Part shown: one piece after another, positions 1 through 41,224 of the stretch
How the letters are laid out: the number at the start of each line of letters is the position of its first letter
Numbering within the stretch: position 1 is the first letter of the stretch
From: a virus
Length of the DNA stretch: 41,224 nt
Virus record (IMG/VR): IMGVR_UViG_3300037264_005018
Span: 1-41,224 of that record
Reading direction: 5' to 3' (one strand)
Notes under the pieces: generated by a model
Databases searched by the model: none
What the model saw: the letters and a program-made list of their open reading frames with translations, nothing else
What the model was told of the DNA's origin: nothing
Program-made: the position numbers and the translations under genes

Positions 1-43
1 CTCGTGCGTGTGATCCGGATGCTCCGGCGATCCTGGCGATTTG

Positions 44-57
44 ATAGCCGCGGCTAT
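44..57. promoter_or_regulatory. Palindromic operator-like site (ATAGC/GCTAT family, copy A)
   Basis: A perfect 14-bp palindrome, ATAGCCGCGGCTAT, is followed by GGGT. It lies just upstream of the small XRE-type gene. Close relatives occur at 481-495, 512-526, 935-948 and 976-990, each in front of a gene, and a related palindrome family lies at 25779-25864. The role as operator or extended -10 promoter is inferred. Confidence 0.5.
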
Positions 58-81
58 GGGTCTTTGGAGGTGCGTGCGATC

Positions 82-291
82 GTGCTCAACGACGGAGCGG
101 CGCGGCTCGCGTGCGTGCGGGGGACGCAGGGCCGGATCGCGCGAAAAATCGGCGTGCGGCAGCCGACCGTGAGCGATTGGGTGACGGGAAAGAAGAAACC
201 GGAGCACACGAACCGCATGCTGCTCGAGAAAAACTACGGCATCCCCAACGACGCGTGGGACCGACCAGCGGAGGAGCCCGCGGCCGCGTGA
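82..291 (+). CDS. Small XRE/Cro-type helix-turn-helix protein
   Basis: A small DNA-binding protein, probably a phage transcription regulator. The segment QGRIARKIGVRQPTVSDW followed by GKKKP reads as an XRE/Cro-type helix-turn-helix (helices 2 and 3, with the usual turn). The open frame extends back to position 4, but GTG at 82 is preferred because GGAGG lies at 66-70. GTG at 70 is another option. The gene sits immediately downstream of palindrome 44-57, so it may be regulated through that site. If the genome is circular, the true 5' end could lie across the window junction. Its specific target is unknown. Confidence 0.6.
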   Translation: MLNDGAARLACVRGTQGRIARKIGVRQPTVSDWVTGKKKPEHTNRMLLEKNYGIPNDAWDRPAEEPAAA

Positions 292-528
292 GTGCCTGCA
301 GCTCCGTGCTCGTGGTGAGCGACCGCGCCCCTCGGCGAGTCGGTCGGCCTCGCGTGCACCGGGCACCACGGGCCCAGCGAGGGGCACCGGGCCGTCGGCG
401 GGCGCATCACCTGGACCGATGCGGAGGCCGCGCGGATGGCGCGGCACACGGGCCCGCCGCGGCATCTGTGGCGCTCGCCTATACGCTGCGGCTATGGGTT
501 TCTGACGCCATATACGCTCCTGCTATAG
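288..528 (+). pseudogene. Possible frameshifted small ORF
   Basis: GTG at 288 overlaps the stop of the preceding gene. The first frame has high GC3 up to about 330. From 331 the coding-like pattern moves to the +1 frame (LGESVGLACTGHHGPS onward) and runs to TAG at 526-528, inside palindrome pair 481-526. The second frame has no start codon of its own near 331. This could be a decayed gene, a sequencing indel near the run of C at 328-331, or chance. No family is recognised. Confidence 0.25.
481..526. promoter_or_regulatory. Pair of ATAGC/GCTAT-family sites (copies B and C)
   Basis: ATACGCTGCGGCTAT (481-495) and ATACGCTCCTGCTAT (512-526) are separated by GGGTTTCTGACGCCAT. The same ordered pair is repeated at 935-990, including GCTATGGGTTTCTGAC and TATACGCTCCTGCTATAG. 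TGCTATAG and GGCTATGG resemble extended -10 elements. The pair sits 27 bp before the ATG of the next gene, so I infer a tandem promoter or operator. Confidence 0.55.
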
Positions 529-552
529 GTTTCGGCCCCACGCTGCGCGGAA

Positions 553-930
553 ATGAGCGCTGCTCCCGTCGTCGCCCCACCGATCCCGATGCACACCACG
601 GCCGCGCTGGCGGCCGACTACCTCAGCGTGAAGGCGGAGGCCGAGCGCCTGGCCGAGCGCGGCGAGCAGCTCCGGCAGGCGCTGCTCGCGCGCATGACGA
701 GCGAGGGCCAATCGGCGGTGACGGTGACCGGACGGGGCCGCGTCGTGCTCGTAAAGGGGTCGACGAAGAGCCAGGTCGACGTGAAGGCCTGCGCAGTGCG
801 CATCGGCGAGCTCGCCGGCGAGCTCCGCGCCCTCGGCCGAGAGGCCGACGACTCCCTCCCTCTCGGCGTCGTCACCACGCACGACACCGTGCGCGTCGTC
901 TGGCCGCGTCGACCCAGCGCCGGCAAGTAG
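553..930 (+). CDS. Hypothetical protein upstream of terminase
   Basis: A 125-residue protein of unrecognised family. Residues about 15-45 are Ala/Glu/Arg rich and helical (AEAERLAERGEQLRQALLAR). A beta-like segment with VTVTGRGRVVLVKG follows, then a second helix around 75-95. The N-terminal helix and beta hairpin resemble small phage-encoded nucleic-acid-binding or siphovirus Gp157-like helical proteins only superficially. ATG 553 follows a GCGGAA stretch. The gene is bracketed by two copies of the palindrome pair (481-526 and 935-990). Codon use is typical of the window. Confidence 0.6.
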   Translation: MSAAPVVAPPIPMHTTAALAADYLSVKAEAERLAERGEQLRQALLARMTSEGQSAVTVTGRGRVVLVKGSTKSQVDVKACAVRIGELAGELRALGREADDSLPLGVVTTHDTVRVVWPRRPSAGK

Positions 931-934
931 GAAT

Positions 935-990
935 ATAGCCGCTGCTATGGGTTTCTGACTCAAGCCCTGTCGCTTATACGCTCCTGCTAT
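935..990. promoter_or_regulatory. Pair of ATAGC/GCTAT-family sites (copies D and E) before the head operon
   Basis: ATAGCCGCTGCTAT (935-948) and ATACGCTCCTGCTAT (976-990) repeat the arrangement seen at 481-526, including the shared words GCTATGGGTTTCTGAC and TATACGCTCCTGCTATAG. They lie 27 bp before the ATG of the terminase small subunit, which is the first gene of the long rightward structural operon. This is my best candidate for the late promoter or its operator (inference). Confidence 0.55.
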
Positions 991-1016
991 AGCGATCGGA
1001 CTCAGGCTCGAGCTTC

Positions 1017-1769
1017 ATGGCCGAGCGCTGCACAATCTGCAAGGACCCGCGACGTGCCGCCATCGAGGCGGCCGCCGTGTCTGGCGACCTGCAGGGCGTT
1101 GCCGTCCGGTTCGGGACGAGCCGCGTAACGCTCCAACGACACGCGAAGCACGGGCCCGCAGAAGAGGCGCCGGCGCCCGCGGCGGCGCTGGCGCCCCCGA
1201 GCGTATCGTCTACGAATCCAGCCCCGTCGGCATCATCGCCAAAGGTGGTCCCGATCCGGCGCGACATGAAGCCCGCGAACGCGGAGTCGCCGGCGCCGGC
1301 GCCGGCGGCCGCGACGTGCCCTGTCTGCGCGCACCCGATGCGAAGCGACATCGAGGGTGCGATCGCCGCAAACGAGGTGTGGTCGAAGATCGGCCGACAC
1401 TTCTTCATCGACTGGGCCGCGGTCAAGGCGCACTCCGACACGTGCCTTGGCAGCACGCTCCGCGGCGCCAAGGGTGACGCGCGAGCGCGCTGCCTGCTCC
1501 TCGTCGAGCGCGTCGAGTCGTTGATCGTCGCGGCCGAGACCGACGAGTTCGCGAGCTACAAGGACCGCGCGTCGCTCATCTCCGCGGCGCGCGGCACGCT
1601 CGAGCTGCTCGGCCGGTTCACCGGCGAGCTCGGGCCCGACCGCGAGATCGTCGTCGTCGAGTCGGCGAGGTGGAAGCGGATCGAGGCCGCGCTCGCGGAG
1701 GCCCTCGCGCCGCACCCCGCGGCGGCGGCCGCGGTCGCCAAGGCGCTCCAGGCGCTCGAGGCGGCATGA
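1017..1769 (+). CDS. Putative terminase small subunit
   Basis: Likely DNA-recognition subunit of the packaging motor, assigned mainly from position directly before the large terminase. The 250-residue protein has two related Cys-containing modules. Residues about 5-45 hold CTICKDPRR followed by VAVRFGTSRVTLQRH, a helix-turn-helix with a terminal His. Residues about 100-140 hold CPVCAHPM followed by a similar helix and KAHSDTC. Each looks like a CxxC...H(x)nC zinc-binding HTH unit. An Ala/Pro linker separates them and a long helical C-terminus follows. The stop overlaps the next ATG (ATGA). Some phage small terminases carry such HTH modules, but a general regulator is possible. Confidence 0.55.
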   Translation: MAERCTICKDPRRAAIEAAAVSGDLQGVAVRFGTSRVTLQRHAKHGPAEEAPAPAAALAPPSVSSTNPAPSASSPKVVPIRRDMKPANAESPAPAPAAATCPVCAHPMRSDIEGAIAANEVWSKIGRHFFIDWAAVKAHSDTCLGSTLRGAKGDARARCLLLVERVESLIVAAETDEFASYKDRASLISAARGTLELLGRFTGELGPDREIVVVESARWKRIEAALAEALAPHPAAAAAVAKALQALEAA

Positions 1770-1873
1770 GCGAGCACCTCGACGGTCAGGGGGCGACGAT
1801 CAAGGTCGCCTGGCCCGAGGTCCAGCTCGAGGGCGATGCGCTCCTCTCACCCCAGATTCCGGAGCGCGCGTGA
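1766..1873 (+). CDS. Small hypothetical protein (35 aa) between the terminase genes
   Basis: This short frame starts with ATG overlapping the upstream stop (ATGA at 1766) and ends with TGA overlapping the GTG start of the large terminase (GTGA at 1870). The double overlap suggests translational coupling. The peptide has no Cys and no membrane segment, and no family is recognised. It could be a coupling ORF with no protein function. Confidence 0.45.
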   Translation: MSEHLDGQGATIKVAWPEVQLEGDALLSPQIPERA

Positions 1874-3528
1874 CGGCGCCGACGAGAGACCGCGTTGCGA
1901 AGCTCGGCAGGGGCCGCGCCGGTGTGACGATGGCAGGCGCGCTCGCAGGCGCCATCCTCGCGGCGTCAGCGGCCGCGCACCGCATTGAGTGGCCGTCTCC
2001 GAAGTGGCGCGACGACCCCGTCGGCTTCTTCCGCGACGTCGTGGGCGTGGAGCCGTGGAGCAAACAGGCCGAGATCATCGAGGCTGTTCGAGATCACAAG
2101 TTCGTGTCGGTCCGCGCCGGTCAGAAGGTCTCGAAGAGCCACGCTTGCGCCGGCCTCGCGCTCTGGTTTTACGCGTCGTTCCCAGATGCGCGCGTCGTGA
2201 TGACGAGCGTCACCGATCGACAGGTCAACCGCGTGCTGTGGCGCGAGCTCCGGAAAATGTACGCGCGCACCGGTCGCTGCGCGACATGCCGCAAGGACGA
2301 GCCGCGCGGCCCGCGCCCGTGTCCGCACTCGAGCGAGCTCGACGGCGAAATCTACGACCTGGCGCGCTCAGGTCTGAAAGGACCACCGCCGGACTTCCGT
2401 GAGATCGTCGGGTTCACGGCCAAGGAGAGCGAGGCGGTCGCCGGCTTCTCCGGCGCGAACCTGCTCTACATCGCCGACGAGGCCTCGGGGATCGCCGACG
2501 AGGTCATCGAGGCGATGCTCGGCAATTGCGCCGGCGGCGGGCGCGTCCTGCTGACTGGCAATCCGACGCGCATCGAGGGCTACTTCTACGACACCCATCA
2601 CTCGAAGCGCGAGCACTGGAAGACGCTCCACGTATCGAGCGAGGACAGCCCCAACGTGATCCAGGGTCGCGAGGTCATTCCAGGCCTCGCGGGCCGCGAG
2701 TGGGTCGAGCGGATGCGAGGCGAGTGGGGCGAGGACAGCGCCCTTTATCGCATCCGGGTCAAAGGCGAGTTCGCCGCGCTCGACGAGCAGCGCAAGGTGA
2801 TCCAGGTCTCGCTCGTCACCGACGCCGAGGAGCGTTGGTTCGACGAGGACAGCCTCGACACCTCGGGCCGGCTCCACGTTGGTGTCGACTGCGCGCGCTA
2901 CGGCGACGATGACGCGGCGATTGCGCCGCGCCGTGGCGATCGGGTGCTCGAGGTCGTCACGCACCAGAAGCTCAGCGAGAAGAAGCTCGCCTTCGAGGTG
3001 CTCCAGGTCGTGCGCGCGCACCGCAAGGCGGGCGAGCGCAAGGCGCTCGTGAAGGTGGACGCGTGCGGCACGATCGGGCGCACCGTCGCCTTCGAGCTCC
3101 GCGCGTACGAGGACGAGATCGAGATCGTCCCCGTCGACGTCTCGCGGCGCTCGACGCTCCCGAACGAGTATCCGCTCCTCCGCGATCAACTTTGGTTCGC
3201 GGCGCGCGGCTGGCTCAAAGAGGGCGGCGCGCTGCCGACCGATCCGAAGCTCGCGGCCGAGCTCGTCGCACCGCGGTTCAGCTTCGACGAGAGGGGCCGC
3301 CGCAAGGTGGAGCCCAAAGACATCACGCGGCAGACGCTCAAGCGCTCGCCGGACCGCGCAGACGCTGTGACGCTCTCCATCTGGGAGCCCAGCGCCCACC
3401 GCGCCGACGAGCCCGACGACGACCAGGGCGCCGAGGGCGAGCCTCCCCCGGCCGCGATGGACCCATACGCCACGGCTGGCGCTGACGCGCACGACAGCGG
3501 CATCGACCCCTATCGAGGCGTCTCGTGA
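1870..3528 (+). CDS. Terminase large subunit (ATPase and nuclease)
   Basis: Motor of DNA packaging: the ATPase pumps DNA into the prohead and the nuclease cuts the concatemer. The 552-residue protein shows an N-terminal ATPase with the deviant Walker A region RAGQKVSKS (about residue 79), Walker B NLLYIADEAS (about 198-207, with DE) and motif III LTGNPT (about 230). The C-terminal RNase H-like nuclease shows HVGVDCARYGDDDAA (first Asp, about 340), VKVDACGTIG (about 395) and DRADAV (last Asp, about 497). The insert CATC...CPH near 137-155 may bind zinc. The start is GTG 1870, coupled to the upstream stop. The stop overlaps the portal start. Confidence 0.9.
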   Translation: MTAPTRDRVAKLGRGRAGVTMAGALAGAILAASAAAHRIEWPSPKWRDDPVGFFRDVVGVEPWSKQAEIIEAVRDHKFVSVRAGQKVSKSHACAGLALWFYASFPDARVVMTSVTDRQVNRVLWRELRKMYARTGRCATCRKDEPRGPRPCPHSSELDGEIYDLARSGLKGPPPDFREIVGFTAKESEAVAGFSGANLLYIADEASGIADEVIEAMLGNCAGGGRVLLTGNPTRIEGYFYDTHHSKREHWKTLHVSSEDSPNVIQGREVIPGLAGREWVERMRGEWGEDSALYRIRVKGEFAALDEQRKVIQVSLVTDAEERWFDEDSLDTSGRLHVGVDCARYGDDDAAIAPRRGDRVLEVVTHQKLSEKKLAFEVLQVVRAHRKAGERKALVKVDACGTIGRTVAFELRAYEDEIEIVPVDVSRRSTLPNEYPLLRDQLWFAARGWLKEGGALPTDPKLAAELVAPRFSFDERGRRKVEPKDITRQTLKRSPDRADAVTLSIWEPSAHRADEPDDDQGAEGEPPPAAMDPYATAGADAHDSGIDPYRGVS

Positions 3529-5069
3529 TTGGGCGCGTGGTCCGCACCGTTCGCAGCGCGGTCGCCTCGCTGTTCGGCGTCCCGCTTGCGCCCGCGGCGC
3601 TCCCATCGGCGGCACCGGCGACGTCGACGGCACCCACCGCGGGGCGGTCACGGCGCCGAAAGAAGCGCGCGAGCCCGCAGACCTTCGCCAAGACGCGCTG
3701 GTACCAGCGCGACGTCGAGAGCGCGCAGCACCAAGCATCGAACGGCGACCTCGGGCTCGTCGGGCGCCTCTATCGAGCCTTCGCTCGCGACGGCTATGCG
3801 CAGCTCCTCGGCACGCGCGCGGGCGGCCTGATCCGTCTGCCGAAGCGCTTCAAGGGCGACCCCGAGGCGGTGGCCTTCCTCGAGGCCGGCGCCTTCAAGA
3901 AGGCGCTCCCATCGGCCGAGCTCGAGCTGATGGATCGCGACGGGTTCGTGGTCGGCGTTTCGATCGCCGAGTTCCTCGACGTCGACGGTCTCCCCTATCC
4001 GGTGCTCTGTCGGCTCGATCCTGAGTTCCTGCGCTACCACGCATGGGAGGACGCCTGGTACTACCAGACGACCAGCCGGCTCGAGCGTGTCGTCCCGGGG
4101 GATGGCCGGTGGGTCCTGCATCTCCGCGGCGGACGCGTGGAGCCGTGGAACAACGGGATCTGGCCCGCGCTCGGGCGCGCCTTCGTGTCGAAGGAGCACG
4201 CGCTCTACCTGCGCGACAACTGGCTCGGCAAGCTCGCCAACGCGGCGCGCGCGGCGGTGTCACCGCAGGGCGCGAGCGAGGAGCACGCGCAGTCGTGGTT
4301 TCAGAAGGTGATGGCGTGGGGCGTCAACACCGTGTTCGGCATGCGCCCCGGCTATGACGTCAAGCTCATCGAGAGCAACGGTCGAGGATTCGAGGGCTTC
4401 AAAGAGAGCATCGCCGACGCCAACCAAGAGTTCATGGTGGCGATTTCGGGCAGCACCGTGCTCGTCGACGGCGGGACGGGCTTCTCGAACCAGGACGTCC
4501 ATAAGTCGATCCGCGCCGACCTGATCCAGGGCGACGGCGACGCGCTCGCCGAGACGCTCGACGAGCAGGCGCTCCCGATCGTGCTCGAGGGCAACGTGCC
4601 TATCGGCTGTTGCGCGACCGTCGCGTGGGACACGCGCCCAGTCGCGAACATGAAGGCGGAGGCGGAGGCGCTCGTCGCGGCCGCCAAAGCGATCACGGAC
4701 CTGCGCGCCGCGCTCGAGCCCGACGGGATCCCGCTCGACACGCGGGCGCTCTGCGCGCGCTTCGCCGCTCCCGTGCGGGGCGACGTCGACGGCGACGCGA
4801 TCCCCGACGAGGAGATGCCGGACGGCTCCACGGGGAACGACGAAGCGGAGATGGACCCGGCGGACGCGCCCGAGCTCACGGACGAGGACGTCGCACTGCT
4901 CGCTGCGGAGATGACGCGGCACGGGATCGCTCGCTGCGAACACCAGCGCGTCAATCGCTGCCGGGACTGCGGCATCGAGCGCACGCGGGGCTTCAAGGTC
5001 GGTAAGGGAGGCGTCCCCGCGTGGCGCGTGTCGTGGCGGCCCATCCGCCGCCGGGCGGTCGCGGCATGA
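3525..5069 (+). CDS. Portal protein (Mu gp29/DUF935-like)
   Basis: Forms the dodecameric DNA gate at the capsid vertex. The 514-residue protein has the region ANQEFMVAISGSTVLVDGG followed by DVHKSIRADLIQGDGDALAETLDEQ, the pattern of the Mu-type (DUF935) portal family, where a helix before the C-terminal wing carries the RxDLIxxDA-like motif. Earlier signatures include MDRDGFVVGVSIAEF and WYYQTTSRLERV. The C-terminal 60 residues add a Cys/His cluster (CEHQRVNRCRDCGIER) that may bind zinc and is not a usual portal feature. GTG 3525 overlaps the terminase stop. Confidence 0.85.
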   Translation: MIGRVVRTVRSAVASLFGVPLAPAALPSAAPATSTAPTAGRSRRRKKRASPQTFAKTRWYQRDVESAQHQASNGDLGLVGRLYRAFARDGYAQLLGTRAGGLIRLPKRFKGDPEAVAFLEAGAFKKALPSAELELMDRDGFVVGVSIAEFLDVDGLPYPVLCRLDPEFLRYHAWEDAWYYQTTSRLERVVPGDGRWVLHLRGGRVEPWNNGIWPALGRAFVSKEHALYLRDNWLGKLANAARAAVSPQGASEEHAQSWFQKVMAWGVNTVFGMRPGYDVKLIESNGRGFEGFKESIADANQEFMVAISGSTVLVDGGTGFSNQDVHKSIRADLIQGDGDALAETLDEQALPIVLEGNVPIGCCATVAWDTRPVANMKAEAEALVAAAKAITDLRAALEPDGIPLDTRALCARFAAPVRGDVDGDAIPDEEMPDGSTGNDEAEMDPADAPELTDEDVALLAAEMTRHGIARCEHQRVNRCRDCGIERTRGFKVGKGGVPAWRVSWRPIRRRAVAA

Positions 5070-6133
5070 ACCGCCCCGACCTCAACACCATCGGACCTTA
5101 CTGGCTCCGCGCGCTGCGTCTCCTCGATTGGCGTGTCTCGTTCGAATACGTGCGCGACCTGTGCGCCGACGACGGCTCACCCGTTTACGGCCTGTGCTCA
5201 CGCGTCGTCGACAACAAGACGGCTCACATCCGCGTGCGCGACCCCGAGACGCCGATCCCCGGAGCCGTCGAGAACGACCCCGAAGAGGTGGTGATCCACG
5301 AGGTCTCACACCTGCACTTCGCGCCCTTCGACACGCGGCGTCCTGCTGAGGTCGCAGCGGAGGAGAACGCCGTATGGGCGTTTGCAGACGCACTGTTTGA
5401 ACACAAGGGCACTCCGCGTGCCCAGATGGTTGCGCGCGCCATGGTGGCTCACGCGCGCCCGCAGAAGGCTGCTGCGCCCGCAAGGGCCACCAGGAGAATG
5501 GTTATGGAAGGTCTCGCGATGTTGCTCGCGGCGCTCAAGGCGGCGCTTGCGATGGAGGACCCGCAGGCGGCCAAGGATGCCGCGTTGGGCATCCTGGCGG
5601 AGGCGGAGAAGGCCACAGGCAGCGCTCCGCCCGCGCCGGCAGAGGCGGCGCCGCCCGCGGAGGGCGAAGAGGAAGAGGAGCCCAAGCCTCCCGCGGCGAA
5701 GCCGGGAGCGACCAAGCCCGCTCCTGCGGCCCGCCCGGCGGCAACGAAGCCGCTCGACATGGCCGCCGTGCGCAAGATGGCGAGCGAGGCCGCGACGAGC
5801 ACGCTCGACGGCTACAAGCGCGACGAGCTGCTCGAGAAGAGCGGGAGCGCACTGTCGGCCGACGACCTCCGGTGGGCCAAGACGCAGCCGTACGACACCG
5901 TCCGTCGCATGGTCGGCCTCGCCGGCCCCAAGGAAGCGGCGAAGCCCTCGCCGCGTGGCACGTCGCCGGCGCGGGGCACGGGCACGGTCGACACGGTCGA
6001 GGACATCGTGAATCGGCGCATGGGGATCAAGGCCGTGCCGCCCCAGGCCGTCACCATCGATCCCATCTCCCGGAAGATGACGATCTCTGCTCTGCGCCCC
6101 GTGGTGGTGCAGAGCGCGGAAGGGGTGAAGTGA
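5066..6133 (+). CDS. Head maturation metalloprotease-like protein fused to scaffold
   Basis: Its position between portal and major capsid is where the capsid maturation protease and scaffold are encoded. Start ATG 5066 overlaps the portal stop. Residues 1-115 form a compact domain with VVIHEVSHLHF. HEVSH (78-82) is a zincin HExxH motif, and EE at 99-100 in a downstream helix could supply the third ligand. This resembles small phage metallopeptidase-like proteins with a VDDL...HELLHL pattern. Residues 147-355 are Ala/Pro/Glu-rich and helical, as in scaffolds. An internal SD and ATG at 5504 split the two halves. Protease activity on capsid proteins is inferred. Confidence 0.65.
   Translation: MNRPDLNTIGPYWLRALRLLDWRVSFEYVRDLCADDGSPVYGLCSRVVDNKTAHIRVRDPETPIPGAVENDPEEVVIHEVSHLHFAPFDTRRPAEVAAEENAVWAFADALFEHKGTPRAQMVARAMVAHARPQKAAAPARATRRMVMEGLAMLLAALKAALAMEDPQAAKDAALGILAEAEKATGSAPPAPAEAAPPAEGEEEEEPKPPAAKPGATKPAPAARPAATKPLDMAAVRKMASEAATSTLDGYKRDELLEKSGSALSADDLRWAKTQPYDTVRRMVGLAGPKEAAKPSPRGTSPARGTGTVDTVEDIVNRRMGIKAVPPQAVTIDPISRKMTISALRPVVVQSAEGVK
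5504..6133 (+). CDS. Nested in-frame scaffold protein (internal start)
   Basis: An internal ATG at 5504 (Met147 of the longer protein) is preceded by AGGAG at 5492-5496 with 7-nt spacing, one of the best ribosome binding sites in the module. It falls exactly at the boundary between the HExxH domain and the low-complexity helical part. Initiation here would make a separate 209-residue scaffold sharing the C-terminus of the protease. This copies the known nested protease/scaffold layout of lambda C/Nu3 and Mu I/Z. ATG 5498 is an alternative start. The product is inferred from layout. Confidence 0.6.
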   Translation: MEGLAMLLAALKAALAMEDPQAAKDAALGILAEAEKATGSAPPAPAEAAPPAEGEEEEEPKPPAAKPGATKPAPAARPAATKPLDMAAVRKMASEAATSTLDGYKRDELLEKSGSALSADDLRWAKTQPYDTVRRMVGLAGPKEAAKPSPRGTSPARGTGTVDTVEDIVNRRMGIKAVPPQAVTIDPISRKMTISALRPVVVQSAEGVK

Positions 6134-6134
6134 C

Positions 6135-7550
6135 ATGGCCGCGCTCCTCAAGGATCGGCCCGGCCGCATCGAGAAGATCGACCGCGCGAAGCTGCCTTTG
6201 AAGGCGGCCACCAAGGTCTACAAGGGCGGAGCCGCCGTCGCCGACATCGGTGCTCTGAGCGCCTCGCGCGGCTTCATCACGAAGGGCGCGGCGGCCGCCG
6301 ATCTGCTGGCGATCGGCCGGTTCAGTGAGACCATCGACAACACCGGCGCCAACGGCGCGAAGAGCGCCGAGGTCATCTTCCCGCGCGAGATCCATACGAT
6401 CTGGTGGGACAACGACACCGGCACTCCGGTCGTCGCCGCGGATCGCTTCTCGAAGTGCTATTTCGTCGACGACCATACGGTCACGTCGGATCCGACCGGG
6501 TCCAGCGTCGCCGGCATCGTGTTCGAGGTGCATGACACGCTCGTCGCCGTCATCCCGGCGGCGGCGACGGAGGGCTTCGACGCCAGTACGGCGGCCGACG
6601 TTCCCATCGTCGACGCGCTCGGGAAGTACACGAGCGGCAACGTCGAGGGCGCGCTCGCCGAGGCCACGACGACGGCGGAGCTCGCGGACACCGGTGGAGC
6701 GGACCTCATCGGCTTCGGGAGCATCACGGTCGGCGACAAGCTCGCTCTGCCCGACGTCGAGGTGTTCGACGTGTCGGGCACCTGGAGCAAGCCCGACGGG
6801 TGCACGACGGTGCACGTCATCGCGATCGGCGGCGGCGGCGGCGGTGGCTCCGGGGGCAACGACACGAGTGACAGCGGCGGCGGCGGCGGCGCGGGCGGGA
6901 CGATCGTCGAGGCGGTGTTCAAGGCCTCGGAGATCGGCGCGACCGTCACCGTCACCATCGGCGACGGTGGCACTGGCGGCGCGGCGAAGGCGGTGGCTGG
7001 CGACGGCAACGACGGGACCGACGGGGCTGCGTCGACGTTCGGCACGCTGCTGAGCGGACCGGGCGGCGCGAAGGGCCTCAAGGGTACCAACGCGTCGGGC
7101 ACGGCGGGCGCGGCGCTCACCACTCGCTACGTCAAGATCGGAGGCGCGGGCGGCGCGGGCAACGACGACTCCGCGGGTGTCGACGGCGAGCGCAGCTTCG
7201 CCGGTGGCGGCGGCGGCGGCGGCGGCGGCATCGACACCTCGAACCGCGCAGGCGGCGCGGGCGGTGGGCAGCCCTCGGGCACCACGGCGACCGCAGGCGG
7301 TGGTACCGCCGGCGCAGCTCCTGGCGGTGCCGGTGGAGCCGGCGCGGCGGCTGCGGCGGTCCAGCTCTGCCTCGGCGGCGCGGGCGGCGGTGGCGGCGCG
7401 GGGCGCGCGGCGGGCGGCAACGGCGGCGCCGGCGCCGTCGGTGGTGTGCCTGGCGGCGGCGGCGGCGGCTCCGGCGCTGGCGGCGCTGGCGTCGAGAGCG
7501 GCGTCGGCGGCGCGGGCGGCAAGGGCCGAGTCGTCGTCATCGCCTACTGA
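6135..7550 (+). CDS. Capsid decoration protein with C-terminal polyglycine domain
   Basis: Residues 1-145 read like a small capsid decoration (head stabilisation) protein: VYKGGAAVADIGALSASRGF, then VHDTLVAVIP. From about 205 a different module begins (VFDVSGTWSKPDGCTTVHVIAIGGGGGGG), the typical opening of phage glycine-rich adhesin domains, where T/W-xxPxG precedes a beta strand and Gly tracts. About 260 residues of GGAGG-type repeats follow, ending GRVVVIAY. Such domains fold as polyglycine-II sandwiches in T4-like gp38 adhesins. Here the domain would be displayed on the head. The gene starts 1 nt after the upstream stop and precedes the major capsid gene. Confidence 0.65.
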   Translation: MAALLKDRPGRIEKIDRAKLPLKAATKVYKGGAAVADIGALSASRGFITKGAAAADLLAIGRFSETIDNTGANGAKSAEVIFPREIHTIWWDNDTGTPVVAADRFSKCYFVDDHTVTSDPTGSSVAGIVFEVHDTLVAVIPAAATEGFDASTAADVPIVDALGKYTSGNVEGALAEATTTAELADTGGADLIGFGSITVGDKLALPDVEVFDVSGTWSKPDGCTTVHVIAIGGGGGGGSGGNDTSDSGGGGGAGGTIVEAVFKASEIGATVTVTIGDGGTGGAAKAVAGDGNDGTDGAASTFGTLLSGPGGAKGLKGTNASGTAGAALTTRYVKIGGAGGAGNDDSAGVDGERSFAGGGGGGGGGIDTSNRAGGAGGGQPSGTTATAGGGTAGAAPGGAGGAGAAAAAVQLCLGGAGGGGGAGRAAGGNGGAGAVGGVPGGGGGGSGAGGAGVESGVGGAGGKGRVVVIAY

Positions 7551-7577
7551 TCTGCGGATCGAAAGGGACTCTGAGAG

Positions 7578-8624
7578 ATGAACATCATCGTACAGCCGCA
7601 GATCGTCAGGCAGATCGAAGACAACATCCGCGCGATCCTCGTGAGCGCGTGGGCGCGACGCGAGAAGGAGCAGTGGTGGCGGCGCCTCATGAAGACGCGC
7701 ACCAGCAACACGAAGAGGGAGATCCTCCAGTGGATGCTCGAGACGGCCGGCATTCACCCCATGGGCAACGGCGGCCGGTACACGTTCGACGATCTCACCG
7801 AGATCTACTGGGAGATCATCAACGAGAAGCACGGCGCCGCCCTCAACATCAGCGTCGACGACATCGAGGACGCCGACGGTTCGGGGCTCGACAGAGCGGG
7901 CCAGTGGGCCAAGCACATCGGCAACAGCGGCGCGGCGTGGCCGCAAGAGGAGGCGGCGCGCCTCCTCCGCGAGGGCACGACGCTGCTCTGCTACGACGGG
8001 CTCGCCTTCTTCCACGCGTCGCACCCGGTCAACGCGTACGTCGGGGCGTCGAGTGGCACCTTCCCGAACCTCATCACCGGCAGGCCGTTCAGCCCGGCGA
8101 ACCTCGCGTACGTCTACTCCGTCGTCGAGGCCATCCCGGCGCCCGATGGGAAGAAGCGCAAGCTGAAGCCCAGGATCGTGGCCGGCGGTCCTGCCGAGCG
8201 ACTCCAGATCACCCAGTCGCTCCTCGCGACCTTCATCTCCGACCCGGTGCGCAACGGCGGGGCGAGCGCGTCGAACGTCATCTCGACGAACTACGGGTTC
8301 GCCGAGCCGATCATCGACGCGGACTTCGACGAGACCGATGAGGTCTACATCGACGACGACACCGGGGCTCGCTCCGCGGTGCAGTCGGCGGGCGCGGGCA
8401 AGTCGTTGCAGACCCGAGGCGTCTGGTACGTGGCCTGCGAGCTCATGGAGGACGACGAGCTCGGCGGGCTCATCTACCAGGAGCGCAAGCCGTTCGAGAT
8501 GAACAGCTACTCGCCGATGGACGATGCGGCGCTCGGGCGACTCGATGCCTTCGAGTGGCAGTTCAAGGGCCGCAACGCAGCGTCGTATGGGCACCCGTTT
8601 CTTTTGTATCGGATTGAGCCTTGA
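7578..8624 (+). CDS. Major capsid protein (Mu gpT-like)
   Basis: Main shell subunit. The 348-residue protein resembles the Mu gpT family: WLETAGIHP-like early region (here WMLETAGIHPMGNGGRYTFDDL), then DGLAFFHASHPVN, followed by TFPNLITGRPFSPANLAYVY. The DGxxFFxxxHPVN motif and following F/SxxNL are typical of gpT. The late segment RGVWYVACEL...QERKPFEMN corresponds to the strand-rich C-terminal domain with WxxC/xExR/KPF. Position after scaffold and decoration genes agrees. It is followed by an inserted HNH gene. Confidence 0.85.
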   Translation: MNIIVQPQIVRQIEDNIRAILVSAWARREKEQWWRRLMKTRTSNTKREILQWMLETAGIHPMGNGGRYTFDDLTEIYWEIINEKHGAALNISVDDIEDADGSGLDRAGQWAKHIGNSGAAWPQEEAARLLREGTTLLCYDGLAFFHASHPVNAYVGASSGTFPNLITGRPFSPANLAYVYSVVEAIPAPDGKKRKLKPRIVAGGPAERLQITQSLLATFISDPVRNGGASASNVISTNYGFAEPIIDADFDETDEVYIDDDTGARSAVQSAGAGKSLQTRGVWYVACELMEDDELGGLIYQERKPFEMNSYSPMDDAALGRLDAFEWQFKGRNAASYGHPFLLYRIEP

Positions 8625-8648
8625 GGCTCTGAGACGGAGCAAGCGGCC

Positions 8649-9332
8649 ATGGAAGCGCTGAAGCTGGTGACTAACGATACCGCTACGAGCACGTGCTCGA
8701 CGTGCGGTGTCGTGAAGCCTGTTGCCAGCTTCACCCATCGTGGCGGCAAGCTGCGGGGCACGTGCAAGGACTGCCAGGCTGCCCGCCGCGCTCACCGGGC
8801 GGCGGAGCTTGCGAAGGCTGGTTCGCTCTCGTGCTCCGCGTGCAGAGTCGAGAAGTCCGCCGAGCAGTTCAGCCTTAAGGCAAGGGGCAGCCGTCTTTGC
8901 AGGGAGTGTCAGAACGGACGTGCGCGTGAGTGGTACGCCAACAACATCGACCACGCCCGCGACTACCACCGGCTGAAGGCGCGGGGGTACTACTCGTTCA
9001 GCCGCGAGTTCGACCCCATTCGCTGGATGCTGAACCTCTGCCGCAACCGCGCGCACAGCAGCGGAATCCCGTTCGATCTCACGCGCGAGGACATCTTCCT
9101 CCCGGAGTTCTGCCCGGTGCTCGGCATCCGCCTCCGACGACCAGGAGAGGGGCAGGCGAACGACTCGCCCTCGCTCGATCGGATCGACGCGACCCGCGGC
9201 TACGTGCGCGGCGGCTACGTGCGCGGCAACGTGGCGATCATTTCGATGCTCGCCAACCGGCTCAAGAACAACGGGACGGCAGAGCAGCACGAGCGGATCG
9301 CCGCGTGGATGCGCGCGCAGGGAGCACGCTGA
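8649..9332 (+). CDS. HNH-type endonuclease with two zinc ribbons, possible homing enzyme
   Basis: A 227-residue nuclease-like protein. The N-terminus has two CxxC/CxxC ribbons (CSTCGVVK...CKDCQ and CSACRVEK...CRECQ, residues about 16-90). Residues about 130-210 show FCPVLGIRL, DSPSLDRID and VRGNVAIISMLANRLKNN, the pattern of a widespread phage endonuclease family related to HNH/endonuclease VII enzymes. Lying between major capsid and connector genes, it resembles a free-standing homing endonuclease (inference). A 15-bp tandem duplication (9198-9212 and 9213-9227) repeats GYVRG at residues 184-193 near the active region. The stop overlaps the next ATG. Confidence 0.7.
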   Translation: MEALKLVTNDTATSTCSTCGVVKPVASFTHRGGKLRGTCKDCQAARRAHRAAELAKAGSLSCSACRVEKSAEQFSLKARGSRLCRECQNGRAREWYANNIDHARDYHRLKARGYYSFSREFDPIRWMLNLCRNRAHSSGIPFDLTREDIFLPEFCPVLGIRLRRPGEGQANDSPSLDRIDATRGYVRGGYVRGNVAIISMLANRLKNNGTAEQHERIAAWMRAQGAR

Positions 9333-9805
9333 TGGCCGCCTATCTCACCGTCGCTCAATTCAGGACGCGCACCGAGCTGCCCGGCGAGGACATCGATTAC
9401 CTCGAGTCCGCCTATCCTGGCTTCCTTGGCGCGACGCTCGAGGTCCTGACAGCGTGGATCAACGCGCGGCTGTTCAAGCGCTATTCGGTCCCCTTCCCCG
9501 CGGCGTCCGTGCCCGATACCGTGCTCGGCTGGCTCACAACGCTGGTGACCGCCGCGGCGTGGAAGAAGCGCGGCGCCGACCCCGCCGGCGACCTCGGCGC
9601 CGACATCCTCAAGGCGGCCGAGGCGGCGCGCGCCGAGGTCACCGAGGCGGCCGACGCGGAGGCGGGCGCGTTCGACCTTCCGCGCCGCCAGGACGCCGAA
9701 GGAGCGTCGGGCATCTCGCGCGGAGGACCGCTCGGCTACAGCGAGGCAGACCCTTATCAATGGATGGATCGCCAGGTCGAGCAGGCAAGAGGGGAGTGGC
9801 CCTGA
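9332..9805 (+). CDS. Head-tail connector (Mu gp36/DUF1320-like)
   Basis: Probable head completion adaptor that binds below the portal. The N-terminus MAAYLTVAQFRTRTELP followed by a helical bundle matches the DUF1320/gp36 pattern, and the length (157 aa) is near the family norm. ATG 9332 overlaps the HNH stop (TGATG) and is chosen over upstream frame extension because the family begins with this motif. It forms an overlapping run with the next three genes. Confidence 0.75.
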   Translation: MAAYLTVAQFRTRTELPGEDIDYLESAYPGFLGATLEVLTAWINARLFKRYSVPFPAASVPDTVLGWLTTLVTAAAWKKRGADPAGDLGADILKAAEAARAEVTEAADAEAGAFDLPRRQDAEGASGISRGGPLGYSEADPYQWMDRQVEQARGEWP

Positions 9806-10116
9806 TGCCGATGCAGGGCGACATCGGCGAGCTCGCGAAGCTCCGGGCCAAGCTCGGCAAGGTGAAGCGCGCCTATCGGCGGATCGCCAAGGAGGCGGCT
9901 GGGCCCGCGCTCGAGGCGGTGCTCGCCGAGCTCGCGACGCTCCCGCGTGCCGGCGCCACCCTCCCACACGCCACGACCCTGCAGGTGAAGGGCGCGAAGC
10001 TCCGCATCCGGAGCGCCGCGCGCGTCTCGAAGCAGCGCGTGCGCGCCGCTGTCATCCCACCGATCGAGGCCGCTGCACAGAAGGTGCTGACGGCGCTCCT
10101 CGAGGAGAACCAATGA
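9805..10116 (+). CDS. Putative neck or tail-completion protein
   Basis: A 103-residue basic, helical protein. ATG 9805 overlaps the previous stop; ATG 9811 is an alternative. The N-terminal helix (ELAKLRAKLGKVKRAYRRIAKEA) and the following residues resemble small HK97 gp10-like or Mu gpG-like neck proteins, which fits the position between DUF1320 and the tail terminator. Assignment is from context; the sequence alone is not diagnostic. Confidence 0.5.
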   Translation: MPMQGDIGELAKLRAKLGKVKRAYRRIAKEAAGPALEAVLAELATLPRAGATLPHATTLQVKGAKLRIRSAARVSKQRVRAAVIPPIEAAAQKVLTALLEENQ

Positions 10117-10220
10117 CGGGCTATCGCGTGGCCTATGCGGCCGGCTACCTCGTCGGCCTGGCGCTGTGCGCGCTTCCGGTCGCGTGCGCCATCCACCTCG
10201 TGCTTGCGGCGGTGCGCTGA
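10113..10220 (+). CDS. Tiny membrane peptide (35 aa)
   Basis: ATG 10113 overlaps the previous stop (ATGA) and TGA 10218-10220 overlaps the next ATG. The peptide is almost one hydrophobic helix (YLVGLALCALPVACAIHLVL), so a single-pass membrane protein is predicted. A membrane peptide inside a head-neck gene cluster is unusual. It could be a small holin-like protein or a coupling ORF. No homologue is recognised. Confidence 0.5.
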   Translation: MTGYRVAYAAGYLVGLALCALPVACAIHLVLAAVR

Positions 10221-10774
10221 TGGCCACCCTCACCGAGGCCCTTGACGAGCTCGCCGTGAACGCCCGCGCGTGGTTCGAGGCGGAAGGCTTCACGACGACC
10301 GTGCTCGTCGGGCGCCACCACGTCGCCCAGAAGGGCAACGCCGGCGCCGATGGCGGCGGCCGCGTCGTGCTCGTCCCGCCCGGCCTGGGCGACGAGACGT
10401 GGGGCCCAGGCAAGACGCAGGACTTCAACGGTGCCGATCGCCGACGGCCGATCATCACCCGTGTCTGCGCGATCGAGGTGCACTTCTGGTCGCCTCCGGA
10501 CCCCGCCGCGACGGACAAGGATCGCGACTCGAGGCACCGGACCGAGCTGCTTGTCGAGACCTTCTGGAGCCGGTGGCACACGAGCCTGCGTGGGCAGCTC
10601 ACGTCGGGGGTCGGCGGCTTCAACGACGAGGACGCAGAGACGCATCAGTACGGCTCCGAGTACGTGCTCGCGTTGACGGTCGAAAAGCCCGTGACGCGCA
10701 AGCAGACAGCGCCGCTCCCCGAGAATTCGCACCTCAAAGGCGCCTACTTCATGAACGAAACCGAGGACACCTGA
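10220..10774 (+). CDS. Putative tail terminator / tail completion protein
   Basis: A 184-residue protein just before the tail sheath, where the tail terminator is normally found. It starts with MATLTEALDELAVNARAW and contains a mixed beta/alpha region (RRPIITRVCAIEVHFWSP) followed by helix RHRTELLVETFWSRWH. That is compatible with the alpha-beta fold of tail terminators (lambda gpU-like, Mu gp37-like). ATG 10220 is chosen by overlap with the upstream stop; upstream codons in this frame belong to the membrane peptide region. Family identity is by context. Confidence 0.5.
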   Translation: MATLTEALDELAVNARAWFEAEGFTTTVLVGRHHVAQKGNAGADGGGRVVLVPPGLGDETWGPGKTQDFNGADRRRPIITRVCAIEVHFWSPPDPAATDKDRDSRHRTELLVETFWSRWHTSLRGQLTSGVGGFNDEDAETHQYGSEYVLALTVEKPVTRKQTAPLPENSHLKGAYFMNETEDT

Positions 10775-10775
10775 C

Positions 10776-12986
10776 ATGCCTCCTCCGATTCCCGAAGTCG
10801 AAATCACCGAGGTCGATGGCGCCCTCAAGATCCTCCCCGCGAAGGCCGACGGGATCCAGATCATCGTCGGCAACTCGCCCGGCGGACCTCTGCTCACGCC
10901 GCTGCTCTACAACTCGATCCCCAACCTGATGGCCGACTTCGCGCCGGGCGCCGAGAAGTTCGGCGGCGACGCGATCGAGGCCGCGGCGCTCTCGCTCGAG
11001 GAGACCGAGGGGACGCCGATCGTCTTCTGTCGCGTGCCGGACAGCAACCCCGGCGAGCTCGAAGCGATCGACATCTCGGGTGTCACAGGCACCTGCCTGC
11101 CCGAGGCCGATGGAGTGCCCACTGGCACGCTCGAGGGATACTGGATCTGCACCACGGGCGGCACGCTCGGTGTCGACGGCATCGAGTTCAAGTGGAGCCT
11201 CTCCGACGATCGCAACCTGTCCGCCGTCACGGCGCTCGGGCAGGCCTACAGCTTCACGATGCCGGACGCCGGCTTCGACCTGCTCTTCGAGCCGCCGGCG
11301 GCGCAGCTCACGGCGTTCATCGCCGGGGCCGTCGAGGCGCGGGCGGACACGCTGGCCCACCTGGCCGACGTCGTCGCGCACGACGTGGCCGACACGAGCG
11401 CCGCGCAGGTTGCACTCGCCGCATCCGCGGTGCCGACCACCGGTCCGCAGGCCTTCGCGGTGCTGAACCTGTGCAGGCTCGCGCTCGCGTCGCACGAGAG
11501 CAGCCTCACGGCCCACAACGGTCCGGACGGCGTGAACGTCGTCGCGCATGGCGCGGCGACGGACGTGCAAACGGGGATCGACCTGTACGTCGAGTACCAC
11601 GCCGACTTCAACGCGCATCTGGGCATCGCGCACGCAGCCTCGACCGCTGGGCTTCTCGTCGCGACCGCGTCGTCCGTCGCCGTCCAGACCTATCTCACCG
11701 CGGCGCTGCTCGCTCCCGGCCTCGCGCTGATGAACACCTATGCGCGTCGCGTGAGCTTCACGACGTCCGGTGCGCCGACGAGCGCCGCGCCTTCGACCGC
11801 CACGATCGTGGGGACCGACTACCTCGGCGCGGCGCAAACGGAGGTGTTCGCAGGCGTTCCGCAGACCGCCACGACGGCCTTCACGGCAGCCGCGTTCAAG
11901 ACGATCACCAGCATCACCTACGGCGCGGGGGACGGCGCGGGCGCGCTCGTCGCGATCGGCTACGGGCAGGGCGTTCACAACAGCGCCGACGTCACCAACA
12001 CGATCGCGGCGGCCAACCCGACGCACGGCACGCTGGTCGCCGGCGACGTCATCCGCCAGAAGACGGTGGGGCCGAAGTGGGCGACGGACGACCTCACGGA
12101 CGCGTTCCTGGCCATCAAGCTGAGTCAGCACGTCTTCGAGGCGATCCAGGTCATCGGGCCTGTGAGCGCGACGGAGGCGGCCACCCTCGCGACCGGCGAG
12201 GGCTCGCTCCGGACCGTCAAGAAGTACAAGTGGTTCACGTTCAACGCGCGCGTACCGGACGCGGGAGAGACCGACTCCGCCTATCAAACCAGCATCAAGG
12301 CGGACTTCCTCGGCTGGACGAACACCAAGGCGATGAAGTGCGCGGGCTCGTGGCGCGAGACCAGCGCAGTGAGCGGCCGGAGCTACACGCGCCCGGTTGC
12401 TCCGATCATCGCCGCGCGCGCGATGAAGCTGCCGCTCCATGTCGACCTGGCCAAGAACGCCGAGGGGCCGCTCACGCGAGGCGTGCTGTACGACTCGACG
12501 CAGACCGCGATCGGGCACGATGAGAACTTCCAGCCCGGCCTGAACGCGGCTGGCTTCGCGACGCTGCGCACGTTCGCGAACCTCGGCACCGAGGTCTACA
12601 TCACCAACCCTCTGCTGTCGTCGCCGGTGGGGAGCGACTTCGACCTCTTGCAGAAGCGACGGCTCATGAACGTGCTCGAAGAGGTCGTGTATCTCGAGGG
12701 CGTCAAGCACAACCTCTCTGCCGAGGGCGACGTCAACGACGTCGGCTTCATCGACGAAGTGGCGGCGCGCGACATCGAGCAGGACTTCCGGGACGCCATC
12801 ACGGCGCGGCTCCGGCCGGGGATCTCGAACCCCGACGCGCCCGAGCTGTTCATCCTCTCGCGCACCGATCCGGTGCTGCAGAACGGCGGCGAGCTCAACT
12901 TCGAGTCCCGCCTGCAACCGCTCTTCTACATCAAGACCCTGCGCGGCAAGGTCGGATTCACGCTCACGTCCGGAGGCGGAGGCTGA
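10776..12986 (+). CDS. Contractile tail sheath protein with inserted domain
   Basis: A 736-residue protein directly before the tail tube gene. The N-terminus reads IPEVEITEVDGALKILPA and IIVGNSPGGPLL, as in sheath proteins that begin with a strand and G-rich turn. The C-terminal 120 residues contain RRLMNVLEEVVYLEGVKH and a beta-strand end (FYIKTLRGKVGFTL), the usual conserved sheath handshake region; it resembles DUF2586-type sheaths. Residues about 185-300 are a His-rich helical insert with repeated AH and N-AH motifs, absent from minimal sheaths. The start is 1 nt after the upstream stop. Confidence 0.7.
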   Translation: MPPPIPEVEITEVDGALKILPAKADGIQIIVGNSPGGPLLTPLLYNSIPNLMADFAPGAEKFGGDAIEAAALSLEETEGTPIVFCRVPDSNPGELEAIDISGVTGTCLPEADGVPTGTLEGYWICTTGGTLGVDGIEFKWSLSDDRNLSAVTALGQAYSFTMPDAGFDLLFEPPAAQLTAFIAGAVEARADTLAHLADVVAHDVADTSAAQVALAASAVPTTGPQAFAVLNLCRLALASHESSLTAHNGPDGVNVVAHGAATDVQTGIDLYVEYHADFNAHLGIAHAASTAGLLVATASSVAVQTYLTAALLAPGLALMNTYARRVSFTTSGAPTSAAPSTATIVGTDYLGAAQTEVFAGVPQTATTAFTAAAFKTITSITYGAGDGAGALVAIGYGQGVHNSADVTNTIAAANPTHGTLVAGDVIRQKTVGPKWATDDLTDAFLAIKLSQHVFEAIQVIGPVSATEAATLATGEGSLRTVKKYKWFTFNARVPDAGETDSAYQTSIKADFLGWTNTKAMKCAGSWRETSAVSGRSYTRPVAPIIAARAMKLPLHVDLAKNAEGPLTRGVLYDSTQTAIGHDENFQPGLNAAGFATLRTFANLGTEVYITNPLLSSPVGSDFDLLQKRRLMNVLEEVVYLEGVKHNLSAEGDVNDVGFIDEVAARDIEQDFRDAITARLRPGISNPDAPELFILSRTDPVLQNGGELNFESRLQPLFYIKTLRGKVGFTLTSGGGG

Positions 12987-12988
12987 CC

Positions 12989-13447
12989 ATGGCAGAGCTC
13001 GAGTATCCACTCATCAATGGACGCGCCCACGACGGCTCGTCCGTGAAGATTCGCCTTCTCGGCACCTACTGGCGAGGGTTCCAGGCCATCACGTACGGCG
13101 ACGGCATCTCGCCGAACTACGTCTACGAGCTCGGCTCGACGGTCCCCATCGCCAAGACGCGCGGGCAATACGCCCCCGAGGACATGGCGCTCGAGATCCT
13201 CCGCGAGCGCGCCGACGCGATCCGCGCGGCCGCGGCGGCCGTGAACAAGGATCTCGCCGATCTCGACTTCCAAATCCTCGTCCACATGCAGGAGTCGACG
13301 GGGGCCGTTTCAACCGACCTCATCAGTGGGGCCGGCATCACGAAGATCGGCAACGAGGCGAAAGCCGGCGGCGACGCGTTGATCGAGAAATGGACCGTCA
13401 AACCCATGCTCGTCAAGCGCAACGGCACCTTCCTGCGCAGGAGATAA
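12989..13447 (+). CDS. Tail tube protein
   Basis: Inner tube of the contractile tail. The 152-residue size, position straight after the sheath, and pattern of short beta strands (VKIRLLGTYWRGFQAITYGD, KTRGQYAPEDMALEI, ALIEKWTVKPMLVKRNG) fit the tube fold of Mu gpM/P2 FII-type proteins. IAKTRGQY recalls the conserved xxRGxY loop. The gene begins 2 nt after the sheath stop. Confidence 0.7.
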   Translation: MAELEYPLINGRAHDGSSVKIRLLGTYWRGFQAITYGDGISPNYVYELGSTVPIAKTRGQYAPEDMALEILRERADAIRAAAAAVNKDLADLDFQILVHMQESTGAVSTDLISGAGITKIGNEAKAGGDALIEKWTVKPMLVKRNGTFLRRR

Positions 13448-13452
13448 CGACC

Positions 13453-13944
13453 ATGTCCGAGAACCGACCGACCGACGAGGACCTCGACAAGCGGCTCGAG
13501 GCCCTCAAGGTGAAGGCCTCGATCCCGGCCCTCTCCGAGGCCGACGCGGCGCGCGCCCGGAAGCGTGCCGAAATCCGCGAGCTCGAGGCGAAGATCAAGC
13601 GGAAGGAGAAGGAAGCCCGCGACGCGCGCGAGGACGAGCTCTTCGAGCAGCTCGAGGCGAAGCACGCCGGCCAGAGCCTCCACCGGATCGACACCGAGGA
13701 GGGCATGGTGGTGCTGAGGACTCCGCCCATCCCCAAGACGCGGCATTTTCAGAGCATCGCGTTGAAGGGGAAGCTCTCCCCCGACGCGATCGACGACTTC
13801 GTCCGCCCGTGCATCGTCTTCCCCGACGCAGACGCGCTCGAGGCGATGCTCGAGCGGTACACGCTGCTCGCCGCGACGCTCTGCCAGTTCGCGCAAGAGG
13901 TGGGATCCGCGGAGGCGGAGCGCCGCGGAAAGAAAAGTAGCTGA
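13453..13944 (+). CDS. Tail assembly chaperone, upstream frame
   Basis: Lies between tube and tape measure, where the tail assembly chaperone is encoded. ATG 13453 follows AGGAG at 13439-13443. The 163-residue product begins with a charged coiled coil (EADAARARKRAEIRELEAKIKRKEK) and continues with a compact helical domain. It ends in GGA AAG AAA AGT AGC TGA. A downstream open frame (to 14122) lies in the +1 frame, so ribosomes may shift near 13930-13938 to make a longer chaperone. Confidence 0.65.
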   Translation: MSENRPTDEDLDKRLEALKVKASIPALSEADAARARKRAEIRELEAKIKRKEKEARDAREDELFEQLEAKHAGQSLHRIDTEEGMVVLRTPPIPKTRHFQSIALKGKLSPDAIDDFVRPCIVFPDADALEAMLERYTLLAATLCQFAQEVGSAEAERRGKKSS

Positions 13945-14122
13945 GCTCGTCGAGCAAGGCCGCGAGGGACAGACCGGGATGATGGGCGCATGCCTCGGCG
14001 CCCTGCTCCGGCGCGAGGAGAGCGACGAGGCGGAGGCCGGAGCCGTGATGTTGGCGGAGGGTCTGCATCACTTGCACGTGATGCAGGACGACCTGCGCGC
14101 GTTTCTCAAAGCACTGAGGTGA
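13937..14122 (+). CDS. Tail assembly chaperone, frameshifted extension (or separate 47-aa protein)
   Basis: The +1 (equivalently -2) frame is open from upstream of the chaperone stop to TGA 14120-14122 and encodes a helical segment (LVEQGREGQTGMMGACLGAL). A Lys tRNA on AAA 13933-13935 could re-pair perfectly on AAA one base downstream, giving a +1 shift. A -2 shift is formally identical in frame; Mu uses -2 at this locus. Alternatively, ATG 13979 with GAGGG at 13964-13968 would start an independent 47-residue protein. The tape measure gene follows 5 nt later. Confidence 0.5.
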   Translation, partial: VAELVEQGREGQTGMMGACLGALLRREESDEAEAGAVMLAEGLHHLHVMQDDLRAFLKALR

Positions 14123-14126
14123 CACC

Positions 14127-15920
14127 GTGTCTGCCGGGACTCTCGACTTCCTCGTGAACATCAACCAGAAGCTGGTTGGCGGCGACGTCGCGGGCAAGCT
14201 CGGCGGGCTCACAACGCAGCTCACGGCGCAGTCGGCCGCGTTGAAGGATCTCGAAAAGCAGCAGGGCAAGTCGTCCGCCGCGTCAAAGGGGGACGCGAGC
14301 GTCGCGCAAGGGGCTGTCAGCGCGCTCAAGAGCAAGTCGGCCGCGCTCGGCGAGCTGAAAGAGAAGATGACCGGGGCGCTCCAAGCGCAGGAGCAGGGAG
14401 CCGGCGCGGTCGCGGGCTTCAAGGCCGCGCTCGCCGCCGTGCCCCCCGTGGCGAAGGCGGTGATCGCTGTGATCCTCGCGGTCGTCGCGGGCACGGCGGT
14501 TCTCGTGTACGCGCTCGCGTCGTTCGCGCTGGCGAGCGCCGACGCTCACCGCTCCTTCATGCTCGTCCTGCAAGGCGCCACCGGCTCTGCCGCCGGCGCG
14601 CGGGAGGCCTCGGCGGCCATCGACGCGGTGCGCGCCAAGAGCTCGGTGGCGACGCCCGAGCTGCAGAAGATGGCGCAGACCCTCGCGCTCGCGAAGATCA
14701 AGGGCGCGCTCTTCCAGCAGACGTTGCAGCAGATGGCGAACGTCGCCTCCATCGCCGGCCCGCAGGCGGCCGGCAAGCTCGAGGAGATCCTCAAGAAGAC
14801 GACCGCTCTCGGGAAGTTCGAGATCCAGGGCGACGCGCTCGCCGGACTCGGCATCTCGATGAAGGACCTCGCCAAGGAGTTCGGCGTGTCGGTCGCCGTG
14901 CTCGAGGGCCGGATGAAGGCCGGCAAGGTCAGTGTCGAGGACGGCATCGACAAGATGAACAAGGCGCTCAACAAGCGCTTTGGCAAGGTCGCCGAGCAGC
15001 AGGCTTTGAGCTTCGGCGTGCAGCTCATGCGGCTGCACGAGAACCTCGCGATCCTCTTCCGCGACGTCAACATCGAGCCCTTCTTGCTCGCCCTCAAGGA
15101 CGTCCTCTCCGTGTTCGACACGAGCACGTCGACCGGGAAGGCGCTCAAGTTCGTGCTCACCGAGACCTTCTCGGGGCTGTTCGCGATCCTCGCGAAGCTC
15201 GGGCCGTTCGCCAAGGCCTTCTTCCAGGGCATGATCATCGCGGCTCTGACGCTCTACATCGCGTTGAAGCCTGTTGCCCGCGCGATCGCGGAGGCCTTCG
15301 GCAACAAGAGCAGCGCAGACAACCTGGCACTCGCGGTGACGGCCGGCCAGGTCGCAGTCTACGGGCTCCTCGTCGTCGTTGCCTTGCTCGTGGCGGCGTG
15401 GGCTCTGTTGGCGTCGCCGGTGCTCTTCGTGCTGGGTATTCTCGGCCTGCTTCTCTCGCCGATCGCCAGCATCGTCAGCGCTATGTATGAGCTGGCGACG
15501 TCTGGAAACTTCGCTGGTTCGGCCCTCGTCGAAGGATTCGTCAACGGCATCACCGGCGGGATCGGCGCCGCCATCGGCGCGGTCACGTCGCTCGGGTCGG
15601 CCGCGATGGGCGCGCTCAAGAGCGTCTTGAAGATCGCGTCGCCGTCGGGCGTGTTCGCCGAGTACGGGTCGTTCACGAGCGAAGGCTTCGCCGAGGGCGT
15701 TGGCGAGGGAGCACCCAAGGCCAAGAGCGCGGTCGCAAAGATGGTCGACGTGCCGAAGGGCGGTGCCGGCAGCCGCGGGCGCGGAGGCGGCGACGGCGCC
15801 CTGGTCCACGTCGAGGGCGGGCTGCACTTCCACGGCTCCGACGAGTCGATGTTCGACCGCTTCAAGGACTTCCTCGAGACGCTCGAGCTGTCGGGCCCGG
15901 AGCCGGAGGGCGCGACGTGA
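14127..15920 (+). CDS. Tape measure protein
   Basis: Sets tail length and is ejected with DNA. The 597-residue protein is the longest helical one in the tail module. It has coiled-coil Ala/Lys/Gln-rich N-terminal region, a hydrophobic stretch at about 112-140 (AVIAVILAVVAGTAVLVYAL), a second strongly hydrophobic region at about 410-455, and a Gly/Ser-rich C-terminus. The segment VLKIASPSGVFAEYG is the typical SPS end motif of many phage tape measures. It begins with GTG 14127. Its length predicts a short contractile tail (inference: roughly 1.5 angstrom per residue). Confidence 0.85.
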   Translation: MSAGTLDFLVNINQKLVGGDVAGKLGGLTTQLTAQSAALKDLEKQQGKSSAASKGDASVAQGAVSALKSKSAALGELKEKMTGALQAQEQGAGAVAGFKAALAAVPPVAKAVIAVILAVVAGTAVLVYALASFALASADAHRSFMLVLQGATGSAAGAREASAAIDAVRAKSSVATPELQKMAQTLALAKIKGALFQQTLQQMANVASIAGPQAAGKLEEILKKTTALGKFEIQGDALAGLGISMKDLAKEFGVSVAVLEGRMKAGKVSVEDGIDKMNKALNKRFGKVAEQQALSFGVQLMRLHENLAILFRDVNIEPFLLALKDVLSVFDTSTSTGKALKFVLTETFSGLFAILAKLGPFAKAFFQGMIIAALTLYIALKPVARAIAEAFGNKSSADNLALAVTAGQVAVYGLLVVVALLVAAWALLASPVLFVLGILGLLLSPIASIVSAMYELATSGNFAGSALVEGFVNGITGGIGAAIGAVTSLGSAAMGALKSVLKIASPSGVFAEYGSFTSEGFAEGVGEGAPKAKSAVAKMVDVPKGGAGSRGRGGGDGALVHVEGGLHFHGSDESMFDRFKDFLETLELSGPEPEGAT

Positions 15921-16447
15921 ACCCCTTCGACCACCAGAAGGCCTACGCGACGATGGACCTCGGGCCGCACCGCGTGCCCGGGCACATCACCAAGATCACG
16001 GGGTGCGGCATCCAGTGGGACTGGGAGACCACGAAGAGCCAAGGCACGAGCGGCGGGACCGACAAGTTCAAAGGGCAGAAGAAGAACGACTCGATCAAGG
16101 TCGAGTGCTCCCTCACGACTCCGGCCCATCACGAGGAGCTCGAGGCCTTCCGCGTCGCGATGATCCCGCCCGAGGGGAAGGCCCCACCCGCCTTCGATGC
16201 GCGGAACGCGGTGCTCAACAACGGCCGGATCAAGAGCGTCACGATCAACGAGATCGGGCAGGAAGAGGACCAGGGCGGCGGGCAATGGAAGTACGTCCTG
16301 GACCTGCGCAAGTTCGCGCCGCCGAAACCCACGGCGACCGGCGCGCCGAAGGGGGCGAAGGGCACGACCAAGTGGGTTGAACCGGACGCGAAGAGCCCGG
16401 CCGACAAGGCCGTCGACGACCTGCTCAAGAAGGCGAAGGACGCATGA
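15917..16447 (+). CDS. Putative tail/baseplate protein
   Basis: A 176-residue protein in the position between tape measure and hub where phages place a DNA-circularisation-like or LysM-type hub cap protein. It has a beta-rich region (VPGHITKITGCGIQWDWETTK, IKVECSLTTPAHHEELEAF) and a Lys/Ala/Pro-rich tail. No LysM motif is visible. GTG 15917 overlaps the tape measure stop. Function is inferred from location only. Confidence 0.5.
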   Translation: MNPFDHQKAYATMDLGPHRVPGHITKITGCGIQWDWETTKSQGTSGGTDKFKGQKKNDSIKVECSLTTPAHHEELEAFRVAMIPPEGKAPPAFDARNAVLNNGRIKSVTINEIGQEEDQGGGQWKYVLDLRKFAPPKPTATGAPKGAKGTTKWVEPDAKSPADKAVDDLLKKAKDA

Positions 16448-17556
16448 CGACGACCCTCGCCAACGTCCTGGTGAGCAAAGCTGGCGTGCACTGGCCGCGC
16501 TCCGGCGTGTGGTCCGCCGGCGTGCAGCTCGTCGAGCCGACGGAGCTCGCCGGCGCCGTCGAGCTCGTCATCGATGGCGGGCTGACGTTCAAAGGCACCG
16601 TCGTGCGCGGCGGGCCCATCGAAGGCTCGGCGCGCTACCTCATCGAGGGCGGCGCCGGCGGCTGGCGAAAGACCATCCCGGCGAAGGGCTACCGCAACGC
16701 CGCCGGCGTGAAGCTCTCCGAGGTCCTCGGCGACGCGGCCCGCGAGGCCGGCGAGCTGCTCGAGCTCGGCGTGCCCGACCGCTCCCTCGGAGTGGCCTAC
16801 CAGCGACGCCAGGGGCCCGCGTGGGACGTCCTGACGACGTTGGCGGGCCCGTGGTGGGTCGACGCCCCCGGCGTCACCCAGGTGCGCGCGCGGCCCTCCC
16901 CCATGGTCACCGCCGAGTTCCGCTCGATGCGGTGGGATCGGGCGGCGGGGCGGCGCGAGATCTCGACCGAGACCGTCGCCGACTTCGCGCCCGGTGCCTT
17001 GCTCGCGGACGACCCGATTGAAGAGGTCCAGATCGACGTCGAGGACGGCGTCGTGCGCCTGGTGGTCCGGACCTCGACGACGGCGCGCGGGCTCCTCGCG
17101 CGCATCATCCGCGGCGAGCTCGCCAAGCTCGGGATCGTCTCGTTCCACGAGTACCGCGTGAAGAGCCAGACAGGCGCCCTCGTGACCGTGCAGGCGGTGC
17201 GGAAGGCTGCGGGGTACCCCGACGTCACGCGGGCGCGCGCGCGGCCCGGCGCGGCTGGCTACTCCGCGACGTACCACACCGACTCGTTGGTGCTGGTCGG
17301 CTTCGTGGGCGCCGATCCCACGCGGCCGTTCATCGCGTTCGCGGACGAGGTGGGCTCGCCCGGTGCGCTGCCCGACGAGCTCGCGATCGACAGCCGCGGC
17401 GACCTGCTCCTCGGCGCCGCCGCGGCGCCGGTCATCCGCGCCGGCGACACCGTCGACATCACTCCCGGCAACGGCGGTGGCCCGGTCGCCGGCGTCATCA
17501 CCATCACGTTGGGCACGGCCGAGACGCCGGCGGCAGTGTCGCGGGTGAAAGCATGA
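16444..17556 (+). CDS. Baseplate hub/spike protein
   Basis: A 370-residue protein combining hub-like and spike-like parts. Residues about 220-300 contain LGIVSFHEYRVKSQTG and, near 280, LVLVGFVGADPTRPF. The latter is the hallmark of the OB-fold of baseplate assembly protein V, where VLVxFxxGDPxRP is conserved. The N-terminal 200 residues resemble a hub (gpD/gp44-like) domain with ARPSPMV and repeated beta strands. A fusion of hub and spike is inferred. It starts at ATG 16444 overlapping the upstream stop. Confidence 0.65.
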   Translation: MTTTLANVLVSKAGVHWPRSGVWSAGVQLVEPTELAGAVELVIDGGLTFKGTVVRGGPIEGSARYLIEGGAGGWRKTIPAKGYRNAAGVKLSEVLGDAAREAGELLELGVPDRSLGVAYQRRQGPAWDVLTTLAGPWWVDAPGVTQVRARPSPMVTAEFRSMRWDRAAGRREISTETVADFAPGALLADDPIEEVQIDVEDGVVRLVVRTSTTARGLLARIIRGELAKLGIVSFHEYRVKSQTGALVTVQAVRKAAGYPDVTRARARPGAAGYSATYHTDSLVLVGFVGADPTRPFIAFADEVGSPGALPDELAIDSRGDLLLGAAAAPVIRAGDTVDITPGNGGGPVAGVITITLGTAETPAAVSRVKA

Positions 17557-17615
17557 GCCCTCGATTCGTCTACGAATCCGAGCTCGCCGGCGGCGCCGGG
17601 CGGGGGTCGACATGA
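17553..17615 (+). CDS. Micro-ORF (20 aa) linking hub and gp25-like genes
   Basis: ATG 17553 overlaps the hub stop and TGA 17613-17615 overlaps the start of the next gene. The reading frame spans a small inverted repeat (GATTCGT/ACGAATC, 17564-17579). It may serve only translational coupling, as with 1766-1873. No protein function is suggested. Confidence 0.3.
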   Translation: MSPRFVYESELAGGAGRGST

Positions 17616-18091
17616 TGCTCGCTCTCGTCGCCTTCCTCGCTCACGACGCGTCGTGGCTCCCGTGGCTCTCGCTGGCCGTCGGACTCGCGCTGCTCACCGA
17701 AGAGCAGATGAAGGCCCTTTGGGGCGTCGACCTCTCGTGCACGGACGACCTCGAAGAGGGGCTGCGCGAGGTGTGGGGCCTCGAGCTGCTTGCGCAGGCC
17801 GCGTATCGCCGGCTCACCACGCGCCGGATCGAGGAAGAGGACTACGGCATCGACGTCCGCGACTGGCTCTCGGAGGGCGTGACGACTGACCTGCTCGCCC
17901 TGATCCCCGGCATGGTCTCGGCCGAGCTCGGGAAGGATCCGCGCTTCGGGACGGTGACGACCGTGCCGAAGTTCGACAAGGCGCAGGCCTTGCTCACGCT
18001 CGACATCACGATCCGGACGGCGGCGGGCCCGCTCGACCTCGCCCTCACCATCGACAAGGTGACTGTGAAGATGATCCTCGGAGGTGCCTAA
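17612..18091 (+). CDS. Baseplate wedge protein (gp25/gpW-like)
   Basis: Core wedge protein of contractile baseplates. The order hub-gp25-gpJ-gpI and the segment WGVDLSCTDDLEEG...LTTRRIEEEDYGIDVRDWLSEG fit the Mu gp46/T4 gp25 group, where a GxDLxC start and the EDYG-D turn are frequent. The first 30 residues (MMLALVAFLAHDASWLPWLSLAVGLALL) are hydrophobic and not expected. ATG 17708, which starts MKALWGVDL and follows GAAGAG, may be the true start, leaving the upstream part as a small membrane peptide fused in frame. Confidence 0.6.
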   Translation: MMLALVAFLAHDASWLPWLSLAVGLALLTEEQMKALWGVDLSCTDDLEEGLREVWGLELLAQAAYRRLTTRRIEEEDYGIDVRDWLSEGVTTDLLALIPGMVSAELGKDPRFGTVTTVPKFDKAQALLTLDITIRTAAGPLDLALTIDKVTVKMILGGA

Positions 18092-19275
18092 TGGCGCAGC
18101 TTCCTCTCTCTTCGCTCGTGAAGAAGCTGACCGTCGACGAGGCGGCCGCGACGATCCTCGCGATCGCCGTCACCATCGGCTTTCCGGCGACCGCGTTCCA
18201 GCCCGGCGGCGTCGCGGCGAAGCTCCTCAAGGTCGCCGCGCAGGTCTACGCGTTCGCGACGCAGGTCTGGTACGTCATCGCCGCGGGCGGCTTCCTCGAC
18301 TACAGCGAGGGCAACTGGCTCACGCTCCTTGCGTTCCAGGTCTATCGAGTCCCTCGCATCGAGGCGACGTTCGCGCCGGGCGAGATCACGCTCACCAACA
18401 CGAGCGATGAACAGTTCATCTTCAGGCCGAACGACCTGATCCTCGGGCACGCGACGAGCAAGAAGCGGTATTACAACACCGAGGGCGGGACGCTCGAGCC
18501 CGCCGGCGATCCCGGCGGCGGCGACGTCCTCACGCTCGATATCCGCGCCTTCGAGTCGGGCCCGGGCAGCAACGCGATCGCCGGCGCCATCACGGTGATG
18601 GTGACATCGTTCCTCGGCGTCACGTGCACGAACGCCGCCGGGCTCGTGGGGCAGAGCGAGGAGACAGATCCGGACCTCCGGCAGAGGTGCCGCGACAAGC
18701 TGGGATCGCTCTCGCCGAACGGTCCGAAGCGCGCCTATCACTACTTCGCGAAGTCCGCCGTGCGCGCCGACGGCTCGAGCTGCGGTGTCACGCGCGTGCG
18801 GATCCCTTTGCCGCCGGGCGACGGCACGCTCGATGTCATCGTGGCGAGCGAGAGCGGCGCCGTGCCTGGCACGGTGGGCGACGAGACCACGGACCTCGGG
18901 ATCGTGAACCGCGATATCCAGGCCTACGCGACACCGATCGGGGTGACGCCGACGGTGTTGAGCGCGACGAACCACGTCATCAACATCGCGGCGGACATCT
19001 ACGTCGACGTCGAAGCGAACCTCACCGATGCCGAGGTGCAGGCCGGGGCGGATACGCGGATGCAAGCCTACTTCCGCACGCTGCCCATCGCTGGGCAGAT
19101 CGTGGGGACTGGCAAGGTCTTCAAAAATGGGATCGAGGGCGAGATCAAGGCCTCATTGGCGACAGGCGTCATCACGGTGGACGTCACCACGCCAGCGGCC
19201 GACGTCACCATCGCGGGCACGGGTGTCCCGGTGCTTGGAACGATGATTTGGACCGTGCACCAGGTGACGCAGTGA
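18091..19275 (+). CDS. Baseplate protein J-like (Mu gp47)
   Basis: Wedge component that joins gp25 and gpI-type proteins. The 394-residue protein shows the gpJ pattern: GNWLTLLAFQVYRVPRIEATFA (about 80), then SNAIAGAIT, TNAAGLVGQSEETDPDLRQRCRDKL (the xGxxxETDxxLRxR signature at about 185-205) and a C-terminal VEANLTDAEVQAGADTRMQAYF. TAA upstream overlaps its ATG. The next gene on the other strand interrupts the usual gpJ-gpI adjacency. Confidence 0.8.
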   Translation: MAQLPLSSLVKKLTVDEAAATILAIAVTIGFPATAFQPGGVAAKLLKVAAQVYAFATQVWYVIAAGGFLDYSEGNWLTLLAFQVYRVPRIEATFAPGEITLTNTSDEQFIFRPNDLILGHATSKKRYYNTEGGTLEPAGDPGGGDVLTLDIRAFESGPGSNAIAGAITVMVTSFLGVTCTNAAGLVGQSEETDPDLRQRCRDKLGSLSPNGPKRAYHYFAKSAVRADGSSCGVTRVRIPLPPGDGTLDVIVASESGAVPGTVGDETTDLGIVNRDIQAYATPIGVTPTVLSATNHVINIAADIYVDVEANLTDAEVQAGADTRMQAYFRTLPIAGQIVGTGKVFKNGIEGEIKASLATGVITVDVTTPAADVTIAGTGVPVLGTMIWTVHQVTQ

Positions 19276-19280
19276 ACGCT

Positions 19281-20036
19281 CTATTTGCAGGTTCCGAACG
19301 TGGTCTGGCCGGCTTGAAACACCGAGCACACCGCTCCGATCGGGCAGTATCCCGTGTCAGTGGGCGGCGAGCATGGTGCGGTCGTGTTCGGGTTGATCTT
19401 GTAATAGACCTCGTACGGGTGCTGCAGCCCGTCGCAGTCGATGTACAGCTCGCCTCCTGCGAAGCACTTCACCGGGATGTGCGCGACGCACGCGCCGGCG
19501 GGATCGCAGATCCCGCTCGAGCACGCCGTGCCCGTCGCCTTCAACGTGTGCTTGGGGCCGGGGCTGCAGTAGTCGACCGTGCACTCGTTCCCATCATCGG
19601 GCACGTCACCGAGCGTCTCGAAGGGCTTCGTCGCGCCCGCGCCGTCGCAGACCACCGTGTTGCAGTCGCCGTCGACCTGCGTGGCGGTGACCGTCCCGTC
19701 CGGCAGGAGGCTGAGGCCGCACGTGCCGGCGTTGCAGGTCCGCTTGCTGCACTCGGTGTCCGCGCCGGGGCAGTCACCAGCGGCGGTGCACTCGGGGGCC
19801 CCGCCGCCGGTTCCGCCGCTCCCTGTCGAGCTCGAGCTCGAGGAGCTGGCGGAGCTCGAGGAGCTGGCCGAGCTCGAGGAGCTGGCCGAGCTCGAGGAGC
19901 TGGCCGAGCTCGAGCTGGCCGAGCTCGACGAGGAACTGGCCGAGCTCGAGCTCGAGGAGCTGGTTTCTGTTTCCTCGGCGCCGCACGCCGCGAGGAGCGC
20001 CACCAAACCAAGCGGCCCGACTATCGACGTCTTCAT
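19281..20036 (-). CDS. Ser-tract, Cys-rich lipoprotein (moron / lysogenic conversion candidate)
   Basis: A 251-residue outer-surface lipoprotein on the strand opposite to the tail operon. Residues 1-18 (MKTSIVGPLGLVALLAAC) form a signal peptide with lipobox LAAC, Cys18. Residues about 27-70 are an almost pure Ser tract with Ala every sixth residue, encoded by an 18-bp minisatellite. Then about 14 Cys in patterns such as CTAAGDCPG and CDPAGACV, as in myxobacterial cysteine-rich surface lipoproteins. It lies between gpJ-like and gpI-like genes, which normally adjoin, so it looks like an inserted moron. A surface role such as superinfection exclusion is inferred. Confidence 0.75.
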   Translation of the reverse strand: MKTSIVGPLGLVALLAACGAEETETSSSSSSSASSSSSSASSSSASSSSSASSSSSASSSSSASSSSSSSTGSGGTGGGAPECTAAGDCPGADTECSKRTCNAGTCGLSLLPDGTVTATQVDGDCNTVVCDGAGATKPFETLGDVPDDGNECTVDYCSPGPKHTLKATGTACSSGICDPAGACVAHIPVKCFAGGELYIDCDGLQHPYEVYYKINPNTTAPCSPPTDTGYCPIGAVCSVFQAGQTTFGTCK

Positions 20037-20086
20037 CCCGCCGAGGCTACGTCGCCCGCGGCCGGCGTCAACGGGGGCACCACCTG

Positions 20087-20896
20087 ATGGGCGCCATCGC
20101 GCAGAAGGCCTACGAGCTCGCGCCGTCCTGGCTCAAAAAGCCGTGGGGGCAGCGGCTGGTCTACGCGCTCACCCTGCCGCTCGACGTGATCACCGAGTGG
20201 ATCTACCAGGGAGTGCGAGCACGATTCCCGCTCGTCGGGACGCCCACCGCGTACGCCGCGCTCGGGCGCGATCGCGGGATCGTCCGCGGCCCGAGCGAGT
20301 CGGACGAGCACTTCGCCGAGCGTCTCATGCGCTGGCTCGACGACTGGCACACGGCCGGCGGCCCGCACGCGCTGTTGAACCAGATCGCCGGCTTCCTCGG
20401 AGCGACCCCACCGAAGCTCAGCCTCGTGTGGCACAACCCCGCGACGGATACCGCCACATGGGTAGTGCGCGGGACCGACGGCGTCATCTCGACGCACCGA
20501 GAGAGCCCGACCAACTTCGATTGGGACTCGGAGACGAACGTCGACTCCAGCAACCAATGGGCTCGGTTCTTCATCGTCATACACTCCGACGCGGGCAACC
20601 CGTGGGACCCCGCCGCCGACTGGGGCGGTGGCACGGCGTGGAAGGGCGGGCAGCTCTGGGGCTTCACGGGGACGCCACTGGAGATCGCCGGTCTCCGGCA
20701 AATCCTCGACGATTGGCGTCCAGCACATGCGATCTGCCCGTGGGTGATCGTCGCGTTCGACGCGGCGAGCTTCAACCCGACCGGTTCGGGCGCGGGCTAC
20801 CCCGACGGTTGGTGGGGGAAGTGGCACAAGGTCGTTGGCGGTGTGGCAGTGCCGAGCAGGCTTGTCACGGCGAGATACTTTCGAGGTAGCGTATGA
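20087..20896 (+). CDS. Tail protein I-like baseplate protein (gp48-like)
   Basis: Probable last wedge protein before the fibres. The N-terminal region has LDVITEWIYQGVRARFP, a GTPTAYAALGRDRGIVRGPSES turn and DEHFAERLMRWLDDWHTAG, the usual pattern of gpI-like proteins that describe D/E-rich helices after an LG-RxRGI element. It ends with LDDWRPAHAICPWVIVAFD, another common gpI-type end. The gene resumes the tail operon after the lipoprotein. Its stop overlaps the next ATG. Confidence 0.65.
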   Translation: MGAIAQKAYELAPSWLKKPWGQRLVYALTLPLDVITEWIYQGVRARFPLVGTPTAYAALGRDRGIVRGPSESDEHFAERLMRWLDDWHTAGGPHALLNQIAGFLGATPPKLSLVWHNPATDTATWVVRGTDGVISTHRESPTNFDWDSETNVDSSNQWARFFIVIHSDAGNPWDPAADWGGGTAWKGGQLWGFTGTPLEIAGLRQILDDWRPAHAICPWVIVAFDAASFNPTGSGAGYPDGWWGKWHKVVGGVAVPSRLVTARYFRGSV

Positions 20897-21387
20897 GCGC
20901 AAGCACGTATACGGGCGACGAGACCCAAGGGATCACCACCGCCGCTCCGATCCCGGACGACGCGACGGCCATTCAGGCGGCCGACGTCAACCCGGCGCTC
21001 GAGACCATCCTCGATGCGCTCGCGAGCATCAAGGCGGGCAAGTACGAGCCTCGCTATCGCTGGCGCGAGGTCGACCCGACGAACCCGCAGACGCTGGGAC
21101 TGTCCCAAGCCGCGGACACGTACAACCTCGAGGTGACCGCGACTGCGCCCGTGATCGTGCTCACCGAGGCAGGGGTCGCAGAGGGCGCACGGCGGGCGTT
21201 TCGATACTTCGATCAGGCGGCCGCCGTCGGAGACACCTACCGGATCCGGCGGGAGAGCGGGGGAGCCAGCAACATCGCCGTCGTCGCGGGCCCGGACGCG
21301 TTCTTCGAGCTCGAGCTCGTCGGCGGCATTTGGATCGGTCGATTCGCGACCGGCGACGTGACGAAGGACACGGACTGGGTGCCATGA
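20893..21387 (+). CDS. Hypothetical fibre-associated protein
   Basis: A 164-residue protein downstream of the gpI-like gene. It has an N-terminal helix (VNPALETILDALASIKAGKYEP) and a beta-rich remainder (RFYDQ-like RYFDQAAAVGDTYRIRR). No family is recognised. ATG 20893 overlaps the upstream stop, and the next gene starts 1 nt after its stop, so it is co-translated with tail fibre genes. Probably a virion structural or fibre accessory protein. Confidence 0.5.
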   Translation: MSASTYTGDETQGITTAAPIPDDATAIQAADVNPALETILDALASIKAGKYEPRYRWREVDPTNPQTLGLSQAADTYNLEVTATAPVIVLTEAGVAEGARRAFRYFDQAAAVGDTYRIRRESGGASNIAVVAGPDAFFELELVGGIWIGRFATGDVTKDTDWVP

Positions 21388-21388
21388 C

Positions 21389-22123
21389 ATGAGCTGGCTC
21401 GACGATCTGCTGTTTGGTGTGCGCGTGGTGCAGGACGAGGGCGTCGCTGTCGCCGTGTCGAGCACCATCAACGTCATCGGCCCGAACGTCTCGGCCGTCT
21501 ACAACGCCGCCCAGGGCCGCATCGACATCACCATCACGGAGGATGCTGCGATCACCGAGGGGACGGCGGACCCGACGCCGTTCAAGCTCGCAAAGCGGCG
21601 CGCCGACGGGAGCGCCGACTTCGCCGGCGAGTGCACGTTCGAGGACGTCGTCCTCGACCGCATTACCCAGGCCGGGAACGGCGCCGCGCCGACGACGGCT
21701 CTCGTCAACGTCGGCAAGACGGCGATCACGATCATCGCTGCAGGGCGCGACGGTGCCGACGACGACCACGAGCTGCTGAAGTTCAGCCCGGCCGACAAGG
21801 CCCTCGTGGTCGGCGACGCGACGAAAACCGAGCTCGTCCTCGTCGCGAGCCTTGGCGAGGTGTGGCTGAACGGCACCACCGGTGCGGAGCTGCAGGTGGG
21901 CGGCGACGCGCGGGTGAAGGCGACGTCGGCAGGCTTCGAGCTCAAGAGCGCGAACGGCGCGAAGAAGATCGAGGCGAGCAACGTCGGCATCGGCCTCAAC
22001 GGCAACGCGCCAGTTGCGCAGGGCGTGATCGGCGGGTCGCGTGCGAACCCTGAAGAGACGCTGAAATTCCTGCTGCAATTCCTGGAAGACCGCGGCGACA
22101 TCACGGACAACTCGACGGCTTGA
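21389..22123 (+). CDS. Putative tail fibre protein
   Basis: A 244-residue protein with repeating short beta strands separated by Gly/Asp/Asn turns (INVIGPNVSAVYNAAQGRIDITI, ELQVGGDARVKATSAGFELKSANG) and a C-terminal helix with TLKFLLQFLEDRG. The pattern is that of phage fibre or pyocin-like fibre shafts. It contains no recognisable catalytic motif. The role is inferred from composition and location after the baseplate genes. Confidence 0.55.
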   Translation: MSWLDDLLFGVRVVQDEGVAVAVSSTINVIGPNVSAVYNAAQGRIDITITEDAAITEGTADPTPFKLAKRRADGSADFAGECTFEDVVLDRITQAGNGAAPTTALVNVGKTAITIIAAGRDGADDDHELLKFSPADKALVVGDATKTELVLVASLGEVWLNGTTGAELQVGGDARVKATSAGFELKSANGAKKIEASNVGIGLNGNAPVAQGVIGGSRANPEETLKFLLQFLEDRGDITDNSTA

Positions 22124-22163
22124 GGGCCAAGGACAACCTCCATGAGACGACTGGATGTGACCA

Positions 22164-22538
22164 ATGAGCACTGAGGCTGCTTCAGGAGACGCGGCGCCCG
22201 CGGAGGTCGTACAGGTCGGCGGCGTCGGGCCGGCCGGAAGGCTGTATGCGTTCGTCCTCGACACGCTGAAGCGACTCCGCACGTCGAGCGAGCCGGCGCA
22301 GTGGGTCGCGTTCGTGGACCTCGCCGCAGACACGACGTTTCGCGCGCCTTACCCGCGAGCGATCTACGTCGGTACGGCGGGGAACCTCAAGGTCGACGCT
22401 ATCGACTCCGCGGGCGTCCCGCTCACCGCAAAGACCATCAAGGCGGGCGACTTCTCGCGGCACGACATCGAGTGCATCACCAAGATCTACAGCACCGGCA
22501 ACGGCACGACGGCAAGCGACATCGTCGCGTACGGGTGA
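22164..22538 (+). CDS. Small structural protein, PRAIYVGTAG-type
   Basis: A 124-residue protein. The centre (RAIYVGTAGNLKVDAIDSAGVPLT, here interrupted for length) and KAGDFSRHDIECITKIYSTG match a pattern common in small phage virion proteins, where a strand reading AIYxGxxGNLxV is followed by xxxGxxxP. No Shine-Dalgarno is obvious before ATG 22164. A 10-residue ORF ends over its start. Tail tip or fibre-linked role is inferred. Confidence 0.5.
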   Translation: MSTEAASGDAAPAEVVQVGGVGPAGRLYAFVLDTLKRLRTSSEPAQWVAFVDLAADTTFRAPYPRAIYVGTAGNLKVDAIDSAGVPLTAKTIKAGDFSRHDIECITKIYSTGNGTTASDIVAYG

Positions 22539-22541
22539 CGC

Positions 22542-23252
22542 GTGGCGCTCGGACTTGGGCTCGGCGTGGGGTTCGGAGTCGACCGCGGCGCGGCGCTGTG
22601 GCTCCCGCCCGCCGGCTACTCTCAGCTCATCATCCCGGGCCGGTCGGGCGAGGTGGACGGCGCGGGCGTCGCCACGTCGACAGATCTGAGCGGTAACGGC
22701 CACGACTTCACGCAGGCCGCGGCGCCGGCGCAGTTCGTTCACGTAGGCAGTCTGGCCGGGCTGAACGGCAAGGCCGCCTATCGCGGGAGCGCGACTCGTT
22801 ATATGGCCAGCACGTACGCGCTCACCGTGCCTTGCACGATCCGGTTCGTACTCCTCGACGACGGAAGCGCAGCGAACTGCCGAATCCTCGACGGGCGCAG
22901 CGCGGGCCACCGGATGCTGGTCTACCGCTCGGGCGGCAACCCAACCACGTACAAGCTGCCGGACGGCAACGGCGCGGCCGGAGCGGCGCTCAACTGGTCG
23001 CCTCCGCACCTGTTCACCCTCGTCGTCACGAGCGCTCGAATCCAGCTCTGGATCGATGCGGTCAGTAGCTCGAACCTGGCCGTCACCGGGGCTCCAGTCC
23101 TGACCGGGCAGACATGGGGCGCGCAGTACGACGGCGGTCTGTCAGCCAAGATGTACTTCGGCGCGCTCGAGACGCGCGAGTACGAGGAGTCCGCCGGGCA
23201 GCGCGCGATGGCGGATGCGTCCTTCGCCGCGGAGTACGGGGTGGCGCTGTGA
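22542..23252 (+). CDS. Concanavalin A/LamG-like receptor-binding protein
   Basis: A 236-residue protein that begins with a Gly-rich strand (ALGLGLGVGFGVDRG) and then DLSGNGHDFTQ near residue 50, the signature opening of LamG/concanavalin A-like lectin domains. Strand-rich sequence follows (TIRFVLLDDGSAANCRIL, HLFTLVVTSARIQLWID), ending with YFGALETREYEESAG. Such domains in phage tail regions often bind surface polysaccharide. GTG 22542 lies 4 nt after the previous stop. Host recognition is inferred. Confidence 0.6.
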   Translation: MALGLGLGVGFGVDRGAALWLPPAGYSQLIIPGRSGEVDGAGVATSTDLSGNGHDFTQAAAPAQFVHVGSLAGLNGKAAYRGSATRYMASTYALTVPCTIRFVLLDDGSAANCRILDGRSAGHRMLVYRSGGNPTTYKLPDGNGAAGAALNWSPPHLFTLVVTSARIQLWIDAVSSSNLAVTGAPVLTGQTWGAQYDGGLSAKMYFGALETREYEESAGQRAMADASFAAEYGVAL

Positions 23253-23551
23253 AGCACATGGTCTTCCTTCGCGCGTTGTACCTGACCGACAAGGCCATGA
23301 ACGACGCTGTCGAGGACTTCGAGTCGCACGTCGAGGTGGCAGTCTCGAAGTCCTCCTGGGTGCACGCGAAGACAACGACGCTCACCGGTCGAGTCGTCGA
23401 CGCGCTCGGCGTCGCGGTGCTGCTCCTCGAGCCGGGTGACTGGCCGAAGGGAGCGCCCGACGTGTACGCCGCGAAGCGCATCACGGACCCGCCAGCGCTC
23501 GATAAGATCACATACGACGCGTTGCAATGGGGGCCGAAGGCGAGCCCATGA
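23249..23551 (+). CDS. Hypothetical protein
   Basis: A 100-residue protein starting at GTG 23249, overlapping the lectin-like gene stop, or ATG 23258. It has a helix (YLTDKAMNDAVEDFESHVEVAV) and a C-terminal strand-turn region (GRVVDALGVAVLLLEPGDWPKG). No membrane segment or motif is recognised. It is separated by a clear AAAGGAG ribosome site from the following membrane-anchored gene. Confidence 0.45.
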   Translation: MKHMVFLRALYLTDKAMNDAVEDFESHVEVAVSKSSWVHAKTTTLTGRVVDALGVAVLLLEPGDWPKGAPDVYAAKRITDPPALDKITYDALQWGPKASP

Positions 23552-23561
23552 AAGGAGCACA

Positions 23562-24002
23562 ATGAACGGAACGACTCTGCAGCTCGTGATTCAGCTTGGG
23601 GCCCTCGGCGTGCTCCTGGCGCTCCTCGCCGGCCTCGGCGCGGGTTTCAAGTTGGTCTTCCCCGCGGCCCGCGATTTCCTCACAGGGCTCGTCGCAGAGC
23701 TCCGAGAGCTGCGCACGGCACAAGGCACCGGCCACGCGGTGCTCACGGCCGGCCACGCGGTGCTGGTCGGCAAGGTGGACGCGCTGGCCGCCAGGGTCGA
23801 CGCGCAGGCCAGCTTGTCGGTCGAGCAGCTCAAGCGCCACGTCGACGAGGCCGGCGAGCGCGTGGCGGACGTCGTGAGAGACCGCGCCTCGCACGTGGTC
23901 GACGAGGCCCGCGAGGCGGTGCGCCTGCCGATGTCGACGGGCGAGCACGCGGCTCTGAGCGCCGGGAGGGCGGCCTGTCTGCCGAGCGCCCCAGGCCGAT
24001 GA
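23562..24002 (+). CDS. Membrane-anchored coiled-coil protein (possible lysis/spanin-like)
   Basis: A 146-residue protein with ATG 23562 preceded by AAAGGAG at 23551-23557. Residues about 5-35 form a transmembrane helix (LQLVIQLGALGVLLALLAGLGAG). The rest is a charged helix with repeated hydrophobic heptads (VDALAARVDAQASLSVEQLKRHVDEAG). One N-terminal membrane anchor plus a soluble coiled coil at the end of the late operon resembles an inner-membrane spanin or a tail-terminal membrane protein. No endolysin is adjacent, so the lysis role is tentative. Confidence 0.4.
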   Translation: MNGTTLQLVIQLGALGVLLALLAGLGAGFKLVFPAARDFLTGLVAELRELRTAQGTGHAVLTAGHAVLVGKVDALAARVDAQASLSVEQLKRHVDEAGERVADVVRDRASHVVDEAREAVRLPMSTGEHAALSAGRAACLPSAPGR

Positions 24003-24078
24003 GCCCGGACCTGCGCGCCGCGTGATCGCGATATCAAAAGCTGCCAGCGCTCCAAACACTTCGCATCATGATGCTCTC

Positions 24079-25299
24079 CTACTTGGTGAGAAGCGCCAAG
24101 GCCGCGCGGAGCGAGTCCTCTAACCGCTCGTTTCCCACGCGGTCCCCGAGCTCGGCCACGGCGCGGCCTGCCTGCCCCGAGCGATACCCCATCCGGACCA
24201 GCGTGTTACGGAGCGCGTCGGCACCCGCAGCAGGCGGCGAGGCAGGCCGAGGCCGCGATGGTGCGGGTTCGCCGTCCGTGCGACCGAGGCCCCGCCTCCG
24301 AGCCGCGCGTCCTTTCTCCGCCACCGCGACGGCTTGCGGGGACGCGGTGCCGGCTCGGGGGGGGTTTCCCCCCGAGTGCGACATCGGCCTTGATCTGCCG
24401 ACGAGTTGTGCGGCCTCCGCTTCGGCGACCGGCGCATCAGCAATCCACAGCCGTGCGCCCTGGTTTCGCCCACGTCGCCCGGTGCCTCGATCCTCGAGCG
24501 CCTTCGCCTTCAGCAGATCGCGAATGGCCCGACTGATCCGCCCGGTTCCTCCGCGCACGCTGTCGCAGATCTCGCGCACCGTCGGCCCGCGGCCGCTGCT
24601 GTTGGCCTCGCGCACGAAGGCGAGGACGCGCTCCTGGTTGTGCTCGGGCGTGATCCGCGGCTTCGCCTGGCGCGCGTCTCCGTCCTGCTCGAGCGCGACG
24701 TCGTCCGGCGCCCCGATGAGCTTCTGGGCTGCGTTGAGGATCTCGCGGGCGACGCTGAGGCGACCCGTGGCGACCGCTTCGCCGACGAGGACGTTGAGGG
24801 CAACGAGGCGCTGCTCTGACGTGGGGGGAGCGCCCTGGGACGACTTCAGGAGGGCCGTGGCAAGGACGTTGGTCCTCTCCTCGAGAAGCCGGAGCCGGGC
24901 ATCGTCGACGGTCGCGGTCACAGGGGCAGGCTCTGGCATCGTGCGGCGCTTGCCGAGGAAGTGATCGGCGAGCACGTCGGCGCACTCCCGCTTGTAGCGG
25001 AGGAGCTTCGGGCGCACCGCCGGCTTGACCTTGCTCAGGTGGATGCCGGCGAGCCAGAGGGGCAGTGCGCGGAGGTCGATGCAGGCGGTCCGGTACGTTT
25101 TCCCGTCAGGACCAGTTGTCACCATCATGGTGATGACTGCAGCAGGGTCGCTCCTGAGCTTCACGAGCTGGCGCTGGAAGGCGACTCCGAGGGCCTCGCA
25201 GACGCGCTTGATGACGACGTGCGCCTGTCCCTCGCCGGGCACAACGTCGAGCTCGTCGCCGTCGAACGGGAACCGCTCGACCCTCGCGAGAGCGCTCAT
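24079..25299 (-). CDS. P22-type antirepressor with C-terminal wHTH and RuvA domain III-like segment
   Basis: A 406-residue regulator. Residues 5-115 match the P22 antirepressor N-terminal domain (P22_AR_N): VVIKRVCEALGVAFQRQ, YRTACIDLRALPLWLAGI, KLLRYKRECADVL. Residues about 222-275 form a winged-helix-like segment (QERVLAFVREANSS, TVREICDSVRG). Residues 361-405 (ALRNTLVRMGYRSGQAGRAV...LEDSLRAALALL) match RuvA domain III, the RuvB-binding part. Such a tail is unusual for an antirepressor. ATG 25299 overlaps the stop of the RHH gene, so the pair forms an operon. It presumably inactivates a repressor to induce lytic growth. Confidence 0.7.
   Translation of the reverse strand: MSALARVERFPFDGDELDVVPGEGQAHVVIKRVCEALGVAFQRQLVKLRSDPAAVITMMVTTGPDGKTYRTACIDLRALPLWLAGIHLSKVKPAVRPKLLRYKRECADVLADHFLGKRRTMPEPAPVTATVDDARLRLLEERTNVLATALLKSSQGAPPTSEQRLVALNVLVGEAVATGRLSVAREILNAAQKLIGAPDDVALEQDGDARQAKPRITPEHNQERVLAFVREANSSGRGPTVREICDSVRGGTGRISRAIRDLLKAKALEDRGTGRRGRNQGARLWIADAPVAEAEAAQLVGRSRPMSHSGGNPPRAGTASPQAVAVAEKGRAARRRGLGRTDGEPAPSRPRPASPPAAGADALRNTLVRMGYRSGQAGRAVAELGDRVGNERLEDSLRAALALLTK
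24354..24376. other. GC-rich hairpin with G8 run inside the antirepressor gene
   Basis: CTCGGGGGG and CCCCCCGAG form a perfect 9-bp inverted repeat with a GGTTT loop, within the linker before the RuvA-like segment. The eight-G run is a potential slippage site, and the hairpin could affect transcription. It could equally be a neutral feature of low-complexity coding DNA. Confidence 0.4.
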
Positions 25300-25514
25300 C
25301 GCTTCGCCGCCATTCGCTTCGCCCATCGCCCCAAGACGTCGCGGATCGCGCCGCTGCGATCGACTCCAAGCGCCGCGGCGTGAGCGTCGAGCTGCTCCAC
25401 GATCTCGGGAGGCATCCGAACGGCAATTCTCGCGTCCAGCCCCGCGCCGCTGCCCTTGGGCCGACCTCGCACGGCGCCCGGTTTTTTCGTCAAAGCTCCC
25501 TGGACGGAGGACAT
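25296..25514 (-). CDS. Ribbon-helix-helix (Arc/Mnt-like) repressor
   Basis: A 72-residue basic protein. RGRPKGSG lies before the strand ARIAVRMPPEIV, followed by helices QLDAHAAALG and RSGAIRDVLGRW, the CopG/Arc/Mnt ribbon-helix-helix layout (strand for DNA contact, S/R-xxIRxxL second helix). ATG 25514 is used; GTG 25472 is a possible later start. Its stop overlaps the antirepressor start (ATGA), giving the arrangement known from P22 immI (mnt/arc next to ant). Probably it represses the antirepressor operon. Confidence 0.7.
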   Translation of the reverse strand: MSSVQGALTKKPGAVRGRPKGSGAGLDARIAVRMPPEIVEQLDAHAAALGVDRSGAIRDVLGRWAKRMAAKR

Positions 25515-25764
25515 CCGGAGGGCCGGCGAGGTCCGGCGCCTCGAGGCCCCGCTCGGCGACGCGCTCTCCGCGGCGACGCTGACCCAGGTTCTCCTGCACG
25601 GGCTGTCCGACGGCAGCGACGATGTGGTGATGGGGGTGCTGCGCGCGCTGCGCGGCGACCTCGGCGTCATCGCGCGGCTGGCCTACGTGGCGACGGGCTG
25701 GCGCCCTGCTCTTCGGCCACAGATCCGACCGGCTTGGGCGCGGTGCTCACGAGGTGCAGCTTAG
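25456..25764 (+). CDS. Possible small protein overlapping the RHH gene start
   Basis: From about 25490 to 25735 this plus-strand frame has nearly every codon ending in G or C and a natural composition (ALSAATLTQVLLHGLSDG and VLRALRGDLGVIARLAYVATGW). The only upstream start is TTG 25456. It overlaps the 5' end of the RHH gene on the other strand. The antiparallel frame shares the same wobble positions but encodes Ser/Pro/Arg-rich sequence, so this strand looks more real. Could be a decayed gene. Confidence 0.3.
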   Translation: MGRPRTAPGFFVKAPWTEDIRRAGEVRRLEAPLGDALSAATLTQVLLHGLSDGSDDVVMGVLRALRGDLGVIARLAYVATGWRPALRPQIRPAWARCSRGAA

Positions 25765-25778
25765 CACCCGGTCAAGGT

Positions 25779-25864
25779 CTATCGCTGCGATAGCCTCGAG
25801 GTGCCTCACGCCGCGGCGCCAACGGGGTTTGGTGGCGGGACGGGGGGCTATCGCTGCGATAGCC
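25779..25864. promoter_or_regulatory. Two palindromic operators (CTATCGC-T-GCGATAG)
   Basis: CTATCGCTGCGATAG at 25779-25793 and GGCTATCGCTGCGATAGCC at 25846-25864 are perfect odd palindromes, 67 bp apart, embedded in a longer imperfect direct repeat that also includes TCACGC and GCGGCGCC. They lie between the RHH/antirepressor operon and the coiled-coil gene. The outer GCTAT/ATAGC words recall the palindromes at 44-990, but spacing differs. Probably binding sites for a phage repressor (inference). Confidence 0.55.
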
Positions 25865-25892
25865 TGGTCCTCACGCTGCGGCGCCGACGGCG

Positions 25893-25916
25893 GCCGCCTC
25901 GTGGCGGAGCTGCTCC
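25893..25916. repeat. 24-bp direct repeat, left copy
   Basis: A perfect 24-bp direct repeat (begins GCCGCCTCG, ends GAGCTGCTCC) with its second copy at 26231-26254. On the minus strand the right copy is the 3' coding end of a decayed zinc-ribbon gene. The two copies bracket the coiled-coil gene exactly, suggesting that the gene arrived as a cassette or that the gene end was duplicated. Confidence 0.65.
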
Positions 25917-25932
25917 GTGGTACCCTCACCCC

Positions 25933-26220
25933 ATGGGCGAACCGGGCAACGGGCACAGCGCACTCACCGAGCAGATGGTGTCGGTCCTCGAACGGATCGA
26001 GACCGAGCTTAAGGGTCTCCGCTCCGAAGTGCGCGGTCTCAAGGACGAGGTCCGAGGCGAGCTCACCGAGATCCGCGGCGAGTTGCGCGAGATCCACCAC
26101 GAGATCACCGACACGAACGTGCGGCTCAATGAGCTGCGCGGCGAGGTCCGGGCCATCAGCGACCACGGCGAGCGCATCCGCGCGCTCGAGCAGGCCGTCT
26201 TCAAGCGCACGGGCTCGTAG
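25933..26220 (+). CDS. Small coiled-coil protein
   Basis: A 95-residue protein starting at ATG 25933, predicted to be one long coiled coil: MVSVLERIETELKGLRSEV then repeats of GEL/EIRGEL/REIHHEI in heptads to residue 85. No membrane anchor or catalytic motif is seen. The start has no strong Shine-Dalgarno. It lies downstream of palindromes 25779-25864 and is flanked by the 24-bp direct repeat. Similar short coiled coils are frequent accessory proteins; function unknown. Confidence 0.55.
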   Translation: MGEPGNGHSALTEQMVSVLERIETELKGLRSEVRGLKDEVRGELTEIRGELREIHHEITDTNVRLNELRGEVRAISDHGERIRALEQAVFKRTGS

Positions 26221-26226
26221 CCCCGT

Positions 26227-26450
26227 TCACGCCGCCTCGTGGCGGAGCTGCTCCAGCGTGAGCGACAGCCGCCCGGCGATCGCGCGGTGATTGGCGCAGA
26301 GCGTGGTCCAGCCGTCGGCGAGCGACGCGACTGCGGCGGCACGGGTCTACCGCATGTCCGGCAGCGCCGCGGCTGGCCGCGGGCCGTCCTCGGGCCATAG
26401 GCGCGCGCAGCAACATCGGAGTCGACGACGACGTGAATTGCTAGCACGTT
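26227..26450 (-). pseudogene. Decayed paralogue of the zinc-ribbon gene at 40273-40659
   Basis: Reading leftwards from about 26450, one frame gives ARAYGPRTARGQPRRCRTC, matching ARVYGPRLPVGAARRCRGC of the intact gene. A second frame down to TGA 26227-26229 gives LADGWTTLCANHRAIAGRLS and LTLEQLR, matching LADGAFTLCANDRTIAGRLS. The middle CxxC ribbon is missing and the two parts are in different frames with a stop between. Hence an internal deletion plus frameshift. Confidence 0.6.
26231..26254. repeat. 24-bp direct repeat, right copy
   Basis: Second copy of the repeat at 25893-25916, here forming the 3' end of the decayed zinc-ribbon gene. The interval between the repeats holds only the coiled-coil gene. 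Confidence 0.65.
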
Positions 26451-26474
26451 AAACGCAGTCACCCGATTCCCATG

Positions 26475-26508
26475 CTCGGGCCAACAAACTCTCACTCGGG
26501 CCAACAAA
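26475..26508. repeat. Two 14-bp direct repeats CTCGGGCCAACAAA
   Basis: Copies at 26475-26488 and 26495-26508, with a 20-bp period, so they present the same helix face about two turns apart. They sit in the non-coding stretch between the decayed gene and the end of the replication operon. They could bind a protein such as a replication or transcription factor. Confidence 0.45.
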
Positions 26509-26513
26509 GAAAA

Positions 26514-26583
26514 TCCTGTAGGCGCCCGTGCGCCGCGAAGGAGTCCGCGCGCGCCTCGCGCGGCGAGGCCCGCTCCTACAGGG
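26514..26583. repeat. REP/BIME-like palindromic element
   Basis: CCTGTAGG (26515-26522) and CCTACAGG (26575-26582) enclose GC-rich hairpin-forming sequence. The right end CCCGCTCCTACAGGG matches the end of the REP elements known from Pseudomonas and related bacteria, and the left end is a diverged inverted copy. In this reading the element is two REPs in opposite orientation, as in a BIME. Family assignment is by resemblance; no REP transposase is visible in the window. Confidence 0.45.
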
Positions 26584-26630
26584 CAGTAGGCAGATCAGGA
26601 GCAGATCCGGAGGCAGAGAGATCCGCGCCG

Positions 26631-26742
26631 GTCAGACACCATGGTCCGGCGGCGATGGGCGCTACCCAGATGTCTGACAGCGCCGATGGAACGTCCCACA
26701 GACGTCACGAAGTGGCGACGAGCGGACCTCGCACGTGACGTC
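26631..26742. promoter_or_regulatory. Non-coding stretch with two inverted repeats
   Basis: GTCAGACA (26631-26638) pairs with TGTCTGAC (26671-26678). GACGTCAC (26701-26708) pairs with GTGACGTC (26735-26742). No convincing protein frame covers 26451-26797. This is the region downstream of the replication operon, so the repeats may be protein-binding sites, RNA processing/termination structures, or part of a second origin. No T-rich terminator is seen. Confidence 0.4.
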
Positions 26743-26797
26743 AACAGGACACCACCAATGGCGCAGAGCGGCCGGCGGTGCAGAAGCGGAGCTAGAG

Positions 26798-28522
26798 CTA
26801 GCGGAGGCGCGCGGGCGGCGGGAGGCGCGCGGGCGGCGGGAGCGGCACAGGCTCGATAGGGTCGTCGATGTGGGGGTCGATCGCCCACTCGACCGTGATC
26901 GGTCGGCCGGTCAACTCGCCCAGCTTGTCGAGCAGATTGGGGATGAGCGCGCGCTCCACGTAGTCGATCGTGAAGCTGTTGCGCGCGCAGAGGGTCAGCA
27001 CGCCGTCGGCGAGATCGCCGTACTGCACGCCGGTGAACCACTGCGCGAACGCCGCAGGCGAGGCCGCGCGGATGTGCTCGAGCGCGCGGTCGAACATCGC
27101 GCGCGCCGCGAGGCGCTCCTCGTGCTGCGCGCGCAGCTCGGCAATGCGCTCCTCGCTCAGCCCAAGGTGTGCGCGCAGCTCGGCCAGATCCTCGGCCGTG
27201 GGCTCGGGCGCCGCCGGCGCGAGCTGGCCGAGGATGTTCGGCAGCGGCGCGTGTACGGTGGGCCATTGGCGCTTCGCGAAGGCGCGGGCAAGCTTGAGCA
27301 GGTCGACGCCGCGCGCGTTCGGGAAGTCGCCGCGGCGGAGCTTGAATGCCAATCGCCCGAGGGCGACGTCGAGCTGCTCGATCGTGGTCCCGGCCTTCCG
27401 CGCGCTGGCGCCGATCTGCACCGCGTTCTTCTCGAGCGAGGCGAGCGGCGGATAGAGGCGCACCAAGAACAGCACCTCGAGATCGAAGGCGCGGCACTCC
27501 TCGCGAGTGAGCGCGCGGGCGCCATCTTGGTCGGGCGCGCTCGGCTCCCGTGCCTCGGGCGCGCTCGGCTCCCGCGCCGGCGCGGCCTCGGGTTCGGGGA
27601 CGGGGAGCTGCGTGTCACTACCCCCCCCCGATGGATTCCTCTGTGGATCCAACTCCTTGGGCCCCGTGTCACTACCCCTGTGTAAGGAATTCAACACCTT
27701 GGGCCCACCGGATGATTTCCTCTGTAGATCCCAATCCTTGGGCCCCGTGTCACTACCCCCCCGGGGTGGTGACACCGTGTCACTACCCCCCCCCGATGGA
27801 TTCCTCTGTGGATCCAACTCCTTGGGCCCCGTGTCACTACCCCTGTGTAATGAATCCAACACCTTGGGCCGAGGGAGCTGCGCCAGCTCCGCCTCGAGGT
27901 CGGCGACGTCGCGCGCGTGCCTCTCGCTCCGCACGTCGAGCTGAAAACGCGCACGCTGGAGGTTCGCGGCGCGCTTGTCGGCCTTCTGGGCGCGCTTCAT
28001 GAGCTTGGCGATCGTCGGATCATATGGGGGAAGGTCCGCCGCGGCGAGCGTCGCCTCGACGCGGGCCGCGTAAACTGAGGGTGGTGACACCGTGTCACTA
28101 CCCTCCCCGGATGTCCTCTGTAGATCCCACTCCTTTGGCCGCGGCTTGCCCTTCCATTCGAGCAGCCGCTCCGGGTGCCACGTGTAGGCGTTCTTCTCGT
28201 TCTCCTTGCCGTTCGGCTTCTTCTCGTGGTGGACCGTGATGACGCTGGCGGTGACGGCCACGAGGATTGCCCGCTGAACGGACCGCTTGGCGCAGCCCTC
28301 TCCGCACATCTCGGCGATCTCGTGGTGCGACACGCGCGGCGTGCAGAGGGTGTTGTTGTCGGCGAGGACGCGGAGCGCGAGCAGGACCAGCTTTTCGCTC
28401 GCTCGCCAGCAGCGTTGCTCTTTGAGGATGCGCCGAATGTCGTCGAGAGGCCCGCCTCTGGCCGCGTTGAGCGCCTTCGCGCGTGCGCCAGCGCCCGCGG
28501 ACTCAACGGCCGGCGCTATCAT
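26798..28522 (-). CDS. Replication protein: wHTH N-terminus, iteron-containing linker, DnaA domain I-like C-terminus
   Basis: A 574-residue putative replication initiator. Residues about 25-115 form a replisome-organiser-like winged helix (KLVLLALRVLADNNTLCTPR, HHEIAEMCGEGCAKRSVQRA). A low-complexity linker carries repeated GSDTGPKELDPQRNPSGGGS, encoded by DNA iterons. A coiled coil lies near 195-225. Residues about 475-550 (MFDRALEHIRAASPAAFAQW, DGVLTLCARNSFTIDYVERA) match DnaA domain I, which recruits the DnaB helicase. Like lambda O, it may bind an origin inside its own gene and load helicase. It is last in the operon, coupled to the upstream gene (ATGA). Confidence 0.7.
   Translation of the reverse strand: MIAPAVESAGAGARAKALNAARGGPLDDIRRILKEQRCWRASEKLVLLALRVLADNNTLCTPRVSHHEIAEMCGEGCAKRSVQRAILVAVTASVITVHHEKKPNGKENEKNAYTWHPERLLEWKGKPRPKEWDLQRTSGEGSDTVSPPSVYAARVEATLAAADLPPYDPTIAKLMKRAQKADKRAANLQRARFQLDVRSERHARDVADLEAELAQLPRPKVLDSLHRGSDTGPKELDPQRNPSGGGSDTVSPPRGGSDTGPKDWDLQRKSSGGPKVLNSLHRGSDTGPKELDPQRNPSGGGSDTQLPVPEPEAAPAREPSAPEAREPSAPDQDGARALTREECRAFDLEVLFLVRLYPPLASLEKNAVQIGASARKAGTTIEQLDVALGRLAFKLRRGDFPNARGVDLLKLARAFAKRQWPTVHAPLPNILGQLAPAAPEPTAEDLAELRAHLGLSEERIAELRAQHEERLAARAMFDRALEHIRAASPAAFAQWFTGVQYGDLADGVLTLCARNSFTIDYVERALIPNLLDKLGELTGRPITVEWAIDPHIDDPIEPVPLPPPARLPPPARLR
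27612..27870. repeat. Iteron array, candidate replication origin inside the rep gene
   Basis: A 94-bp unit at 27612-27705 is repeated at 27777-27870 with two mismatches, and partial units lie between and at 28092-28140. GTGTCACTACC occurs at 27612, 27666, 27747, 27777, 27831 and 28092. CTTGGGCC occurs at 27656, 27698, 27737, 27821 and 27863. CCTCTGTRGATCC occurs four times, containing TGTGGATCC or TGTAGATCC at 27642, 27723, 27807 and 28119; TGTGGATCC matches the DnaA box complement TGTGGATAA at 7 of 9 positions. Nine-C runs accompany the units. Origin function is inferred from the lambda O precedent. Confidence 0.65.
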
Positions 28523-28902
28523 CCGATGTGCCCGGCAAGCTTCAGAATCGCCGGCGGAATGACAAGGCGGAAGATGTTGGTCAGCGTCTTACGATCCTCG
28601 CCCTGGACCGATTGCGTGCGGACCAAGCCGTAGGACTCCAGCTCGGCGACATGGAGCACGGCTGTTTGGCGCGTGCGACAGATCCGATTGCCGATGTCGC
28701 GATATGAGAGCCCGTGGCACTCGCCGGCCTCGTTGGCGCTGGCACGCAGGAGCGAGAGCGTCCCGCGAAGGTACGCGTCCATGCCGAGCAGATCGTAGAC
28801 CCGGATCGCCCGGTCGCGCGGGCAGAGGTCGGACATCGCCAACACACGGCGAAGCTCGGCGACGGACTCCGGCGGTACGTGTACGTGATGGCTCTTAGGC
28901 AT
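28519..28902 (-). CDS. Winged-helix DNA-binding protein of the replication operon
   Basis: A 127-residue protein. After an N-terminal helix (ESVAELRRVLAMSDLCPRDR) the core shows GLSYRDIGNRICRTRQTAVLHVAELESYGL, a MarR/GntR-like winged helix with recognition helix RTRQTAVLHVAEL and a wing afterwards (VQGEDRKTLTNIFRL). It resembles the N-terminal wHTH of phage replication proteins. Overlap ATGA with the replication protein implies coupled translation, so it is likely a partner in initiation or an operon regulator. Confidence 0.6.
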   Translation of the reverse strand: MPKSHHVHVPPESVAELRRVLAMSDLCPRDRAIRVYDLLGMDAYLRGTLSLLRASANEAGECHGLSYRDIGNRICRTRQTAVLHVAELESYGLVRTQSVQGEDRKTLTNIFRLVIPPAILKLAGHIG

Positions 28903-29311
28903 GGCCCATCATCGCCGATCTGGGGACCGCCGCGACGGCCGCGGCGCTCGCGACGACGAGCTCCGCGTGCTTCCTGACCGCCATGAGCACCGTCGTGTGG
29001 CGCACGCCGCCGAACGCCCGCCCGATCTCGGGGTAGCTCGCACACGTGCGCTCGCGGATCTCGGCCCAAGCGGCGCGCCGGGCCCCAGCGGGGCCGTGGC
29101 GGCGGTCACCGCCGAGCACGTCCTCGAGCGCCACGCCCTCGGCCGTCGCCGCGGCCGCGGTCACCTCGAGCCACGTGCGATCGTCCTCGAGGACGCGCTG
29201 GTGCAGGCGGTGCGCGAGCTCGCGGAGCTCCACGGGCAGCGCGGCGACGAGCACCTCGCCGAGCTGGACCAGACCTCTCACCTCGATCTCGTCCCTTTGA
29301 GGCGTCGTCAC
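28895..29311 (-). CDS. Stand-alone DnaA domain IV-like DNA-binding protein
   Basis: A 138-residue protein whose residues about 50-120 match DnaA domain IV: TAEGVALEDVLGGDRRH, then ARRAAWAEIRERTCASYPEIGRAFGG, then HTTVLMAVRKHAEL. In DnaA the signature is SLPEIGxAFGGRDHTTVLHACRK. The HTT core that reads the DnaA box is kept, but RD before it is replaced by VR, so specificity may differ. No ATPase domain is present. It lies in an operon with a DnaA domain I-like protein and near DnaA-box-like iterons. It overlaps both neighbours. Confidence 0.75.
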   Translation of the reverse strand: MTTPQRDEIEVRGLVQLGEVLVAALPVELRELAHRLHQRVLEDDRTWLEVTAAAATAEGVALEDVLGGDRRHGPAGARRAAWAEIRERTCASYPEIGRAFGGVRHTTVLMAVRKHAELVVASAAAVAAVPRSAMMGHA

Positions 29312-29616
29312 GACTCGCCCGCCGCGCGCTCACGGGCCGCGCCCTCCCAGCCGCCGCGCACCCCGAAGGCCTCGGCGATCTCCGTGTCAGTCGCCTTGGT
29401 GAGCCGGCGGATCGCCTGCCATGCTCGACCGAGGACGCGCTTCGCCGCCGGCGTGCGAAAGTCGCTGAGGAGCTGCTCGAGCGTGACCCCCTCGGCGAGG
29501 CAGAGCAGGCCGGCGAGATCCAGCCACGATCGGCCGTCCGGCAGGCGGCGCGCCGCGAGCAGCTCGGCGCGGTTCTGCGAACGCGCGGACCGGAACCGGA
29601 AGACCGGCGCGCTCAC
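29308..29616 (-). CDS. Degenerate DnaA domain IV paralogue
   Basis: A 102-residue protein. WLDLAGLLCLAEGVTLEQLL followed by KRVLGRAWQAIRRLTKATDTEIAEAFGVR aligns with the neighbouring domain IV-like protein and with DnaA (GVxxEDL...RxIAxxLAxxLT...EIxxAFG). The HTT recognition segment is replaced (GGWEGAARER). So this looks like a duplicated copy that kept the helical scaffold but lost standard box recognition. It starts at GTG 29616 and overlaps the next gene. It may modulate the partner or bind other DNA. Confidence 0.6.
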   Translation of the reverse strand: MSAPVFRFRSARSQNRAELLAARRLPDGRSWLDLAGLLCLAEGVTLEQLLSDFRTPAAKRVLGRAWQAIRRLTKATDTEIAEAFGVRGGWEGAARERAAGES

Positions 29617-29745
29617 GTCCCTGCCCTCGTGTCAGCCTTCGTCTCCATCCCAGTCTCCATCCCAGTCGATTCGTCGGATCTCCGACATTTCCGCCCGTCG
29701 CACGCTCGCGTAGACGCGTCCCCGTGGGTCCGATCACGCTCCGGA
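29617..29745. other. Short spacer with 12-bp tandem repeat
   Basis: The spacer between the Cro-like gene and the DnaA-like operon contains GTCTCCATCCCA twice in tandem (near 29640-29663). No gene is visible. No promoter of standard type is seen, so the genes downstream probably read through from the promoter at 30073-30101. Confidence 0.4.
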
Positions 29746-30066
29746 TCAGGCCGCGGCGCGTGCGGGCTTGTGGACCTTGGTCTTCGCGGTACGCGTTCGA
29801 GTTCGAGTGGCGACGGTCCGTGGCATCGTCAGCCAGTCGAACCAGGCCACCACAGGTCGTCCTCGCCGGATCGTGGCGTCTTCGATCGCAGCGGCAAAGT
29901 CGACGTCGCAGCGGCGCTGCGTCCCATTCAACAGCCGCTGGACCTTGTAGCGATCGAGGTCGTTCGCTTCGCAGAAGTCGGGGACCGAAGTTCGCTCGAC
30001 GTCGAGCAGGTCGCGCAGCTTGCGCGCACCCGCGAGCAGCGGTCCCTGGGGCTTGGATCGGGCCAT
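29746..30066 (-). CDS. Cro-like XRE repressor, first gene of the replication operon
   Basis: A 106-residue DNA-binding protein. ARKLRDLLDVERTSVPDFCE and NDLDRYKVQRLLNGTQRR form an XRE-like HTH (second helix VPDFCEANDL, recognition helix RYKVQRLL, then NGTQRR). A basic tail rich in Arg/Thr/Lys follows (TRTRTRTAKTKVHKPARAAA). Divergent from the CI-like gene at 30159, it is the classic Cro position. ATG 30066 lies 2 nt from AGGAG. Function inferred from location and HTH. Confidence 0.65.
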   Translation of the reverse strand: MARSKPQGPLLAGARKLRDLLDVERTSVPDFCEANDLDRYKVQRLLNGTQRRCDVDFAAAIEDATIRRGRPVVAWFDWLTMPRTVATRTRTRTAKTKVHKPARAAA

Positions 30067-30072
30067 GGCTCC

Positions 30073-30114
30073 TGTTTATGGTGCAACGTTCTACGTGTCA
30101 AGTCACACGTGAAG
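30073..30114 (-). promoter_or_regulatory. Early promoter/operator between Cro-like and CI-like genes
   Basis: On the minus strand TTGACA (30101-30096) and TAAACA (30078-30073) lie 17 bp apart. The -35 sits inside an inverted repeat with arms TTCTACGT (30089-30096) and ACGTGAAG (30107-30114) around a 10-bp loop. The same layout recurs at 36867-36909. The putative start would be very near ATG 30066, so the first mRNA may be almost leaderless. Confidence 0.55.
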
Positions 30115-30158
30115 GGACCGCGGGCTCCCCAAAGGTCGCCGCGGACTACGCTCAAAGC

Positions 30159-30485
30159 ATGGCGACAAACACGGAGCGCGCCGGAGGGGAGCGCACCGTT
30201 ACCCCTCAAACCACGGCCGATCGTGTGCGTGGGCTACGGCGCGCGCTCGCCGTCACGCAGGAACGACTCGCCGAGATGTGCGGACTGGAGCGAGTCGAGG
30301 TGGTGCAGTTGGAGGCCGGGAAGAACAAGGCGACGAGCTACGCCACGCGGGCAGCGCTCGCCCGGGGCACCGACGTTCCTATTGATGCCATGGCGGCCTA
30401 CCTTGACGGCGAGATCGCGCTTCCAAGCCTCCTTGCCCTGCAGGGCTCGTACGCCTCGACCCAGTGGTGGCGCCCTCCTTCATGA
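30159..30485 (+). CDS. CI-like XRE repressor
   Basis: A 108-residue protein with DRVRGLRRALAVTQERLAEM then ERVEVVQLEAGKNK, a canonical XRE helix-turn-helix (TQERLAEM first helix, EVVQLEAGKNK recognition helix and turn). The C-terminus (VPIDAMAAYLDGEIAL) is short, so it lacks the RecA-sensitive peptidase of lambda CI. ATG 30159 lacks a strong ribosome site. Divergent to the Cro-like gene over operator 30089-30114. Its stop overlaps the end of the leftward operon (30480-30485). Likely the lysogeny repressor; antirepressor 24079-25299 may be its antagonist. Confidence 0.6.
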   Translation: MATNTERAGGERTVTPQTTADRVRGLRRALAVTQERLAEMCGLERVEVVQLEAGKNKATSYATRAALARGTDVPIDAMAAYLDGEIALPSLLALQGSYASTQWWRPPS

Positions 30486-30899
30486 GGACACCTCGGTTGC
30501 TGCGTAGGCGATGAGATCCAGGCAGGTCGAGCACCCATCCACGTGGTGCTCGAGCAGCGCGATCTGGTCGGTCTGGAGTCGCCCGGCGACGAAGTCCAAG
30601 ATGGTCTCCTCATCCGGACAGCCGCTGCTCTCGAGTCGCCGAGCCTTGCGCTCCGTCTCCTCGCGGGCCGCGCGCGCGATCACGCGCGCCACCTCAACTT
30701 CAATCCACCGCTTCGCGTCGCACCGTCGCCAGCGCGTCGTGCCCTTGCCCAGCGCGTACGCCATCCACGGCTCGCTCGAGCGGTGGCGCACGGCGAACGC
30801 CTGGAAGTCCTCGTCGCGCCCCGTCGCGAGGATCTCCGGCGCCGTCAGGGCGAGCACGGCGTGCTCCTCGACGTGGTAGCGCTCGAGCTTCCACCTCAT
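30480..30899 (-). CDS. Protein with zf-HC2-type (anti-sigma) zinc finger
   Basis: A 139-residue protein. The C-terminal 40 residues show CPDEETILDFVAGRL, then EHHVDGCSTCLDLIA, the H-x3-C-x2-C arrangement of zf-HC2 domains of anti-sigma factors. The N-terminal 90 residues have a compact mixed region (RWKLERYHVEEHAVLALTAPE and EPWMAYALGKGTTRW), unlike a transmembrane anti-sigma, and there is no membrane segment. ATG 30899 overlaps the previous stop. A phage-encoded sigma inhibitor would redirect host transcription (speculative). Confidence 0.5.
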   Translation of the reverse strand: MRWKLERYHVEEHAVLALTAPEILATGRDEDFQAFAVRHRSSEPWMAYALGKGTTRWRRCDAKRWIEVEVARVIARAAREETERKARRLESSGCPDEETILDFVAGRLQTDQIALLEHHVDGCSTCLDLIAYAATEVSS

Positions 30900-30935
30900 C
30901 CCGCCTTCTCCTTCCCGCTCGTCGCCTCGAGCTCG
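30896..30935. repeat. 40-bp direct repeat, left copy (gene-junction duplication)
   Basis: A perfect 40-bp repeat identical to 31316-31355. In both copies it holds the final coding codons, the stop codon and the overlapping ATG of the next gene. The interval is 420 bp. It may result from recombination at homologous gene ends. Confidence 0.75.
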
Positions 30936-31135
30936 AGGCCGTCCTTCGGGGTCGGCTTCTGCTCGAGAAGCGCCTCGAGATCGGAGATCCGCCGAGCCTG
31001 ATATCGCTGCTTCGCGCGCAGCCGAAAGACCTCGGCGATCAGGCGCGAGACGATCCGCGCCTCCGCCTGCGACCAGCTCACCGACGTGAGGACCGCCAAC
31101 AGCTCCGACGCTTTCATCACCGTCTCGTTTGTCAT
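30896..31135 (-). CDS. Small coiled-coil protein
   Basis: A 79-residue helical protein (ETVMKASELLAVLTSVSW, ARIVSRLIAEVFRLRAKQ). Its last 12 residues (ELEATSGKEKAG) are identical to the integrase C-terminus because both genes end in the same 40-bp DNA repeat. ATG 31135 overlaps the upstream reading frame stop. No family is recognised. Confidence 0.5.
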   Translation of the reverse strand: MTNETVMKASELLAVLTSVSWSQAEARIVSRLIAEVFRLRAKQRYQARRISDLEALLEQKPTPKDGLELEATSGKEKAG

Positions 31136-31319
31136 CGGTCCTCGGTGCGCCCCTCGAGCTGGGGCGTCGTTGACTGCTGAAGGAGGAAGCTCGGCAGCTC
31201 GCCAGATCGACGCGCCTCCGCGAGGGGCTGCCGGAGCGCGGTGTAGACATGACGAGCTTCTCGATCGCGGCGCGCGTGCGCTCGACAGGCACGCTCGTGC
31301 CGGCGGCGTAGGTCTTCAT
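31132..31319 (-). pseudogene. Internally deleted remnant of a phage protein (MKxYAxGT type)
   Basis: ATG 31319, overlapping the integrase stop, starts MKTYAAGTSVPVERTRAAIE, the N-terminus of a widespread phage protein family (usual form MKxYAEGTxVPVExSRAEIE). After about 25 residues the frame loses family resemblance. In the -1 frame the downstream sequence encodes LRQPLAEARRSGELPSFLLQ and ends at TGA 31132-31134, matching the family's C-terminus (LRPxIAEAYxTGxMPPLLP). So the middle is deleted and the halves are out of frame. Confidence 0.6.
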
Positions 31320-31355
31320 CCCGCCTTCTCCTTCCCGCTCGTCGCCTCGAGCTCG
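31316..31355. repeat. 40-bp direct repeat, right copy
   Basis: Second copy of the repeat at 30896-30935. It encodes the last residues of the integrase (LEATSGKEKAG) and the start of the pseudogene. Confidence 0.75.
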
Positions 31356-32857
31356 GGCTCAGGCGGCGCAGCGCGAGCTCGGGCGAGGCCTGGGCGCGAG
31401 CTCGCGGCGGGCTGCGGCGGCGCCCGGGGAGGGGCCGCGGTCAGCGTGAGGAACGCGTCGGCGAACTGCACGGCGAGCCGGCCCGCGAACCGGCTCCGAC
31501 CTGCGACCGCTCGGAGCACGCGCTCGGCCAGGGGGCGGAGAGTCTCCCCAATCTTTCCCGCTTCGGAGTCCAAGTGCGCGGAACCATTCAATAGGGCGTC
31601 GAACTCCGGAGCCGAAGGCCAAAGGTTCGAATCCTTTGTGGCGCGCGGCTGATTTGCAGCGTTTTGCTCGCGGTCGGGCATCGGCGGTGGGGAGAGTTTG
31701 GGGAGAGTTGGCAACTCTGCCATGGTCGCCCGGCCGGCCTCCGCGAGCACCCCGGGCGCGAGGTGGGCGTACCGCTCCGTCACCGTGATCGACGTGTGCC
31801 CGAGCACGTCGCGCACCTCGTCGAGGCGCCACGTCCGGCCCCACCAGGCCGCGACCAACGACGACGCACACGTGTGGCGGAGGTCGTGCCAGCGCACCGC
31901 GCGCCCGTCGTGGCGCCTCGAGGCGTCGGCGAGGCCCGCGGCCGCGAGGTAGCCACGCCAGCCCCTCGGGGCCTTGCTGTCGCGCCGTCTGCATCCCCGC
32001 GCGGTCGGGAACGCGAGCTTCAGCGGGTTGTTCCGGCAGTAGACGGGTATGAGCTGCAACCAGCGGCGCGCGGCCGCGAGCGCGATCCCGAAGAGCGGTA
32101 CGCGCCGGACTTTGCCGTTCTTCGGCGGTTTATGCCCCGGCTTCCCCCACCGCACCATCACGTGCGGGTACGGGCCCTCCACGACCAGGTCGACGAGCTC
32201 GAGGTTCCAGAGCTCGCCCTGACGGAGACCGGTGCCGATCGCGAACGCGATCAGCATCCGATCGGGCTCGGGGATCGCCTCGCACGTGAGGACCGCACGC
32301 TGCTCCTCGGGCAGGAGGTACGTCCAGCCGTCGTCGCGTGAGACCTTCGGAGCCTTGATCTTCGCCGCGGCGTTGAGCGCGATCAGCTCGTCGTCGACGG
32401 CAGCCTGCAGGCAGGAGCGGAGCAGCGCGAGGCAGTGCTTGATCGTCTGCGGCGAGATCCGCCGAGAGGCGCGCTTGTCGGCCGCCTGGCGCGTGTGGAG
32501 CTGCGACACCCAGTGCTTGATATCGCGCCGGCCGATCGTGGTGAGTGGGTCGTCCGCGAACGACGCTGCAAGGATGTGCCTCGTCCACCGGCTGCGGTCC
32601 GTCTTGGTGTTGCGGCCGCCGGCGAGCTCGCGCTGGTCGAGCCATTTGGTGCCGTACTCTCGCAGCGTCTCCCCATTGGTCGCGATCTCCCCCGCCGCGG
32701 AGATCGCGCTGAAGCCGCGCAAGAGGCTCTCGCCTTCCTCGACCGTGTCGACCGTGTCGAGGTCCCGGTACCGGCCATCGACGAGCACGCGCACGCGGAA
32801 GCGCCGGCCGCGCGGCTCGATCGTGCCGATCCCGTACGGGACGCTCCGCGGCTTCAT
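31316..32857 (-). CDS. Tyrosine integrase with internal attP
   Basis: Site-specific recombinase for lysogenic integration, 513 residues from ATG 32857. Residues 1-60 form an AP2-like arm-binding domain (IGTIEPRGRRFRVRVLVDGR). A core-binding domain runs to about 170. Catalytic residues: R212 (GTGLRQGELW), K246 or K249, H324 and R327 (HDLRH), H354 (LGHTS) and nucleophile Y363 (ERYAHL). About 150 residues follow Y363, more than usual. They include residues 405-418, encoded by a tRNA-Arg-like sequence that looks like attP. Integration there would replace the C-terminus. It ends in the 40-bp repeat. Confidence 0.85.
   Translation of the reverse strand: MKPRSVPYGIGTIEPRGRRFRVRVLVDGRYRDLDTVDTVEEGESLLRGFSAISAAGEIATNGETLREYGTKWLDQRELAGGRNTKTDRSRWTRHILAASFADDPLTTIGRRDIKHWVSQLHTRQAADKRASRRISPQTIKHCLALLRSCLQAAVDDELIALNAAAKIKAPKVSRDDGWTYLLPEEQRAVLTCEAIPEPDRMLIAFAIGTGLRQGELWNLELVDLVVEGPYPHVMVRWGKPGHKPPKNGKVRRVPLFGIALAAARRWLQLIPVYCRNNPLKLAFPTARGCRRRDSKAPRGWRGYLAAAGLADASRRHDGRAVRWHDLRHTCASSLVAAWWGRTWRLDEVRDVLGHTSITVTERYAHLAPGVLAEAGRATMAELPTLPKLSPPPMPDREQNAANQPRATKDSNLWPSAPEFDALLNGSAHLDSEAGKIGETLRPLAERVLRAVAGRSRFAGRLAVQFADAFLTLTAAPPRAPPQPAASSRPGLARARAAPPEPELEATSGKEKAG
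31599..31645 (+). other. attP candidate: 3' half of tRNA-Arg(CCG) inside the integrase gene
   Basis: On the plus strand CTCCGGA (31604-31610) is an anticodon loop with anticodon CCG. GCCGA follows, then variable loop AGGCC. The T arm is AAAGG-TTCGAAT-CCTTT (31621-31637) with a perfect stem. GTGGCGC plus a discriminator base form the 3' acceptor strand. The 5' side of the anticodon stem no longer pairs and no 5' half precedes, as expected for an attP copy rather than a gene. Myxophage Mx8 is a known precedent for attP inside the int gene. Confidence 0.65.
32162..32335. repeat. 174-bp integrase segment duplicated at 32902-33075
   Basis: This part of the integrase gene (codons 175-232, including catalytic R212) is repeated 740 bp away in the same orientation with 6 mismatches in 174 bp. 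The duplicate forms the core of chimeric ORF 32854-33090. Confidence 0.8.
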
Positions 32858-33090
32858 CGCGCGATACCCGCGCGTTTCGCCGCGCGCCGAGCCGCCTGGA
32901 TGTGCGGGTACGGGCCCTCCACGACCACGTCGACGCGCTCGAGGTTCCAGAGCTCGCCCCGGCGGAGACCGGTGCCGATCGCGAACGCGATCAGCATCCG
33001 ATCGGGCTCGGGGATCGCCTCGCACGTGAGGACCCCGCGCTGCTCCTCGGGCAGGAGGTACGTCCAGCCGTCGTCACTCCGCGGCTTCAT
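32854..33090 (-). CDS. Chimeric mini-ORF made of integrase and upstream-gene fragments
   Basis: A 78-residue frame with three parts. MKPRS copies the integrase start. The middle (DDGWTYLLPEEQRGVL to EGPYPH) copies integrase residues 175-231 with catalytic R in GTGLRRGELW. The end IQAARRAAKRAG copies the C-terminus of the neighbouring gene 33087-33362. Flanking 40-bp repeats (32864-32903 and 33100-33139) delimit the duplication. Its stop overlaps the integrase ATG as the parent's would. A decoy peptide or coupling ORF is possible; a neutral recombination scar is simplest. Confidence 0.55.
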   Translation of the reverse strand: MKPRSDDGWTYLLPEEQRGVLTCEAIPEPDRMLIAFAIGTGLRRGELWNLERVDVVVEGPYPHIQAARRAAKRAGIAR

Positions 33091-33139
33091 CGCGAGAGCA
33101 TACCCGCGCGTTTCGCCGCGCGCCGAGCCGCCTGGATGT
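32864..33139. repeat. 40-bp direct repeats flanking the integrase-fragment duplication
   Basis: Identical 40-bp copies at 32864-32903 and 33100-33139 (ATACCCGCGCG...CTGGATGT). Related sequence extends about 20 bp further outwards (CTCCGCGGCTTCATCGCG in both). They are 236 bp apart and bracket the duplicated integrase segment. Confidence 0.75.
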
Positions 33140-33362
33140 CCTGCTCAGACGTCCCGTGCGCAACCAGCCGACGGCGCCGTCGGCGCCGTCGCTCGCGCGG
33201 CGGTGCCGTCGGCGAGGCCTCCGCGATCACGTCCACTTCCGCCGCGAACGCGGCCCTAGCGACGAGATCGTCCTCCTCGAGGAGCCCGACGAGCTCGTGC
33301 TGCTTCTCGACGAGCTCGCGCTGCAGGGCAGCGACGCGCGCCGCGCGGGACTGCGGGTTCAT
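33087..33362 (-). CDS. Basic coiled-coil protein upstream of the integrase
   Basis: A 91-residue protein from ATG 33362, preceded by GGGAG. It opens with a coiled coil (RVAALQRELVEKQHELVGLL) and contains eight consecutive Arg, then DIQAARRAAKRAG. The upstream in-frame sequence is less protein-like. Its position next to int suggests an excisionase or accessory factor, but no winged helix is visible, so that is only positional. Its stop overlaps the following ATG. Confidence 0.45.
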   Translation of the reverse strand: MNPQSRAARVAALQRELVEKQHELVGLLEEDDLVARAAFAAEVDVIAEASPTAPPRERRRRRRRRLVAHGTSEQDIQAARRAAKRAGMLSR

Positions 33363-33464
33363 GTCATGTCTCCCGGGCACGTCGACGCACAACGCGCGCG
33401 TGCCTTCCGGGGCAGCAGTCGCACCCGCCATGCTCGTAAACGAAGGCCATCGAGGGTTGGGCCC

Positions 33465-33677
33465 TCACGCGTCGTAGCTCCCGGGGGGCAGCCAGAGGCC
33501 CGTACCCTCGTCGAGCTGGAACCCATCGTCCTCGCCGTCCTCGTCCTCGCCGAAGGGGATCGGCGGTTCCGCCACGCACCCGCTGCACAGGTCCTCGCCG
33601 ACCCAACAGCAGGGGCCCCCGAGCGCGAGCACGCACGGCGTGAGGTCCGTGCACCCGCACCCCCGACAGCGCCTCAT
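33465..33677 (-). CDS. Small Cys-rich zinc-binding protein
   Basis: A 70-residue protein with CRGCGCTDLTPCVLALGGPC and WVGEDLCSGCV. This pattern (CxxCGCTxxxPC...GxPCxWVxxDLCxxC) is common in small phage zinc-binding proteins of unknown role. ATG 33677. The tail is acidic (GEDEDGEDDG) and ends WLPPGSYDA. Cluster of four such small genes here suggests accessory early functions. Confidence 0.6.
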   Translation of the reverse strand: MRRCRGCGCTDLTPCVLALGGPCCWVGEDLCSGCVAEPPIPFGEDEDGEDDGFQLDEGTGLWLPPGSYDA

Positions 33678-33679
33678 GC

Positions 33680-33868
33680 TCACGACTCCTTCTCCGCGCG
33701 CGCGGATTCGTCGGAGGCGTCGAGCCGGTACCGGGTGACGATGATCCGCGGGCTCCGGCCGGGGCAGTCGGGGCACACCGTGTGGATGTTGGGCTCGAGG
33801 TTCGCGACGATCGGCCCGCCGCACCTCGTGCACCACGATACGAAGACGATCGCGGGCGGCGCTTTCAC
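33680..33868 (-). CDS. Small zinc-ribbon protein
   Basis: A 62-residue protein with one ribbon: WCTRCGGPIVAN and HTVCPDCPGRSP, four Cys in two CxxC pairs. It starts at GTG 33868 and overlaps the upstream gene by 4 nt. No further motif. Probably an early regulatory or nucleic-acid-binding protein. Confidence 0.55.
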   Translation of the reverse strand: MKAPPAIVFVSWCTRCGGPIVANLEPNIHTVCPDCPGRSPRIIVTRYRLDASDESARAEKES

Positions 33869-34329
33869 GACGCATCCTCGGCGTCGTCAGGTGAGGCGCG
33901 CCACGGTGCGAGGAAGGCTCCGCACAGCGGCGCAAGCCCCTCAGCCTCAGCGGCGGCGCGCGCCCTCCACAAGGCCTCGTGCGGCACGTCCACGAGGCGA
34001 GAGCAGCCGACGCAGCAGAGCGCTCCGTCCACGTGTGGCAGGAGCGGCCGCCCGCACTTCGGACACGGCGGATAGCCGAGTGTCATCGGCTGAGCGCGCG
34101 GCCGCGCGTGCAGCCGACGGATCACGACGAGCGCGCGCTGCAGCGCGACCGGCGAGCAGCGGACAGCCAACTCGAGCTCTCGATGGGTCGTCTGCACATG
34201 CCCCTTGCCGCGCGCCTGGTGGACGAGCGCGACCAGCACTCGGCGCGCGGTCCTCGAGGAGAGCGAGCGCGCGCACTCGAGCAGCTCCGCCGGCGGCAGC
34301 CAGAGCGCGACCGTGAGGACCTCGCTCAC
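33865..34329 (-). CDS. Winged-helix/zinc-ribbon protein
   Basis: A 154-residue protein from GTG 34329, coupled to the upstream stop. The N-terminal 75 residues are helical with RTARRVLVALVHQARGKGHVQTT and CSPVALQRALVVIRRLHA, resembling a winged helix. The middle has PPCPKCGRPLLP then LCCVGCSRLV, a four-Cys ribbon. The combination suggests DNA binding. No specific family is recognised. Confidence 0.5.
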   Translation of the reverse strand: MSEVLTVALWLPPAELLECARSLSSRTARRVLVALVHQARGKGHVQTTHRELELAVRCSPVALQRALVVIRRLHARPRAQPMTLGYPPCPKCGRPLLPHVDGALCCVGCSRLVDVPHEALWRARAAAEAEGLAPLCGAFLAPWRASPDDAEDAS

Positions 34330-34514
34330 GGCATCCTCGAGGCGACGAGCTGGCGATAGGTCGCGAGGCAATCCGCCGCGTCGCAGGCCCGCGTGCGCCC
34401 GAGGTAGCCCGCGAGCTCGCGGGCGTAGCGAGCGGCCTCGCCGTCGTCCCCGCGGCGGAGCGCCAGGCGCAGATAGCGCGAGAGCGCGCGCAGCGTGAGG
34501 GGTCGTCGGGTCAC
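34326..34514 (-). CDS. Small helical protein
   Basis: A 62-residue protein starting at GTG 34514 (overlapping the upstream stop, with GGGGGG nearby). The sequence is a chain of short helices (LTLRALSRYLRLALRRG, AARYARELAGYLGRT) resembling a TPR-like hairpin, with two Cys (RACDAADC). Unknown function. Confidence 0.45.
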   Translation of the reverse strand: MTRRPLTLRALSRYLRLALRRGDDGEAARYARELAGYLGRTRACDAADCLATYRQLVASRMP

Positions 34515-34696
34515 GATCCCCCCGAGGTCGGCGGGAGCGGGAGCTTGAGCAGACGGTGAGCACCGTCGGCGCGGTGGCTTCGCCATCGCCTGCAGAGGAC
34601 GACGTGGCCGTAGAGCTCGAGGCGCCGGACCGCCGCCCTATGAGCGCAGCGCCAGCGCCAGGCGAGTCGCCGGCTGGTGACCTCGATGCAACTCAT
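34511..34696 (-). CDS. Small basic protein
   Basis: A 61-residue Arg/Leu/Trp-rich protein (TSRRLAWRWRCAHRAAVRRL) starting at ATG 34696, which overlaps the stop of the upstream membrane protein. Codon bias fits the operon. No family; possible nucleic-acid binding by charge only. Confidence 0.4.
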   Translation of the reverse strand: MSCIEVTSRRLAWRWRCAHRAAVRRLELYGHVVLCRRWRSHRADGAHRLLKLPLPPTSGGS

Positions 34697-35079
34697 GTGT
34701 TGCTCCGGCGTGGTGTGGTCTCGCGGAGCTCTTGAATGCTCGCGGGCGGCTTCGGGAGCACGATGGTGCGCTCCTCGTCATCGGGCTCGGTAATGTCGGC
34801 AAGGACCGTCGGGCGCAGGGCGCGCGGGGCAGGGGTAATGTCCGACGGGCGTTCGCGCGAAGGCCTTCGGGCCCGCGGCGCTGGCGTGTCGTCCTTCGGG
34901 CGCGACGTGGACGGCTTCAACGTCTCGCGCTCGTCCTCGGCGGTAACGGCCGGAAGCTGCGCCTCTCGTGCCAGCACCTCGACCCGAGCGAGGGTCGCTT
35001 GGACTCTCCCGAGGCGGGCCAGGACTAGCGCGAGCAGCGCGATGCCCGCTAGCGCGAGCGTGATTGAGACGAAAGCCAC
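34693..35079 (-). CDS. Single-pass membrane protein with long acidic/Pro tail
   Basis: A 128-residue protein starting at GTG 35079 with GGAGG 9 nt upstream. Residues about 3-23 form a transmembrane helix (FVSITLALAGIALLALVLARL), followed by a short coiled coil (ATLARVEVLAREA) and a disordered Pro/Arg/Thr region. Topology resembles an inner-membrane spanin but the location is in the early operon. A membrane-level regulator or exclusion factor is also possible. Confidence 0.45.
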   Translation of the reverse strand: MAFVSITLALAGIALLALVLARLGRVQATLARVEVLAREAQLPAVTAEDERETLKPSTSRPKDDTPAPRARRPSRERPSDITPAPRALRPTVLADITEPDDEERTIVLPKPPASIQELRETTPRRSNT

Positions 35080-35737
35080 AGAGCGCCTCCTTGAACCAAG
35101 ACGATGACCGTGTAGATCACGGCGTAGATGGTTTGAGCCACGGGCCACGAGCCGAAGAGATCCGCTCGCCACGGGCCGACCGACAGCGCGGCCGCCTCGC
35201 CCGCGAGGAGCAGGAAGATCGCGCGTGCTCCACGTGAGCGTGGAGGCGCTCGGGAGTGCGCCACCAACTCACGATCGCGCCGAGCACGACGACGACCGCG
35301 GCGAGCTCACACGCGAGCAGCGCACGCGCCAACACGGGCCCGCGAGTCGTTGGGTAGGTGATGGCGAGCATCATTGAGACGACGAGCCAGAGGACGACGG
35401 CCGGCCACACGCGGCGGCGCAGCAGCACGGCGACCGCCAACGCGGCGAGGCCCACGGGCCACGTCAGGCCGAGGGCGGTGACGACGTGACCGACGGCGCG
35501 CACGCCGCCCGTGAACGGGGCGCCGGCGGCGGCCGTGCGCGCGGGCTCGAGCACGGCGAGCCGCAGCGCTCGATGCGCGCCGTTCGCAACGACCTGCACG
35601 GCCAGGAACAACGCGACGGCGCGATGCTCGCGGCGCACGCGGGCGACCGCCACCGCGGTGAGCGCGGCGACGAGCTGCGCGACCGCGCACACCATGAAGA
35701 GCAGATCCGGGCGGAGGGGATCGGGCGGGTCGGGCAC
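35049..35737 (-). pseudogene. Frameshifted multi-pass membrane protein
   Basis: From GTG 35737 one frame encodes about five hydrophobic helices (LLFMVCAVAQLVAALTAVAVA, LGLTWPVGLAALAVAVLL, VWPAVVLWLVVSMMLAI, LACELAAVVVVLGAIVSWW). After HAHVEHA near 35230 its GC3 pattern collapses and the frame ends at 35117. In the -1 frame coding resumes smoothly with RAIFLLLAGEAAAL and IYAVIYTVIVLVQGGAL to TAG 35049-35051. So one gene with a 1-nt lesion in a CGCGCG tract, or two overlapping genes, the second from GTG 35264. Function unknown. Confidence 0.5.
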
Positions 35738-35739
35738 GG

Positions 35740-36240
35740 TCAGCGCTCCTTGCTGTCGGGCGGGAACACGACGCCGAGGGGGACGTCGCCGGCGAAATCC
35801 CGCTCCAGGATCGTGCCGTGCCCGCTGTTGCGTCCGGCTCGCTCCTCCGCTTCCGCCCGGGCCCGTGCCGCCTGCTCGCGCTCGCGTTCGGCTCGCTTCG
35901 CCTCTCGCTTCGCCTCCCACGCCAGCGCATCCGCCTGGTCGCGCTCCCACTTGGCGATCGCGAAGAGCGCCCCTTCGACGCGGCCGCGGCGCGCCCCCGC
36001 GCTCCACTTCGCGCGGGTGTCGCCGGCGTGGAGCGCGGCCGACTGCGCCGCCGCATGCTCGTCGATTGCGCACTGGCACGCGTCCCACACGTCCCGCGCG
36101 CCGGGCTCCTCCGCGACCAGCGCGGCGTGCGCAGCGACGATCGCGTCGCAGCTCCTGCGCGCAGCGTCCTCATGGTCCGCCGCGGCGAGCGCCGAAAGGT
36201 GCTCCTCGAGCGCGAGACGGGCGAGCTCGCGGGCGCTCAC
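35740..36240 (-). CDS. Helical/coiled-coil hypothetical protein
   Basis: A 166-residue mostly helical protein. The first 80 residues are Ala-rich helices with His/Cys (DVWDACQCAIDEHAAAQ). Residues about 95-140 are a charged coiled coil (ALAWEAKREAKRAERERE). It ends ERDFAGDVPLGVVFPPDSKER. No family is recognised. ATG 36240 overlaps the upstream stop. Confidence 0.45.
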   Translation of the reverse strand: MSARELARLALEEHLSALAAADHEDAARRSCDAIVAAHAALVAEEPGARDVWDACQCAIDEHAAAQSAALHAGDTRAKWSAGARRGRVEGALFAIAKWERDQADALAWEAKREAKRAEREREQAARARAEAEERAGRNSGHGTILERDFAGDVPLGVVFPPDSKER

Positions 36241-36800
36241 GGGCGCCTCCGATCAGCGGTGATCCGCAGGCCCCGCACGACGCTTTCGCGCGTGTACGTG
36301 GCCGCGGCGAACTCCGACCGCGGCCGCGCCAGCGAACCCATGTAGTCGCGCAGCGCGCCGGCGGCTTTGACTGGATCACGCGGCGCATCCGCGAAGAGGG
36401 CCGTCACGGTGAGGGCGTCATCGAGCGTGAGCTCCACGCCGGTGTGCACGCGGAGGTCATCGAGCAGCGCGACGAGCTCCGACCCCGTGACGCGGTTCGC
36501 TACACCAGGCGCACGCACCGCCTCACGCGCGGCCGCGACGTCAGCGCGCTGCGCGACTCGCTGCGCCGCGCTGCCCGGTCGGTGCTGCCTCTTCGGCGCG
36601 CCCCAGAGGGCATGCCGCGCCTTGTCGTCGCCGTCGAGGGCCTGTGCCACGAGCCCGGCGCGCTCGAGCAGGCAGTCCCCCTTGTGGGAGCAGCCGCGGG
36701 GCGAATGGCACGTCGGGCAGCGGTCCGCGCGCCGCCCGAGCTCGTGCAGCTCCTCGAGCAGCTCCGCCGCGGCCACGATGGCGATCGCCGGCGCGATCAC
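36237..36800 (-). CDS. Hypothetical protein with Cys/His cluster
   Basis: A 187-residue protein starting at GTG 36800, which overlaps the stop of a 14-codon leader ORF. It opens with a hydrophobic helix (MIAPAIAIVAAAELLEEL), then CPTCHSPRGCSHKGDCLLER, a probable zinc site. The remainder is helical with LDDALTVTALFADAPRDP. First main gene of the leftward early operon driven from 36867-36895. Function unknown. Confidence 0.5.
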   Translation of the reverse strand: MIAPAIAIVAAAELLEELHELGRRADRCPTCHSPRGCSHKGDCLLERAGLVAQALDGDDKARHALWGAPKRQHRPGSAAQRVAQRADVAAAREAVRAPGVANRVTGSELVALLDDLRVHTGVELTLDDALTVTALFADAPRDPVKAAGALRDYMGSLARPRSEFAAATYTRESVVRGLRITADRRRP

Positions 36801-36841
36801 GGCTGCGCGCTCACGGCGCGGGACTCAGGCGAAACGAGCAT
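36797..36841 (-). CDS. Leader peptide ORF (14 aa)
   Basis: ATG 36841 has GGAGG at 36849-36853 with 7-nt spacing, the strongest ribosome site in this operon. The ORF MLVSPESRAVSAQP ends with TGA overlapping the GTG start of the next gene (36800). So ribosomes may enter here and re-initiate. Its sequence shows no attenuator features. Confidence 0.4.
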   Translation of the reverse strand: MLVSPESRAVSAQP

Positions 36842-36866
36842 GACCGAACCTCCAGGTGAGGCTCAA

Positions 36867-36909
36867 GTCATAAGGTGCAGACTTCTACGTGTCAAGGTCT
36901 ACGTAGAAG
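36867..36909 (-). promoter_or_regulatory. Early promoter/operator of the leftward operon
   Basis: On the minus strand TTGACA (36895-36890) is followed 16-17 bp later by TTATGA/TATGAC (36873-36867). The -35 overlaps an inverted repeat, CTTCTACGT (36882-36890) and ACGTAGAAG (36901-36909), with a 10-bp loop. The core TTCTACGTGTCAAG and GGTGCA are shared with the Cro/CI operator at 30073-30114. The same repressor probably controls both promoters. Confidence 0.6.
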
Positions 36910-36951
36910 GCTAGCCGTCGCGCCTCTTCACACCCGAAGCCATGGGTAGCG

Positions 36952-37218
36952 TTGGCACAGCCTGCGTGGGCGTCCGCTGCTCCAGCCGCGACAACACAGT
37001 CCGCCGTCGAACGGCAAGTGCGACTCGTGCTCGAGCAGCAATGCAGCGACCTGGGGAGGAGCCTCGCGGAAGCCTGTCCCGCCGGCGTCGGCTTCACCCT
37101 GTTCCTCTTCGACTTCCACGAGGGCGGGAATCTCGCCTACTTCAGCAATGCCCAACGCGAGGACATGATCAAGGCGGTCGCGGAATGGCTCGAGCGGCAA
37201 CGAGCGGCGCATCCGTGA
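36952..37218 (+). CDS. Small conserved-type phage protein (FLFDFHEGGNLAY)
   Basis: An 88-residue protein containing GVGFTLFLFDFHEGGNLAY and NAQREDMIKAVAEWL. This pattern (FxLFLFDFGxGGxxxYxSNAxRxDMIKAL) is common to small phage proteins of unknown function. The likely start is TTG 36952; GTG 37018 is an alternative. It is divergent from the leftward early operon across operator 36882-36909. Its stop overlaps the next GTG. Confidence 0.6.
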   Translation: MAQPAWASAAPAATTQSAVERQVRLVLEQQCSDLGRSLAEACPAGVGFTLFLFDFHEGGNLAYFSNAQREDMIKAVAEWLERQRAAHP

Positions 37219-37916
37219 GACCCGCCGATCTCCCCCCGGCGGAGCGGTACCCGCACGGCACGCGCGCGCGGTACGTGTCCGGCTGTCGCTGCGACGACTG
37301 CCGGGGCTCGCATCGCGCCGCCTATGCTCAACGCCAGGCCGCGAAGCTCGCGGCCGCGCCGAGCGTCATCCCGTCCGGTCCGCCGGGCGAAGGCATCCTC
37401 GTTCGCGGTGGCCGCGAGCACAAGGTCCGGACGTGCCCCGGCGCCGGCGGCGCGCCCTGCATCCGATCGCCCGCCGCGTGGCTCCGCGGCCAGGTCATTT
37501 GCACGGCCTGCATCGAGCGAGCGACGGTGTGGAATGGCAACGTGCCTGTCGGCCCCGTGCGCGCCCACCTGTTGCGGCTGCGGCGCGCCGGCGTTGGCCG
37601 CAAGAGCGTCGCGGCCGCGTGCGACGTCTCGGCGACCATCATCGCCGAGGTGCTGGCCGGGGAGAAGAAGACGATCCGAGCGTCGACGGCGAAGCGCATC
37701 CTCGAGGTGACGCGCGACGCGATCGCCGACCACGCGCTCGTGCCCGCCGGCCCGACGTGGCGGCGCATCCGCTCGCTGCTCGACGAGGGGTACAGGCGAG
37801 GCGACCTCGCGCGGCGGCTAGGCTGCAAGACGTCGGCGCTGCAGCTGGGGCGCCGACGAGTACTCGCGTCGACCGCCATGCGCGTCGAGCGGCTCTACAA
37901 GCAGCTCAGCACGTAG
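37215..37916 (+). CDS. HTH regulator with Cys cluster
   Basis: A 233-residue DNA-binding protein from GTG 37215. The N-terminus HGTRARYVSGCRCDDCRG is a short Cys motif. Residues about 115-155 hold LLRLRRAGVGRKSVAAACDV and IIAEVLAGEKKTIRAST, an HTH of Cro type, and residues about 180-220 hold a second HTH (SLLDEGYRRGDLARRLGCKT then ALQLGRRRV). The same architecture occurs in many actinobacterial phage and prophage regulators. A transcription regulator is likely; target unknown. Confidence 0.6.
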   Translation: MRPADLPPAERYPHGTRARYVSGCRCDDCRGSHRAAYAQRQAAKLAAAPSVIPSGPPGEGILVRGGREHKVRTCPGAGGAPCIRSPAAWLRGQVICTACIERATVWNGNVPVGPVRAHLLRLRRAGVGRKSVAAACDVSATIIAEVLAGEKKTIRASTAKRILEVTRDAIADHALVPAGPTWRRIRSLLDEGYRRGDLARRLGCKTSALQLGRRRVLASTAMRVERLYKQLST

Positions 37917-37921
37917 CGCCC

Positions 37922-38386
37922 GTGGCTCCCCTGCCCTCCACTGGCCACGCGCCAGACGTCGGCCGCCGCGTCGTGCAGTGCGCGTGCGGTTGGGCGGTGC
38001 GATGGCCTGGAGAGGACCTCGCCCGCGCGCGCGGCTGGCGTGCGCGCTACCTGCCCGCGCGCGGCCGCGGCGACCTCGTGCGCGTGTGGAGCTGCCCGAG
38101 CTGCTACGTGCCGTCGACGTCGACGTCGGCGCCCACGTACACGCTTCCTGCGCAGCTCCTCGAGGAAGGGCGCCGCCACCCTGGACGCGCGGCGCAGCTC
38201 CTCGAGCAGCTCCTCCAGGTCGACCGCGAGCGTGCCGAGGCATACGCGTGCGCCATCGCGGCCGCGCTCCGGAGCGAGCGGACGCAGGCGAGCGCGTTCT
38301 GGGCGGCGTGGATGCGCGGGCGCGGACGTCGGGCGAGAGCGCCTCGGGTTTGCGTTGCGCGTCTCCGTCGGACGCTCACCGAATGA
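37922..38386 (+). CDS. Zinc-binding helical protein
   Basis: A 154-residue protein from GTG 37922, 5 nt after the previous stop. VVQCACGWAVRWPGEDL and WSCPSCYVPSTSTSA supply a CxC...CxxC pair. The C-terminal 80 residues are helical (LLEQLLQVDRERAEAYACAI, SAFWAAWMRGRGRRARA) with a basic end. Probably binds nucleic acid. No family is recognised. Confidence 0.45.
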   Translation: MAPLPSTGHAPDVGRRVVQCACGWAVRWPGEDLARARGWRARYLPARGRGDLVRVWSCPSCYVPSTSTSAPTYTLPAQLLEEGRRHPGRAAQLLEQLLQVDRERAEAYACAIAAALRSERTQASAFWAAWMRGRGRRARAPRVCVARLRRTLTE

Positions 38387-38390
38387 GCGC

Positions 38391-38675
38391 TCACCAATCG
38401 CGTTGACCGGCGAGCAGCTCCGCGCGCGCGTCGAGGTGGCTGTCGGGGTCGCAGGCCCGGCAGCGCCCTCCGCAGTCGCAGTCGGGCGCCGCGAGCTCGG
38501 CGAGCCAAGCCGAGGCCTCCGCGCGCTGCGCGATGTCGCCGACGCGGGCGAAGGCCTCGAGCTCGGCCGCGGCGAGCTCGTCGACGCCGACCTCGGCGAT
38601 CGGGAGGTGGCAGGTGCAGTCGACGTCGAGCTCGACCTCGCAGCGCCGCACGACGTGGAAGACAACGCGACTCAC
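38391..38675 (-). CDS. Small Cys-cluster protein downstream of recombinase
   Basis: A 94-residue protein whose GTG start (38675) overlaps the recombinase stop (GTGA). It has CTCHLPI and CDCGGRCRACDPD, a Cys cluster that may bind metal, and an acidic helical middle (LAAAELEAFARVGDIAQR). Translational coupling suggests a recombinase partner (positional inference). Confidence 0.45.
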   Translation of the reverse strand: MSRVVFHVVRRCEVELDVDCTCHLPIAEVGVDELAAAELEAFARVGDIAQRAEASAWLAELAAPDCDCGGRCRACDPDSHLDARAELLAGQRDW

Positions 38676-39739
38676 AAGAGGCCGCGTGCTGCGTTGTCGT
38701 CGGCGAGGACCTCCGCGTCGCGGATGTAGCGCCGCACCATCGTCGGGCTCTTGTGGCCCGTCTGGCGCATGATCTGTCGCTCCCCCGCCCCGGCCTTCGC
38801 AGCGCTCGTGCAGAACCCCGAGCGCAGCGAGTGCCCCGCGAGCGCAGCGGGATCGAGGCCCGCGCGCGCGGCGGTGCGCTTCACGATGCGGGCGACGTCG
38901 CGACCGGAGAGGCGATAGCCGGTGAGCTTTCCGTGTCGCGTCAGCCCGACGAAGAGCGCGCCGCGCTCGAGTCCGCTCACCTCGAGCCAGGCGCGGAGCG
39001 CACGCACCGGGCACGTCGCCGCGTGTCGGCCGAGCGGCACGCCGACGGTGCGCCCCCTGCCCTCTTGATCTGTCTTCGATCTCCCGATCCGGATCGCGAC
39101 CCCGTCGGCCTCGAACGCGAGGTCCTCGACGTCCAGGTCGACGAGCTCGCTCCGGCGGAAGGCGCCGGCGAAGCCGACGAGGAGCAACGCGCGATCGCGC
39201 ACGCCGAGGACCCGGCTCGGGAGCTTCTTGACGCAGACCTTGACGGCGCCGACGAGGAGCGCCGCCTTCTGCTTCGTCGCGACGCCGTGCGTGCGTCGGA
39301 TGCCGCGCATCACCTCGGAGACCGCGCGGTGCGCTCGAGGCGATGGGTGCCCCTCGAGCCGGTGACGCTGGTTGATCGCGACGAGGGCGAGCTCGATCGA
39401 CGACACAGCGCTCCCGGAGGCGGCAAGGTGGGCCGCGTAGAGGGCGACCGATTCGCCAGCGGCTGGGAGCTCGTCGAGGCCTTGCAAGCGACACCAGGCC
39501 GCCCACGCGTCCCACGCGACGCGGTACGCGCGCACCGTGCTCGCGGCCCGGCTCGCCACGGCGTAGTTTCGGGCGTGCTCCACCGTCGCGCGGAGGCCTT
39601 CGATCGCCGTCGATCTCGCGTGCTCGAGGGGGGCGAGGTCGGCGCGGGTTCTAGTGTCCGATAAGGGATTCTTATCGGACACCAGAACGACCCCTCCGGA
39701 GGGGTCAAACGGAGGGTCGATCGGAGGCGTGGAGTCCAT
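38672..39739 (-). CDS. Second tyrosine recombinase (XerC/D-like)
   Basis: A 355-residue recombinase if ATG 39739 is used. GTG 39682, with GGAGGGG 8 nt upstream, would give 336 residues and is attractive. Residues about 65-150 are the SAM-like core-binding domain (STVRAYRVAWDAWAAWC). Catalytic residues: R195 (AFRRSELV), K222 (RSKTDQ), H303 and R306 (GHSLRS), H329 (TGHKS), Y338 (RRYIR). No arm-binding domain, so it resembles Xer or plasmid/integron resolvases more than phage integrases. A lox-like inverted repeat lies at its 5' end. Possible dimer resolution. Confidence 0.75.
   Translation of the reverse strand: MDSTPPIDPPFDPSGGVVLVSDKNPLSDTRTRADLAPLEHARSTAIEGLRATVEHARNYAVASRAASTVRAYRVAWDAWAAWCRLQGLDELPAAGESVALYAAHLAASGSAVSSIELALVAINQRHRLEGHPSPRAHRAVSEVMRGIRRTHGVATKQKAALLVGAVKVCVKKLPSRVLGVRDRALLLVGFAGAFRRSELVDLDVEDLAFEADGVAIRIGRSKTDQEGRGRTVGVPLGRHAATCPVRALRAWLEVSGLERGALFVGLTRHGKLTGYRLSGRDVARIVKRTAARAGLDPAALAGHSLRSGFCTSAAKAGAGERQIMRQTGHKSPTMVRRYIRDAEVLADDNAARGLL
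39648..39688. other. lox/dif-like inverted repeat at the 5' end of the second recombinase
   Basis: GTGTCCGATAAG (39654-39665) and CTTATCGGACAC (39671-39682) are perfect inverted arms around a 5-bp spacer GGATT; after one mismatch the repeat continues with GTTCT/AGAAC. Two 12-bp arms around a short spacer is the layout of tyrosine recombinase crossover sites. Location inside or next to the recombinase gene supports a substrate role; it may instead be an operator. Confidence 0.5.
39689..39706. repeat. 18-bp perfect palindrome next to the lox-like site
   Basis: GACCCCTCCGGAGGGGTC abuts the previous inverted repeat directly. On the minus strand its GGAGGGG half can act as ribosome binding site for GTG 39682. 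Palindrome and ribosome site overlap, so binding here could block translation or transcription. Confidence 0.5.
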
Positions 39740-39831
39740 GCCTTCGAGCGTGCGCTCGAGCGCGTCGATTGAGGTACGCGCGATCGCGCGACGTTCCGCG
39801 CGCTCGCGCGCGGTCGCGCTATCCTCCTCCG

Positions 39832-40155
39832 ATGGCGACGCCGCGCGAGCCGCGCATCATCGAAGACGGGCCCGACAGCGAGCACTACCTACACACGAGG
39901 CTCGTGCGGACGATCTATCGCTGCCCGCTCTGCGCGTTCCACTCGGGAGCGGAGGCGGCCCACGAGCCCGCGACCAGCCTCCCGCCGGAATTGAGGGACG
40001 AGGCCGCGTGGCAACAGGAGGCGCGCGCCAAGAGGTCGGCCGACGAGTTCGAGAGCTACAAGGCTCGCGCGCGCCGGGCCTTCGAGGCGCACCGCTGCGA
40101 GGCGCACTCCGTGCGAGGTGTCCCGCCCGGCGAGCCCAGCGGCCCGGACTCCTAA
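39832..40155 (+). CDS. Small zinc-finger protein
   Basis: A 107-residue protein from ATG 39832, divergent from the recombinase. Residues about 28-45 have RTIYRCPLCAFHSGAEAAH, a CxxC...H start, and residues about 85-93 have AHRCEAH, completing a possible C2HC/C2H2 site. The region between is helical. No family is recognised. No clear promoter is seen. Confidence 0.5.
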   Translation: MATPREPRIIEDGPDSEHYLHTRLVRTIYRCPLCAFHSGAEAAHEPATSLPPELRDEAAWQQEARAKRSADEFESYKARARRAFEAHRCEAHSVRGVPPGEPSGPDS

Positions 40156-40187
40156 CGCGCGGGCTCGCCCGTTAGCTTCGGCCGCGG

Positions 40188-40304
40188 CCTACGTAGTTCT
40201 GCGTATTGACCGAGCGGCCCGCGGCGAGCTCGAGGTCCTCGGCGCCCTACGTAGTTCTGCGTGTTGACCGAGCTACACCGCGGCGAGTTCGAGGTCTTCG
40301 GCGC
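40188..40304. repeat. Tandem ~58-bp repeat with CTACGTAG palindromes
   Basis: CCTACGTAGTTCTGCGT(A/G)TTGACC occurs at 40188 and 40246, each followed by a diverged copy of the 3' end of the zinc-ribbon gene (CGGCGAG-TCGAGGTC-TCGGCGC). CTACGTAG is a perfect 8-bp palindrome also present at 36899-36906 in the early operator. So the repeat is a local duplication that may carry operator-like sites. Confidence 0.5.
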
Positions 40305-40659
40305 CGAGCTCGACCAGCTCGAGGTCCTCGTCGCCGAGCTCGACGAGGACCTCGGCGCGGAGCTGCTCGAGCGTGAGCGACAACCGCCCTGCGATCGTCC
40401 GGTCGTTCGCACACAAGGTGAAGGCGCCATCGGCGAGGCGCGCGAGGCCGAGCACCCGCCGATCGTCGACGCCGCAGACCGCACACGGCCCGGCCGGGGC
40501 GAGGCCTCGGGCGCTGGCGACCGTGCAGCGCGCGCACTCGTGCCGGCGCGACTCGGCGGGAAGGGGCCGTCTGCAGCCCCGGCACCGACGCGCCGCGCCA
40601 ACTGGTAGCCGGGGCCCGTAGACGCGCGCGAGCGTGGGTTTCACTTGATCGCAATTCAC
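40273..40659 (-). CDS. Zinc-ribbon protein with HTH-like C-terminus
   Basis: A 128-residue protein from GTG 40659, which lies in palindrome TTCACGTGAA (40655-40664). Cys pairs: CRGCRRPLPAESRRHECARC and PCAVCGVDD...CANDRTI. The C-terminus LADGAFTLCANDRTIAGRLS then LTLEQLR is helical, followed by an acidic repeat (EDLELVELGAEDLELAAV). A decayed paralogue lies at 26227-26450. Probably a DNA-binding early protein; two copies in one genome suggest duplication or exchange. Confidence 0.55.
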   Translation of the reverse strand: MNCDQVKPTLARVYGPRLPVGAARRCRGCRRPLPAESRRHECARCTVASARGLAPAGPCAVCGVDDRRVLGLARLADGAFTLCANDRTIAGRLSLTLEQLRAEVLVELGDEDLELVELGAEDLELAAV

Positions 40660-40846
40660 GTGAAACCCTTTGAATCAAGGGCTACCCGCGGGCCAACTTC
40701 GCGCGTTGCCACGCTTCCGTTCAGTCAGGGACCGAGTCATCTGCGACCCACCTATGACGGCTTGAGGTGATGTCGTTCAACGTCCCACCGCGTGCGAACG
40801 CGGGTGAACGCACGCAAGAACGGGCTCCCTGATGACCGGCACCTAG

Positions 40847-40860
40847 GTCAAGATATTGAC
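40847..40860. promoter_or_regulatory. Inverted repeat GTCAA-GATA-TTGAC before the last gene
   Basis: A 5-bp perfect inverted repeat 16 bp upstream of ATG 40877. It lies just before AAGGAG (40863-40868). TTGAC could also be a -35 element for downstream transcription. Operator function is inferred. The rest of 40660-40846 shows no gene. Confidence 0.4.
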
Positions 40861-40876
40861 TGCAAGGAGCTGTTTC

Positions 40877-41152
40877 ATGAGCAACGAGACGGGCACGGGG
40901 AGGGTCGAGGGCTGGAAGGGGATCGCGGCCGAGCTCGGGGTAGGCGTCACCAAGGCGCAGGTGTTGGCGACGCGCGAGCGTGACCCCCTCCCCGTTCATC
41001 GCGACCACCTCGGGATCTACGAGATGCGAGACGTGCTGGCCGCGTGGCTGGCACGACAGAACGTCACCTATCTCGAGCACCGCGCGTCCCTCACGACCGA
41101 GTCCCTGGCGTCGTCGTCAGGGACTCCGTCGCCCGCGTCGAAGTCCGCATAG
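40877..41152 (+). CDS. HTH protein, excisionase/AlpA-like
   Basis: A 91-residue protein from ATG 40877 with AAGGAG 8 nt upstream. GWKGIAAELGVGVTKAQVLA followed by RDPLPVHRDHLGIYEMRDVLAAWLAR has the shape of a MerR/HTH_17 winged helix (helix, recognition helix, then the PxxxxxxxxxYxxxDVxxWL wing found in excisionases and AlpA regulators). The Ser/Thr-rich tail is disordered. Likely a regulator or excisionase; the integrase is about 8 kb away. Confidence 0.55.
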   Translation: MSNETGTGRVEGWKGIAAELGVGVTKAQVLATRERDPLPVHRDHLGIYEMRDVLAAWLARQNVTYLEHRASLTTESLASSSGTPSPASKSA

Positions 41153-41224
41153 GGCGCGCAATCGCGCGCAAATGCGGGTGATCGCAAGTGTCACGGCGGG
41201 TGTAACAGTATAGGGGAAGTCGAG
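41153..41224. other. Window end, no gene
   Basis: Contains GCGCGC-AATC-GCGCGC-like sequence and GCGGGTGATCGCAAG, which resembles GCGGGTGAACGCACGCAAG at 40801-40818. TGTAACAGTATAGGGG looks like a weak -10 region pointing rightwards, possibly toward position 1 if the genome is circular. Confidence 0.3.

Follow-up and report, generated by a model that had tools for sequence, protein, structure and literature searches.

A phage protease–scaffold gene with a putative zincin-type metalloprotease domain in the place of the serine protease

Introduction

The I/Z genes of phage Mu and the C/Nu3 genes of phage lambda are protease–scaffold genes, in which an N-terminal protease is followed by a C-terminal scaffold that has an internal start of its own. 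The gene described here resembles these systems (Mu-like_Pro, PF10123, and Peptidase_S49, PF01343) in its position between portal and capsid genes, a putative N-terminal protease domain, a homologous scaffold tail and a candidate internal start, but differs in carrying a predicted zincin-type HExxH domain instead of the serine protease. Exchange of head proteases is not in itself new, as Liu and Mushegian reportedly described in 2004 prohead protease genes which had been displaced between assemblin-like and ClpP-like serine types. In both, proteases that are unrelated take each other's place at a single position of the late operon; the present case would, however, bring in a third catalytic class, with the domain swapped inside one frame and the scaffold tail kept.

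Host enzymes may also serve, as in phage 80alpha, where the account in PMC5744158 has the host protease Prp do the cutting. For a phage metalloprotease the one precedent found is a sentence published in 2023 on Vibrio phage XM1, which suggests that gp46, a Spartan-like metalloprotease, is a possible prohead protease (PMC10457771). By that description gp46 is alike in its proposed class and role, but by its number it precedes the terminase (gp48) and the portal (gp49), and the account identifies no scaffold in XM1 (PMC10457771). A metalloprotease–scaffold fusion was not found in the open-licence literature. The zincin core is described as a helix, three strands and two helices with HEXXH and E, and the zincin-like peptidases of phage polyvalent proteins, by their description, have this same core; these are large multidomain injected proteins, however, encoded outside the portal–capsid slot (PMC5512222).

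Results

The window and its head genes

The window, by which we mean the whole stretch of DNA analysed (41,224 bases), carries a 355-aa fusion gene between a Mu-type portal gene and a Mu gpT-type capsid gene (Table 1). The gene before the portal had no Pfam match and is named from its context. The gene which follows the fusion encodes a decoration-type protein whose long C-terminal domain is rich in glycine (PF21722) and of a type otherwise known from tail proteins. A 227-aa gene with two CxxC pairs (8649-9332) separates the capsid gene from the head gene that comes next; by eye it resembles a free-standing HNH-type endonuclease insertion, and Pfam gave a sub-threshold Stc1 match only.

The first ATG of the fusion gene overlaps the portal stop as ATGA and has no strong ribosome site upstream; an alternative upstream opening of the frame is GTG 5021. 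The overlap and the lack of a strong site would fit a full-length form made at a low level. An earlier note, made from the letters of this DNA, had pointed to HEVSH with a downstream EE, to an Ala/Pro/Glu scaffold-like half and to an AGGAG before an ATG at the boundary between the two. All were recovered: both motifs lie in the frame from ATG 5066, the Ala/Pro/Glu linker is present and the tail behind it is matched by a profile of Mu-I tails (below), and the AGGAG precedes ATG 5504 at a spacing of 7, from which the frame runs for 209 aa.

Table 1. Coordinates of the features of the window, with the related loci grouped by the protease type of the gene concerned
Feature	Coordinates or loci	Strand	Basis or remark
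Window: IMG/VR virus record IMGVR_UViG_3300037264_005018	1-41,224		41,224 bases, G+C 70%
Putative large terminase subunit gene	1870..3528	+	named by place, neighbours and homologues beside homologous portals
Mu-type portal gene, flanking	3525..5069	+	PF06074, E 1.2e-28
Putative metalloprotease–scaffold fusion gene, 355 aa	5066..6133	+	between Mu-type portal and Mu gpT-type capsid
Predicted N-terminal zincin-like domain, residues 1-144	5066..5497	+	AlphaFold model of residues 1-146; alignment of 55 domains
HEVSH, residues 78-82, within helix 72-88	5297..5311	+	HExxH invariant in 7 fusions
EE, residues 99-100, within helix 93-112	5360..5365	+	E100 conserved in 90% or more of the 55 aligned domains
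Internal Shine-Dalgarno AGGAG	5492..5496	+
Scaffold part, 209 aa, from internal ATG 5504	5504..6133	+	Ala/Pro/Glu linker between predicted helices
RRMGI, residues 317-321	6014..6028	+	in tail common to Mu-I, S78 and S49 fusions
Gene after the fusion	6135-7550		phrog_1731 virion-protein N-terminus (residues 1-139), glycine-rich C-terminus
Mu gpT-type major capsid protein gene, flanking	7578..8624	+	PF10124, E 1.2e-18
Boundary ATGs of the seven distinct fusions	window 5504; L024 6412; L003 4738; L015 6487; L018 2939; L020 4390; L023 6421
S49-type loci	L007, L009, L010, L011, L012, L013, L014		L009 by phrog_53 only, frame broken in record
Mu-I-type loci	L004, L005
S78-type locus	L008
HExxH fusions among portal-found loci	L002, L003, L006		L003 and L006 are the same gene
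L023			deltaproteobacterial MAG
L024			Sorangium cellulosum So ceGT47 prophage; same gene as L002

The N-terminal domain

The HExxH motif alone says little, because it occurs in two of the 261 six-frame ORFs (at least 60 aa) of the window. A chance motif is ruled out by its presence in all seven distinct fusions, which were found through patterns without HExxH, together with a confident zincin-like model. H78, E79, H82, E99 and E100 are identical in 7/7, at an overall identity to the window protein of 27-40%, and E100 is likely to be the third ligand of the putative metal site.

Searches of Pfam, PHROG and NCBIfam gave no match to the fusion protein, and membership of the serine head-protease families S49, S78 and Mu-I was rejected as PF01343, PF04586 and PF10123 were not matched. 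The window likewise did not pass the curated cut-off of the SprT-like family PF10263 (no Pfam family did so); two of 55 relatives matched it at E 0.01 or better.

Residues 1-146 were modelled with AlphaFold from an alignment (A5) of 55 domains, comprising the seven fused ones and 48 of 76 unfused relatives picked by eye, avoiding near-copies and doubtful starts; because one scan had used the pattern VHELxH, the conservation of HExxH in A5 is in part built in. The model (mean pLDDT 93.3, pTM 0.84) begins with a helix (6-16), continues with three strands (23-29, 42-47, 52-58) and ends in helices 72-88, 93-112 and 117-130, with HEVSH and E100 on successive helices. The succession of a first helix, three strands and the two helices behind them reproduces the zincin core topology, in the order of elements given in PMC5512222. 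In the model of the full-length protein the scaffold half was poor (mean pLDDT 63.9).

The comparison with zincins proposed in the earlier note yielded a confident zincin core, with weak matches to solved structures. Foldseek against the PDB gave selecase as best match at E 0.028 and none below 0.001, and a second structure comparison gave middling Z values for YbeY (8.3), Spartan (7.9), selecase (7.0), IrrE (6.3) and thermolysin (5.6); the neighbours are mostly zincins, although the top one, YbeY, is an RNase. In a library of viral structures the best match (E 1.4e-6) was a phage protein named SprT-like/Spartan, and a profile search of PDB sequences returned MJ1213 (selecase) at 0.025 and Spartan at 0.16. 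Selecase and the minigluzincins (MJ1213, abylysin), Spartan/SprT and IrrE share the small zincin fold and HExxH with a downstream ligand, and are among the best neighbours, but they are free-standing, have no scaffold and score weakly against the window domain. The predicted domain is well supported at the level of the zincin fold class, though not at that of the nearest family.

Protease types between portal and capsid

Thirteen virus loci came from a scan with the portal, and in every one of them the gene that follows the portal has a protease-type domain: S49 in seven, Mu-I in two, S78 in one and HExxH in three, two of which are copies of one gene (Table 1). Scans with domain alignments added three virus fusions, L015, L018 and L020, together with L023 and L024, and the set of distinct metallo fusions used below (n = 7) consists of the window, L024, L003, L015, L018, L020 and L023. 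By tblastn the window portal matched 17 of 18 sequences (all but L015) and the window capsid all 18, L015 and L007 weakly, where the 18 are the window and 17 loci with L002 and L024 both counted. The fusion in L015 (4570-5973) is accompanied by a terminase and a gpT-type capsid, which also matches PF10124, in an order unlike the other six; tblastn with the portals of the window and of L018 found no portal homologue upstream of it.

The relatives came by way of the portal and then of alignments. Single-sequence scans with the window protein gave no relatives, nor did tblastn searches of 50,697 phage records with this protein and with the L003 domain; one further alignment scan returned known loci only, and 11 loci added by a later one were all unfused. 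Eight of 377 Myxococcota genomes matched: two held fusions already known, five held short HExxH proteins or odd frames, and one was a split locus, L108. L107, L109 and L110 (1492-2016), also Myxococcota, encode a HEVMH protein of 174 aa whose C-terminal tail is longer, and a conserved gene of 447-448 aa comes after it.

A second head protease (S49, phrog_80 (S78), Mu-I, S78_2 or ClpP) was found neither in the window, where this candidate is rejected on the five families searched, nor in the 5/5 other metallo virus records; as virus records may be fragments, such a result is no proof of absence.

Scaffold tails behind different proteases

Profile HMMs of the C-terminal tails were searched against 3197 locus ORFs and 16 fusion proteins. 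The Mu-I tail HMM (two tails) matched two of the seven metallo fusions, L024 (4e-18) and the window (8.9e-7). A serine-type tail HMM (eight tails, L007 being left out as its tail looked different) matched three of the seven, L024 (8.6e-10), L018 (9.2e-5) and L023 (9.5e-4), though not the window itself. In the reverse direction, the metallo tail HMM (seven tails) matched three of nine serine fusions, L004 (5.7e-12), L005 (1.8e-11) and the S49 fusion L013 (4.2e-6), with the next non-fusion match at E 1.2. By eye, many tails have in common RG..G and then a helix ending D..MGI. On these profile matches the scaffold tails behind different protease domains are homologous.

Trees of portals and domains

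In a portal tree of 16 rows, which omits L002 and L006 (copies of L024 and L003) and L015 (no portal match nearby), the metallo label falls in two places split by a 100/97 branch: the window, L024, L003 and L020 stand beside Mu-I phages, whereas L018 and L023 stand among S49/S78 phages. A single group of the six metallo portals was rejected (AU p 0.0145), a result to be read with the reservation that the group was named after the tree had been seen. In the domain tree the seven fused domains form one clade (99/91), apart from the 48 unfused ones. As the fused domains are one clade and the portals are not, the simplest reading of these trees is that a single fusion took place and that the fused domain was later transferred between head modules.

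Unfused relatives of the domain

The VHELxH scan gave 80 loci and, with L022 and L025, 76 were read as unfused genes, mostly of 120-170 aa; one of these, L089, lacks HExxH in the frame that was read. A homologue of a query head gene was recognised in 32 of the 76, and a frequent order around the unfused genes is terminase, portal, MuF, HExxH, scaffold. Ten downstream neighbours were scanned, of which eight (L027, L040, L043, L051, L054, L086, L087, L090) matched a PHROG scaffolding family, their genes starting 20-127 nt after the HExxH gene; the neighbour in L033 had no match and that in L045 matched families of unknown function. Twelve virus records with an unfused HExxH gene beside head genes, mostly fragments, gave no S78 and no phrog_53 match, and in a thirteenth record, the Sporolactobacillus genome of L025, one S78 match lies somewhere in the genome. 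The C-terminal part of the MuF minor head protein of this Sporolactobacillus prophage (L025, 6393-7841) gave a sub-threshold match of RelA/SpoT type (PF04607, E 2.2e-4).

A probable internal start

Two ATGs follow the internal AGGAG of the window, ATG 5498 at a spacing of 1, which is too close, and then ATG 5504. An in-frame ATG preceded by AGGAG, GGAGG or AGGAGG at a spacing of 6-9 lies 63-81 residues past HExxH in all seven fusions, and one of the same kind is present in four of the nine serine-type fusions (L004, L008, L010, L014). Such a site occurs at 7/22 boundary ATGs (one per gene), against 3/230 in-frame ATGs inside other genes of these loci (Fisher 1.5e-6), a comparison which should be considered with caution as the background was hand-picked and the limits on spacing and boundary were fixed after the sites were seen. 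A stricter control, in which the protein was kept and synonymous codons were permuted, gave p values of 0.72 for the window, 0.086 for L024, 0.935 for L003, 0.0145 for L015, 0.1355 for L018, 0.0085 for L020 and 0.005 for L023, combining to 4.7e-4. The site of the window alone is therefore no better than chance given its protein, and only the seven genes jointly beat chance.

L108 (1043-2244) is a natural split of the protease–scaffold fusion, in which the gene for a Mu-I protease (PF10123, 9.8e-20) overlaps the scaffold gene behind it. The product of this scaffold gene opens with MGMDP, and its homology to the fused scaffold of L015 extends from the first residues (blastp 6e-15), with no direct homology to the window (E 1.5). 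Because the two genes are split here, a free scaffold beginning where the internal start lies is encoded elsewhere.

It is conceivable that the internal start is not used and that only the long form is made, or that the scaffold is released from it by cleavage; the high codon-shuffle values of the window and L003 would agree with this. However, the excess at boundary ATGs, the combined value over the seven genes and the free scaffold gene of L108 make such a reading rather unlikely, and an internal start for the scaffold alone is a likely conserved signal of all seven fusions.

Discussion

The fusion gene most probably encodes a head maturation (prohead) protease together with its scaffold, in which a zincin-fold (gluzincin-like) metalloprotease domain has replaced the serine protease. 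The idea of the earlier note, that a metalloprotease stands in for the serine protease in the same genetic layout, has held up: S49, S78 and Mu-I proteases occupy the same slot, the tail is homologous, the predicted fold is that of a zincin and all seven fusions have the internal site. The layout itself was already known. The novelty lies in the catalytic class, which has its one-sentence precedent in XM1 gp46, and in the evidence that one domain was exchanged for another before a kept scaffold.

We infer the following course. Translation from ATG 5066 would give the full-length protease–scaffold and the internal site at ATG 5504 the 209-aa scaffold alone, in a stoichiometry in which the former is the scarcer; both products would co-assemble in the shell through their common scaffold part, so that some copies of the protease are carried in. 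Once the shell is complete the domain, presumably with zinc bound, would cut the scaffold; the domain itself, the N-terminus of the capsid protein or the portal may be further substrates. The fragments would then leave and the DNA be packed.

A zincin domain with an active metal site could instead act elsewhere, on a host protein, on DNA–protein crosslinks like Spartan or on RNA like YbeY, and merely be carried in the head by the scaffold. The best structural neighbours include both of these enzymes (YbeY, Z 8.3; Spartan, Z 7.9), and as a known head gene was recognised near 32/76 unfused relatives, not all of them lie in head clusters. However, the domain sits in the slot of three other head-protease types, before a homologous scaffold, and the metallo virus records yielded no further head protease of a known kind, so we regard this explanation as unlikely. 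It is less probable again that the domain is degenerate or a purely structural leftover and that the scaffold exits the head uncut. Some phage scaffolds are described as leaving without cleavage (PMC3185693), but H78, E79, H82, E99 and E100 have stayed identical in 7/7 fusions despite 27-40% overall identity to the window protein. A metal-dependent oxygenase of the alpha-ketoglutarate HExxH peptide hydroxylase type, with no protease, is hardly credible, as the weak match of L024 to TIGR04267 (E 3.7e-4, 20.6 bits) is under the cut-off of 40 and is the one match among 10 proteins scanned, the window has none, and the model has zincin topology.

A wider metallo head-protease class is plausible from the gene neighbourhoods, although SPP1-type heads manage without a protease. 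The unfused HExxH genes upstream of scaffold genes may be overlooked head maturation proteases, the domain of one lineage having joined a Mu/lambda-type scaffold and displaced the serine protease, and the fused metallodomain having moved by recombination between head modules. We put this forward tentatively, as an account that is somewhat more likely to fail than to hold in full.

The finding should help to annotate a family which is hardly covered by Pfam and PHROGs. The loci also offer natural protease swaps in homologous heads. If a metalloprotease does fill the same role with the same scaffold, it would follow that a phage head conserves the carrier of its protease and the slot for it, whereas the chemistry may change.

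Follow-up and report, generated by a model that had tools for sequence, protein, structure and literature searches.

The stretch analysed here, referred to as the window, is the complete 41,224-bp virus record IMGVR_UViG_3300037264_005018. It carries terminase, portal, sheath and baseplate genes, and the phage has a contractile tail. Its integrase gene (int) is an open reading frame on the minus strand, with an ATG at 32857 and a stop ending at 31316, and a tRNA-derived attachment site lies inside it. The features of the locus are:

31316..32857, minus strand: integrase (tyrosine recombinase) gene in its free-phage form, running through attP, 513 aa
31769..31771, minus strand: codon of the catalytic Tyr363, upstream of the attP core in int; the Tyr is invariant in 32 sequences
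31688..31709, plus strand: putative integrase-side arm-type sites, two copies of TGGGGAGAGTT with 11-bp spacing (repeat analysis)
31604..31644, plus strand: attP core, antisense to int, a tRNA-Arg(CCG) 3' half spanning anticodon loop to acceptor stem
31543..31550, plus strand: putative tail-side arm-type site, TCTCCCCA, in inverted orientation to the other arm (repeat analysis)
31319..31603, minus strand: post-attP tail of Int, residues 419-513, predicted to be lost on integration (open reading frame, rejoined attP of lysogens, tail profile)
31439..31567, minus strand: conserved domain of the tail (residues 431-473), a helical hairpin by AlphaFold prediction
30480..31319, minus strand: downstream open reading frame, overlapping the int stop by ATGA (seen in the sequence)
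30159-30485, plus strand: repressor-like HTH gene near attP, on the strand opposite int (PHROG repressor match)

Int of the window is a tyrosine recombinase of the PF00589 type, with the catalytic R, HxxR and Y and a known fold. It matches PF00589 with E 3.8e-17 and the PHROG integrase profile with 5.8e-48, its fold resembles those of the Tn1549, XerH and lambda integrases in structure comparison, and the R..HxxR..Y residues are invariant in its relatives (alignment A2). PF00589 was the sole domain found in the protein, PF16795 being absent. The attP core spans 41 bp and codes for Int residues 404-418, with 95 residues beyond 418. On the plus strand it consists of the anticodon loop CTCCGGA (31604-31610), the stem strand GCCGA (31611-31615), AGGCC (31616-31620), the T arm AAAGG-TTCGAAT-CCTTT (31621-31637) and the acceptor strand GTGGCGC (31638-31644). 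A first-pass annotation had described this stretch as a tRNA-Arg(CCG) 3' half serving as attP within int, after Tyr363, and was right in its sequence parts, description and numbering. Because neither ARAGORN nor Rfam detected a complete tRNA in the window, just the 3' half is present; with no 5' half beside the core, the window copy is not integrated at the tRNA-Arg(CCG) site, which is what the same annotation had read from the intact site.

Pattern searches found Polyangia tRNA-Arg(CCG) genes that match the window core at 39 of 41 positions in two genomes (G276 and G294) and at 38 of 41 in a third (G007). Most of the differences are paired changes of the T stem (AAAGG/CCTTT in the window vs AGAGG/CCTCT or GAAGG/CCTTC), as a copy of a related host's tRNA should show. 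When Polyangia 5' halves are joined in silico to the window 3' half, the acceptor stem GCGCCAC/GTGGCGC is perfectly paired; together with the matches, this argues that the tRNA half is not there by chance. No exact or one-mismatch copy of the 41-mer occurs in 379 Myxococcota genomes, so that the exact host was not found, and the viral contigs searched held no exact or near-exact copy of the half. The earlier expectation of a host tRNA-Arg(CCG) ending in this sequence was therefore borne out as a match of 38-39/41 in Polyangia, but not as a gene with the exact core sequence.

One of these genomes, G294, contains a prophage in exactly the tRNA-Arg(CCG) gene, with an Int 44% identical to that of the window. 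Its two core copies lie 33.8 kb apart and have a block of 47 bp in common (the att repeat); one is a complete tRNA with int running in antisense, the other a bare 3' half. At attL, the truncated Int ends ATEDSNLWPSAPEADALSS / RATEDSNLWPSAPEADALSS within the tRNA. When attR and attL are joined in silico, the reading frame stays open for more than 100 further residues and again includes the tail, which contains ELVARAERYVRAVASRNRFVNRYALDLCDLLLETFAD, homologous to LRPLAERVLRAVAGRSRFAGRLAVQFADAFLTL of the window. Prophages with a reshaped int, for which a search had been suggested, are thus represented at the very same tRNA, and both objections anticipated at first reading, that no host tRNA would match or that att sites would map elsewhere, fell away with the Polyangia tRNAs and this related prophage. 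Rejoined attP sites also lengthen Int in Sorangium cellulosum So ce26 (G008; tRNA-Lys, 60.6 kb, +133 aa), in G012 (tRNA-Arg CCT, 42.6 kb, +92 aa) and in G192 (tRNA-Thr, 5.2 kb, +42 aa), and a free, tailed relative (L003) and an integrated, tail-less one with a complete tRNA-Trp (L005) form a close natural before/after pair. A tail swap with the catalytic domain kept, as in Mx8, is seen in G294, G008, G012 and G192 and is predicted for the window. A search for prophage ends was negative in G205, G165, G163, G160, G019, G277, G289, G293, G157 and G170, where the contig ended, int had no tRNA nearby or the examined DNA contained no repeat; no integrated copy of the window phage itself was seen. 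The 5.2-kb element of G192 (L181-L183) lies in tRNA-Thr(CGT) and comprises int and attR, with zinc-ribbon-like CxxC pairs in the tail; it is possibly a satellite.

The arrangement is common among the relatives. Most of them, viral and genomic, carry an antisense tRNA 3' half 32-78 residues past the catalytic Tyr, derived from Arg(CCG), Arg(CCT), Arg(TCT), Lys, Trp, Thr(CGT), Cys, a CAT-anticodon tRNA, Asp and others (anticodons of the relatives' fragments were read by eye). The half may be translated in each of the three frames. Where an unintegrated relative has a recognised half, the frame is open through it, save in fragments cut by a contig end, and continues for 46-129 further codons, while lysogens usually stop ~9-13 codons after the T arm. 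In L054, L057 and L060, Int already ends before or inside the T arm, which means that the arrangement is not universal. The nearest Int to that of the window in a tree, L002, uses another tRNA; the tree, in which the placement of L059 (translated in a wrong frame) is void and deep forks are unresolved, was used solely for this comparison. Two relatives (L008 and L051) have an Int with the conserved tail and no recognisable tRNA half, and their att core may be another gene.

Repeats that could serve as arm-type sites flank the core on both sides, and the whole attP thus appears to be embedded in coding sequence. The attP of G294 has the same arm layout at nearly equal distances, and paired inverted arm repeats occur in 14 of 19 attP sites (mean 0.6 and maximum 3 in shuffles).

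The tail beyond the core is a conserved protein domain. Its frame is maintained in phages that target different tRNAs, and it is left at attR in lysogens. Pairwise comparisons and profiles detect homologous tails in ten or more relatives aimed at different tRNAs, and conservation of the post-attP segment is seen in more than twelve such relatives. A profile built from nine tails, with the window held out, gives the window tail 24.9 bits, a score reached by 0 of 400 shuffles (maximum 11.4); since the shuffles keep composition only and the training tails were picked by similarity, the held-out window is the fairest test. A second profile from fourteen tails agrees (20.7 bits). The tail profile also found orphan tails in other genomes, three of which (L203, L205 and L206) immediately follow an antisense tRNA 3' half, the arrangement expected of attR, and a fourth of which (L202) begins like the C-terminus of the integrase L060 in that genome. 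For one close pair of tails (L012/L017), dN/dS is ~0.24 with dS near saturation. AlphaFold predicts a disordered linker (379-430), encoded by the attP core and its near flanks, followed by a hairpin of helices 431-452 and 458-473 (pLDDT ~74-87). Pfam and PDB profile searches with the tail gave no convincing relative. Seven tails (L010, L014, L016, L018, L021, L025 and G192) are short or unrelated and are not matched by the profile, so that a member need not have the hairpin.

A tail of this kind could be a meaningless read-through of a GC-rich frame past attP, with only the catalytic part of Int mattering. Stops are indeed rare at such G+C content, tail length varies from about 40 to 130 aa, and some tails do not match one another. 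However, the 24.9 bits of the held-out tail against a shuffle maximum of 11.4, the homology across ten or more tRNA-diverse relatives, the purifying selection in one tail pair, the predicted folded hairpin and the open frame of unintegrated relatives with a recognised tRNA half all speak against it; conservation across att targets largely refutes this explanation, which is considered very unlikely. It is also very improbable that the region is conserved solely as DNA carrying the P arm of attP, with the protein as a by-product. Arm-type repeats do fall within the first ~60 bp past the core in most relatives, and third-position G+C (GC3) is relaxed in the linker (0.69 vs 0.93 in the catalytic part), but the conserved hairpin reaches well past the arm repeat, its protein is alike where the DNA differs, and its GC3 is coding-like at 0.83.

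A somewhat less remote, though still unlikely, alternative is that the tail is not part of Int, being either a separate small protein or a means of coupling translation to the downstream gene. The Int stop overlaps the next start (ATGA), a Shine-Dalgarno-like AAGGAG precedes it, and the tail survives at attR without int. No conserved internal start codon lies upstream of the hairpin, however, and the frame is continuous with int whichever frame the tRNA half is in. An attP inside int is also found in the archaeal SSV-type integrases (PMC8371274), in which int is split and inactivated by integration. Such a suicide integrase is scarcely credible here, because the core (residues 404-418) lies beyond all catalytic residues including Tyr363 and the lysogen frames retain the full catalytic domain; the att site does not separate the catalytic residues into Int(N) and Int(C), and the anatomy led to rejection of this candidate. 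An attP that lies inside the window int, with the Int tail exchanged on integration, is the main reading, with a probability of about 0.8.

Int of the myxophage Mx8 (IntP), reportedly studied by Tojo in 1996 and by Magrini in 1999, is like that of the window in having a tRNA-like 3' half as attP core, antisense in int and past the catalytic Tyr, and a long tail beyond attP (~112 aa after the T arm in Mx8). On integration, int of Mx8 gains a new 3' end and is not inactivated, and its behaviour is changed, described as a 'molecular switch' (PMC6070905). Mx8 and SSV are listed by Islander as known integrases that extend across attP (PMC4383910). The two systems differ in their tRNA, and the Int proteins share only 28% identity over 168 aa (E 1e-9), which does not amount to close kinship; the Mx8 tail scores 3.5-5.1 bits against the tail profiles, with 13-50 of 400 shuffles equally high, and its relationship to the window tail is not significant. 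Moreover, Mx8-like phages are podoviruses, whose tails are very short (PMC6070905), whereas the window phage has a contractile tail. The window Int follows the same principle as Mx8 and belongs to a distinct integrase lineage. Archaeal SSV1, pTN3 and pT26-2 likewise have an att site in int, which is reshaped by integration, but in those systems the gene for the enzyme is split and lost, and suicidal integrases are held to be reserved to archaea (PMC8371274); in the window, all catalytic residues would stay with the lysogen copy. Integration-dependent immunity in mycobacteriophages such as BPs (PMC4557955) is similar in that attP lies inside a gene whose C terminus and behaviour change, but that gene encodes the repressor, whereas in the window it is int, the HTH repressor-like gene ending at 30485.

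The window is best explained as a free (circular or packaged) genome of a temperate phage with a Polyangia-type myxobacterium as host. Recombination at the anticodon-loop end would restore the host tRNA gene, as is seen in relatives and predicted for the window, and would replace the last 95 Int residues with 6 residues encoded antisense by the tRNA 5' half. The exchange of some 95 residues proposed by the first-pass annotation is thus what the sequence predicts: ~95 replaced by ~6, taking the 513-aa free Int to a tail-less lysogen form of 424 aa that would keep every catalytic residue. Integration may thereby alter Int activity, for which Mx8 is the only direct precedent. Control of integration versus excision is usually credited to separate directionality factors. 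The tail may be a state-dependent control domain, carried by Int solely in the circular phage, that most likely favours or permits attP x attB recombination or limits Int stability; integration itself would then switch Int to the lysogen form used in excision. A role in directionality or stability is the favoured function of the tail, directionality on its own being possible but tentatively held. Equally tentative is the proposal that the hairpin is a dedicated integration-state domain, with which tailed Int would integrate and be poor or blocked in excision, loss of the tail freeing an excision-capable form. Such a domain would be a directionality switch built into Int, widespread among myxobacterial phages and retained when the tRNA target changes. 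In an integrase family shedding a conserved folded C-terminal domain upon integration, the reaction product itself would reset the enzyme. Mx8 has been treated as a special case, and here the arrangement is spread over Polyangia phages with many tRNA targets and embedded arms; this breadth and the embedded arm sites make the role of the tail directly testable. The principle is known from Mx8, and what is new is how widespread the arrangement is, together with the embedded arms and a conserved folded tail that persists when the target changes.

Integration would presumably also uncouple the downstream reading frame (30480..31319) from the int promoter. A direct repeat of ~39 bp (31318-31356 and 30898-30936) gives Int and a small downstream gene a common C-terminus, ELEATSGKEKAG, and a Shine-Dalgarno-like AAGGAG and an ATGA overlap occur in both cases. 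The downstream protein (30480-30900, minus strand) has a C-terminal CPDEE...HHVDGCSTCL motif, which we take to be zinc-finger anti-sigma (zf-HC2)-like, a type common in myxobacteria. Several further arrangements were observed among the relatives. A degraded int remnant in G004 (L173-L175, int-sense ~22.5-23.3 kb), 34 kb from another int, is still joined in frame through a tRNA-Arg(TCT) half to a well-kept tail. The int frame of L052 / L177 extends for 479 codons further; the extension, presumably resembling an Rpn-family protein, is probably in-frame read-through in GC-rich DNA. Finally, about ten related integrases (L065-L085) occur on separate contigs of a single metagenome-assembled bacterium (contigs JAUHXC01).
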